A DNA stretch of 43,788 nucleotides, taken from the IMG/VR virus record IMGVR_UViG_3300045995_000051, positions 1-43,788 of that record. One strand, written 5' to 3'. A model generated the notes under the pieces. The model ran no database searches. It was not told where the DNA came from and saw nothing but the letters and a program-made list of their open reading frames with translations. Made by a program: the position numbers and the translations under genes. Position 1 is the stretch's first letter. The number at the start of each line of letters is the position of its first letter. This stretch comes from a virus. This document shows positions 1-43,788 of the stretch, piece by piece.

Positions 1-127
1 TTTGAATCCATCACGGAAAAACATTTGGATATGACGAATCCATCCACCAACTGTCTGTTGATTTCCGATAACTGCTTCCATTGCCATAGCTGCATCTTCG
101 AATTCGGAGTTGGCAACACAACCGAAA
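1..127. repeat. Terminal overlap of a circular assembly (left copy)
   Basis: These 127 bases are identical to bases 43662-43788. The repeat lies inside the portal gene, and the reading frame continues through it without a break. An exact overlap of 127, a k-mer size commonly used by short-read assemblers, inside a coding gene is best explained as the uncut overlap of a circular contig rather than a biological terminal repeat. The true molecule is therefore circular or circularly permuted as assembled, with a unique length of 43,661 bp. Confidence 0.93.
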
Positions 128-423
128 ATAGGATTTCCAGACAAAAAGACAGAGGATTGATAAGTTACAGCAGCTTCAATTGTTGGGAGAACAACTGGGA
201 TTGTAATATTCTGGTACTTGTTTGCGTCGCCGTATTTGTTTGCAAGTTTGGCTTTCTGATTCTCAGAAGTTTGGTCTTTCTCTCGCATGTATGCAAGATC
301 AACTTGGCGCATTTGCTCTCGTATATTCCAAGAAGCACCTAACATATTGTATGCTTGGCGCTGGAATTGGATAATACCTGCTTGTGCAGCTGAAGTTAGG
401 AGCATTGGTGTATTAGTTGCCAT
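1..423 (-). CDS. Portal protein, N-terminal part (gene wraps around the window ends)
   Basis: This is the first 141 codons of the portal (head-tail connector) protein; the rest is at 42033-43788. Joining the two through the 127-base overlap gives 683 residues. Start ATG at 423 is preceded by AGGA nine bases upstream, and the gene begins 34 bases after the large terminase stop. The residues here are Gln/Ala-rich and probably helical, without recognisable catalytic motifs, as expected for a portal. Portals form the twelve-fold ring at one capsid vertex through which DNA is packaged and ejected. The assignment rests on the joined protein's size and its place between terminase and scaffold/capsid genes. 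Confidence 0.8.
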   Translation of the reverse strand, partial: MATNTPMLLTSAAQAGIIQFQRQAYNMLGASWNIREQMRQVDLAYMREKDQTSENQKAKLANKYGDANKYQNITIPVVLPTIEAAVTYQSSVFLSGNPIFGCVANSEFEDAAMAMEAVIGNQQTVGGWIRHIQMFFRDGFK

Positions 424-457
424 TGGAGGTTATCCTATTTAAGAGAGTTATGAGAGA

Positions 458-1990
458 TCAGAAAGGTGCATTCATTTCTAGAACATCAGAAGCACCATAC
501 TCTTGTTCCAGAATTGTGGAAGTAGAAGCAATTTGGTGTCCATAGAGTTCTAGAACTTTAGGAGCATAAGTTAATAAGTCAAGAATTCCATCTGTATTAT
601 CTCGTTTAAGAGGATTGAATTGTGATGCTTGTAGATGGGCTGCTGGGCTTGCATCTTTATGCACATAAATCTCACCTTTTAACCACATCAGGAACATTGC
701 AAGAATCCGTCCTGCTTTGTTTTGTGATCCTGAATATACCTCAACTGGCTCAATTCCAGTAACACCCATCTGGGCAGTTACAAATGTGAACCAATAGAGA
801 AGAGAGTACTGGAATGCATTGGACTCAATTGCAATTACTGTTACTCCATGCGTAAAGCATAGTTTAAGCGCTTCCCGTATTGTATCACCGGGGGATAACC
901 TGCCTTCTATAACCGACCTAAGAACTGGATAACCATTATGAACTTCGAAATATCCTATGGAAACAGCATCTGATTTAGCTTTATCATTTGATGGATCAAT
1001 GATTATGAATTTACCAGCAGGTATGTCAGAATCTTCGAATGGATAAGGAGGTAATTTGGATATGTCTATTGAATTGTTAGCTGATGCATTTTCGTCATTA
1101 AGAACTTCGGAGTAAAAGATTTCTGGGTGGCCAGCAGCTAAGTCATTTTGGAATTCCCGGTGGAGTTGTGCTATTGGTTGGAGATCTTCCCACAAAGAAG
1201 TGCCATCGGATAAGATTCCACCCGCAATAAATTTGATCCAGTTAGGATTTGTCTTGAGATGTCGTAATATAGACCATTTGGTTGGATACATGTTACCTAT
1301 GAAAATAAATAGGCAACCTTCCGGAGATTTGGCTTTCATAGCAGTACCATACATCTCTCGTTCTAGAGCATCTGATACTGTTTGGGACTCTGCCATTGAT
1401 CTAGATTGCACGTCATCGAAGATCATAACATCTGGACGAGAATTTTTAAGATTGATACCTCGAATAGTTTCAATTGTGCCAGCGAGAATGGTTATGTTGC
1501 GACCTCGAAATCCGAATTTTTTGAGATCTTGCCTATCAGTTTCGACCCCTACTCTCCAATCTCCGAATGTTTTCCTAATATTGTGTTCGGAGAGCATATC
1601 CATTACGTCAGAGACAATGTTAATTGCTTTAGTTGTGTTCTCTGCTGTAACTGCAATAAACTTACGATCGGTGAATAGGATAACATAGAGAAGAAATAAC
1701 TTCATTAGAGAAGTTTTTGCAAATCCTCGAGGAAGGCCAAGAGCTAGTTGGGAGAAATCTCTCTTCTTATGGATGTAAGTTAGGAGCCATTGCCAGATTG
1801 ATTGATATACTGGAGGAAAAAGATACTTGAATGTTTCCGGAGTTGCGAGGGCGGCCAAAAAGTCAAGAGAGTTTTTAGCGCTTTCTTGAACTTGATCTAT
1901 TTGAAATGCAGTTGGGCTATAAGTTTGGGGCGCACCTGTGGTGTCGATCTCTATAGAGGATACTTGTTTAGAGTTGTCAATGGTAGACAT
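458..1990 (-). CDS. terL: Terminase large subunit (packaging ATPase-nuclease)
   Basis: The 510-residue protein has the two-domain layout of phage large terminases, which translocate DNA into the prohead and cut it. A Walker A-like loop GLPRGFAKT lies at residues 85-93 and the Walker B strand DVMIFDD at 187-193. The C-terminal RNase H-like nuclease starts with a hydrophobic strand ending in IIIDPSND, with acidic candidates D332 and D341. The length is normal for the family. It lies between the small terminase and the portal gene, the usual packaging order. The start at 1990 gives MSTIDNSK; no strong ribosome site is visible just upstream. Confidence 0.9.
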   Translation of the reverse strand: MSTIDNSKQVSSIEIDTTGAPQTYSPTAFQIDQVQESAKNSLDFLAALATPETFKYLFPPVYQSIWQWLLTYIHKKRDFSQLALGLPRGFAKTSLMKLFLLYVILFTDRKFIAVTAENTTKAINIVSDVMDMLSEHNIRKTFGDWRVGVETDRQDLKKFGFRGRNITILAGTIETIRGINLKNSRPDVMIFDDVQSRSMAESQTVSDALEREMYGTAMKAKSPEGCLFIFIGNMYPTKWSILRHLKTNPNWIKFIAGGILSDGTSLWEDLQPIAQLHREFQNDLAAGHPEIFYSEVLNDENASANNSIDISKLPPYPFEDSDIPAGKFIIIDPSNDKAKSDAVSIGYFEVHNGYPVLRSVIEGRLSPGDTIREALKLCFTHGVTVIAIESNAFQYSLLYWFTFVTAQMGVTGIEPVEVYSGSQNKAGRILAMFLMWLKGEIYVHKDASPAAHLQASQFNPLKRDNTDGILDLLTYAPKVLELYGHQIASTSTILEQEYGASDVLEMNAPF

Positions 1991-2088
1991 ATTAAGCTAT
2001 CTGAACAGAGGAGACTTGAGTACGAGCCAGTTGGGACCGCAATTGAGTTAACAACTTGTGGGCCATCTGTTTGTTTTGCTCGATCTGT

Positions 2089-2655
2089 TTAGCTTTCTGT
2101 TCGGACTGTGCTTGTGTCATTTTCAATTGTGTGGTGGATTGTGTGGTGGAGTTTTGGGGTGGCATTGTGTGCCTCCAATTGTTTAATCATCTCGCCAGAT
2201 TGTATTGTGACAAGAGACTGGGAACCTACTTGGACTACTTGATTATGTACATTAGTTTGGAATTTGTCAAGAATAATTGTTGGAATGTTAAGTTGTATGA
2301 TTGTTTGTTTCTGAGTTAGATCCTCTGTTTGTGTCATTCCTCGTCGTTTTGCTGCATTAAGAACTTGGAATGATTTAAGAATTTCCATTGGCCTTGTCAT
2401 GAAAGGCAAACAGTTTTCTAATTTTTTAATTAGTTTGTCTTCGATCTCATCAATTGACAAGTCTCGCTCATTGTTTTTAGATAGAGATTCGAACTTTCTC
2501 TCGATTACTTTCTGGGCAAAATCATCCTCTGCGAGGAGTTGGGATATCCGAGATGGATCAACTCCGAGAGCATTGGCAACTGCTGTTGGTGGAACACCCT
2601 GACCTAAGAGAGTTAGGGCGCGATCTTCGATTGTGGATGTGGTGGAGGTGGCCAT
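2089..2655 (-). CDS. terS: Probable terminase small subunit (DNA-binding)
   Basis: The 188-residue protein sits directly upstream of the large terminase. Near the N-terminus, around residues 12-40, is a helix-turn-helix-like stretch (VANALGVDPSRISQLL), typical of small terminases and related DNA-recognition proteins. The middle is charged and probably coiled; the C-terminus is His/Thr-rich. The frame stays open upstream to 2823, but the Met at 2655 (MATSTTS) was chosen because the extra 56 residues look like translated non-coding DNA. Small terminases recognise the packaging site on concatemeric DNA. The call rests mainly on position and the helix-turn-helix. It is the first gene of the late leftward unit. 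Confidence 0.68.
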   Translation of the reverse strand: MATSTTSTIEDRALTLLGQGVPPTAVANALGVDPSRISQLLAEDDFAQKVIERKFESLSKNNERDLSIDEIEDKLIKKLENCLPFMTRPMEILKSFQVLNAAKRRGMTQTEDLTQKQTIIQLNIPTIILDKFQTNVHNQVVQVGSQSLVTIQSGEMIKQLEAHNATPKLHHTIHHTIENDTSTVRTES

Positions 2656-2869
2656 ATAATTCGTGGATTGCTTTCTGAGATGAATAATATTAACATACGA
2701 ATAATATAGTTGTATATGGGGATCTAATTTTTGAAAAATTTTAGTAAAATCTAATTGACGTAATAGGAAGAACCACGCGCGAGAGTGCAAAAAGGCCCCA
2801 GCCCCTCCACCAAGATTCCACATATCATAGGATGAAATCTAATCTCATATGATGATATATAGATACATG

Positions 2870-3300
2870 CCACATTGTGAGATAGCATATTGTATTGTGA
2901 GATATAGGTTATGTAAGGTTGATGTAAGAGTGTATACAATGTTAGATGTACCTGCTAATGACTATGTAGTCAGTAATTTGTGCATTTTATATAGTGATAT
3001 ACAATCTCACATTATGAAAACCCCATGTCGGAACTAACTTATCCACACAATCCACAGCTTATGCACACAATGTGGATAACATTATTAAGAGTGTAACCAG
3101 ATGTTTTGAATTAATAATTACAGGCTAAGTTATCCACAAAATGCACCATAATTAGGATAAATGCACCATTTAAGGGATTTTGTGCATTATGTTGGTGCAT
3201 GTAAGAATAATGTAAGCAAGAATAACTTGTGAATAGATTGTGGATAACGCATGTAAGTTGTTGATTTATATAGGTTTTTTGTGTGGATAAGATTGCAGGT
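2870..3300. other. Putative replication origin: DnaA-box cluster with iterons
   Basis: The gap between the divergent blocks (2656-3367, 712 bp) carries no supported gene. It contains five perfect DnaA boxes TTATCCACA at 3039-3047 (+), 3071-3079 (-), 3130-3138 (+), 3239-3247 (-) and 3282-3290 (-), and one TTATGCACA at 3059-3067. Other short repeats lie around them: ATTGTGAGATA at 2874 and 2894, AAATGCACCAT at 3139 and 3159 (both pairs exactly 20 bp apart), and five ATGTAAG heptamers at 2911, 2922, 3199, 3210 and 3251. AT-rich tracts such as 3108-3120 could serve for unwinding. By analogy with oriC and DnaA-dependent plasmid origins, this is probably where host DnaA loads the replication machinery. 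That function is inferred. Confidence 0.72.
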
Positions 3301-3367
3301 GAAAAGTTGGCACACAATGTGCTTATATATAAGTACCCGATTTTGGGTTTACACCGGAGAATATAAA

Positions 3368-4009
3368 ATGTCAGTTATCAGCAACATACACACCGCAATC
3401 GTATATGAGGCCAAGGGTCAGAATAAGTCGGTTCCTTTTGATGGTCAACGTGGGGTAGTTACTATTGCCAAAGCAGATAAGAATGGTAATTATGGTGAAC
3501 ACTTGCAACAAACCATGTTTACTTCAATTCCACAATTATCTGATTCTGATATTAATTGGGATAATACAATTAAGAGTATCTGTGTTGATTATCTTAAAAC
3601 AGTTCAAAATAGTATTATTGCCGATAATCTTAAATCAGGTAAAAAGGATATTCGCACAGAGGATATATCTCAAGATGCTATTGTCGCTTATATTATGAGC
3701 GAATCTGTGGGCGATAAGTGGGATTCGAATCGCGTGGCACAATGGTTTAATGAGAATATCGCAATTACATTTACTGAGAAACTAATGGAAAAGGGATTAT
3801 CTGATACTGATATAGATAATCGTTTGGCAGTTACACAAAAGAGATTCGCTGAATCACTTTCAAGTAAGGCTAAAATCCCTAGTCAAGTAGCTGAGAAACT
3901 AACTCAAGTATTGAAACTGGCAGATTGTGAGAATGATATTGTTTATAAGAGATTTTATGCAAAATTAAATCCGCCTACAATTGCAGAGGCTTTGGATTTT
4001 GGATTCTAA
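3368..4009 (+). CDS. First early gene, unknown 213-residue protein
   Basis: I do not recognise the family. The start at 3368 is supported by GGAG eight bases upstream. The protein is soluble, with a beta-like N-terminal third and a helical, charged remainder, and it ends with ALDFGF; a Gly-Phe tail also ends the next three genes. Its helical half resembles the 217-residue protein at 8994-9647 in pattern (a Trp-rich helix, then a Lys/Ala/Leu helix pair and a short hydrophobic tail), so the two may be distant paralogues. It is the first gene rightward of the origin. A weak promoter candidate (TTGGCA, 15 bases, TATAAG at 3307-3333) overlaps the origin edge, just after the last DnaA box. It is probably expressed immediately after infection. 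Confidence 0.75.
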   Translation: MSVISNIHTAIVYEAKGQNKSVPFDGQRGVVTIAKADKNGNYGEHLQQTMFTSIPQLSDSDINWDNTIKSICVDYLKTVQNSIIADNLKSGKKDIRTEDISQDAIVAYIMSESVGDKWDSNRVAQWFNENIAITFTEKLMEKGLSDTDIDNRLAVTQKRFAESLSSKAKIPSQVAEKLTQVLKLADCENDIVYKRFYAKLNPPTIAEALDFGF

Positions 4010-4098
4010 TCTCTGATAATATCAATAATTACCTATATAATTGAAATATATTATGTGGGTAATTGTGGGTAATATCGCCCTATATTGGAGAATATATT

Positions 4099-4251
4099 AT
4101 GTCTAATTGCCACAAATTATTTGTCAATGGTTCTTTATTTTGCATCACTCATACATGGGCACGTGCAAAATCAATTGCAATTATGATGGATGGATTAGAA
4201 CCAATTGATTATTATATTATCAGTGATTTTGTTGAAAATGTAGGATTCTAA
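4099..4251 (+). CDS. Small early protein, 50 residues
   Basis: Unrecognised. The start MSNCHKLF is preceded by TTGGAG with good spacing; the frame extends upstream to another Met at 4063, but the ribosome site favours 4099. The product is a compact mixed-polarity peptide ending in FVENVGF, sharing the Gly-Phe C-terminus of its neighbours. The 89-base leader contains the near-repeat GGGTAATTGTGGGTAATA. Small proteins expressed first by lytic phages often target host enzymes, but nothing in the sequence shows that here. Confidence 0.6.
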   Translation: MSNCHKLFVNGSLFCITHTWARAKSIAIMMDGLEPIDYYIISDFVENVGF

Positions 4252-4354
4252 TATTAGATTCTATTTTGTCACTTTGGCATTTTGGTTGGCATGCCAGAAT
4301 GCCAGAATGCCAGAATGCCAGAGCACCCTCCGGCACCCTCCTCCCTGCACCTGC

Positions 4355-4405
4355 TAGGGTACTTATATTAGATACATGTATGTAGGTAGTTAATATAAGT
4401 CCCTA
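4355..4405. repeat. Long inverted repeat (possible terminator or operator)
   Basis: TAGGG-t-ACTTATATTA (4355-4370) pairs with TAATATAAGTCCCTA (4391-4405): 15 base pairs with one bulged T at 4360. The 20-base spacer holds the palindrome TACATGTA. It lies between the tandem ATGCCAGA block and the TTGACA promoter. The following sequence is T-rich, so it may end the transcript of the first two early genes. It could equally be a protein-binding dyad. Confidence 0.55.
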
Positions 4406-4527
4406 TATGTTTTATTCATTATTATTTTGATACCCCTATATATGACCGTAAGATACACACTCTAGATTACACTCTCTCATATATGTTATATACTTATCTC
4501 TCACTCTATCATGCCTCTGGATGGGGC

Positions 4528-4556
4528 TTGACATGCCTCTGGCATTCTGGCATAGT
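4528..4556 (+). promoter_or_regulatory. Candidate sigma-70 promoter for the metallopeptidase gene cluster
   Basis: A perfect -35 TTGACA (4528-4533) is followed after 17 bases by CATAGT (4551-4556), which matches TATAAT at four of six positions. It points at the gene starting at 4623. The spacer and -10 overlap two TGGCAT half-sites, and the repeat ATGCCTCTGG overlaps both sides of the -35, so binding of a regulator there would probably occlude the polymerase. A promoter of the same form lies at 8896-8924. Confidence 0.5.
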
Positions 4557-4622
4557 GGTTGGAATGCCAAAGCCACAATCATACATCTTATTTTATTCTT
4601 CTCTTTTCTTATCTTAAATATC

Positions 4623-5078
4623 ATGGCTAAAATAATAGACTTAGGTTTTTATGATTGTGATGATACTCCTGACTTCACACCTCATAACATTCTAAAAGAT
4701 AGAATGGCAGACATATTTAAAGATGTTCCAATGTCAATTAAGATCATAGCTAAAGAATTAGTTACCGTAGATGGATGGAAAATCTATTCTGTTTCCCAAC
4801 GTAGAGGTAGATGTTATTATCAATCCAAAACCATTACAATTCCAGTATGGGCTATGGATGATAAACGTGTAGGTTATAAGACATGGTATATATCCCATGA
4901 AATAGCCCACACGTTTGCCAGAGGTGATAATCATGGTCAAAAGTTTATGAAAGAATTGAAACGTATTTGCCCACAAGAGTACGTTCATTATGAGCTAGGA
5001 TACAAACCTAGAAATGCTAGTATTGCGGGAATAACTCAACCATCCGAACCATCCGATCTACTTAACTTAGGATTCTAA
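4623..5078 (+). CDS. SprT-like zinc metallopeptidase
   Basis: The 151-residue protein has a zinc-protease site HEIAH at residues 92-96 in the context YISHEIAHTF, followed by H104 in GDNHGQKF, matching the HExxH...H arrangement of SprT-like domains. SprT/SPRTN family proteases degrade proteins, notably those crosslinked to DNA; a phage form might clear proteins from replicating DNA, but that is inference. Start MAKIIDLGF was taken at 4623 because earlier Met codons lie in the promoter region. No strong ribosome site is visible. The C-terminus LLNLGF repeats the Gly-Phe tail of its neighbours, and its last codons TTAGGATTCTAA supply an AGGA ribosome site for the gene starting at 5080. Confidence 0.8.
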   Translation: MAKIIDLGFYDCDDTPDFTPHNILKDRMADIFKDVPMSIKIIAKELVTVDGWKIYSVSQRRGRCYYQSKTITIPVWAMDDKRVGYKTWYISHEIAHTFARGDNHGQKFMKELKRICPQEYVHYELGYKPRNASIAGITQPSEPSDLLNLGF

Positions 5079-5079
5079 A

Positions 5080-5199
5080 ATGTCTGCATCTCAAATGATC
5101 TATTTATATCAAATACACAAAACTAAAATGATACACCAACATCTAACTCCTCTGAGTTATTTTCGTTTTGTGGAAATTCTTAACTCTTTAGGATTTTAA
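5080..5199 (+). CDS. Tiny early protein, 39 residues
   Basis: The frame begins one base after the metallopeptidase stop, using the AGGA in that gene's last codons as ribosome site. The product MSASQMIYLYQIHKTK... ends in NSLGF, the same Gly-Phe tail as the three genes before it. Its final codons TTAGGATTTTAA in turn provide the ribosome site for the next start. The function is unknown. The regular packing, tail and conserved junction argue that it is real despite its size. Confidence 0.6.
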   Translation: MSASQMIYLYQIHKTKMIHQHLTPLSYFRFVEILNSLGF

Positions 5200-5202
5200 A
5201 TC

Positions 5203-5346
5203 ATGGCCTCACCTCACAAATACTCTACCTTACCTAATCATCCTAATTATTATTGGAATCAAGCTCTTATCTCTTTTGATTCTAATAAGATCTGGGAATG
5301 TGATATGTATCTTATTCTTTTCTATCAATCAATCATTGGAGATTAA
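5203..5346 (+). CDS. Tiny early protein, 47 residues
   Basis: Begins at the junction TAAATCATGG, three bases after the previous stop. The product is aromatic-rich (MASPHKYSTLPNHPNYYW...) and ends QSIIGD. Its last codons GGAGATTAA hold the ribosome site for the next gene at the same junction. The W-E-x(3)-Y spacing near its C-terminus loosely resembles the end of the 69-residue protein that follows, so the two may be diverged copies. The function is unknown. Confidence 0.6.
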   Translation: MASPHKYSTLPNHPNYYWNQALISFDSNKIWECDMYLILFYQSIIGD

Positions 5347-5349
5347 ATC

Positions 5350-5559
5350 ATGGACAAATATCTTGATCTTATCAAATCAATAGAAGTTGAACTCTTATCT
5401 TGTTTCCCTCTTGTATCTTGCATAGATGATAAGAGAGATTTCTGGGAATCAGATTATGATTTCGATCTTATGAATACATTAGAAGGTGATGAATATTGGG
5501 AAAGAGGAGCAACTTATATGTTATTTATTCTCAAATCAATCGAAACCACTGAGGCTTAA
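5350..5559 (+). CDS. Small acidic protein, 69 residues
   Basis: Unrecognised. It starts at a TAAATCATGG junction using GGAG in the preceding gene's final codons. The protein is strongly acidic (for example ESDYDFD and LEGDEYWER), which in phage early proteins is sometimes linked to mimicry of DNA or binding to basic host proteins; there is no direct support for that here. Its own last codons GAGGCTTAA provide the ribosome site for the next gene. Confidence 0.65.
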   Translation: MDKYLDLIKSIEVELLSCFPLVSCIDDKRDFWESDYDFDLMNTLEGDEYWERGATYMLFILKSIETTEA

Positions 5560-5562
5560 ATC

Positions 5563-5805
5563 ATGGCACATCCTCTCGATCATCAATCAGTTCGCGACAT
5601 ATCCAAACTTAAATTATCTAATCGTACTCATGCATCTTATCATGGTTCTCATGCAGATACTCTAGTTTATAATTTCTTGCGAGAGAATCCTAATTGGGCA
5701 ATTGATTCTCTTGTATCTTATCTTCTTGCAACTTATTCTGATTATGGTATCTCAAGAGAGATCATAGCATCACAGATTAAGATGTATATAATGACAAAAG
5801 ACTAA
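5563..5805 (+). CDS. Small protein of unknown function, 80 residues
   Basis: Begins at the third TAAATCATGG junction. The sequence MAHPLDHQSVRDISK... is mixed helical, with an N-terminal His/Ser-rich part and a C-terminal helix (REIIASQIKMYIM). No family was recognised. It belongs to the compact early cluster between the metallopeptidase and the helicase. Confidence 0.65.
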   Translation: MAHPLDHQSVRDISKLKLSNRTHASYHGSHADTLVYNFLRENPNWAIDSLVSYLLATYSDYGISREIIASQIKMYIMTKD

Positions 5806-5815
5806 GGTAATTTAT

Positions 5816-6112
5816 ATGTCCTCGCCTAATTTTAATCATCTTAAATTTAGGCCAGTCTTAAATCTGGCCCAAATTCGACACATCACTGACTTAGTTTCTT
5901 TAGATGATTCTTATATCTCCCAATCAATTAAGAAAGTTATGATTCCTCTAATTGCTAAGATCGAAGTCGGAGCAATATCACCTGCATATAAGTTATCAGA
6001 GATTCATGCTCAAAAGTTAGCTGATTCCTCCGAGCGTCAGAGATATGAAAATGATCTTATGTCTCCTGAAGAACAATCTGCATATGAATTGAAAATCTTA
6101 GGAGATATATAA
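5816..6112 (+). CDS. Unknown 98-residue protein
   Basis: Starts ten bases after the previous stop, with AAGG upstream of the ATG. The protein is predicted mostly helical, with a charged C-terminal half (SSERQRYENDLMSPEEQSAY). Its stop overlaps the next start (TAATG at 6110-6114), implying translational coupling to the 351-residue gene. The family was not recognised; coupling suggests a role alongside the downstream replication-associated pair. Confidence 0.7.
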   Translation: MSSPNFNHLKFRPVLNLAQIRHITDLVSLDDSYISQSIKKVMIPLIAKIEVGAISPAYKLSEIHAQKLADSSERQRYENDLMSPEEQSAYELKILGDI

Positions 6113-7167
6113 TGTCTAAAATCTTATGCGCTTATTCTGGAATCGAATTCCATTGTGAGCATTTACCTTTCGCCTTAAGTTCTAGAGAAGTTTCACATCC
6201 TCTTTTCCATGTATCTAAGAAGAAACTCTTAGGTCTTGCCGGACAATGGGCTAATGGTAAACTAACACCAACCGAAAGCTATCTTACCTATCTATCTCTC
6301 TTACATTCAACTGGCCTAATTGAATGGAGAACTCCAGCAAGATACCACGAGAAAACATCTTCAATCATTGCCAACAATATGGAACAATTGATTCACATTG
6401 TAGGTAAGATAGATGTTATCAAACATCCTAGATTTGTCTTACCTCATTTCGCAATAGGTCAAGACACAAACTCTCTCGACAACTCATATCATTGGATTCA
6501 GATCTGGAATCAAAACTACAATGATTGGGCAGACAATATAAAAGATCACTCAAATGATCAGGAACTCCAGAGGAGAGAATTAGGTTTGCAGAAACTTATT
6601 AAATCATCCCACAAGAATATAGAAGATTATCCTAAGATTCTAGCTAATTGGGCAAGAATCGCAGGAGATTTTCCAACATTCAATGTCACAATTCGCGGAG
6701 TTAAAACTTCCATAGATGATTATTGGGAATCAATCATAATCAAATGTGCAAAAGCAGAAACCATATTTCAAGTTCCTGAATCTGATCTTAAAGAACTTAT
6801 AGATCATTGTGAAGATAACATAGTAGGAGATGGTTCCATCTATGCAATTGCTCTTATGCGCTATCTTCGCAAAGGTGCAGAGATGCAAAAGAATTATCTA
6901 GGTCTAGGAGATATAGATCTCTCTAGAAATTCTCTAACTTCTTATCGTATTCTTAAACCAACTGAATCAGCAGAAGATGCTAACATCCAAAACATGATAG
7001 ATACTGCTCCTCTTGCCGAACCTAATAAGAAAGATTATCCTTCTCTTATAGATTACATTAAGGCAAAAGCAAGATGGAACATTGCATCTAATTACAAGAT
7101 CTTGCAAGATTCCGAAACACAATCACAACTGAAAGCATCAAATGGTAACGACGATTTCTCCCTCTAG
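6112..7167 (+). CDS. Unknown 351-residue protein coupled to the helicase gene
   Basis: Soluble and mixed alpha/beta, with an N-terminal signature MSKILCAYSGIEFHCEHL containing two cysteines and a C-terminal acidic tail NGNDDFSL. I do not recognise a named family. Its start overlaps the previous stop, and its last 26 bases overlap the start of the SF1 helicase gene in another frame. Such tight coupling suggests that it works with the helicase, for example as a loader or adaptor, but no loader motif can be pointed to. No membrane segment or signal peptide is visible. Confidence 0.75.
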   Translation: MSKILCAYSGIEFHCEHLPFALSSREVSHPLFHVSKKKLLGLAGQWANGKLTPTESYLTYLSLLHSTGLIEWRTPARYHEKTSSIIANNMEQLIHIVGKIDVIKHPRFVLPHFAIGQDTNSLDNSYHWIQIWNQNYNDWADNIKDHSNDQELQRRELGLQKLIKSSHKNIEDYPKILANWARIAGDFPTFNVTIRGVKTSIDDYWESIIIKCAKAETIFQVPESDLKELIDHCEDNIVGDGSIYAIALMRYLRKGAEMQKNYLGLGDIDLSRNSLTSYRILKPTESAEDANIQNMIDTAPLAEPNKKDYPSLIDYIKAKARWNIASNYKILQDSETQSQLKASNGNDDFSL

Positions 7168-8854
7168 ATTCGCAGATATAATAGCTGCTGCCAGAGCAAG
7201 AAAAGCTCTTGAATCTCCAGTTCCAGCAACATCAGTTCAGATAGAATCTATCTTACCAGCAACCTTGTCGCAGGTATCTGAGGCAATTCAAGAGCATATA
7301 GTAAATGATTCTAACTTAAGCGTGTCAGATAAGTATGGTAATCAAATTACCTACAATGATAAGCAACAGTCATTTATCAATTTGGCATCTTCAGGTAAAT
7401 CATGTTGTCTTATCGGTGCTGCCGGAACGGGAAAGACGACAGCGATGAAAGGTACAACCCAAGCTCTTATTCAATCTCCTAAATGTGGTATCCTCCAGAA
7501 TCACGATCATAAACATCTACCTCATGGTGTTCCCGGTATCGTAGTTTGTGCATACACCAGACGTGCAACAAACAATATTCGCCGCAATATGGATGAATCT
7601 ATGAAAGGTAATTGCATCACCATTCATAAACTTCTCGAATATGGCCCCGAGTATTTCCAAATCATAGATGAAGATGGTAATGAGAAAACATCTATGAGAT
7701 TCCAACCATCCAGAAATTCTATGAATCCTCTTCCTCGTGAGATAACAACTCTCATATTCGAAGAATCTTCTATGATCGGAACATCTTTATATAATGAAAT
7801 CATTGACGCCTTACAACATGACGTCCAAATCATATTCTTGGGAGATATACAACAATTACCTCCAGTGTTCGGCCCAGCTGTTTTGGGATTTAAACTCTCA
7901 GAGCTTCCAACGATTGAACTTACCGAAGTGTATCGTCAAGCTCTCGAATCACCTATCATCCGTTTGGCACATAGAATACTCTCTGGTAAACCGATTCCTC
8001 CAGCAGAGTTATCTGAATGGAACGTACCCGGACTTACAATCAAACCTTGGAAAAAGAAAATAGAAGCGGAAGCAGCCTTATCTGTTTCCGAAAAACTTTT
8101 CGATAACTTATATGAGAAAGGCCAGTATGACCCAGAGAATGATATTATCCTTATTCCCTTTAATAAGTCTTATGGAACAATTGAAATTAACAAGTCAATT
8201 GCCTATCATCTTGCCAGAAAATCAGAGCGAGTTGTCTGGGAGGTTGTTTCTGGATTTATCAAACACTACTTCTCGATTGGAGATAAAGTTCTCTACGATC
8301 GGGAAGATGCAATCATACTCGACATTTATCCCAATCCATCCTACACTGGAGTTTCTCCTCAGAAAGAATCAACCTACCTCGACTACTGGGGACATAACAA
8401 TGCTCCGAAAGATACAAGCGAAGATAATAGCCAATCCGACAACGTCGAAGATATTGATTTCCTTCTTGCACAAGTCGCAGCCGATGAAGAGGATAGGGTA
8501 ACACAATCATCCCATCATATCAAACTCCAGATGATGGATTCAGATTCCACAAAAACAATAACCAAAGCAGCAGAAGTTAACTCTCTTATCTTAGGTTACG
8601 CGTTAACAGTTTACAAATCTCAAGGTAGCGAATGGGATAAAGTATTTCTCCTCTTTCATAACTCACATGCAACTATGATGCAAAGAGAACTCTTATATAC
8701 AGCAGTTACCCGAGCTAAGAAAGAATTGTTTATCATTTGCGAACAAGATACATTCACCAACGCAGTTAAGTCACAACGAATCAAAGGAGATACATTAGCA
8801 GAGAAAGCAGAATACTTTAAAGGCAAACTAGATCGCTCCGAATTGCAATCTTAA
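7142..8854 (+). CDS. SF1 DNA helicase, RecD/Dda-like
   Basis: The 570-residue protein carries the full superfamily 1 helicase motif set in order: Walker A GAAGTGKT (92-99), motif Ia with YTRRATNNIRR, motif II with LIFEESSM, motif III with GDIQQLPPV, motif IV with LTEVYRQ, motif V with YALTVYKSQGSEWD, and motif VI with LYTAVTRAKKELF. The motif III form and domain arrangement match the RecD/Dda/Pif1-like 5'-to-3' branch. An acidic, probably disordered insertion lies at roughly residues 420-460. It likely unwinds DNA during replication or recombination, as T4 Dda does. The start overlaps the preceding gene by 26 bases. Confidence 0.9.
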   Translation: MVTTISPSRFADIIAAARARKALESPVPATSVQIESILPATLSQVSEAIQEHIVNDSNLSVSDKYGNQITYNDKQQSFINLASSGKSCCLIGAAGTGKTTAMKGTTQALIQSPKCGILQNHDHKHLPHGVPGIVVCAYTRRATNNIRRNMDESMKGNCITIHKLLEYGPEYFQIIDEDGNEKTSMRFQPSRNSMNPLPREITTLIFEESSMIGTSLYNEIIDALQHDVQIIFLGDIQQLPPVFGPAVLGFKLSELPTIELTEVYRQALESPIIRLAHRILSGKPIPPAELSEWNVPGLTIKPWKKKIEAEAALSVSEKLFDNLYEKGQYDPENDIILIPFNKSYGTIEINKSIAYHLARKSERVVWEVVSGFIKHYFSIGDKVLYDREDAIILDIYPNPSYTGVSPQKESTYLDYWGHNNAPKDTSEDNSQSDNVEDIDFLLAQVAADEEDRVTQSSHHIKLQMMDSDSTKTITKAAEVNSLILGYALTVYKSQGSEWDKVFLLFHNSHATMMQRELLYTAVTRAKKELFIICEQDTFTNAVKSQRIKGDTLAEKAEYFKGKLDRSELQS

Positions 8855-8895
8855 AACATCTGGGGGATCTGATTCTATCATAGTTCCAGACCCAC

Positions 8896-8924
8896 TTGAC
8901 ACCCACCCATTAACGTGGCATACT
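8896..8924 (+). promoter_or_regulatory. Candidate sigma-70 promoter before the 217-residue protein gene
   Basis: TTGACA (8896-8901), a 17-base spacer and CATACT (8919-8924) lie in the 139-base gap after the helicase gene, the same form as the 4528 promoter. Downstream, in the untranslated leader, CACTCG (8932-8937) pairs with CGAGTG (8948-8953) across a ten-base loop. The leader hairpin may affect translation or mRNA stability of the next gene. Confidence 0.5.
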
Positions 8925-8993
8925 TCAACCTCACTCGGAAAACAAAGCGAGTGTGATTTGCAAATTTCTTTAACCCTTGAAAGTCTTTTTATT

Positions 8994-9647
8994 ATGACCG
9001 AAACACAAACCCCTCCCTCCACCATCCTAGTTAACTTCGATAACAAACTTGACTATAAGTCTGCCAAGTTTAATTTCCGCAAAGTAAAAGATGCAGAAAC
9101 CGGAGTCGAAACTAAACGTGCCACAGTCGAACTAGATAAGCTGCCTGTTCCTTCTGTCGAAGGTATCGTAGCTATCTTGGAAACTGGTGGCAAGTCTCTT
9201 GATCTTCTCTTGGAAGCTGTTGCAGATATCATTGTTAATCGTGCTCGCGATGTTATCAATGAAACTGAAACGATTACTTCTGATAACTTTGATTATGCAA
9301 CTTGCGACTGGAATGTAATTGCTAATCTGGAAAAAGAAGATCGCCGTTCTGGTATCTCCAAAGAAACTTGGGACGATTTCGCAGTGGATTATGTGGATGT
9401 TATGCCCGCTGTCTCTGGTACTTCCAAAGAACAATCTGCTAATGCAGCTAAGATCTTTGTTGGTAAGTTCGCATCGATTAAGTCTAAGAAAGATGTTATC
9501 ACCAAACTCAAACTGCGTCTTGCAATGTATGCAGAACATTCTCCCAAAGCTGCTGAGTTTGCTGAAGTTATTGACTTCCTCTTTAAGAAAGCAGACAAGC
9601 TGATTCAAGCTAAGGAAGAATCTCTGGAAGATAATCTGGGACTCTAA
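8994..9647 (+). CDS. Unknown 217-residue protein, probably abundant
   Basis: Start MTETQTPPS was chosen from several in-frame Met codons because of GAAAG upstream and the preceding leader. The N-terminal half is beta-like and basic, the C-terminal half helical with many Lys/Ala/Glu residues, ending in the acidic tail ESLEDNLGL. By eye its codons (many CTG, CGT and GGT) differ from those of neighbouring early genes, and together with its own promoter this hints at high expression. Layout and C-terminus resemble the 213-residue first early protein. A nucleic-acid-binding role would fit an abundant early protein beside replication genes, but no family was recognised. Confidence 0.75.
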   Translation: MTETQTPPSTILVNFDNKLDYKSAKFNFRKVKDAETGVETKRATVELDKLPVPSVEGIVAILETGGKSLDLLLEAVADIIVNRARDVINETETITSDNFDYATCDWNVIANLEKEDRRSGISKETWDDFAVDYVDVMPAVSGTSKEQSANAAKIFVGKFASIKSKKDVITKLKLRLAMYAEHSPKAAEFAEVIDFLFKKADKLIQAKEESLEDNLGL

Positions 9648-9729
9648 GATGATTGAGTGGAATGGGGTTGAGCCACTTAAAAAACTACTCCGACTAATTA
9701 GCTTATCTCTCTTATCTTAAAGGAATATT

Positions 9730-9945
9730 ATGACAGACGAAATTCAGAATCCCGTAGGTGAGAATCCTCTAGAAACTTTGCCTGATCCAATCCCAGAAGT
9801 TGTGGTTGATCCAACTCCAACTTCCGAGCATCCAGCAGTATCTCTGATTCAAGAAATTGAAACACATCTTGCTAACATCCCTGCATTCGGATACTCTGAG
9901 CAAGCGATTCGTAAGTTAGTAACTCAATTAAAAGCTCTGTTCTGA
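9730..9945 (+). CDS. Small Pro/Glu-rich acidic protein, 71 residues
   Basis: Start at 9730 is preceded by AAAGGA at ideal spacing. The first 35 residues are rich in Pro, Glu and Asp and probably disordered; the rest (SLIQEIETHLANI to LVTQLKALF) should form helices. The function is unknown. It lies between the abundant 217-residue protein and the 17-bp inverted repeat. Confidence 0.65.
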   Translation: MTDEIQNPVGENPLETLPDPIPEVVVDPTPTSEHPAVSLIQEIETHLANIPAFGYSEQAIRKLVTQLKALF

Positions 9946-10034
9946 TCTAATTACTGTCTGTGTGCATATACTCCACTATAGTAGCACTCGTCCTGAACAT
10001 GACGTAAAACTGTTCTCTTAATTTGTCTGGACTT

Positions 10035-10114
10035 ATAACCAAACAACTTAGCTGGTAATTACATATTCCCTCCCTGTATGTAAGTCAATGCAGAAATCTA
10101 AGTTGTTTGGTTAT
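10035..10114. repeat. Perfect 17-bp inverted repeat, two-tier hairpin
   Basis: Bases 10035-10051 (ATAACCAAACAACTTAG) are exactly complementary to 10098-10114. Within the 46-base interior, TTACATA (10059-10065) pairs with TATGTAA (10077-10083) around an 11-base pyrimidine-rich loop. The DNA or its transcript would form a strong nested hairpin. It lies in a gene-free 189-bp gap, 20 bases before the next start, and is not followed by a U-tract in either direction, so an intrinsic terminator is unlikely. The interior includes ATGTAAG, the heptamer repeated in the putative origin. Possible roles are a structured RNA, a single-strand replication start or a protein-binding site. Confidence 0.7.
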
Positions 10115-10134
10115 GCGACACACACATACTTAAT

Positions 10135-10386
10135 ATGCTTCGCCAGTACGAGCCTATTTGGATACAAATAAAATCAGAAGGTTATTGTGATATCTCAACT
10201 CACAGAGCTTATCATCGCCGTGTGATAAAGGCCGTTACTAAAGAAAAAGACAAGGACTTAGGTTACAAACTTGAGTGCACTGAAAGGTATCCACCAGTGC
10301 AAGCGATCCTAAAGTCTACAAGAAGTGGATCAGTAATTAAATTTATACTTATTCTCAAACCCTTAATAACCATAGATTCTATCTAA
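10135..10386 (+). CDS. Small basic protein, 83 residues
   Basis: Unrecognised. The product is basic and mixed (MLRQYEPIWIQIKSEGYCDI..., with RAYHRRVIKAVTKEKDKD in the middle), with a beta-like hydrophobic C-terminus. No clear ribosome site precedes the ATG, which lies 20 bases downstream of the large inverted repeat; the hairpin could therefore influence its translation. Confidence 0.55.
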   Translation: MLRQYEPIWIQIKSEGYCDISTHRAYHRRVIKAVTKEKDKDLGYKLECTERYPPVQAILKSTRSGSVIKFILILKPLITIDSI

Positions 10387-10400
10387 GAAAGTTAAATCAA

Positions 10401-10667
10401 ATGACAACCTCTCATGAAGCTATCTCAATCAAAATACAGGAACTATATGATGCAGTTCAAGCCACACTCCCAAACATGCCAACATTGCTTAGAGAAATAC
10501 ACTCTAACCTCCGCCAAGATCCTGAGCTTGTCACTCTCTTATCTCCAGAACAGGTGGCTACGATTGTGTCCGGATTGTCACGACAAACTCAGACAACGAT
10601 TACAACTTCAATACTCAGCGGCTCCAAAGGCAAGGCTCTAAAGAAGATCTCAGTTGATGATATATGA
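10401..10667 (+). CDS. Conserved-type phage protein, 88 residues
   Basis: A helical 88-residue protein (MTTSHEAISIKIQELYDAV...) containing LLREIHSNLRQDPELVTLLSP and a short Lys-rich stretch near the end (GSKGKALKKISVDDI). It resembles short hypothetical proteins from phage replication regions, but I cannot attach a function. Its stop overlaps the next start (ATGA at 10664-10667), so the two are probably translationally coupled. Confidence 0.7.
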   Translation: MTTSHEAISIKIQELYDAVQATLPNMPTLLREIHSNLRQDPELVTLLSPEQVATIVSGLSRQTQTTITTSILSGSKGKALKKISVDDI

Positions 10668-10990
10668 TACCTGATTTTGACCTAACCTTATCAGAGTCAG
10701 TAGTTGTATGTGCTTACAAATGTAAACTAACTCTAGATCATTACAGAAAATTATCTGAGTGGTTAGGAGTTTACAAATACATCCTCCCATCCGAACGAAC
10801 CCTCAATGAATCTGCACTCTACATTCCACCAGTAGATAATTCCCATGCTTCTTATATGGCATTGTGGACACTAACACAAATCTTAGAACACAATCATACA
10901 ACATCCGAACAATCAAACATAATCAGGTACATACAATGTTACATGTCCAAACCTCAGAGATACAAATCAGTCCCGATCCGCGCCTCTTAA
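10664..10990 (+). CDS. Unknown 108-residue protein
   Basis: Starts in the ATGA overlap with the previous stop. The N-terminal half contains VVVCAYKCKLTLDHYRKLSEW and the C-terminal part is His- and Arg-containing (KPQRYKSVPIRAS). No family was recognised. Its last 55 bases overlap the chosen start of the nuclease gene in another frame, suggesting coupled translation with the recombination genes downstream. Confidence 0.6.
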   Translation: MIPDFDLTLSESVVVCAYKCKLTLDHYRKLSEWLGVYKYILPSERTLNESALYIPPVDNSHASYMALWTLTQILEHNHTTSEQSNIIRYIQCYMSKPQRYKSVPIRAS

Positions 10991-11892
10991 ACCTCTCATA
11001 CTCCTCACTTCTAACATTCCATTCTTGCCCACGAAAGTTCCAACTAGATCGATTAGGTTCCATATCTGAATCATCCGAATCCTTGTCTGAATCAATTACA
11101 TTTTCTTATGGTCAGATCGTAGGTCTAGGAATCCAGTTAAGTTTGGAAGGTAAGTCAGAGCAAGAGATCATCTGGCAAATGTTTCTCGGATGGAAGCCAG
11201 AACTCTTTGCTGATAATCCAAAACAAAACAAATCATTTGCAGCAGCAGTATTTGCAGTCCAGAAATTCCAAGCAATGCAAGCTCAAGGTTATCTTAACAA
11301 TTACTCACTGGTACATTACAATGGCAAACCTGCATGTGAACTCTCCTTCCTCATATCCTTGCCTAACGGTTTTAAATATAGAGGATTCGTTGATGCAGTT
11401 CTCCAACACAATGAAACAGGCGAGGTCATTGTGCTTGAATGCAAAACAAGTTCAGCAGCTTCAGTCAATCCAGCAACATATAAAAATTCTGCACAAGCAA
11501 TCGGCTACTCTATTGTCCTTGATGCCATCTTCCCAGAACTCAGCTCCTATCGGGTCATCTATCTCATCTACTCTACCAAGTCTCTTGACTATGATCAACT
11601 CGAGTTCTCTAAGTCATATGTTCAGCGAGCAAGATGGATCAGAGAGTTAGTTTTAGATTGCGAGATCTTAACCTCTTACAATCAAAATGATTTGTATCCA
11701 ATGAGAGGTGAGTCTTGTTTCACTTACTTTCGTGAGTGTCAATACATGGGCCTATGTCAGATGGATACAGATAGATTAGTCTCTCCTCCACCTCCCGAAA
11801 TGGCAGCACAAATAGAAGAAAAGAATCTTGAATATCAAATCCAAATAACACTCGATGATCTAATCACATCACAACTAAACAAGGTAGCATAA
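10936..11892 (+). CDS. Cas4/RecB-like PD-(D/E)XK nuclease with Fe-S cysteines
   Basis: The 318-residue protein has the nuclease core D153 (GFVDAV) followed by E168-C-K170 (VIVLECKTSS), the PD-(D/E)XK signature of the RecB/Cas4 family. Four cysteines are placed as in iron-sulfur members: C31 in HSCPRKF, then C261, C268 and C274 in the C-terminal ESC...FREC...MGLC segment. Such enzymes resect DNA ends to produce single strands for recombination. The start at 10936 keeps the conserved LSYSSLLTFHSCPRKF N-terminus; a start at 10864 is possible. Its stop overlaps the start of the Sak4-like gene, its likely partner. Confidence 0.82.
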   Translation: MLHVQTSEIQISPDPRLLNLSYSSLLTFHSCPRKFQLDRLGSISESSESLSESITFSYGQIVGLGIQLSLEGKSEQEIIWQMFLGWKPELFADNPKQNKSFAAAVFAVQKFQAMQAQGYLNNYSLVHYNGKPACELSFLISLPNGFKYRGFVDAVLQHNETGEVIVLECKTSSAASVNPATYKNSAQAIGYSIVLDAIFPELSSYRVIYLIYSTKSLDYDQLEFSKSYVQRARWIRELVLDCEILTSYNQNDLYPMRGESCFTYFRECQYMGLCQMDTDRLVSPPPPEMAAQIEEKNLEYQIQITLDDLITSQLNKVA

Positions 11893-12740
11893 TGAAACTC
11901 ACCGACAAACTCATATCTAAAGTACATCGCGTACTTATCTATGGCCCGCCCAAAACAGGTAAGACACAACTCGCAGGCTCTCTCTCTGAATTTAAAAAAC
12001 TTCTTTGGTTCGATTTGGAAAACGGATATGCAACACTCCTTAAATTTCCTCAAGAGTGGAAAGAACGAATTGAAATCATATCCATACCAGACACAAGATC
12101 TTTCCCAATTGCAATCGAGACGTGTCTTAAGGTTATCAAAGGAGGTCCGGTTGAAATCTGTGATGAACACGGAAAAGTTGGATGCCCCTTATGCAAGAAA
12201 GACTCTAAGTCATTCACAAAGGTTGAACTTAATGCACTCGGCGAAGATACAGTTGTCGTATTCGATTCACTCACTCAACTCACTGCTTCAGCAATTGCGC
12301 ACATTACAAAAGGGCAACCGGATGATTACAAACTAGATTACTCTGATTGGGGTAACTTAGGTAAGCTAATGGAAATCTTTCTCTCACATGTGCAACAAGC
12401 CAACTACAATATCGTATGTATCTCACATGAAACAGAAGCGGAGTTAGAAGATGGAAAAACTAAACTTGTTCCAGTTGCTGGCACTAGGGCTTTTTCTCGC
12501 AATACAGCTAAGTATTTTGACCATGTGGTATACGCTGAAGTTAAGAATAAGAAGCATAATTTTTACTCTTCCACAACAAGTGCTTCTAATCTTAATACTG
12601 GATCTCGAACTGGTATATCTCTTGAATCAATTGTAGACTCTCCTCTCATAACATTGTTTCGTGATGCACCAATCTCTCAACCCAAAGCCGCTGCAACATC
12701 AGCATTAACATCTCTCCTAACAAAGAAAGTAGGAATCTAA
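11892..12740 (+). CDS. Sak4-like RecA-fold ATPase (recombination/annealing)
   Basis: The 282-residue protein has Walker A GPPKTGKT at residues 18-25 and Walker B VVVFDS ending near D125, in the arrangement of phage AAA_24/Sak4-type single-strand annealing ATPases related to the RecA core. Between them an insertion C90-x2-H93-x4-C98-x2-C101 could bind zinc. It is coupled to the Cas4-like nuclease (TAATG overlap) and to the next gene, and an ssDNA-binding candidate follows, a typical phage recombination set. It probably pairs or anneals single strands exposed by the nuclease. The C-terminus LLTKKVGI loosely recalls the Gly-Phe tails of the first early proteins. Confidence 0.78.
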   Translation: MKLTDKLISKVHRVLIYGPPKTGKTQLAGSLSEFKKLLWFDLENGYATLLKFPQEWKERIEIISIPDTRSFPIAIETCLKVIKGGPVEICDEHGKVGCPLCKKDSKSFTKVELNALGEDTVVVFDSLTQLTASAIAHITKGQPDDYKLDYSDWGNLGKLMEIFLSHVQQANYNIVCISHETEAELEDGKTKLVPVAGTRAFSRNTAKYFDHVVYAEVKNKKHNFYSSTTSASNLNTGSRTGISLESIVDSPLITLFRDAPISQPKAAATSALTSLLTKKVGI

Positions 12741-13105
12741 TGGATAACAAAACATTTACCGAGCTTGTAGCTAAGACTCAGCAAGCAACATCTGGACTTC
12801 TTATTGCAAAGGGCCAAGAATATGCAAACTCTACCGACCGACTTGCAAACTTTAAGCGAGGAGCACATCTTACTGGCGTTACACCTTTGCAATGTTGCTT
12901 TGTCTATATGTCCAAACACTATGACTCACTCGCAACTTTTATTAAGAAGGACGCTGCTGGATTCGATCAACATTTATCTGAGCCAATCGAAGGAAGATTG
13001 GACGATCTCATTAACTACTGCTACCTAATGAAAGGACTAATTCAAGAATCATCTCAAATCAATAAGACACCAATAGCTGACGCTCTCACTCAATCTCTCT
13101 CTTAA
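12740..13105 (+). CDS. DUF1599-like protein (nucleotide-modification-associated domain)
   Basis: The 121-residue helical protein contains KGQEYANSTDRLANFKRGA, then YMSKHYDSL and EPIEGRLDDLINYCYL. This order of charged helices matches the DUF1599 (nucleotide modification associated domain 1) family, linked to nucleotide handling in phages and resembling all-alpha pyrophosphohydrolases. The exact reaction is not established for the family. The start overlaps the Sak4-like stop (TAATG). Together with the MazG-like gene at 17870 it suggests control of the nucleotide pool. Confidence 0.65.
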   Translation: MDNKTFTELVAKTQQATSGLLIAKGQEYANSTDRLANFKRGAHLTGVTPLQCCFVYMSKHYDSLATFIKKDAAGFDQHLSEPIEGRLDDLINYCYLMKGLIQESSQINKTPIADALTQSLS

Positions 13106-13126
13106 TCTTTTTAGAAATCTTTTATC

Positions 13127-13570
13127 ATGACAAATTCTCTCGACAACATCCTCGACGCAACTCTTGATGATCTGGCTGACATGCCCTCGATCTCTTTGTT
13201 TCCTAATGGCGCTCACAAGGTAACATTGGAAACGAAGATTGATCCAGTTAAAGTATCAGTAATGTTGACTCTTACTTATGTTGAACCTCTTGAACTCGCT
13301 GATCCCACACAGACTGCACCCGAAAAAGGCGACAAGAATTCAATCTTCTTTAATCTGAAAAAGAAAGATGGCACTCCGAATACTTATGCACAAGGCGCAC
13401 TGAAAGAAATTGTGAAAGTTCTCCAACCTACATTTGGTGGATCGACAACCACAGAAATCTTAACTAACTCCAATGGTGCAGAAGTTGCAGTAGTCACCAA
13501 AATTAGGCTCGGAAAAGGAGAGTATGAAGGCAAGGACAACATTGACATTGTCAAAGTCCAAATCATCTAA
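13127..13570 (+). CDS. Putative single-stranded DNA-binding protein
   Basis: The 147-residue protein has an acidic N-terminal stretch (LDNILDATLDDLADMP) followed by a beta-rich domain with GAHKVTLETKI, FFNLKKKDG and KIRLGKGEYEGKDNIDIVKV, consistent with an OB-fold-like phage ssDNA-binding protein. It lacks the acidic C-terminal tail of bacterial SSB; the acidic segment is N-terminal instead. It is the last gene before a rho-independent terminator and completes the nuclease-annealase-SSB set. The function is inferred mainly from fold pattern and neighbours. Confidence 0.55.
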   Translation: MTNSLDNILDATLDDLADMPSISLFPNGAHKVTLETKIDPVKVSVMLTLTYVEPLELADPTQTAPEKGDKNSIFFNLKKKDGTPNTYAQGALKEIVKVLQPTFGGSTTTEILTNSNGAEVAVVTKIRLGKGEYEGKDNIDIVKVQII

Positions 13571-13590
13571 GACCCACTCTTAAGTGAATC

Positions 13591-13625
13591 AGCCCGTTAA
13601 CCTATTAAGTTAGGTGCGGGCTTTT
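13591..13625 (+). terminator. Rho-independent terminator after the ssDNA-binding protein gene
   Basis: AGCCCG (13591-13596) pairs with CGGGCT (13617-13622), and an inner ACCTA/TAGGT stem extends the hairpin; TTTT follows. It lies 20 bases after the stop at 13570 and would separate the recombination operon from the polymerase genes. Confidence 0.78.
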
Positions 13626-13648
13626 GGCGTATCTAAACAGGAGTAATT

Positions 13649-13885
13649 ATGAAACAACTTATCTCTTTCTATTATAACAATCAACTCTACATTCGAGTCA
13701 TCCCATCTAAACGATTATTCAATAGCACAATGGTACACGAAGTAGTTAATCGTGGTGATGTATTTGCCTTGCATGTAGAGACACAACAACTAACAATCAT
13801 CCCAGGTAAAGCAGATGTTACCCATGCAAAGATTGATTGCACAACTCCTCTCACAATAGATGATCTATTCACTGACCTCGTATGA
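13649..13885 (+). CDS. Unknown 78-residue protein upstream of DNA polymerase
   Basis: Start at 13649 has an AGGAG ribosome site. The protein is small and beta-rich (MKQLISFYYNNQLYIRVIP...) and ends TIDDLFTDLV. No family was recognised. Its stop overlaps the polymerase start (ATGA at 13882-13885), so the two are coupled and it may act with or regulate the polymerase. Confidence 0.65.
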   Translation: MKQLISFYYNNQLYIRVIPSKRLFNSTMVHEVVNRGDVFALHVETQQLTIIPGKADVTHAKIDCTTPLTIDDLFTDLV

Positions 13886-16095
13886 ACCACGACTTACTTT
13901 TATTCTTAGGCAATAGCGATGATAAACCTTTCCTTCCTAAACTTAAAAGTTGTGTCGGATCTGCGAAAGTATTTCTATCTACACAAGCAATCTCTACCCT
14001 ATTCGAGGTGGAGTCCTACTGTAAGGCAAGAGGAATCACAGGAGTTATCACCACATCAGGCACCCTCTTATCTAAGTTATTGCCTTTCTCCTCAACACAA
14101 AAAGCTCCATCGGTTGACAATTTTGCAGGATCTCTTTTCACAAAAAATGGGATCGAATACGTTATTGTTCACCCCTTGGAACATACCATCACAGTCCCTT
14201 ACGGTACGTTTCTACTCAAGCGCTATGTCTCGAAACTTGTCTATCGAGATAAGTGGCCCGTCGCACCAGCTTTTAATTGGTGTATTCTAACAGAATCTAA
14301 TTGGGAGAAAGAGTATGAATTCTTTTCGGGATGTTCCCTTATCGCAGTTGATATTGAGACATATAAAGAAAACCTTGCGATACGGTGTGTTGGTTTTACT
14401 GGCCTTGCCATTGTTAATGGTAGTTATGTGGCTCGTAGCATTGTTGCTCCTCTTGATTCGATGTTTATGTATAGCATCATTGGACGATTTTGCTCTTTGG
14501 TTGTACCTAAGATTCTGCAAAATGGCAAGTATGATATCAACTATCTTATGCGATATGGTATTATATTGGTGAATTATGCATGGGATACAGCAACTCTGAT
14601 GCACTCTTGGTATTCAGAGTTACCTAAAGATCTAGCATCTCTCTCTGCATTCTTTGTGCGAGAGTCAATGTATTGGAAAGATTTGGCAGAGACTAACGAC
14701 TTAGAACAATACTATTTATATAATGCAAAAGACACACACCAAACTGCACTCGTCTTATTGGGCTGGATCAATGAGGCACCATCCTGGGCTTATAATAATT
14801 ATAAGCTTGAGTTTCCTGTGCTTTTCCCCTGCATCCAGTCTGAGCTTACCGGTATTAAACGAGACATGGTTAGGTTAAAAAATGCAAATGAATCATTTAC
14901 TATTAAAGTCCAAGATGCAAATACGAAACTTTCAGCGGAGCTGGGAGTGCCGAACTTTAATACGAACAGTCCAGTACAAAAGAAAGCTCTCCTTAAAATC
15001 TTGGGGTGTGGAGATCTTGATGCAACAGATGAAAAGAATCTTGCTAAAGCCCGTCTACGTCATCCACTCAATGCACGGATCTTATCTCAGGTATCGTCTA
15101 TCCAGAAAGATCGCAAACTCTTATCAACTTACCTTGTGGAAGGAAAAGAATTAGATGGCACATCCAGAATTCTATGGTCGCTTAATCCGCACGGAACTGA
15201 CACAGGAAGATTGGCCTCTAAAGAACACCACTTTTGGTGTGGATTACAGATTCAGAATATTCCAGGAGGGCCACACGTCAAGTCTACACTATGCGCAGAC
15301 GATGGATTCCATCTTGCAGAGTCCGATCTTGAACAGGCAGAGTCCAGAGATACAGCGTATATTACGGGAGACAAGAATCTTATTGCAGCAGTATCATCAG
15401 GTAAAGATTTTCACAGTACTAATGCGTCAAGCTTTTTCGGAGTGCCTTATGACTCTATCTATGACGACGCCACTGGAAAAACTAAAGATAAAAAGCTGCG
15501 AGATCTGGCTAAAAGGGTCAACCACGGAGCTTCATATAACATGGGCTGGTCAGTTCTCATTGATACAATGGGTGAAGATAAGATTCAAGAAGCTCAAAGA
15601 TTACTTAACTTACCTAGCCGATGGACACTCCGTGAAATCGCTGAGCATCTCATTGGCACTTTTGTTCGGACTTATCCTGATGTTCGGATTGGGTATCAAG
15701 ATTGGATCAGACTCACAGTTGCTAAAACCTCAATGCTCACAGGTGCAACAGGTTGGACAAGATATTGTTTCTCAGACCCAAGTAAATCTAAGCAAGCGCT
15801 TAATGGATATGTTGCACATTGCCCGCAATCGCTCAATGCAATGACATTAAACAAAGCTTATATTAGAGTGTTCACAGATGTTGCCTTACCCAACCCGAAA
15901 GATTTTAAACTGCTTGCCCAGATTCACGATTCGATCCTGTTCCAATATAGGATTGGCAGGGAAGATTTGGCATATAGAGTCAAAGAACTTATGGAAATCC
16001 CCGTACTCATTAAAGATATCAAGGGAATTCAAAGGGAATTTACAGTACCTGCGGCGCTTAAGATGGGCAAGAAATATTGGAACGAACTAGGATAA
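13882..16095 (+). CDS. Family A DNA polymerase with 3'-5' proofreading domain
   Basis: The 737-residue replicative polymerase has exonuclease motifs Exo I D157-I-E159, Exo II around D218 (GKYDINYL) and Exo III Y280-x3-D284, so proofreading looks intact. Polymerase motif A is D482 (ESDLEQAESR), motif B runs from R540 through K544 to Y552 (RDLAKRVNHGASYNMG), and motif C is H682-D683-S684. Two positions are atypical: His548 where E. coli Pol I has Phe762 and T7 has Tyr526, and Ser684 where most members have Glu after the catalytic Asp. Size and layout resemble T7-type polymerases. It begins in the ATGA overlap with the 78-residue gene. Confidence 0.93.
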   Translation: MNHDLLLFLGNSDDKPFLPKLKSCVGSAKVFLSTQAISTLFEVESYCKARGITGVITTSGTLLSKLLPFSSTQKAPSVDNFAGSLFTKNGIEYVIVHPLEHTITVPYGTFLLKRYVSKLVYRDKWPVAPAFNWCILTESNWEKEYEFFSGCSLIAVDIETYKENLAIRCVGFTGLAIVNGSYVARSIVAPLDSMFMYSIIGRFCSLVVPKILQNGKYDINYLMRYGIILVNYAWDTATLMHSWYSELPKDLASLSAFFVRESMYWKDLAETNDLEQYYLYNAKDTHQTALVLLGWINEAPSWAYNNYKLEFPVLFPCIQSELTGIKRDMVRLKNANESFTIKVQDANTKLSAELGVPNFNTNSPVQKKALLKILGCGDLDATDEKNLAKARLRHPLNARILSQVSSIQKDRKLLSTYLVEGKELDGTSRILWSLNPHGTDTGRLASKEHHFWCGLQIQNIPGGPHVKSTLCADDGFHLAESDLEQAESRDTAYITGDKNLIAAVSSGKDFHSTNASSFFGVPYDSIYDDATGKTKDKKLRDLAKRVNHGASYNMGWSVLIDTMGEDKIQEAQRLLNLPSRWTLREIAEHLIGTFVRTYPDVRIGYQDWIRLTVAKTSMLTGATGWTRYCFSDPSKSKQALNGYVAHCPQSLNAMTLNKAYIRVFTDVALPNPKDFKLLAQIHDSILFQYRIGREDLAYRVKELMEIPVLIKDIKGIQREFTVPAALKMGKKYWNELG

Positions 16096-16098
16096 CCT

Positions 16099-16374
16099 AT
16101 GCCACCGCCTAAATCTAAACCTAACTTACATCTTCCAGTCGGAGTATTCGCAAATGCAACTGGAACATTCAGAGCTAAGTGTCAGAGATACGGAAAGAAT
16201 TATTACCTAGGTACATACAAAACAATTGAGGAGGCAGAAGAAGCATATAAATCATTCGCAACATTACATCCTCACGGATCATCCCACTCACCAAGATCTC
16301 CTAACCCACCTAAATCACAGAAAGATACCTCATATGATAACCTCAGAGCAGCTTGGAACAGTATATTCCTTTGA
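16099..16374 (+). CDS. AP2-domain DNA-binding protein, 91 residues
   Basis: Residues about 14-52 match the AP2/ERF fold: GVFANATGTFRAKCQRYGKN, then YYLGTYKTIEEAEEAY, that is three strands followed by the helix with its EEAxxAY pattern. The C-terminal tail is rich in Pro, Ser and His. In phages AP2 domains usually sit in HNH homing endonucleases; here no HNH motif is present, so this is either a free-standing DNA-binding protein or a remnant. It follows the polymerase by three bases and overlaps the next gene by 41 bases. Confidence 0.75.
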   Translation: MPPPKSKPNLHLPVGVFANATGTFRAKCQRYGKNYYLGTYKTIEEAEEAYKSFATLHPHGSSHSPRSPNPPKSQKDTSYDNLRAAWNSIFL

Positions 16375-16588
16375 CTTCCAGTTCACATCATTACCCAATG
16401 TATGGTTGGCAACTGATGTGACAATAGGCATAGCATTAGATTGTATTAAGACTGGATTGCTTCACAACCAACCAGTTTCAAAGATTAAAATGTTTTCAAT
16501 TAATTCAGACGGCACATCAGTTAGCTTTGTCTACGATGTTAATGCCGCCAAATCAGGTAACTTTCCATGGTCTCTTACAAACTCTTAA
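16334..16588 (+). CDS. Unknown 84-residue protein
   Basis: Starts at MITSEQLGTVYSF within the end of the AP2 gene, in another frame. An open frame extends upstream, but the earlier residues look like non-coding translation of the AP2 gene. The product is beta-rich with Phe/Val/Asp residues (SFDFQFTSLPNVWLATDVT). No family was recognised; confidence is limited by the 41-base overlap and the lack of a clear ribosome site. Confidence 0.5.
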   Translation: MITSEQLGTVYSFDFQFTSLPNVWLATDVTIGIALDCIKTGLLHNQPVSKIKMFSINSDGTSVSFVYDVNAAKSGNFPWSLTNS

Positions 16589-16612
16589 CCACAATACAAA
16601 TGAAAGTGTGAA

Positions 16613-17863
16613 ATGGACTCCAGTTTCTTCAGTGACTATCTAGCTTACACCAGTGATTCGGAGGTTCCAACTTCCTTTCATCGGTGGAGTGCCATTGCAG
16701 GAATTGGAGCAATTCTCGAACGAAACTTATATATCCCACACGGACATTCCCGTATATTTCCTAATCCCTATCTCATGCTTATAGGTACTGCTGGCACAAG
16801 AAAGTCCACAGCTATTAAGTTAATGAAGAGTATATTAGTTAAGGCAGGATATACAACGATTAGTGCAGAGAGAACATCAAAGGAGAAATTTCTACTTGAC
16901 TTAGCGGGTCACGATGATGACGCCCCGATGGGTTCAGGTGATGATATACTAAATGCAAATCTATTCGGAGAAGATAATGAATGCACACACAGGCCAATGT
17001 TCATTGGAGCAGATGAAGCAAATGATTTCTTCGGAATTGGAAATCTTGAATTCCTTTCCATTCTCGGAAGTCTCTGGGACTGGGATGGATCTCCTTATGC
17101 TAACAGAATTAAAACGGGTAAATCAGTCTCTATACCAAACCCTACAATCTCCATCCTTGCTGGGAACACACCGACGGGTTTTAGTCTTGCCTTCCCGTCG
17201 GACATTCTTGGTCAAGGATTTTTCAGCCGACTACTCTTAATTTACGGAGAACCTAATGGAGTACGAATAACATTCCCTAAAACACCAGATCAAAATGAAA
17301 CCGCACACATTGTTACCTCTTTGCAAAGAATCAAGTCCTACCATTTTGGAGCCCTCGACTACACTGATACAGCAAGAGCCTTGCTCGAAGTTATATATAA
17401 GTCCACAGTACCTATCAGCGATCTCAGATTCGATAGCTATTTTAATAGAAGATTCACGCACTTGCTTAAGCTATGCATCATTTGTGCAGCAGCAAATCTC
17501 AGAAAATACATTGACGAAGCCACAGTTATTGAAGCTAATACATATCTTTCATACGTCGAAACTCTCATGCCAAAAGCACTTGGAGAATTTGGAAAATCTC
17601 GCAACTCAGATATTACACACAAGGTTCTAACATTCATTGAGGCTCACGACGGAGTCACTTTGAAAGAGTTAATGAAATTAGTATCAGCTGATTTAGAGAA
17701 ACCCTCAGACATAGGAGATATTATACGAAAGCTCTCGGCATCAGATAAGATTCAAACAGTATCAGGTATCTTCCTTCCTATGAGGAAAGTTGGTATCAAA
17801 GATAAAACAGGTATGATTGATTTAAGATATTTAACGCCAGAAGAACTGGCAGTAAAAGGATAA
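16613..17863 (+). CDS. DUF3987-like P-loop ATPase (possible replicative helicase)
   Basis: The 416-residue protein begins with FFSDYLAYTSDSEVPTSFHRW, typical of DUF3987-type phage/plasmid primase-helicase proteins. Walker A GTAGTRKST lies at residues 58-66, Walker B FIGADEAN with D134-E135, and a sensor-like strand ISILAGNTPTGFS follows. The C-terminal ~100 residues (TLKELMKLVSADLEK...) look like a winged helix. No zinc or TOPRIM primase motif is visible, so it is called an ATPase rather than a primase. It may be the replicative helicase or its loader, working with the polymerase upstream. Confidence 0.75.
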   Translation: MDSSFFSDYLAYTSDSEVPTSFHRWSAIAGIGAILERNLYIPHGHSRIFPNPYLMLIGTAGTRKSTAIKLMKSILVKAGYTTISAERTSKEKFLLDLAGHDDDAPMGSGDDILNANLFGEDNECTHRPMFIGADEANDFFGIGNLEFLSILGSLWDWDGSPYANRIKTGKSVSIPNPTISILAGNTPTGFSLAFPSDILGQGFFSRLLLIYGEPNGVRITFPKTPDQNETAHIVTSLQRIKSYHFGALDYTDTARALLEVIYKSTVPISDLRFDSYFNRRFTHLLKLCIICAAANLRKYIDEATVIEANTYLSYVETLMPKALGEFGKSRNSDITHKVLTFIEAHDGVTLKELMKLVSADLEKPSDIGDIIRKLSASDKIQTVSGIFLPMRKVGIKDKTGMIDLRYLTPEELAVKG

Positions 17864-17869
17864 CCCACC

Positions 17870-18301
17870 ATGACACATTACACAGATGACAACTACTCAG
17901 ATTTCGTAGCTCAAAAATTCAAAGCTATGGGAACTGACATTGATGATCTAGCCCATGCAGCAATGGGAATCTCAGGAGAAGCAGGAGAACTCCTAGATGC
18001 AATTAAGAAACATTGGGCTTATGGTAAACCCTTGGATCGCGAGAATGTAATTGAGGAGCTAGGTGATCTAGAATTTTATATGACAGCCTTGCGTAATTGC
18101 CTAGGTATTCCTCGCTCACATATTATTTCACACAACGTAGCTAAATTATCCAAACGATATGCGGATAAGTATTCAGATCAGGAAGCAATCGCAAGAGCAG
18201 ACAAAACACCACCCCCACCAACCCTAACTGAGTGCAAATACTGTGGATCTGTAAATGAGAATCGCGAACTGTGTTATGCATGTGCAAGGGAGTTGACATG
18301 A
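17870..18301 (+). CDS. MazG-like nucleotide pyrophosphohydrolase with C-terminal zinc ribbon
   Basis: The 143-residue protein has the all-alpha NTP-PPase core: GISGEAGELLDAIKKH with E37 and E40, then VIEELGDLEFYM with E62, E63 and D66, the metal-binding acid pairs of MazG-like enzymes, which hydrolyse nucleoside triphosphates to monophosphates. After a Pro-rich linker (TPPPPT) a C122-x2-C125...C135-x2-C138 zinc ribbon follows, which is not part of the ordinary MazG fold. Phage MazG proteins are thought to tune nucleotide pools or blunt the host stringent response. Its stop overlaps the next start. Confidence 0.82.
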   Translation: MTHYTDDNYSDFVAQKFKAMGTDIDDLAHAAMGISGEAGELLDAIKKHWAYGKPLDRENVIEELGDLEFYMTALRNCLGIPRSHIISHNVAKLSKRYADKYSDQEAIARADKTPPPPTLTECKYCGSVNENRELCYACARELT

Positions 18302-18867
18302 AACAACTAATCAACATCACACTGGATTTAGAAACTCTATCCACTCGGGAAGATGCAGCAATCATTCAGATCGGTTGTTGCATTCCAGAGTTCGATCGCA
18401 AATATGTGCCAGCGCAGGCAGGTTATGAATTCGAAACCACAATTGCATATGAAGAAGCTAGGTGCTCAGAGTTCCACAAGGATTCTGAAACAATGGAATG
18501 GTGGGACAAACAAGATCCAGCAACTAAGATGGTTGTATTCTCGGGTCAATCCAATTATCTTGATGCACTAACTGATTTCGTATATTGGATCTCTCTTGTG
18601 AAATCAGGCGGCGCCGATGTAGCTATCTGGGGTAACGGATCTGACTTCGATAACAGGCTTCTTACCTATACCTTAGATAGTTTTGGTATGCATAAGGTAT
18701 GGAACTTCAGAAACAATCGAGACCTCCGAACATTGAAAGCTCTCTTTCCTATGGGCATTGATCCTGACCCAATCAACGAACACAAACACACAGCTCTGGG
18801 CGACGCAAGATACGAAGCTCGATTGATGGATGCAATTGTTTCCCATTATAAGATCGAGAGTTTATAA
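18298..18867 (+). CDS. DEDDh 3'-5' exonuclease (DUF5051/Rv2179c-like)
   Basis: The 189-residue protein has D10-L-E12 (ITLDLETLST), a central acidic motif at D116/D118 (WGNGSDFDNRL) and H164-x4-D169 (HTALGDARYEAR), giving the DEDDh exonuclease signature. Size and spacing match the short Rv2179c-like exoribonuclease family common in phages. It may trim RNA or DNA 3' ends during replication or repair. It starts in the ATGA overlap with the MazG-like gene, and its stop overlaps the next start (TAATG). Confidence 0.83.
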   Translation: MKQLINITLDLETLSTREDAAIIQIGCCIPEFDRKYVPAQAGYEFETTIAYEEARCSEFHKDSETMEWWDKQDPATKMVVFSGQSNYLDALTDFVYWISLVKSGGADVAIWGNGSDFDNRLLTYTLDSFGMHKVWNFRNNRDLRTLKALFPMGIDPDPINEHKHTALGDARYEARLMDAIVSHYKIESL

Positions 18868-19157
18868 TGTACCATGAAATGTTTCCTGAGGAGTTCATAC
18901 AACTCCAAGTTGAAATGGGCCACCACCCATTACTGATTCAACGAATTCAGAAACATGCAAACTTAGGTCTCGAAGTTATCCTAGCTGAGACTTGTCACTA
19001 CTGCAATGTAGAGATTGATGCAGAACTGGATGGAGAACAACTCGCAGCTCTAGCAGATAGACTAAGATCTAGATTGTTGCAAATGAAAGTAAGAGAAGCA
19101 ATCAAAGGTCTCTCAGATGATTGGAGTAAAGAAGCATGGAAATTCGGAGCGCACTGA
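18867..19157 (+). CDS. Unknown 96-residue protein
   Basis: A helical acidic protein, MYHEMFPEEFIQLQVEMGHH..., with a possible metal pair in CHYCNVEID and Leu-rich helices after it (ALADRLRSRLLQM). No family was recognised. Its start overlaps the exonuclease stop (TAATG), and its last 22 bases overlap the small lipoprotein gene in another frame. Coupling places it in the nucleotide/nuclease operon. Confidence 0.65.
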   Translation: MYHEMFPEEFIQLQVEMGHHPLLIQRIQKHANLGLEVILAETCHYCNVEIDAELDGEQLAALADRLRSRLLQMKVREAIKGLSDDWSKEAWKFGAH

Positions 19158-19267
19158 TTCTAGTTTTGTTTCTATCTGGTTGTTCTAACATGCCACAGTC
19201 AGTGAAAGATTGGGCAAGCAACACAGATAACAACACTCTGATATGGGCAACCACACCATATAAATGA
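19136..19267 (+). CDS. 43-residue lipoprotein, spanin-like candidate
   Basis: The frame encodes MEIRSALILVLFLSGCSN..., a short positively charged N-terminus, a hydrophobic run and a lipobox LSGC with Cys16 as the lipidation site, leaving a mature peptide of about 28 residues rich in Asn, Thr and Trp. This is the form of small phage lipoproteins such as Rz1-like outer-membrane spanins, which help disrupt the outer membrane at lysis. Unlike Rz1 it is not Pro-rich, and it lies at the end of the early block rather than beside the holin. It overlaps the previous gene by 22 bases, and the convergent terminator follows at once. Confidence 0.65.
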   Translation: MEIRSALILVLFLSGCSNMPQSVKDWASNTDNNTLIWATTPYK

Positions 19268-19278
19268 CGCCCACAAAA

Positions 19279-19310
19279 AAGCCCCATCAGATTAAGTTCT
19301 TTTGGGGCTT
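19279..19310. terminator. Bidirectional terminator between the convergent blocks
   Basis: AAGCCCC (19279-19285) pairs with GGGGCTT (19304-19310) around an 18-base loop. A-runs precede the stem and T-runs follow it, so it can end transcription on both strands. It separates the last plus-strand gene (stop 19267) from the last minus-strand gene (stop 19335), as expected for converging early and late units. Confidence 0.83.
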
Positions 19311-19334
19311 TCTCTTTTCTGCAAATCTCTCAGT

Positions 19335-22300
19335 TTACTGCGCTGCTTGCAAATCCTCTACTGTTCCTCCCATTAGAGTTTTCATATGATCTGCATACGG
19401 CCCTTTCAATGCAGCCATAATTGCATTAGCTCTCGGGGCATTAACTTTAGTAATTGCATTCAACATGTTCTTATTAAAATCTTCAGCCCTTCCTCCATTA
19501 TGTACGAAAGCATCCATATAATTATGCACAGCTTTCTCGTCTACATTACCTGATGGATCACCAATCACAGAAGTCTTAAACACTTCAGTCGATGCTTTCA
19601 TCCTTGCCCTATCAGCAGCTTTATACACTAATGCTCTCGACACTTCATCATTGGCAAGAGCTTCATCCAAAGGCTTACCTCCAGCTAGGCGAGAGAGAGT
19701 TGCCATAGACATGAAATCATTAACAAAACTAATATCACCAGCATTAGTAGTTGAGTAGACTTTACCAGTTCCACCAGCAGCTTGCAAAGTTTGTGCCAAT
19801 CCTGCAAGAGGCCGACTCAAAGTGTTATGTTCCATGCCTTGTAACAAGGTTTGCCACACATCTCCTCCAGCAGCTATCTTAGAAGTAGTCTCCTTAAGGT
19901 TAGAAGCGAACTTACCAAAGGCAGATACAGCAACAATGTCTTGTGGATTAACTGGAATCACAGTCAGAGTTCTAGGATTAATGTCACCCCGAGAATAGAT
20001 ATTAGTTTGCAAGAGATTAGAAGGTACTCCATACATCAACCAATCACCAGCAGTCTTACCAGCAGCACCATACAATGCAGTATAAGCATCAGTGTGATTA
20101 GGATTACCAGAAGCAGTTCCAACAATATGTTGATTAATGAATTGGAATCCAGGCAAACCATTCAGACCATACATTGTACCCTGCAAGCCCATCAACATTG
20201 CTGCATCTTTCGGACCACCCTCAGAGATTCCTCTAAACAATTGTTGCATTGTATTAAATTGGAATGTTTGAAATAGGCCTACGGCCTGACCAATAGGACC
20301 TTGGAATACAAGAGGCCGCTGAGATGCGAGAGTGTTACCTTGGGTACGATTGACAAATGTATTGATGAAAGATGTTTGTGCATCTTGACTCATAAGACCA
20401 CTCTTGATTTGCATGTCAGAGATTTGCCTTCCAACATCAGCAGCAACATAACGATTGTATTCTTCAGCTAACTTGTTACCAGATAACACTTCTCCCTTAG
20501 CAGTAAGGTTCTTAGCAATTGCCATTGCCTGACCCAACTTGGTATTCAACTGTGCTGGATTCTCATCACCAGCAAGAGCCAAAGAATCTAACATTTGTTT
20601 ATGCTGATCCGAGATCGTAGTTGTCCAACCATTCTCACGATAGGTCTGACGACGCAGCACAGCCATAGGATCATTGCTATTCATTGCATCCCAATAGTTC
20701 TTATTGGCTTTAGCAATCAATTTACCTGGAGATAAGATAGCATTGTCAGTTCCTGGAACCATAACTCCAGCTTCATCCAATCCACGTAATAATGATTTGA
20801 CAACTGAAGAAGTCTCATGACCTAAGAGGACTTGCGCACCGATAGCATTGTTAAGAGAATTAAGAGGATCCAAACGAAGGAAAGTATTAGAGAGAATAGC
20901 ATTGGCACCTCGAATGAAATTACTAACATAAGGTTTAGGAGCACTATGATTGGCAAGAATAATCTCAGCTGCATTCTTATACGCATGATTGATACCAGCA
21001 GTCTCAAGAGCAGAGTTAACTGTCTGGAGATCATTCACTGACTTAGCTTCATCCCACACATTGACAATCTTTTGAATCACACCTGAGACAGATGATTCCA
21101 AATTCCGATTGAAAGCAGATAGGAGAGGATACTCATTCAAACGAGAGATATTTAGAGCTGTCTTGCGATAGTCATTATATGGATTCTGAGTAGAGGACTC
21201 AATTGATTTAGCAGTAACTCCATAGCGAGAAGATGCAACATTGGTATATTGACCTCCGAGAGTTTCCAACTGATCGAACTCATTACCAAATTTAGCAGAC
21301 ACAGCTTCACGTGCGAGAGCATCATTAGCTCTGCGTTCTGCTTCCATCCAACCATCCACAATCTTAGTAGGATCAGTCTTAGGAAAGAATTGATTATTCA
21401 CACCAGCACTCTTAAGACCTGCATCCATGTAGTTGTCGTGGAGAGTTCTATCCCATTCATAAGCCTGATTAGCTTTATAAAATGCTTCAGTATCTCCTTT
21501 GGTGTAAACAGTGTAGCCAGTCTTAGCTCTAGCCATCTTAATCATGTCATCCAATTCTGTTTGTGATGTAGCATGGATCATAGATGTATGTCCCAGACCA
21601 GCACCAGTAACAGTTTCATCTTTCACAAAAGCAAAGAACGGATAATCCCTTGGCTGAGGTTTCAGAGGATAATATGCCAATTCATTTTTAGAGTCTTCCA
21701 AACCTTGTGCTGCTCTCAAATTCCTAGAGTGAACAACCCTAGCTCCATTAGATTGAATCCTACCAGCGATTGCATCACCAGTTATTTCATTAGTGAAAGG
21801 AATAGTATCAGGGCCAGATAATGTAGGGACCTCAACACCTTTCTGTCCAGACTTAACAGCGGCCTGATAATCGGCAAGTTTCTGTGCAATCAATCCATCA
21901 CCAGCTTCATTAAGAATATACTTCTCAGTTGATGATGCAACCAAGTTATTTATTTTGTCAAACTCAATTGCAGCAGCCTGATCTCCTCGCAACCTTAACA
22001 TTACCGAATCTAAAGTGTCAGATGTATTCTTAGCCAATCGTTGTTGCAAAGATGCAGTTGCGGCTCCAACATTCTCAGACCAAGAACCAAGAGTTCCATA
22101 AGATCCATTAGAGAAAGTAAACAATCCTGCACCAGCACCATAGCGATTCGAATTCAGGATTGCAGTATCTCCGGGATGGAAGAACCGATCAGACAAATCT
22201 CCAGCAATGCCATTGAATGCACGATCAATAGTTTGTTGTGCAATCTTCTGAGTTTGCTTGATGTTAACCATCGCAGACACAGTGTTGCCATCATATCCCA

Positions 22301-24065
22301 TAATGCGTCCAGTCTTATAAGCAACTGATGCATGTTGAGGAATGAAAGACAAATCAGATTCACCTTGGGTAATCTTCTTAGATGCTCGCATTGCATCATA
22401 AGCTGCTTGGGCATCTTGCCTTGCGAACATAGATGCACTCTCATCGTTTTCCAATCTCTTGACTGAGACATTGGTTATCCGAGCTATTTCATCAGATGTG
22501 ATTTGTTTGACACCTTGTTTAATATCATCGACTGCATTCGCAGACTTGAAACCCCAAGCTGCATTCTTAGCATCACCTAATTGCTGTGCAAGAACCATCT
22601 TAGATTGTGCAACCTCATTAGCCATGTCAGCAGCAGCAACTGCATACTCATGGACTCCATCAGTTACATTCACATGAGATAGATTGTTTCTTAAAGCACC
22701 TTCCAACAAAGGAATGTCATTAGTATGAATGGTCATGCCATCCGAATACTTGGCCATCTTCTCTGCCCAGATATACCGAGCTTCTACCTCTGACATTCCA
22801 GATGCAGTGATTGGATTCCAGATAGCTCCGTTACCTTTCCATCCAGCAGCAATTGATTTAACTGTTGCCAGAATTGTTTCCCTACCTCCAGGAATTGTAT
22901 CGGCAAGAGTTAACTGATTAGGGCGCAAAGGATCGAATGTAGCTCGGCCTGCATCCTCACCATGCAACTTAATAAATCCAATAGTGTGACCTTCTCCAGC
23001 TTCACCCATTGCTCCAGGCCGACTTATCTTAGCTGCACCTTGGAGAGATTTAGCTATCTGATCTCCAGTAGATCCTTGAAATGTATCAGCAATAACATTA
23101 CCCAGATCTGCATCACCACTTGTAAGAGCATGGAGATTAGTTCGGATCTCTTGATTCAGTTGAGTAATCCGAGTTGTCCTCAAAGCTGTCTCTGTTGGAT
23201 TGAGAGCCTCTGGAGTAATTTGCAAATCATGGGCCGCCACCATAATCTTATCCGAAGGCTCAGACAATCCAAACTGAGAGCTTCGCAGAGTGAAAGGTTT
23301 CTGTTCCAAATCAGCTTTGGTAATTACCTTCTTAATCGTACCTGCAACTCCAGCAGCATTGATAGCTCCACCAATAACTCCACCAGTTGCAGCACCAAGA
23401 AGAATGTTAGATCCAACATCTCGAATATCTTGTCCATCAAGAACAGGAGACTTAAACATAGTTGCCTGAACTGCCATCTCAAATGCAGCTGATTCCCAAG
23501 TAGCTTGTGCAGCACCACCAGCAATAGCTTTCAGAACTCCAGCATTCATAAGGGTGAATGTCTGTTGTCCTTGTGCAAGAGCTTCTCCAGCAACAGTTGC
23601 CAGAGTTTTACCTTCAGATGTTAAGGTAGGAATCAGACCAGTTCCTTTTGCCAATGTGGAAGCCAAACCTCCAGTTTCAATTGCACCAGCAAGAACTTTC
23701 TGGCCTGTTTGAAACAACTTAACTCCACCAATTCCAGGCAAGAAAGAAGTCGCAACAAATCCTGCTAGGTCAACAGCTTGCTTATGGGCACCATAGTAAT
23801 TAGACAAGTCTGCATCATAAGCTCCCAGAGTCTGAGATAGATCATTCTGTTCGGCATTTGTGATTCCAAAGAAATTACCAGCAGCAACTCCGGAATTATA
23901 AATCGAATTAATCCCAGAGGCCACAGATGTAACTGCGAACTTAGGAATAGCCTTCACAAAATCAACTGTGTTATCAACTGGAGCATCGAAAAACGAATCA
24001 GTCCCAGATCCAATATTATGAAGATCAGCGGCTTTGAGATAGTCAGGTGCAGAATTGTAGTCCAT
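19335..24065 (-). CDS. Very large internal virion (DNA ejection) protein, 1576 residues
   Basis: It is the largest protein and the last gene of the late unit. It is Ala/Gly/Asn-rich, with several amphipathic or hydrophobic stretches (for example IASGINSIYNSG and LGAATGGVIGGAINAAG near the N-terminus) and C-terminal segments such as GPIGQAVGLFQTFQFN and TLSRPLAGLAQTLQ. Composition, size and position after smaller internal proteins match the large internal core proteins of podoviruses (as T7 gp16), which form the ejection channel into the cell. No lytic transglycosylase or RNA polymerase motif was found. Function is assigned by context and general features. Confidence 0.72.
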   Translation of the reverse strand: MDYNSAPDYLKAADLHNIGSGTDSFFDAPVDNTVDFVKAIPKFAVTSVASGINSIYNSGVAAGNFFGITNAEQNDLSQTLGAYDADLSNYYGAHKQAVDLAGFVATSFLPGIGGVKLFQTGQKVLAGAIETGGLASTLAKGTGLIPTLTSEGKTLATVAGEALAQGQQTFTLMNAGVLKAIAGGAAQATWESAAFEMAVQATMFKSPVLDGQDIRDVGSNILLGAATGGVIGGAINAAGVAGTIKKVITKADLEQKPFTLRSSQFGLSEPSDKIMVAAHDLQITPEALNPTETALRTTRITQLNQEIRTNLHALTSGDADLGNVIADTFQGSTGDQIAKSLQGAAKISRPGAMGEAGEGHTIGFIKLHGEDAGRATFDPLRPNQLTLADTIPGGRETILATVKSIAAGWKGNGAIWNPITASGMSEVEARYIWAEKMAKYSDGMTIHTNDIPLLEGALRNNLSHVNVTDGVHEYAVAAADMANEVAQSKMVLAQQLGDAKNAAWGFKSANAVDDIKQGVKQITSDEIARITNVSVKRLENDESASMFARQDAQAAYDAMRASKKITQGESDLSFIPQHASVAYKTGRIMGYDGNTVSAMVNIKQTQKIAQQTIDRAFNGIAGDLSDRFFHPGDTAILNSNRYGAGAGLFTFSNGSYGTLGSWSENVGAATASLQQRLAKNTSDTLDSVMLRLRGDQAAAIEFDKINNLVASSTEKYILNEAGDGLIAQKLADYQAAVKSGQKGVEVPTLSGPDTIPFTNEITGDAIAGRIQSNGARVVHSRNLRAAQGLEDSKNELAYYPLKPQPRDYPFFAFVKDETVTGAGLGHTSMIHATSQTELDDMIKMARAKTGYTVYTKGDTEAFYKANQAYEWDRTLHDNYMDAGLKSAGVNNQFFPKTDPTKIVDGWMEAERRANDALAREAVSAKFGNEFDQLETLGGQYTNVASSRYGVTAKSIESSTQNPYNDYRKTALNISRLNEYPLLSAFNRNLESSVSGVIQKIVNVWDEAKSVNDLQTVNSALETAGINHAYKNAAEIILANHSAPKPYVSNFIRGANAILSNTFLRLDPLNSLNNAIGAQVLLGHETSSVVKSLLRGLDEAGVMVPGTDNAILSPGKLIAKANKNYWDAMNSNDPMAVLRRQTYRENGWTTTISDQHKQMLDSLALAGDENPAQLNTKLGQAMAIAKNLTAKGEVLSGNKLAEEYNRYVAADVGRQISDMQIKSGLMSQDAQTSFINTFVNRTQGNTLASQRPLVFQGPIGQAVGLFQTFQFNTMQQLFRGISEGGPKDAAMLMGLQGTMYGLNGLPGFQFINQHIVGTASGNPNHTDAYTALYGAAGKTAGDWLMYGVPSNLLQTNIYSRGDINPRTLTVIPVNPQDIVAVSAFGKFASNLKETTSKIAAGGDVWQTLLQGMEHNTLSRPLAGLAQTLQAAGGTGKVYSTTNAGDISFVNDFMSMATLSRLAGGKPLDEALANDEVSRALVYKAADRARMKASTEVFKTSVIGDPSGNVDEKAVHNYMDAFVHNGGRAEDFNKNMLNAITKVNAPRANAIMAALKGPYADHMKTLMGGTVEDLQAAQ

Positions 24066-24074
24066 ATAAGTCTC

Positions 24075-25682
24075 TTAGTTTCCGAGGTTATAATTGTTAA
24101 ACATCTTAGCAGCAGTCACACCAGACTCACCAACATTATGACGGATCAATGCAGACTTAACTTGGATAAGATCAGTTGCATCAATAATCTTACCATCAAT
24201 CACAACTGGATAGTTAGTTTGAGTAGGCAAACCTTTCTCAGAGAATTGTTTCAATAGAACATTCTGGAGAACTGCTTGAGTGTAATAAGCTTTAATACCC
24301 TCGGCTGCCATATTAAAGTTACCTTTATTTCCAGCTGCAAAATCAAAGGCCGCACCAAAGATCTTACCGTCAGGAATCTTCACAGATGGATCAGTCACCA
24401 AAGGTCGAATAGCTGAATCCAAGAATGGGTCAGACTTAGTTCCAACTGCATCTAAGACAACAGCAGGAGGAGGAGCAGCATAAATATTAGGAGCGTCATC
24501 GCGGATTTGTTTCTTCATCGCAGTAGCAACATTAACTGCATGAGTGGTAACTTCTCCAGCAAGGGCTTCCCGATCCTTAGGTGCATTAGGGCCAGACTTA
24601 ACAATGGTTAATTGATCTGCCAAGAATGCTCCAACTGGATCAGACCTGAGATTGTTAGTTGCACCAGATGCATAGAGGAGTGCAGTTTTACCAGCAGAGC
24701 CAGCAACAGCAACTCCAGTCGATGCACCACCATTAAGTTGGATCTCTTGACCTTGACCTAAGATATCCATGAAATCTGCATTCTTATTATTGACTGCAAA
24801 ATACCTTCTAAAAGAAGTTAGGTCATCAATGGTAGGTTTACCCATTCTGCGAGCACCAGCATTATAAGCTTGACGCATTTCTTCCTGATCTGCTTTACCT
24901 TCAGCAGCTGCATCTAAGCGAGCTTGCCGTTGCTCCATCATATCAGCATGGTTCTGTTCTTGCAATTGTAAACTCTTATCTGAGTTCTGAGCAGAGTGAA
25001 CTTGCAATGCAAGAGATGCCTGTTGACTTGTAAGGTTATTGATTTCCAGAATACCTTTGATTCGATTACCAGCATTCTGTTCTTTCAAGACTGCGACATT
25101 ATATGCAGCACCTTGAGCAGCCTTCTCACCTTCAGCTACTGCGAACTCTGTGGACGTAGTTTGCTTGGCATGGTTAGTTGCAATCACAGCAGCATCAGAG
25201 GCTTGAGTGATCTCATTCAATGCTTGTTCTGCAATGTTGTGTTTCTCTGCATAATAGTTATGAGTTGCAATATCAGCAGGCAGAGTAAACTGTGCATTGA
25301 TAAATCCTAGAGGATCATTCAAGAGAGTTGCCTGTTGTTTCTCTTTGATCGAGTCCAAAGCTGCATATGCTTTATGGGCATTGTCTTGCATCTCACCTAA
25401 CCAATAGTTAGATTCAGATCCTTGGGCAGTCATATCTGCTCCAAACGTTTTTCTAATCTGAGCTACTTTGGCATCAGTCGCAGCTGACCATGCATTCTTC
25501 TCTGCATCCATAGTACGCTGTGCACCACCCATTGCAGTCTGAGCAACTTGAGCAGCAGAGTTAGCAGCTTCTTGATTATCTAATTGTTTTGCAACATCAA
25601 TCTTAGCTTGCACATCTCCGGCTTGAGCTTGTGCAGCCTGAGCATAGTAGTTAATTACTGGATTGTCTTTTACTTCGGCCAT
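24075..25682 (-). CDS. Internal virion protein, 535 residues, Ala/Gln-rich
   Basis: Start MAEVKDNPVINYYAQA follows directly after the stop of the 59-residue gene, whose final codons supply GGAGGAG. The N-terminal 200 residues are Ala/Gln-rich and probably coiled helices; the rest is mixed. It lies just before the 1576-residue protein, the arrangement of paired internal core proteins in podoviruses. It probably enters the cell with the DNA at ejection. No enzymatic motif is visible. Confidence 0.68.
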   Translation of the reverse strand: MAEVKDNPVINYYAQAAQAQAGDVQAKIDVAKQLDNQEAANSAAQVAQTAMGGAQRTMDAEKNAWSAATDAKVAQIRKTFGADMTAQGSESNYWLGEMQDNAHKAYAALDSIKEKQQATLLNDPLGFINAQFTLPADIATHNYYAEKHNIAEQALNEITQASDAAVIATNHAKQTTSTEFAVAEGEKAAQGAAYNVAVLKEQNAGNRIKGILEINNLTSQQASLALQVHSAQNSDKSLQLQEQNHADMMEQRQARLDAAAEGKADQEEMRQAYNAGARRMGKPTIDDLTSFRRYFAVNNKNADFMDILGQGQEIQLNGGASTGVAVAGSAGKTALLYASGATNNLRSDPVGAFLADQLTIVKSGPNAPKDREALAGEVTTHAVNVATAMKKQIRDDAPNIYAAPPPAVVLDAVGTKSDPFLDSAIRPLVTDPSVKIPDGKIFGAAFDFAAGNKGNFNMAAEGIKAYYTQAVLQNVLLKQFSEKGLPTQTNYPVVIDGKIIDATDLIQVKSALIRHNVGESGVTAAKMFNNYNLGN

Positions 25683-25862
25683 TTAATCTCCTCCAAACAT
25701 ATCAGATAACATAGACATAGGATCAGTCGCATCATTGCCAGACACTATTGCTTTAAGAATTTGCAGTACCAGCATATTACGCTCGTGAATAGGATCAGCA
25801 GTTTCTGGCGCCTCAGTTGGAATTGCTTCCTCCAACATAGGAGAGAATATATCAGAGTTCAT
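25683..25862 (-). CDS. Small acidic late protein, 59 residues
   Basis: A frame from ATG at 25862 gives MNSDIFSPMLEEAIPTEAPE..., ending MFGGD. It is acidic and Met-rich. It fits exactly between the 628- and 535-residue genes; its last codons GGAGGAGATTAA form the ribosome site for the 535-residue gene. Packing and coupling support it as real. It may be a chaperone-like or minor structural protein, but no family was recognised. Confidence 0.72.
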   Translation of the reverse strand: MNSDIFSPMLEEAIPTEAPETADPIHERNMLVLQILKAIVSGNDATDPMSMLSDMFGGD

Positions 25863-25865
25863 TTC

Positions 25866-27752
25866 TTATGCCCTCGCAAATGATTTAAGTTTCTGAACCG
25901 CAGCTGGAGTGTGGTACTTATCTTGGAGAGCTTGGAGATTGTGGACTCCGATGGCATCTACAACATCTTTAGACAAAACGAATTCGCCATCAGATAACAT
26001 CGCGTGAATGGAATCAGATACTCCAGTTCCAGCACCATCTACTTCTCCACCATTAGCAAGACCTGGGCCAGATGGAGATGCTCCAGCAGCCGCAGCACCA
26101 GCTTCTCCGCTAGATCCACCGGGACCACGATCTCCAACAACTCCACCATTACCTCCATGTCCACCACTAGAATACCCAGAAGTTACAGTTCCAATTGGGC
26201 CAGAGGTATCTCCAATACTAGCAGGTCCAGGAGAGTTAGGATCAGCAGCATTAGATGGAGCTGGAGCAACAGAAGGATTCTCAGATACCGCAGTACCATA
26301 AGCATTGGTGAGACTCATCATATTATCCATTGGATCACCTTCCATTCCATTAGCAATCGTAGTTCCAACAACTGAGCCAATGGAAGGCAGACCAGCTAAA
26401 GAAGCTAATTGATTTGCAATAGCAGTAACTGGATTCAAAGAGGATAAAGCATTAACTCCAGTCACAACAGAAGGATTAGAGATAACACCAATGGCAGATT
26501 TAACTTTACCGTACAATCCGCCAGTTGCAACATTAGCACCAGTCTCAGCAGCAGCCATTCCTGGATTAGCAGAAGATGCAATCTGACCAATAGTACCTAA
26601 GTTAGCAAGAGTTGGATTTTGCATCAACCTACCAACGACAGACAAACCTGCTGAGAGACCTTGGGCATCTGATTGACTCATGTTACCAGACACTGCATTA
26701 CCAATGTTATCTCCGATTGTGCGAGAACTAGAAGATCCTCCACCAGATCCGGAACCGGAAGATGCAGCAGTTGTACCACCAGAACCAGAAGCTCCAGTAT
26801 TAACTGTACCATCTGGATTCAAAGTAATTGATTCACCAGCAAGACCTTGCCTAGGATCAACGACAGAATTAAACTGACTTGTTCCTAGGACTGAAGGCTT
26901 TTTTGTTACAGGCCCTCCATCAGCCATCATAACCATTGGATGACCATTAGAGATATAAGGTCCAGGGCCGCCATTCTTAGTAATATAACCACCATCAGCA
27001 TACTCATCAATTAGATCAGTACCAGTTGGAGCAGTAAATACTGGATCAGGTGCAGTTGGGGCTACGAAATCAGGAATAGAAACATTACCAGATTCTTGGA
27101 CATTAGGAGCGCCAACAAAATCCACAATAGAAGTAGGAGATCCTGAGTTATCCACTTGAGCATTAATGAATTGGCTTGCATCAATGCCAGCAGCTTGAGC
27201 CTGACTCTGTTGTGGATCCATATTCATTGGATTAGCAGCAGCGCCAGCACCAATGATTCCGTTGGAAGTTGCATCAGCTGGAGCTACCTTATCTCCGAAA
27301 ACATTTTTCTTAAGCCAAGAAGATGCACCAGTTTGATTTAAAGCTTGCAATGCGCCCAAAAATCCAGCTGAGTTAATTGCTCCAGATGCAGTAACTCCTC
27401 CAACAGTCTTGGTAGTTTGTGGAGTTGTGGTCGTGGTTGTCTTATTAATATTGGCAGCTGCAATCTGACCAGCAGTTCGGGCCATAAGATCATTAGTCAA
27501 CATAGTGTTAACAGAAGATCCATAACCTCCGGCAGTTCGCTGACCTTGAGATACAGCAGCCAAACCATTGGTAGATTCCATAGCAGACTTGAACATTGCA
27601 TTCATGCCAGCTTGATCCAAACCACCAGTAACTGTTGAGGAAGTTGTACCTCCAGAATCAGTTGTGGTTTTACCATTGATTAAATCATATAGATCTTGAA
27701 TCGTAGAGATACCAGATGTAGCTGCTGGTGCAGGTAATGTAGCTATTGCCAT
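25866..27752 (-). CDS. Large Gly/Ser/Ala-rich virion protein, 628 residues
   Basis: Low-complexity segments (GSGSGGGSSSS, GGHGGNGGVVGDRGPGG) alternate with Ala-rich helices. The C-terminus contains SDSIHAMLSDGEFVLSKDVV, a recurrent motif at the end of phage structural proteins from short-tailed phages, and a related motif ADGGYITKNGGPGPYISNGH lies mid-protein. It is translated from an AAAGGAAAA site after the 3TM holin and precedes the internal proteins, so it is probably part of the ejection core or tail. Function is inferred from motif and position. Confidence 0.65.
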   Translation of the reverse strand: MAIATLPAPAATSGISTIQDLYDLINGKTTTDSGGTTSSTVTGGLDQAGMNAMFKSAMESTNGLAAVSQGQRTAGGYGSSVNTMLTNDLMARTAGQIAAANINKTTTTTTPQTTKTVGGVTASGAINSAGFLGALQALNQTGASSWLKKNVFGDKVAPADATSNGIIGAGAAANPMNMDPQQSQAQAAGIDASQFINAQVDNSGSPTSIVDFVGAPNVQESGNVSIPDFVAPTAPDPVFTAPTGTDLIDEYADGGYITKNGGPGPYISNGHPMVMMADGGPVTKKPSVLGTSQFNSVVDPRQGLAGESITLNPDGTVNTGASGSGGTTAASSGSGSGGGSSSSRTIGDNIGNAVSGNMSQSDAQGLSAGLSVVGRLMQNPTLANLGTIGQIASSANPGMAAAETGANVATGGLYGKVKSAIGVISNPSVVTGVNALSSLNPVTAIANQLASLAGLPSIGSVVGTTIANGMEGDPMDNMMSLTNAYGTAVSENPSVAPAPSNAADPNSPGPASIGDTSGPIGTVTSGYSSGGHGGNGGVVGDRGPGGSSGEAGAAAAGASPSGPGLANGGEVDGAGTGVSDSIHAMLSDGEFVLSKDVVDAIGVHNLQALQDKYHTPAAVQKLKSFARA

Positions 27753-28204
27753 TATGATTTTCCTTTCGATTTCTCAACTGTGCGAGCACCAGTGTAACCT
27801 AGATAACCAGCACCAAACAGAGTGTATAAAGAGTCTGGAATTGCTGCCAACCATAGTTTAAATCCTTGTGCAATTGAAGCAGAAAGATCTGGCCTAAATG
27901 CAGCTAAGATTCCCATTGGAATTGCAGACAATAGAAGGATGTATATAACATACATGAAACTTGGGCGCGCACGGGAAGTCCAAGGATCAGTGGACTGTGC
28001 TTCTGCAATGATAGCAGATAGACTAACTTGCGCAGTTTTAATCTCTTGGTCATTTTGAACTTGAAGAAGAGCAAGAGTTGCCTGATCTCGTTCTGCTGCT
28101 TGAGCAGTTTTATCAGGCCAAATACGATCTATTAACTTAGATCCAACTGTCGATACAAGATCAACAACTGCACCAGCGGGGGTAACATCTAGTAGGGAGG
28201 CCAT
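27752..28204 (-). CDS. 3TM-type holin (GTA holin family)
   Basis: The 150-residue protein contains the family signature PWTSRARPSFMYVIY around residues 74-88, preceded by a charged helix with AAERDQATLALLQVQNDQE. Hydrophobic spans follow at about 82-102, 112-122 and 125-138. This matches the 'holin of 3TMs' family, which permeabilises the inner membrane at lysis. Start MASLLDVTPAG was preferred over an upstream Met at 28264 because it lies just past the previous stop (28206). Confidence 0.8.
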   Translation of the reverse strand: MASLLDVTPAGAVVDLVSTVGSKLIDRIWPDKTAQAAERDQATLALLQVQNDQEIKTAQVSLSAIIAEAQSTDPWTSRARPSFMYVIYILLLSAIPMGILAAFRPDLSASIAQGFKLWLAAIPDSLYTLFGAGYLGYTGARTVEKSKGKS

Positions 28205-28205
28205 A

Positions 28206-28442
28206 TTATTTACCTGTTCCTTTAATAGAGAAGTAAAATCCAACCAATGCACCAATAGCTGCAAGAGGCTTAGCGCATTTACCTATGAAATTCAAAACAA
28301 CCCAAGCACCTTTAAGTGCATTGAATGTGGAGAGAAGTTCAGCTGTGTTATCTTCAATTCGTTTTGATCGCTCAAGTAGTGACACTCTTTCAGCCTCCAA
28401 GGTTTTAAGTCGGCGTTCGTGATCGTCGATTGTATCTTGCAT
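28206..28442 (-). CDS. Small membrane protein with N-terminal coiled coil (XhlA/antiholin-like)
   Basis: Residues 1-45 form a charged heptad-type helix (DDHERRLKTLEAERVSLLERSKRIEDN), followed by one strong membrane span (VVLNFIGKCAKPLAAIGALVGFYFSI). The layout is that of XhlA-like haemolysin/holin accessory proteins. It lies directly upstream of the 3TM holin, one base before its start, so it is probably a lysis regulator or co-holin. Confidence 0.65.
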   Translation of the reverse strand: MQDTIDDHERRLKTLEAERVSLLERSKRIEDNTAELLSTFNALKGAWVVLNFIGKCAKPLAAIGALVGFYFSIKGTGK

Positions 28443-28470
28443 GGGGTATATCCCTGAGTTAGTTTATGAA

Positions 28471-29136
28471 TCATATCCCAGCACCCATCATAGTTCGCTT
28501 GGGGATCACAACACTGCCGCCTGAAGGTATAAAGATCGTAGATCCATGTCCCCCTAAACTGATTGCACCAGATACAGGTTCCACTCTTGTACGAATTAAT
28601 TGCTGGACTCCAGTAAAGTTGAATCCACCATTAGGTGTTAAAGACCGAATCCTGTTGTATCCACCCACTCCTCCGAACGAATACCCACCAGATGTTGTTT
28701 GAGTTCTGGACCTGATATATAGGCTTGAGCCTGTGAGAGAGATACCACCGGAGACTGTAAGAGTGTAAGTAGTTCCTGTGGGAGTTGCTGGGACAAATGT
28801 AATTGGTGCAGTGCCTGAGAAAACAATCCCACCAGACACATTAAGTATTCTGACCTTAATGAATAATGATTGTCCACCCAAGACAATTCCACCCAACACT
28901 CCGAGAGTCTTTGTTTTATTAAGGCTTCCAGTTCCAGCAAAACTAATTCCTCCTGAAACCGTTTGTATTTTTGTGTGGACTTGTGGAGATGAGCCAGATA
29001 AAGAAAATCCACCCGACACACCAGATATTCTAGTATGTACTTGGGTGGAAGTTCCTCCAAGACTTATACCTCCAGAAACTGAAAGAGTCTTAGTGCTTGG
29101 TCCACCACCTCCAACTCGTGAAAGTAGTAGAGACAT
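28471..29136 (-). CDS. Virion protein made of nine ~20-residue beta repeats
   Basis: The 221-residue protein is almost wholly tandem repeats. The core VSGG or its variant begins at residues 20, 40, 60, 80, 100, 128, 148, 168 and 188: an exact 20-residue period except for one 8-residue insertion in unit five. The unit reads roughly [K/R]T[K/R]xLxVSGGIxLxGxSxxx, suggesting two short beta strands per unit and a solenoid or fibrous fold. Units differ at the codon level, so the repeat is old and kept at the protein level. It sits in the lysis/tail region and may be a fibre, head appendage or adhesion protein. The family was not recognised. Confidence 0.68.
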   Translation of the reverse strand: MSLLLSRVGGGGPSTKTLSVSGGISLGGTSTQVHTRISGVSGGFSLSGSSPQVHTKIQTVSGGISFAGTGSLNKTKTLGVLGGIVLGGQSLFIKVRILNVSGGIVFSGTAPITFVPATPTGTTYTLTVSGGISLTGSSLYIRSRTQTTSGGYSFGGVGGYNRIRSLTPNGGFNFTGVQQLIRTRVEPVSGAISLGGHGSTIFIPSGGSVVIPKRTMMGAGI

Positions 29137-29146
29137 ATCTTACCTA

Positions 29147-29809
29147 TCAATAAGTAGCTACTTCAGCCCATGACATATCCACAATCAGATTGGCAGTACC
29201 AGCAGCACCAAAAATAACCGATGGGCCTTGGATAATCAAACCTTCATTTTGCGTAAGCACATAAGGATGATTGCCATCACCCACACCAACATCTAAATCT
29301 TGAATATAAATTGCAGGATTGATAGTAGTGATGGTTTGTTGAGTTGGTAGAACCATGATTGCATTTGCATCCAAAGTTCTTGTACCAGCAGTTAGGCCAG
29401 CAGCAACAGCACTAACTCTTATGTCAGTAACTCCAGTGGTCGCCATTGTAGTGCGCTTCTTCATGTTATTACCAGTTAAAGCAATAGCAGTACCAACCGA
29501 ATCAGACACAGTGAATGAGCGTGCAATAAATGCAGAGAAGTTTGGTGCGATAGTTGCAGTTGCAGCAGCAGTTTGCATCACAGATAAACGAAGTTTAGTA
29601 AGTACACATTGAGCAGTAGCAGAACCCCAACGAAACGAGAACAATGTACCATTGGCTGCTTGAGTGACAACAAGAGGAATAGTTGCAGCAAGACGATAAT
29701 GTCCCAATGATCCATGATCAAGAGGACGAGGAGTTGTTCTTACTGCTTTATATGTAGTTTCTACTTCGGCAATTGCACCAGTAGTACCACCAATTAGTTG
29801 AATTGCCAT
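29147..29809 (-). CDS. Beta-rich minor virion protein, 220 residues
   Basis: Start MAIQLIGGTTGAIAEVE has a clear AAGGAAAT site. The sequence is Thr/Ala-rich and beta-like (AANGTLFSFRWGSATAQCVL, SVIFGAAGTANLIVDMSWAE), typical of capsid- or tail-surface proteins from short-tailed phages. It heads a run of small beta proteins. The exact place in the virion is unknown. Confidence 0.6.
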   Translation of the reverse strand: MAIQLIGGTTGAIAEVETTYKAVRTTPRPLDHGSLGHYRLAATIPLVVTQAANGTLFSFRWGSATAQCVLTKLRLSVMQTAAATATIAPNFSAFIARSFTVSDSVGTAIALTGNNMKKRTTMATTGVTDIRVSAVAAGLTAGTRTLDANAIMVLPTQQTITTINPAIYIQDLDVGVGDGNHPYVLTQNEGLIIQGPSVIFGAAGTANLIVDMSWAEVATY

Positions 29810-29818
29810 TTTATTTCC

Positions 29819-30109
29819 TTAATTCCAAACCCAACCGATATTGAATTTACCGTAGACTCTCAGAGTTCCTTCTACATAACCTCTGATTGTGAAACCAACA
29901 CCTGCAGTGATAGATGATTTAGCAATGAATACATACACTGGCTCTAAGATATGTTCATCCTCAGAGTGGTCAGCTGTCACATCAGGAATAATCCATGCTT
30001 CAGTTAGAGAAGTTATTAGGATACCTGCCTGACCAGTAACCGCAATTGATGCTTCTACATTGCCAGGGTATGCACCAAAATCTAAGAGAGCAGTTCCTTG
30101 TGCAGCCAT
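29819..30109 (-). CDS. Small beta-rich late protein, 96 residues
   Basis: MAAQGTALLDFGAYPGNVEA... has strand-rich segments ending VYGKFNIGWVWN and an acidic central loop (TADHSEDEH). It lies in the run of small structural genes and resembles conserved short virion proteins of podoviruses, but no function is known to me. Confidence 0.65.
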   Translation of the reverse strand: MAAQGTALLDFGAYPGNVEASIAVTGQAGILITSLTEAWIIPDVTADHSEDEHILEPVYVFIAKSSITAGVGFTIRGYVEGTLRVYGKFNIGWVWN

Positions 30110-30118
30110 CCCAGATCC

Positions 30119-30511
30119 TTAAGCGGTTATGGTTGGAGTTACTTTAACTGCATCACCAGCAACTCGTACTGCGAAAGGTGCAGATGCATCTCGTTCTGCC
30201 CAATATAGAACAGTGGATGTGGCTCCAACAAGATAGTATCCATACACATTGTCAGTAGACACACCAGAACAAGTGAATGTTTGTTGTGCATATGCAATAC
30301 TGCGAGCAGATGCAGCGCCCCAGGAAGCTCCTGCCAATGTGATTGCTGCATAACCTGGGAAGGTTGCTTCAGTATAAGTAGCAGCTGTGTCTCCATTCGC
30401 AGGAGTTGTGTTAGAAATAAACAACTTCAGGATTAGATTCTCTGGGGCTGTCTTATTAACTATATGTTCGAGAGCTAGATTGGCCCCGACGGTTGCAACT
30501 AAAAGTGTCAT
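30119..30511 (-). CDS. Beta-rich late protein, 130 residues
   Basis: MTLLVATVGANLALEHIVNK... contains TPANGDTAATYTEA, then GYYLVGATSTVLYWAERDA. The pattern is of a small beta-sandwich structural protein, probably on the tail or head surface. It is tightly packed between neighbours (two bases to the previous stop). No enzymatic motif is seen. Confidence 0.65.
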   Translation of the reverse strand: MTLLVATVGANLALEHIVNKTAPENLILKLFISNTTPANGDTAATYTEATFPGYAAITLAGASWGAASARSIAYAQQTFTCSGVSTDNVYGYYLVGATSTVLYWAERDASAPFAVRVAGDAVKVTPTITA

Positions 30512-30513
30512 AA

Positions 30514-30816
30514 TTAGATCAGATCATAGATGATGACACCACCAACATCAGTAGGATTGGTCATGTTAATATTAAGAGACTCTCCAATAGCTGTTTTCAT
30601 CCAGGCATATTGTAGAGTGGAAGATGGGAGAACAAATCCAGCAGTAGCTGCGAGAGGAATTGCTCCCATAAGATCTGTAACTCCATTTGATTGGAACTTA
30701 ACATCAGTGGCAACTCTTGCAACCAATGCACATCCAACAACTACAATCTGGAATCCAGGAACAGCTGGAATAACAACTCCAGAGGATGAAAGCGCAATGG
30801 TTGCAGACACACTCAT
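30514..30816 (-). CDS. Beta-sandwich virion protein, 100 residues
   Basis: The pattern VIPAVPGFQIVVVGCALVA, then VKFQSNGVTDLMGAIPLAA, then TAIGESLNINMTNPTDVGG is that of a widespread small phage structural domain. It lies one base from its neighbour at 30818. It is likely a minor surface or decoration protein. Confidence 0.65.
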   Translation of the reverse strand: MSVSATIALSSSGVVIPAVPGFQIVVVGCALVARVATDVKFQSNGVTDLMGAIPLAATAGFVLPSSTLQYAWMKTAIGESLNINMTNPTDVGGVIIYDLI

Positions 30817-30817
30817 G

Positions 30818-31111
30818 TTAGGCTTCCGGAGTTATATAGACATTCCCAGTACCAATTGCCAAGATAAATGCAATCTTGTATCCAGGGATAATTGGGATGA
30901 TTCGATACTGTTGATTTGCTAGAAGAATCTGATCTGTACCATCAGACACCGCGGTAGGATTAAGACCCATACGTACGAATGTGTTAGTGTCACAGACAAT
31001 GGTAACTTGAGAACAGTTAAGAGCGGTGGATTGCACAGAGGCAACACCTGTAACAACCTTTTGAGATTGTCCACCAGCAAGGATTTGATTCGAGATAACT
31101 ACACCAGCCAT
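30818..31111 (-). CDS. Beta-rich virion protein, 97 residues
   Basis: MAGVVISNQILAGGQSQKVV... with CDTNTFVRMGLNPTAV and IIPIIPGYKIAFILAIGTG; a small beta-barrel-like protein following an AAGGAAAT ribosome site. It lies directly downstream of the endolysin gene. The PGxKIAFI ending resembles its 100-residue neighbour, so the two may be diverged copies of one fold. The virion role is unknown. Confidence 0.63.
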   Translation of the reverse strand: MAGVVISNQILAGGQSQKVVTGVASVQSTALNCSQVTIVCDTNTFVRMGLNPTAVSDGTDQILLANQQYRIIPIIPGYKIAFILAIGTGNVYITPEA

Positions 31112-31123
31112 GATAGATTTCCT

Positions 31124-31603
31124 TTAAAGATGATTGCCAAATTGATCCGTTAAGCCCCGAGAGTAGGAGCCATCTGAGAGCAATGATAGAACTTGGTTAC
31201 GTTGTTTAGAACCGGGGAACGAGTTCCAAGAGATATGTACCCAAGTATGCTCGAGAATTAATTGGTCGAAACCAACAGTCTCCACTCGTTGCACCAACAA
31301 CTTTGCAATTTCCGTAGGAGTTCCAAATTGTGGAGCAATGAAATCAATCGCTTCTCCTTTCAGATGTTGTGAAGTATCTTTGGAACCTAAAGCACGGTTG
31401 AGAGCCAAGCACCGAATCCAGCTATCAATATGAATAGGACAGTTTCCCAATAGTGATCTAACACCTTCCATACGAACTGCTGTATACGATGCCGCCGTGA
31501 TAACTTCCGGAGAAGGTTTGGAGTTGTCGATTCCATTTCTAGATGCCGTTCCTGATAATGTAGCTTCTTCAAGAGTGAAATGTTCTGACAAGAGTATAGG
31601 CAT
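31124..31603 (-). CDS. Endolysin, M15-family peptidase
   Basis: The 159-residue protein has the zinc-peptidase signature H80-x6-D87 in SQHLKGEAIDFI and H123 in TWVHISW, matching the peptidase M15_3 D-Ala-D-Ala carboxypeptidase/endopeptidase family used as phage endolysins to cut peptidoglycan crosslinks. No signal peptide is visible, so it depends on a holin. Start MPILLSEHFTLEEA was chosen at 31603, just after the previous stop; an upstream Met at 31729 would add residues overlapping that gene. Confidence 0.82.
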   Translation of the reverse strand: MPILLSEHFTLEEATLSGTASRNGIDNSKPSPEVITAASYTAVRMEGVRSLLGNCPIHIDSWIRCLALNRALGSKDTSQHLKGEAIDFIAPQFGTPTEIAKLLVQRVETVGFDQLILEHTWVHISWNSFPGSKQRNQVLSLLSDGSYSRGLTDQFGNHL

Positions 31604-31604
31604 G

Positions 31605-32147
31605 TTATATAAGATCCGGTTTAAATATAAGCAATCCGGCTCCGATCGCATAGCCGATTTTTTGTGGGATAGTTCCAGCAGTAGGAGCAATTGTACCAGC
31701 TGTGTTTCCTGCATAATAAGTTTGTCCAATCGTTAGACCGCTAATTGCAGTACACAATCCACCCAACATAACTTCTCCGTAAGCTCCTGAAGTTACTCCC
31801 CCAGCGGTAGAGCACCAAGCATGAACAGGTTTACCAGCAGCAGTGGCGTTAGAGAGTCTTGCATTAAGAACTCCTGCATTGTTCCATAGATTAATCGTCT
31901 GGCCATAAGTGGCAGTATCTGAAAATAGGACATATAACCTCTGGGTGTTTTGTGCAAGAATTGTTTGAGTGGCCGGAGTCTGGGAATAGTAAGCAGGGTC
32001 AGCAGCTAGAGATCCAGTGTATGCATCCACAGCAAGAGTTAGGTTTCGGATTGCATTATATACCCTAGTGAACTCTGCAAAAAATAATGGATCAGGAGGA
32101 TCTGGAATGTTAGGTAGGCCAGTGTTAATAGAGGATTTGTAACTCAT
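31605..32147 (-). CDS. Small tail or fibre protein, 180 residues
   Basis: The N-terminal 50 residues (MSYKSSINTGLPNIPDPPDP..., FTRVYNAIRNLTLAVDAYTG) form a probable attachment helix. A beta-rich C-terminal domain includes GLTIGQTYYAGNTAGTI, a motif common in phage tail and fibre proteins. It overlaps the endolysin start region by one base gap. It is probably a minor tail component. Confidence 0.6.
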   Translation of the reverse strand: MSYKSSINTGLPNIPDPPDPLFFAEFTRVYNAIRNLTLAVDAYTGSLAADPAYYSQTPATQTILAQNTQRLYVLFSDTATYGQTINLWNNAGVLNARLSNATAAGKPVHAWCSTAGGVTSGAYGEVMLGGLCTAISGLTIGQTYYAGNTAGTIAPTAGTIPQKIGYAIGAGLLIFKPDLI

Positions 32148-32150
32148 ATC

Positions 32151-33728
32151 TTATCTCCGACCGTGGATGTGGAAAGCTAGAACAATTGATGAGAGGAAGA
32201 AACCGCCAACCAAAAGAATTGAATGGTTTATACCTGTCTTATGGATCTTATAAGTTCTCTGGAAATCTCCAGGAACTGAGGTTTCATAACCCTGATACCT
32301 TGTCATAGTATCCACAGTTCCACCAGTATCAGATACCATATCATACACAGTTGCAGATTGGGTAGAGTGAACTGATTGGATTGTTATCTCTTCCAAAGAT
32401 ATAAGTCTGGAGCGAACATATTGGAACTTACCCAAAAGAATCACACCATTAGAACTAGAAAATGTTACTGATGGATTCACTGTATAAATAGATCCATCCG
32501 CTTTCAAAAATGCTATCGACCTTCTAGGTGCATCAACTAATGTTGGATCTGGATACTCATATTCGAAACAAGCTACATGATCCACCTTAAGTTTCCCATA
32601 CCTTTTCTGGGTCATGTCATAGACAAGAGCATGAGTTAGGCCAGATACTCCATAAGAGAATATAAGATAGCGATCTGAGACAGAGGTAATTCTTTTATGC
32701 ATTGCACCAGTTAACTTTTGCTGCGAGAATGAGAGAGTGGACTCATCAAAATCCTCGAAATCAGATCCAGCAAGAAAGTCAGTTATCTCAGGGAATATAG
32801 TCTGGGTTGCAGTTGCCGTAACTGTTTGCATACCAGAGGTTGTATATGCATATTGATTACCAGTGTTGGCATCATAAGATACATAATCTTGGGTCGAGCA
32901 ACCACCAGAAGCCACAACCTCTTTAAAGTTAAATGGGTAGCGAGAGTTACCTGAGTAAACTCCAGAGACAATGTTAGATGCAGTATATACAGCAATACCA
33001 AATGTCGCTGGAACCACAATAGTTATGGGACCTCTAGCACCTTCCAAACGAATATTCGCTGCACCTGTTGAGAGAGATGGAGTAAAATCAACTGTATTGG
33101 TTGTGTAATTTATGTCAAGAACAGATGACCAATAGATAGATGATTCATCATAGGCAATCATGTACCCTTGATAGGTTGTGATTCCTTTAATATTTGCAGG
33201 TACGAGAGAAGTAAGAGTGACTGCAATTAATGTGTTAGTTGCTGAGTCGTACTTATAACAACCGATACCTGAAAAGAATATGTACGAGATTCCTTGCAAT
33301 GTTGCATAGGTGATAACTGTGCTGGAAGTATAAGGAACGCTGGTCGAAATTGCAGCCCAAGCCGTTCCTCCCACAGCAAAAGAGTAGTGAGTTCCTCCTT
33401 GCTGAGGAGCGAAGTAAAACTTAGGTCCATTGACTGTGGAAGAGATTGCATTAGATCTGAGGATTCTAGCATCGGTAAATCCTCCTGCTCCTGCTGCGGA
33501 TATAAGTTTTTCATAGCCAACTGAGTTAAATCCATATGGTGCAGGAAGTACGTTGTGGCAATAATAAATGATAGGCACACCAACATCTCGGTCAATATCC
33601 TCGGTTGAGACAAGAGAGCGATTAAATGTGTTATCAGGGCCAGGAGTTATAATAGTCCGGCCGTGGTAATCAGTTAGTAAGGGGAATGCCTTTGCAGACA
33701 AATTCCCACGATAGACTATTTGTGCCAT
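32151..33728 (-). CDS. Tail hub/stabilisation protein, 525 residues
   Basis: The protein is beta-rich throughout, with repeated short blades such as GTAWAAISTSVPYTSSTV, YIFFSGIGCYKYD and NSRYPFNFKEVVASGG, suggesting a propeller-like fold. Size and position, between the endolysin/tail genes and the tailspike module, fit a short-tail tubular or DNA-stabilising (P22 gp10-like) protein at the head-tail junction. That comparison is by context; no diagnostic motif was found. Confidence 0.6.
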   Translation of the reverse strand: MAQIVYRGNLSAKAFPLLTDYHGRTIITPGPDNTFNRSLVSTEDIDRDVGVPIIYYCHNVLPAPYGFNSVGYEKLISAAGAGGFTDARILRSNAISSTVNGPKFYFAPQQGGTHYSFAVGGTAWAAISTSVPYTSSTVITYATLQGISYIFFSGIGCYKYDSATNTLIAVTLTSLVPANIKGITTYQGYMIAYDESSIYWSSVLDINYTTNTVDFTPSLSTGAANIRLEGARGPITIVVPATFGIAVYTASNIVSGVYSGNSRYPFNFKEVVASGGCSTQDYVSYDANTGNQYAYTTSGMQTVTATATQTIFPEITDFLAGSDFEDFDESTLSFSQQKLTGAMHKRITSVSDRYLIFSYGVSGLTHALVYDMTQKRYGKLKVDHVACFEYEYPDPTLVDAPRRSIAFLKADGSIYTVNPSVTFSSSNGVILLGKFQYVRSRLISLEEITIQSVHSTQSATVYDMVSDTGGTVDTMTRYQGYETSVPGDFQRTYKIHKTGINHSILLVGGFFLSSIVLAFHIHGRR

Positions 33729-33730
33729 CT

Positions 33731-33925
33731 CTATTTTTTGTTAAGGGCTTGAGTAGTAACAAACCGCAAGCCATTTGATATGATACCTATTGCTAGGAGT
33801 GCATAAGACTGTTGGTCAGCCGTAAGGTTAAAGACTCCGATATAAGCATTGACTAAACCGAGTAGGCTTAATGCAGTGCTGAACAAAACGGTTTTGGATT
33901 TGGCTAATTGGATTAGAGTTGGCAT
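33731..33925 (-). CDS. Small two-span membrane protein (holin-like), copy A
   Basis: The 64-residue protein MPTLIQLAKSKTVLFS... has two hydrophobic spans (about residues 13-32 and 41-54) joined by a loop. It is identical at 31 of 64 positions to the 64-residue protein at 35548-35742, including the ends MPT-IQL-KS-TV and VTTQ. Both lie just downstream of a tailspike gene. The form suggests a small holin or a membrane partner of the tailspike. Confidence 0.72.
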   Translation of the reverse strand: MPTLIQLAKSKTVLFSTALSLLGLVNAYIGVFNLTADQQSYALLAIGIISNGLRFVTTQALNKK

Positions 33926-33944
33926 GATTTATATTTCCTCTGTA

Positions 33945-35546
33945 TTAACTTATAAAATAACTTCCAGATACTGTGAGTAAATTAACTTGTGTATCCATGG
34001 GTACACTATTATAAGCACTTCCATTTATATTCATAAGTAGTTCTACGCTAGAGTTACTTGTCATTCTTGCCACAAGCTGACCAGCAGAGTATGTCAAATT
34101 ATAACTAACGACACTTAACGCAGCTCCCGCAGAGTTTGCCTCTGAATACGGCAATCCAGCAACTAACAAGTTTCCGGTACCTGTATGAGCAGTCCATGCT
34201 AAATTGAGTGTAAAAGTAACAACTCTGCCTTGTCGTGTATAACTTCCAGTTTGCATTGTATAAGTACCCGCTCCCGCCACAGTCGATCCAGCTATAGTAG
34301 GTATAAAAGTACCTTCTTGATACGCAAGATTTATCTTTGGTCTAGCTGCAAGGACCGGAGTTCCAGAGCCTCCCATATTTCTAACAGTAATCTGAGAGCT
34401 ATCCAAGACATTTCCGCTTGACCATACATTTTGAGCAAATGTCGTTGACAGGTTAAGACCTATAATATCTATATCTGCTACTGTCTGGTATCCAGCATCA
34501 ATAACATAAGCACCTGTCCAGGAGTAATTATGTAGGCTTAGTACTTTATACGCGGAATAGGCAGAGGTTATAACATTCTGTGTTTGTGATCCCTCAATGT
34601 ATAAGTTATCGAATAGTGTTCCATAGGAATTTACTAGAAAAACAGAATCTTGCCAGTATTGCAAAATGACATTAATTAAATGCCCATTTGAACCAATGCC
34701 ATTAGCTCCAGCAAGAATAACTCCTTTACTACTTTGATTATGTGTGGAGTTATTGAGCCAATAAACAGTTCCCATATTTACATTAGACGCCATCCAAGAT
34801 GGAATGTTTCCAGCGGGTATCGATAGACTTGATGGGGATATTACTTTTGTAAACTCACCATCTACACTTATACCATTATTGGCGTTGTAGCCTAACAACC
34901 CATAATAATTAGAGTCGCAAGTGATGTTCTTTATCCGAGTGCCAAAGCAAGTATTTAACTGCACTCCAACACCAAATCCAAGAATAGTTACATTCTCAAT
35001 TAAAGCATTTGGACACCCGACTAATCGGATACAGCCGTAAGGAACATAGGTTTGAAGAGGATTATTAGCATCAATGATTACTAAGTTTTTAATGGCAATG
35101 CCATCTGTCTCAGTAAAGCTACCTGCGCCTGTAACACCTACTTGATCACTGACATATGCGTTGTACGCAACCCGAGTTGTACTATTATTTGGTGTAAAAG
35201 TATTAGTGTCTATTGCCCACTGGTTAATGTTTGCACCAAAATCACACCATAGTATTGAAGATTTAGTGTTATTACCGAGGTAGGGAAACCCAGATGACCA
35301 ATCTCCTTCAATAACTAAATTATAACCTATATATAGACCAGAGGTTATACGGTATTTACCAGAAGGAAAATATAATCTGCCTCCACCAGTCCCTTTTGAG
35401 GTACTAGTCTGAGCACAGATATAGTTAATAGCTGCTTGAATGGCAAGAGTATCATCTGTTACGCCGTCGCCTACCGCACCAAAATCTGCTTTAACATCGA
35501 GCGATAAATCATTCAGTTTCGTTTTGTTTTTAAGTGCCTTGCTCAT
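33945..35546 (-). CDS. Tailspike A with pectate-lyase-type beta-helix, 533 residues
   Basis: Near the N-terminus VKADFGAVGDGVTDDTLAIQ and LYFPSGKYRIT mark the pectate-lyase-superfamily fold of phage tailspikes, which bind or cleave host surface polysaccharide. The C-terminal module GSYTRQGRVVTFTLNLAW...HTGTGNLLVAGLPYSE is a common tailspike end, often used in trimerisation or binding. The N-terminal anchor is very short (about 18 residues), so it probably attaches to the virion through another protein, perhaps tailspike B. Its stop precedes copy A of the small membrane protein. Confidence 0.82.
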   Translation of the reverse strand: MSKALKNKTKLNDLSLDVKADFGAVGDGVTDDTLAIQAAINYICAQTSTSKGTGGGRLYFPSGKYRITSGLYIGYNLVIEGDWSSGFPYLGNNTKSSILWCDFGANINQWAIDTNTFTPNNSTTRVAYNAYVSDQVGVTGAGSFTETDGIAIKNLVIIDANNPLQTYVPYGCIRLVGCPNALIENVTILGFGVGVQLNTCFGTRIKNITCDSNYYGLLGYNANNGISVDGEFTKVISPSSLSIPAGNIPSWMASNVNMGTVYWLNNSTHNQSSKGVILAGANGIGSNGHLINVILQYWQDSVFLVNSYGTLFDNLYIEGSQTQNVITSAYSAYKVLSLHNYSWTGAYVIDAGYQTVADIDIIGLNLSTTFAQNVWSSGNVLDSSQITVRNMGGSGTPVLAARPKINLAYQEGTFIPTIAGSTVAGAGTYTMQTGSYTRQGRVVTFTLNLAWTAHTGTGNLLVAGLPYSEANSAGAALSVVSYNLTYSAGQLVARMTSNSSVELLMNINGSAYNSVPMDTQVNLLTVSGSYFIS

Positions 35547-35547
35547 A

Positions 35548-35742
35548 TTATTTCTCCGATATAGGTTGAGTGGTGACGATACGCAAGACTGTTACAATAA
35601 CTGAGATTGCTATTCCTGCGTACATTTGTTGTATTTGAGTTAGAGGCAATAGGCCAACGTAACCCTGTGCCACTGAGAGAGTAGCAAGCAGGATTGCGAA
35701 TACAACTGTGCGTGATTTTAGGAGTTGGATAATAGTGGGCAT
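35548..35742 (-). CDS. Small two-span membrane protein (holin-like), copy B
   Basis: A paralogue of the 64-residue protein at 33731-33925, same length, 31 of 64 residues identical. MPTIIQLLKSRTVVFA... and VLRIVTTQPISEK flank two hydrophobic spans. Start at 35742 was chosen because it restores the same length as copy A; a Met at 35802 would add 20 residues. It follows tailspike B, exactly as copy A follows tailspike A. Confidence 0.72.
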   Translation of the reverse strand: MPTIIQLLKSRTVVFAILLATLSVAQGYVGLLPLTQIQQMYAGIAISVIVTVLRIVTTQPISEK

Positions 35743-35755
35743 GGTAGTTCCTAAG

Positions 35756-38179
35756 TTAATAAAATTTAAATCCACCAAGTTTCCAACGCTGTGCAGCGGC
35801 ATTTTGTGTAAATCTAATTCCTACAAGATTAGCATTGTTAAGTGCAAATGGAATAATTATTTCATTCCTTGTCCAGCCTAAGGCAGCGGTATTATTATAG
35901 GGAATATTTCCAGCATACCCTCCAACAATAGTACAGTCACACAGAGTAACTGCCCCAAGAAATCCTGCACCAGAACTGTCTAGGTATAAAGCAGTTATCG
36001 AGCCATTGAAATTTCCAGTAGCCGCAATAGTTTTTTGCCACCATTCAAATATCATATGTCCTTGCATAGCAGGACCAGTAGGACCAGCAGCAGGATATAG
36101 GTAGAGATTATTCTGCCCAGCACCAGATATCATGTCAATGCACTGTACAAAAGGTATAGGCGTGTCAGGCAATGTAGGTGAAGTAGCTACGTCTGTTTGT
36201 ACTAAAATACTTGTACCTGCAACACTTACCTGATATGTGGCAGCGGGTGGTACAGCACCAATACCTGCTGCGGGAAGAAGTAATAGATTTGGTTGTAAAC
36301 TAACAGGAGAACTGTCTAAAGGGATATACCCATAATTAGCATCAATTGTGGTGCAACCAGAGAATCTAACATTGCACTGAGTTGAGTATCCAGTATCTCC
36401 ATGAAACATAGATGGAATATTTTGATTCTCAAATGTACAATTAGTAAATCTAAAAATCCACCCAATAGCAGTATGTGTATTTATAAGTCCAATATCAGGT
36501 GCGTAAGCGGACTTATAAAAATTCATTGAGTTAGCTTTAAATACTCCATACGAGGTATTTTCTATCTCTATAAAAGCGGTGGTAGCATCATTCCAATAGT
36601 TATTATTCCAGCCATCAATTATATATCTTCCTCCGTTAAACCCAAAGAAATTAGTACAAGCCGCCTCTACATTGCAGCCTGTAATCATCATAGTTGGAGT
36701 AAGTTGCCCAAACTTACCAGCGGCAAGGTCAGTAGCGAACGTACCTGAGGTATGTGCGGTATAGCAATAGTAGTTTTTATCTTGGTATCCTGTTGGCCCC
36801 TTCACAATATCATTTACCGCATATGCAGTAGTGGTAGTCCAAGTTCCTCTAGTTGCTGCTAAACCATTAACCACGGCATAACCTAAGGAAGTCTGGGCCT
36901 TAACAAACTCACAATCATGAAAGTGAACATTTCCAAGACAATTCTGTATACCTACTGAATTTAAATAGCTAAATACGCCAGCATGATGTAAATCCCATTC
37001 GTATTTCTGACAGTCAACAGTCATCCCAATAATGTGAATAAATCCATTAGGTTGGTAGTTATAAAAACAAATCTGAACATCTCTGAATTCTCCTCCTATA
37101 ATTGTATTTTCACTTACCGGATTATTAATGGGAGTAGACGAGACTAGAGTTCCTATGAGGACACCAATTATTGAGTTATATACTCCTAGGTTAGTCCAAG
37201 TAGATCTGCCACAATACGAAGTTAGTGTGCTAGAATAAATCTGAACGGCCGCTGTATAATTAAGATTGTAATTACTAGTTACTCTTAAGTTATTATAAAT
37301 ACCTTGAGTGGCTGTAAATCTAACAACTGCTACTGTTGCTACTGTGGCATTACCCACTAGCATTGCATTATTAAAATCTACTCGTTGCCCACCAATAGAA
37401 AATGTGATAGATGAAACAGAATAACTTCCTGGTGGAAATATTACATAGTTACTAGCAGCTAGAGCCAGCGTAATAGCAATAGTGTCATCAGTCGTTCCAT
37501 CACCCTTAGCCCCGAAATCCTTCACGCTCACTGATTCCTGAAGCTTAAGCTGGTTGGTTCTAGTAACTGCGCCAGTATAAGGTTGTACAAAAGAATTAGC
37601 AGATAAGCTAGAGATTACCCAACCATCTTCAGCACCAGCTGTTGCTTTAGGAGTTGCAACACAAGTATATCCAGCACCAACAACCAAGTTAGTAGAAGCT
37701 GGACAGATAAGTGCAGAACCATTGGTGAGAATTACAACATCCGTGAATCGGAGAAATATAGGGCCATTGAAATTAGTCCCAAGAGAGTTGATTGTACCTG
37801 CTCCAACCACTCTGATAAAATTAGTGGAAGCTCCGCCAATATCAGTAGTGGTTGCAACTGCAATATCTACTTCCGCATTGTTGATTGTAGGTTGGAGAAT
37901 GTCTACAAGATTAACAATTCCTAAACATTCGATCTCGTCACCGAGAGTTGCCGCTGTTGTAAGAGTTACCGAAGAAGAGGAGGTTTCTAGGTAATCATAA
38001 CCAACTTCCAACAACAAGCCATTCATAAACAACTTTAGGGCATTAGCGCCCGAAGTGTATGTGAATGTTGTTAATGTAATTAGAGTCTGACCACCCACCA
38101 ATGTAAATCTCTCAGTAACAGTTCCATTTCCTGTTGCTGCATAGGTAGTAGATCCTGGGTTCCAAATAGAAGCTGTCAT
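35756..38179 (-). CDS. Tailspike B with virion-attachment domain and beta-helix, 807 residues
   Basis: The first ~215 residues form an N-terminal attachment region (GNGTVTERFTLVGGQTLITL..., then VVGAGTINSLGTNFNGPIFL), followed by VSVKDFGAKGDGTTDDTIAI and YVIFPPGSYSVSS, the pectate-lyase-like core start also seen in tailspike A. The middle is a long beta-helix. It is the first of the two tailspikes and has the anchor that A lacks, so the two may form a branched receptor-binding complex. The substrate cannot be read from the sequence. Confidence 0.85.
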   Translation of the reverse strand: MTASIWNPGSTTYAATGNGTVTERFTLVGGQTLITLTTFTYTSGANALKLFMNGLLLEVGYDYLETSSSSVTLTTAATLGDEIECLGIVNLVDILQPTINNAEVDIAVATTTDIGGASTNFIRVVGAGTINSLGTNFNGPIFLRFTDVVILTNGSALICPASTNLVVGAGYTCVATPKATAGAEDGWVISSLSANSFVQPYTGAVTRTNQLKLQESVSVKDFGAKGDGTTDDTIAITLALAASNYVIFPPGSYSVSSITFSIGGQRVDFNNAMLVGNATVATVAVVRFTATQGIYNNLRVTSNYNLNYTAAVQIYSSTLTSYCGRSTWTNLGVYNSIIGVLIGTLVSSTPINNPVSENTIIGGEFRDVQICFYNYQPNGFIHIIGMTVDCQKYEWDLHHAGVFSYLNSVGIQNCLGNVHFHDCEFVKAQTSLGYAVVNGLAATRGTWTTTTAYAVNDIVKGPTGYQDKNYYCYTAHTSGTFATDLAAGKFGQLTPTMMITGCNVEAACTNFFGFNGGRYIIDGWNNNYWNDATTAFIEIENTSYGVFKANSMNFYKSAYAPDIGLINTHTAIGWIFRFTNCTFENQNIPSMFHGDTGYSTQCNVRFSGCTTIDANYGYIPLDSSPVSLQPNLLLLPAAGIGAVPPAATYQVSVAGTSILVQTDVATSPTLPDTPIPFVQCIDMISGAGQNNLYLYPAAGPTGPAMQGHMIFEWWQKTIAATGNFNGSITALYLDSSGAGFLGAVTLCDCTIVGGYAGNIPYNNTAALGWTRNEIIIPFALNNANLVGIRFTQNAAAQRWKLGGFKFY

Positions 38180-38182
38180 AAA

Positions 38183-38776
38183 TTAGAGTCCTAGTCCAGT
38201 AGTTGCATGTTGTACTAACCGTTGCATTTCTTCTGCAACCATCCCACGATAAATCGGAACTTGTTCATCGTATCCGATTGTCTTAAATATAATTGCCGCT
38301 GCCTCATAGGTTATGGCGAATGGATGATCGTTGGCAATCCAAGAACTAAAGCCAGCAGAAGTTACATCTGGATTCTTATAATAACCTACGAAGAAGTACT
38401 TGAGTTGTGCGAGGGTCCGGATTTGAACTTCGGCGCCAGCAACATAAAATACATTGACTCGATTTGCGCCGTAGGCATCGATTACTTTCTCAGGGATTAT
38501 GTAATCTAAAATGGTTCCTTGTGCCCCACTAGAATCAGAGCAGCGAATATATCTGGGTTTGCGCCAGAGAGGAAAGATCTGTTTGTAATCTAGTGTCTGA
38601 TAATAGTCAGCAGTTGAGAACTGGATAGATGCTTCAGTGAAGTCTTTAATCCAATCATCAAACTGGTGAGCTTTTAATGTTGCTGCTTTAACAGCCAAGT
38701 TAGTCTCATTCACCAGATCGGGCCGATTGGTGAGAGTCATTACATCGGATACAATACTGGCGAATGAGGTAGACAT
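38183..38776 (-). CDS. Head-tail adaptor, 197 residues
   Basis: Starts MSTSFASIVSDVMTLTNRPDL, a pattern (xxIVxxVxxxTxRPDL) frequent in adaptor proteins that bind beneath the portal in short-tailed phages. The C-terminus is helical. It lies between the 147-residue capsid-neighbour gene and tailspike B. Function is from pattern and gene order. Confidence 0.7.
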   Translation of the reverse strand: MSTSFASIVSDVMTLTNRPDLVNETNLAVKAATLKAHQFDDWIKDFTEASIQFSTADYYQTLDYKQIFPLWRKPRYIRCSDSSGAQGTILDYIIPEKVIDAYGANRVNVFYVAGAEVQIRTLAQLKYFFVGYYKNPDVTSAGFSSWIANDHPFAITYEAAAIIFKTIGYDEQVPIYRGMVAEEMQRLVQHATTGLGL

Positions 38777-38782
38777 TAGATT

Positions 38783-39226
38783 TTATTTCTTAGAGGTGGC
38801 AAGAACAATAGGTTTATTCACAGCACCACTCGGTGGGATAACTGTTTGTGCAGCAGTTGCTTGCGCTTCAGAAGCTGCTTGCAAACCATTGATTGAATGA
38901 GAGTTGGCAATTCCTTCTAACTTACCTTGAGGAGTGGAACCCATATCCCGCAATGGATCACCCATCGCACGCAACTTAGCTACCTCTTCAGCACGGATTG
39001 TAGCTCGGAGAACCGCGATTGGATCTAACATCTCCGAATCCAGAACTCGTTGAGTTGGATCAATATAGAAATTAGGGTGGCCGTTTTCACATTCAGTTGT
39101 GAGTTCTTCAATTTCATTCTTAGCTGCGGTAGCATAAATGCCACCCATAAAATGAACAACTTTACCAGTTTTGAACACATAGCCCATCGTGGGCGCGCGA
39201 GATTTAAATACAGACAATTCAGACAT
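38783..39226 (-). CDS. Unknown structural-module protein, 147 residues
   Basis: MSELSVFKSRAPTMGYVFK... with KVVHFMGGIYATAAKNEI, then a helical part with Ala/Arg-rich RATIRAEEVAKLRAMGD and a disordered C-terminus. Its N-terminal motif (a strand pair ending in GGIYATA) suggests a small head-completion protein. It is preceded by the capsid terminator and followed by the adaptor. No catalytic motif is seen. Confidence 0.6.
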   Translation of the reverse strand: MSELSVFKSRAPTMGYVFKTGKVVHFMGGIYATAAKNEIEELTTECENGHPNFYIDPTQRVLDSEMLDPIAVLRATIRAEEVAKLRAMGDPLRDMGSTPQGKLEGIANSHSINGLQAASEAQATAAQTVIPPSGAVNKPIVLATSKK

Positions 39227-39334
39227 TTCGATTTCCTATTTGGTGGAATGAGCAAGGGTAGTAACATAGGTTTTAGTGGACAGCAAAACCATTGTAATAA
39301 AAACTGCACCCTTCTCCACCAGGAGAAAAGAATG

Positions 39335-39361
39335 CCTCCACAAGCATTGCACTAGTGGAGG
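39335..39361 (-). terminator. Hairpin after the capsid gene (partial terminator)
   Basis: CCTCCAC (39335-39341) pairs with GTGGAGG (39355-39361) around 13 bases. In transcription direction the stem is followed by a T-rich run (ATTCTTTTCTC). It starts 12 bases after the capsid stop, inside a 146-base gap. A second small hairpin (TTCTCC/GGAGAA, 39312-39327) follows. It probably raises capsid over downstream expression. Confidence 0.6.
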
Positions 39362-39372
39362 ACTTATGGAGA

Positions 39373-40608
39373 TTAGCCCGCTGCGCCAGCAGTCAGGTTA
39401 TAGACAACACCGTTAGCTGGAGGATTCTTAACAACACAAGTCAACTCGGTTGTCAGAGTACCGCCAACTGCGTCGATACCATTGTCATTGGCATCTTGGT
39501 CTGCGTTGAATTCCTTATTTTGGGTCTTACGATCACCAAGATAAGCAGCACGGAACGTGGAGAGATCAACACCAATTGCCATCTTAGCCCAAGAAGTGTT
39601 GGAATTCAGCAGTGGGTGCTCAATCATCTGGAAAGCTCCACGACTTGTCTTAAGAGTCGAGTACTGTAAGCCCCAAGAAGTTTGACCATCTTGAATCTGA
39701 TAGAAACTACCAGTTGCCAGACGAGTAATATTGGTAATTACTTTCTTTGCTGCACCACCAACAAACAGGATACGCTCGTTACCAACTTTCGGATCGGTTG
39801 CCTGATTGAACAATGGATCGAGGAAGCCTTCCAGTTGAGGATAAGTGGTTGTACCACCAGCAGTATATACGTTGGTTACGCCAGCGTAGTAAGATGGGTA
39901 ATTGCCTGCAGTACCGACAATATTAACCAAACCATCCATTGTGCGGAAAGGTTGGCCATTACGAGTACCTTGAGATTTCTGACCGAAGATCAGAGCTTTC
40001 TCAATATCAGCAGCGTGGAATGCAGCACAGTCAGTACGCGATTCAGAGATGTTAGTATCACCAGCAATCATCATTGTCTGACGAATGGTGTCAGAGATTG
40101 CCCAAGTGTTACGGAAAATCTGAGTGTAGTTAGTGATACGAACTGGATTGATAATCAAGCTGTTGGGACGCAGCGAAGCTTCTTCGAAAGCATTACCAAC
40201 TTGATAGCAATCAGTAGAAGCAGGAACAGCGGCAGCAACCACAGTACCAACAGCACGAGTCACAGTCAATTGAGTTGCACTAATGACCGAATTAACAATA
40301 ACGTTCTCGTAAGAAGCAGAGTTGTTAACTCGCAGGATCATACCTGGGAGAATGTTAGCTGTCGAAACAACAGTCCAAGTTGTATCACTAATCAGTTGAC
40401 CTGCGGCAGATACAGTGATCTGAGGCAGCAACATTGTTTTAGTGAAAAAACCGTGTTCAGTTGCAACAGCAGTTTCAGATTGCAGCATAGAAGTCATGCC
40501 GAACAGAGGTGCCGAACCATTAGGCATCAGGCGAGTAATCATTCCTGCGAACGATTTCTTGGCAAGATCAGTGGTTAGGACCGAGGTATTAAACAAACCA
40601 GTAGACAT
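39373..40608 (-). CDS. Major capsid protein (SU10/DUF5309-like), 411 residues
   Basis: The protein has the length and pattern of HK97-fold capsid proteins of the SU10/DUF5309 family: an N-terminal region with TTDLAKKSFAGMITRLMPNG, a central FRTMDGLVNIVGTAGNYPS, then WGLQYSTLKTSRGAFQMIEHP and a C-terminal beta part ending TCVVKNPPANGVVYNL. The ribosome site AAAGGAAA is strong. Codons by eye look more GC-rich at third positions than in neighbouring genes, as expected for the most abundant virion protein. It lies downstream of scaffold and decoration genes. Confidence 0.87.
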   Translation of the reverse strand: MSTGLFNTSVLTTDLAKKSFAGMITRLMPNGSAPLFGMTSMLQSETAVATEHGFFTKTMLLPQITVSAAGQLISDTTWTVVSTANILPGMILRVNNSASYENVIVNSVISATQLTVTRAVGTVVAAAVPASTDCYQVGNAFEEASLRPNSLIINPVRITNYTQIFRNTWAISDTIRQTMMIAGDTNISESRTDCAAFHAADIEKALIFGQKSQGTRNGQPFRTMDGLVNIVGTAGNYPSYYAGVTNVYTAGGTTTYPQLEGFLDPLFNQATDPKVGNERILFVGGAAKKVITNITRLATGSFYQIQDGQTSWGLQYSTLKTSRGAFQMIEHPLLNSNTSWAKMAIGVDLSTFRAAYLGDRKTQNKEFNADQDANDNGIDAVGGTLTTELTCVVKNPPANGVVYNLTAGAAG

Positions 40609-40625
40609 TTCAGTTTCCTTTCAGA

Positions 40626-41024
40626 TTACAAAACATTCCAGTCCACAGTGGTGGCGCTGGTTTTAACAATATACACATCAACATTCGAGTTAGCTGGAAC
40701 AGTTGCTTTACCTTTGAGAGTAACACCAACACCAGCAGAGAATGTACCAGCAAAGCCAGTAGTGACAGAGATCTTAAACAGATATGCATCACCAATGTCC
40801 ATTTCTGGGAAAGCTGCAAGATAGTTAACAGCAGTATCAGTTGTAAGAACACGACCAGCAGTAAAGCCAGTATATTGCAGAACACCACCAGCAACTCGAG
40901 CAACTGTAATAGTGTCGATTGCATCAGCAGAGATAGAGATGATTACTGGATTTTGTTCAGTATCACCTGCGCGAGCATTACGAACCAAACCTTGGTCCTG
41001 AATAACTAGACGTTTATAGCCCAT
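40626..41024 (-). CDS. Head decoration protein, 132 residues
   Basis: MGYKRLVIQDQGLVRNARAG... is beta-rich (GDAYLFKISVTTGFAGTF, GVGVTLKGKATVPANSNVD). It lies between the scaffold and the capsid gene with an AAAGGAAAT ribosome site, and has the small size of decoration proteins that stabilise the expanded capsid. The assignment is by position and fold pattern. Confidence 0.7.
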   Translation of the reverse strand: MGYKRLVIQDQGLVRNARAGDTEQNPVIISISADAIDTITVARVAGGVLQYTGFTAGRVLTTDTAVNYLAAFPEMDIGDAYLFKISVTTGFAGTFSAGVGVTLKGKATVPANSNVDVYIVKTSATTVDWNVL

Positions 41025-41055
41025 GATATATTTCCTTTAAATAAGATAAGAGAGA

Positions 41056-41748
41056 TTACGCAAAAAACTTGCCCCAATTTTCAGACTCACTAACTGCTGT
41101 CTCTTTTGGTTTTGGAGCAGCTGCTGATGTGAAAGAAGTTAGGTACGCGGAGGCCATATCCTGAAGCTCTCTAGCAGAAGCACTTGGGAACTTTACTGTT
41201 AGTTGAGCTTGCAATGCTTCCATAATTGGAGCAGCTGCCGGATGATTCAAAGCTGGATTAGATTCACGGAGGGATTCAGAGACTTGGTGCCTCTTAACTT
41301 GCGAAGGGAGCCGGGCATCCAGACCTTCTTGAAACTTTGCCAAAGCAGCTTCTACAATTTTAGTAGATGCGAATGACGATTGAGCGTACGATCGTTGAGC
41401 AACATCATTAATAGCTTGAGCAAAAGCTGCTGCTGCATCAGGTCCACCAGAAGTAATTTTGGCTAGGAGTTCGGGTGGAACTTGAGCTGCGAAGTTAACT
41501 TTGCGAGCTGCTTCTAACATCTTAGCAGGATCTGCACCTGCAAACATATTAGCTGGGAGAGTTGTATCAACGTTCGGAGTAGTTGCAGGTTCCCACAAAG
41601 ACTTAAATTGATCCATGGGGGATTCCGGCGCTGCCGGTACAGGAGTTACCAATGGAGGCAAAGCTGCTTGTGCTGGAGTCGCTGGAGGAGGAGTTACATC
41701 AGTGGGAGTCGTCGATGTGGAACCAAAGATGTTAGAGAAGAAAGCCAT
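41056..41748 (-). CDS. Scaffold protein, 230 residues
   Basis: A Pro/Ala-rich, probably disordered N-terminus (TPPPATPAQAALPPLV) is followed by long helices (AAAFAQAINDVAQRSYAQS, QLTVKFPSASARELQDMAS) and a charged end. Such helical, low-complexity proteins directly before the capsid gene are assembly scaffolds, which shape the prohead and leave before packaging. No protease signature is seen. Confidence 0.75.
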   Translation of the reverse strand: MAFFSNIFGSTSTTPTDVTPPPATPAQAALPPLVTPVPAAPESPMDQFKSLWEPATTPNVDTTLPANMFAGADPAKMLEAARKVNFAAQVPPELLAKITSGGPDAAAAFAQAINDVAQRSYAQSSFASTKIVEAALAKFQEGLDARLPSQVKRHQVSESLRESNPALNHPAAAPIMEALQAQLTVKFPSASARELQDMASAYLTSFTSAAAPKPKETAVSESENWGKFFA

Positions 41749-41752
41749 AATA

Positions 41753-42025
41753 TTATTCCTGAGAGATGGTGATAGAAGAGTGGGTAAGAGAAGCTAATTC
41801 AACAAGCATTTTAAGAATGCCTATTTGACCTTGCAATTCGGCTTCTCGTTGCGCAAATGCAAGTGGGTTAAGTGGATCGAATTTGAGACCTAATTTCTCC
41901 TCAGCTGCATCCACAATATAATTCTGAATCAGCTGGAGGTTAGAGGTTGTGAGAGTTTGTCCGGCTATTATCTCCTCTTGGTTAAGTGAGTATCTAGTGA
42001 AGGTGGAGGGTAGGATATAAGACAT
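41753..42025 (-). CDS. Unknown 90-residue protein between portal and scaffold
   Basis: MSYILPSTFTRYSLNQEEII... is a helical protein, with TLTTSNLQLIQNYIVDAAEEK and an AEL-rich helix (AQREAELQGQIGILKML). It lies between the portal and scaffold genes with four bases to the next start. It may be a small assembly factor or tail-side protein. No family was recognised. Confidence 0.65.
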   Translation of the reverse strand: MSYILPSTFTRYSLNQEEIIAGQTLTTSNLQLIQNYIVDAAEEKLGLKFDPLNPLAFAQREAELQGQIGILKMLVELASLTHSSITISQE

Positions 42026-42032
42026 AGATTAC

Positions 42033-43788
42033 CTAACTTGGAATGGCGGCGCCTGCATCAGGAGTTGGAGCCGGTTGTTGTGGTTGTTGGGCTTGGATTG
42101 TTTGGATAAAAGAAGTTAGAGCATCAGGCTTAGGTGCTGGAGCTTGTCCAGGTTGTAGATAACCAAACTGTTGTGGAGTAGGTTGTGGATTATTCCAAGG
42201 TTGTCCTTTAGAAAGAGCTAGTTGTGCCATTTGCATCCATTGATTAGAAGCTTGTTCGTATGCAACTTGTTCTGGAGTTTTCTCAAAATCAGAAATTAGA
42301 GCACCTTGCGTTTTCATAAGATACGAGAACATCGGGCCCATATTATAATTTGCTGCAATCTGAGGCGAAGATCCAATCACCTGGAGAGAAGTTTGGAAAG
42401 AGTCAGCATTAATAAGTTTGGATGCTGGAGCCAATCCGTCTGTCATCTTAAAATTAACAACAGCCTTGCGGAGAGCAACTGGATCTATCTTAACTGAAGT
42501 CTTTTTATCTGCATAATAGATCTGATCTGGACCTTGATATTGTAAGATGTTTAATTTTAAGATTTCTTTCAGAGGGGTGAATACTTGATCTTCATAGAGG
42601 AGAGCTTGGTTTTGATCTCGTCCATTGGAGTTATTCATCACATCCGAGTATTCCGTTTGTGTCTTATTTCCTTTGACGAACTGACCTTGTCTTGCTGGAT
42701 TTTGTCCTGAGATAAGTTCTGAGAGTTTAATAACTGAACCCATTTCCTGCATGATAACACCAGATTGGTCATCTCTAAATGGAATCGCATAGTATGCTTC
42801 AGAGAGCGGCTTACCATATGCTGCTGGACGGACAGGTATTTTAGCTGACGGATTATCCGAGTTAATTTGCGCTTCTCCAACCCTCGATGGATCATACAAA
42901 CCTCGATCACTAATAGCACGACGACGAGCAGCAATTACAGAGTTCATCATTGCAGATGAAACTTCTTGAATACCTTGTACATTTTGTGCAAGAGATTTTG
43001 TCTGATAACCTAAACCATCTTCCAAAGGAACACCAAATAACATTGGAATGCGATTGTGAGCATTAGTTTGGCGCTCTGCATAGATAATGATTTGGTGGTT
43101 AACTACTACGAATTTCCAGATTTGTGGAGTGTTAGGTGCTGGGACTCGCATTGCGAAATCAGCAGGAATGATTCGCGCATAAAGAGTAGTTACCTCATAG
43201 ATATTTTTATATTGAATTTTCGAATTAGATTGTGAAGCTGCAGCCCATGCCATCCAGTCAGTTCCAACTCGGATGTTGGTGTTGATTAGTGCATCTTGAT
43301 TTATGGGTGGGATGTAATAAGAGGCAACTGAAGATGTGTTGATTGTATTACCTCCAAGACCTGATTCAAATGCGCGAGCGATATTGTCAGTCATTTTGTT
43401 AGGTAAGGCTGCAACATACATCTTAAGCGCCACACGAGACATTAGTTCTGTGTAACCTGCGAATTCACCTTTCTCAGAGATCTGAGTTGGATGCACTCGA
43501 GTGTCGAAAATAACATTGTAAGGATCAATGCGATTAAGAGTGTTACCTGACCAAATCACCTCTCTTGGCTTGCCCTGAATTCCGCCTGCGAATGATTGGT
43601 CTGTATCCAGAGCAGCAACTACTTTGTCTTGCCAAGATACCTCAACTGCGGATAGATTATATTTGAATCCATCACGGAAAAACATTTGGATATGACGAAT
43701 CCATCCACCAACTGTCTGTTGATTTCCGATAACTGCTTCCATTGCCATAGCTGCATCTTCGAATTCGGAGTTGGCAACACAACCGAAA
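42033..43788 (-). CDS. Portal protein, C-terminal part (continues at 1-423)
   Basis: The frame is open to the window end; its last 127 bases duplicate the first 127 of the window. Complete, the protein is 683 residues. It contains ISGQNPARQGQFVKGNKTQTEYSD and a central wing/stem with mixed strands, then a Gln/Pro-rich tail (NNPQPTPQQFGYLQPGQAP, QAQQPQQPAPTP), all in keeping with podovirus portal proteins. The Met at 43748 is internal, not the start. It forms the DNA channel at the packaging vertex. Confidence 0.83.
   Translation of the reverse strand, partial: FGCVANSEFEDAAMAMEAVIGNQQTVGGWIRHIQMFFRDGFKYNLSAVEVSWQDKVVAALDTDQSFAGGIQGKPREVIWSGNTLNRIDPYNVIFDTRVHPTQISEKGEFAGYTELMSRVALKMYVAALPNKMTDNIARAFESGLGGNTINTSSVASYYIPPINQDALINTNIRVGTDWMAWAAASQSNSKIQYKNIYEVTTLYARIIPADFAMRVPAPNTPQIWKFVVVNHQIIIYAERQTNAHNRIPMLFGVPLEDGLGYQTKSLAQNVQGIQEVSSAMMNSVIAARRRAISDRGLYDPSRVGEAQINSDNPSAKIPVRPAAYGKPLSEAYYAIPFRDDQSGVIMQEMGSVIKLSELISGQNPARQGQFVKGNKTQTEYSDVMNNSNGRDQNQALLYEDQVFTPLKEILKLNILQYQGPDQIYYADKKTSVKIDPVALRKAVVNFKMTDGLAPASKLINADSFQTSLQVIGSSPQIAANYNMGPMFSYLMKTQGALISDFEKTPEQVAYEQASNQWMQMAQLALSKGQPWNNPQPTPQQFGYLQPGQAPAPKPDALTSFIQTIQAQQPQQPAPTPDAGAAIPS
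43662..43788. repeat. Terminal overlap of a circular assembly (right copy)
   Basis: Exact copy of bases 1-127, inside the portal gene. It marks the closure point of the contig and should be trimmed to give the 43,661-bp circle. Confidence 0.93.

Follow-up and report, generated by a model that had tools for sequence, protein, structure and literature searches.

To our knowledge, the replication origin has not been mapped in most virulent phages. Among plasmids, RK2 oriV carries DnaA boxes along with iterons. Boxes accompanied by IHF sites are documented at the origins of pSC101, R6K and P1 oriR, and iteron plasmid origins bring together an initiator-site array, DnaA boxes, an IHF bend and A/T-rich DNA within a few hundred base pairs (PMC4980987). 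Phage P1 oriL likewise has two DnaA sites, an IHF site and a skew switch. However, oriL lies inside repL and depends on RepL, and its predicted DnaA and IHF sites could be mutated without effect, so that they were dispensable in the assay (PMC9948254). DnaA boxes and a single IHF site are also found at E. coli datA, which is a chromosomal regulatory site and not an origin. In the lytic Pseudomonas phage PseuGes_254, DnaA boxes near an A/T-rich region were predicted to form an ori by Ori-Finder, a prediction reported without IHF geometry or conservation (PMC11512268).

The locus described here lies in a complete, circularly assembled virus record (the window; 43,788 nucleotides, or 43.8 kb) that was analysed at its full length. 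The ends of the window overlap exactly by 127 bases, as do those of the relative G002, whereas the overlap is 123 bases in other contigs; it probably reflects the assembler k-mer and circular assembly. The large terminase subunit (TerL) is approximately 31% identical to that of Pseudomonas phage PaP2 (Fredfastierviridae), 34% to that of Aeromonas phage P5 and 30% to that of Polaromonas phage Tiera. The phage encodes a family-A DNA polymerase, a DUF3987/primase-helicase, a Dda-like helicase, Sak4, exonucleases, a portal and a major head protein, and no integrase, RNA polymerase, DnaA, Rep or phage initiator was recognised among those of its proteins that were scanned. Among isolated phages, blastn with the 2870–3300 region returned no match.

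Sites in the divergent intergenic region

The region is a 712-bp non-coding gap between the divergent TerS gene (minus strand) and the first early gene (plus strand), and it contains a single GATC. Its features and borders are as follows.

2089..2655, minus strand: TerS, left border (weak PHROG terminase match, TerL adjacent)
2868..2904, unstranded: ATTGTGAGATA direct repeats, 20 bp apart (TTTCACA-type palindrome family, also in several relatives)
3039..3047, plus strand: DnaA box TTATCCACA, exact match
3059..3067, plus strand: DnaA box variant TTATGCACA, sequence match
3071..3079, minus strand: DnaA box TTATCCACA, exact match (TGTGGATAACATTATTAAGAGTGTAAC identical in L005)
3080..3129, unstranded: A/T-rich stretch, candidate unwinding element, about 2 sd below the genome mean stability
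3130..3138, plus strand: DnaA box TTATCCACA, exact match
3139..3199, unstranded: TGCACC/GGTGCA repeats, 20-bp spaced (3142, 3162, 3183–3199), iteron-like or NtrC-like
3239..3247, minus strand: DnaA box TTATCCACA, exact, 6 bp ahead of the TAAGT of the IHF element
3253..3280, plus strand: conserved IHF element GTAAGTTGTTGATTTATATAGGTTTTTT (minus-strand core 3254–3266 = AATCAACAACTTA, perfect WATCAANNNNTTR)
3282..3290, minus strand: DnaA box TTATCCACA, exact, 43 bp from the 3239 box
3308..3323, plus strand: sigma-54-like -24/-12 element TGGCACACAATGTGCT, for gene 3368 (10 of 12 positions of TGGCAYG-N4-TTGCW)
3368..4009, plus strand: first early gene, 213 aa (homologs 42–65% in relatives; without known family or fold)

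All five exact copies of TTATCCACA in the window fall inside 3039–3290 (252 bp), and there are none elsewhere in the genome; shuffled sequences gave an expectation of 0.49, and five or more copies were reached in 0 of 100 shuffles. The genome-wide count and the shuffles thus agree with the first-pass annotation, which had claimed five exact boxes and one TTATGCACA in this interval. The exact 20-bp direct repeats that it had described are also present, with ATTGTGAGATA at 2874 and 2894 and AAATGCACCAT at 3139 and 3159. Its five ATGTAAG heptamers (2911, 2922, 3199, 3210 and 3251) do occur, but four more lie outside the region (1773, 10078 and two on the minus strand), which leaves this signal weak. 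Overlooked at that stage were the IHF site, the iteron-like nature of the 20-bp repeats and the sigma-54-like promoter.

Six bases past the box at 3239–3247 comes TAAGTTGTTGATT, for which the opposite strand reads AATCAACAACTTA, an IHF consensus without mismatch; the consensus WATCAANNNNTTR has only six matches in the whole genome. As in iteron plasmid origins, the IHF site adjoins an array of initiator sites, here as a perfect and conserved consensus 6 bp from a box. Unlike in those origins, the slot beside IHF is filled by DnaA boxes, no Rep gene is recognised and the carrier is a phage with its own family-A polymerase. The A/T-rich stretch (about 3070–3130) is not the weakest in the genome, as several less stable spots lie at 2.7 and 4.0–4.6 kb. 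The TGCACC/GGTGCA repeats (two to three copies, spaced by 20 bp in the window, L057 and L002 and by 19 bp in L005) might act as iterons of the phage or as sites for an enhancer protein. Imperfect TTTCACA-N-TGTGAAA palindromes (2868–2882 and 3005–3019 in the window, 4422–4436 and 4582–4596 in L003, 4960–4974 in L002) recur in the same intergenic region of relatives, including relatives that have no boxes.

The region shares with E. coli oriC perfect boxes in both orientations, an IHF site between boxes and a non-coding location, but differs in the spacing and orientation of box and IHF site, in having only one GATC and in its opposite skew polarity. Rather than "oriC-like", the name given in the first-pass annotation, a more apt description is an iteron-plasmid-like origin whose initiator slot holds DnaA boxes. 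A cumulative GC-skew minimum, which that annotation had looked to as a sign of an origin, is not what lies near the region: the strong extremum at 4323, 1.07 kb away, is a maximum, opposite to bacterial oriC, and its range is reached in 0 of 1000 block shuffles. A skew maximum lies 0.8–1.9 kb downstream of the gene 3368 start in all five group A genomes (the window phage and its relatives), two of which lack boxes in this gap. The region therefore marks a switch of strand asymmetry that is independent of the boxes, and this is neutral evidence for an origin. In two further groups of phages (B and C, below), skew extrema show weak proximity only, with mixed signs, at 1.5–5.7 kb.

Recurrence of the module in relatives, unrelated phages and plasmids

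The module of DnaA box and IHF site is conserved in relatives as far as 45–65% protein identity. A box followed after 6 bp by the IHF site is common to L005, L002, L057, L058 and the divergent G008, and the 43-bp step between the two boxes that flank IHF is found in the window, L005, L002 (where one is TTATTCACA) and L057. L005, L002, L057 and L058 share the gene order of the window. L005 has four exact boxes and the same box-IHF-box layout as the window. L002 has two exact boxes in addition to TTATTCACA, L057 five boxes and L058 two, while G008 has three exact TTATCCACA, two TTATGCACA and two IHF sites. In the same gap, the close relatives L003 and L004 have no boxes and retain the IHF site and promoter, and perfect boxes and a consensus IHF site are both missing from L007, L008 and L010. 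Because some close relatives lack perfect boxes, DnaA is not essential across group A. In trees of TerL and of a conserved early protein (encoded at 6112–7167), box-bearing lineages fall both inside and outside box-less ones, so that box loss or repeated gain has occurred.

A pattern drawn from the relatives, GTGGATAA-N5-GTAAGT-N2-TTGAT, was found in 58 viral contigs, in none when reversed as a control, and five times in 257 Gb of bacterial and archaeal genomes. A relaxed search allowing 0–30 bases between TGTGGATAA and TAAGTNNTTGATT returned at least 119 stretches, with spacings that, among the matches listed, were mainly 5–6 and formed a second cluster at 16–18. With the box reversed, there were at least 120 matches, and the spacings among those listed were 3 and 14–15; the reversed control of the relaxed search gave four. 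Preferred spacings are thus one helical turn apart in both orientations, as expected for two proteins touching on one face of the DNA. In total, at least 228 distinct viral stretches carry the module.

In groups A, B and C alike, the module lies at the border of replication or early genes and terminase genes. In the 60 loci of group B, TerL is unrelated (phrog_2) and is accompanied by a TOPRIM primase-helicase and a RuvC-like resolvase; most of these loci have between three and six exact boxes, arranged in a fixed layout ahead of TerS-TerL. A single box is usual in group C (48 loci), where it sits between variable short repeats, for example TAGGGTCA or TAGGTGCA. With near-duplicates removed, the 6-bp spacing occurs in 4 of 5 group A and 17 of 30 group B loci, and in group C it is the commonest true spacing (7 of 17), six further loci, in which the anchor fell inside the box, being left out of this count. 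The repeats that flank the module in group C (L107–L194, for example L169 and L133) vary by contig (GGGTCA, GGTGCA, GGGGCA) around a constant module, as would be seen if a binding protein specific to each phage were diversifying. Additionally, in isolated phages the IHF element is present and other short repeats fill the box slot, including GTGGCACA in Vibrio phage 1.049.O and CTCGTAACC in pVco-14, where it adjoins a primase gene.

Plasmids carry related elements. The replication-initiation gene of N. gonorrhoeae pJD4 is preceded by four 22-bp iterons that directly adjoin GTAACTTATTGATTTTA; pLM159.1 has TGTGGATAA-N5-TAAGTTATTGAA 28 bp upstream of trfA; and a diverged copy of the element adjoins trfA in pF051. 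These are three of the eleven plasmid matches inspected; the other eight do not lie beside a rep gene, among them pMBUI6, in which the element is flanked by 22-bp repeats and has no annotated rep gene beside it. Sites found in plasmids with a short IHF-only query were mostly away from rep genes. Support from plasmids for an origin is therefore real but partial.

DnaA/IHF origins are already known from plasmids and P1. In the open-licence papers searched, no earlier description of this module was found, nor one of a helically phased unit across unrelated phages. Bacterial chromosomes almost never carry the module, whose resemblance is to elements found at some plasmid origins. It is possible, with the chances slightly against it, that at least three unrelated groups, comprising hundreds of mostly uncultured phages with their own replication genes, start replication from this shared, helically phased module. 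If so, it would represent a widespread phage route that ties lytic replication to the host initiator.

A predicted replication origin and competing roles

The recurrence of the layout in hundreds of viral contigs and beside some plasmid replication genes points to what is probably a replication origin run by host proteins. Judged from its sequence, the 2870–3300 region is a likely phage origin that host DnaA and IHF would recognise. Host DnaA would occupy the boxes that flank the IHF site, and IHF would bend the DNA, joining the DnaA-bound flanks in one complex at a fixed helical phase. The adjacent A/T-rich DNA would then open and a host or phage helicase would be loaded, after which the genome would be copied by the phage family-A polymerase and primase-helicase. 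Such an origin would work like that of an iteron plasmid, with DnaA boxes in the slot taken there by Rep iterons, perhaps assisted by a phage initiator that binds the 20-bp TGCACC repeats. As a reading, the putative use of host DnaA, proposed in the first-pass annotation, is well supported by deep conservation, by the fixed box/IHF geometry, by recurrence in unrelated phages and by similar elements at some plasmid origins. P1 oriL serves as a warning by analogy, as the DnaA and IHF sites here may also be dispensable.

The main rival is a pure promoter role, which we consider rather unlikely. Here, sigma-54 polymerase would bind at 3308–3323, an enhancer protein would occupy the TGCACC/GGTGCA repeats or TTTCACA palindromes, and IHF would loop the intervening DNA; the DnaA boxes would tune transcription of gene 3368, and replication would start elsewhere. 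A -24/-12 element (10 to 12 of 12 positions) is found at the same place in L002, L003, L004, L005, L008, L010, L011, L019, L057 and L058, which include relatives that lack boxes, and the NtrC-like half sites are spaced by 19–20 bp. In box-bearing loci, the element lies 42–54 bp past the IHF element. However, no such element follows the module in any of the 60 group B or 48 group C loci, so conservation of the DnaA-IHF unit does not hinge on the promoter. Moreover, the window holds nine such sigma-54-like matches against 2.4 expected, and we know of no role for DnaA as a sigma-54 activator. A promoter and an origin may also coexist: as read from the sequence, early transcription of group A phages may depend on host RpoN, and the group A IHF site may serve both functions.

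A packaging signal (pac/cos), in which IHF and the repeats near TerS would guide terminase and the DnaA-like boxes would be terminase or accessory sites, is improbable. Lambda cosB provides a precedent for an IHF-guided terminase packaging site, and the module adjoins terminase genes in groups A, B and C and in L172 and L176. Nevertheless, the repeat is the exact DnaA consensus across unrelated terminase families, its orientation relative to TerS in groups A and B differs from that in group C, some isolates have the IHF element beside primase or in other gaps, and plasmids that have no terminase carry the element. Also disfavoured, and very improbable, is a DnaA sink, as suggested in the first-pass annotation, or a datA-like inactivator, which would starve or ADP-lock host DnaA and block host replication. 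Five high-affinity boxes and one IHF site would suit such a role, given that datA pairs boxes with one IHF site (PMC10950094). However, the E. coli datA layout is TTATCCACA, 56 bp and IHF, in contrast to the 5–6 bp and opposite box orientation seen here, and many phages retain the exact geometry with a single box, which would be useless for titration.

With a replication origin as the favoured reading, a module that is defined by sequence and tested against controls would allow origins to be located in many phage genomes by sequence alone. It would also allow a test of whether lytic phages that encode a polymerase of their own continue to depend on host DnaA and IHF, for which the close relatives that lack boxes yet keep the IHF site and promoter offer a natural comparison.

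Neighbouring proteins and other occurrences

For the protein of gene 3368, a single-sequence search found nothing and an alignment search reached 14 loci; its AlphaFold model is poor (pLDDT 73), and a PDB fold search with this model gave no match. The gene at 6112–7167, which precedes that of the Dda-like helicase, encodes a conserved early protein of 351 aa that belongs to no family, is 65–86% identical in close relatives and also has a poor AlphaFold model (pLDDT 62). This protein could be an initiator or helicase loader.

One of the rare bacterial matches (L087:2958–2983, a Chitinophagales MAG) lies just upstream of nrdB-like and nrdA-like ORFs, hinting at DnaA/IHF-type control of ribonucleotide reductase. 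In Escherichia phage FV3 (L200, 104328–106594), a 2.2-kb non-coding region contains a diverged extended IHF element and is a candidate origin of Vequintavirus.
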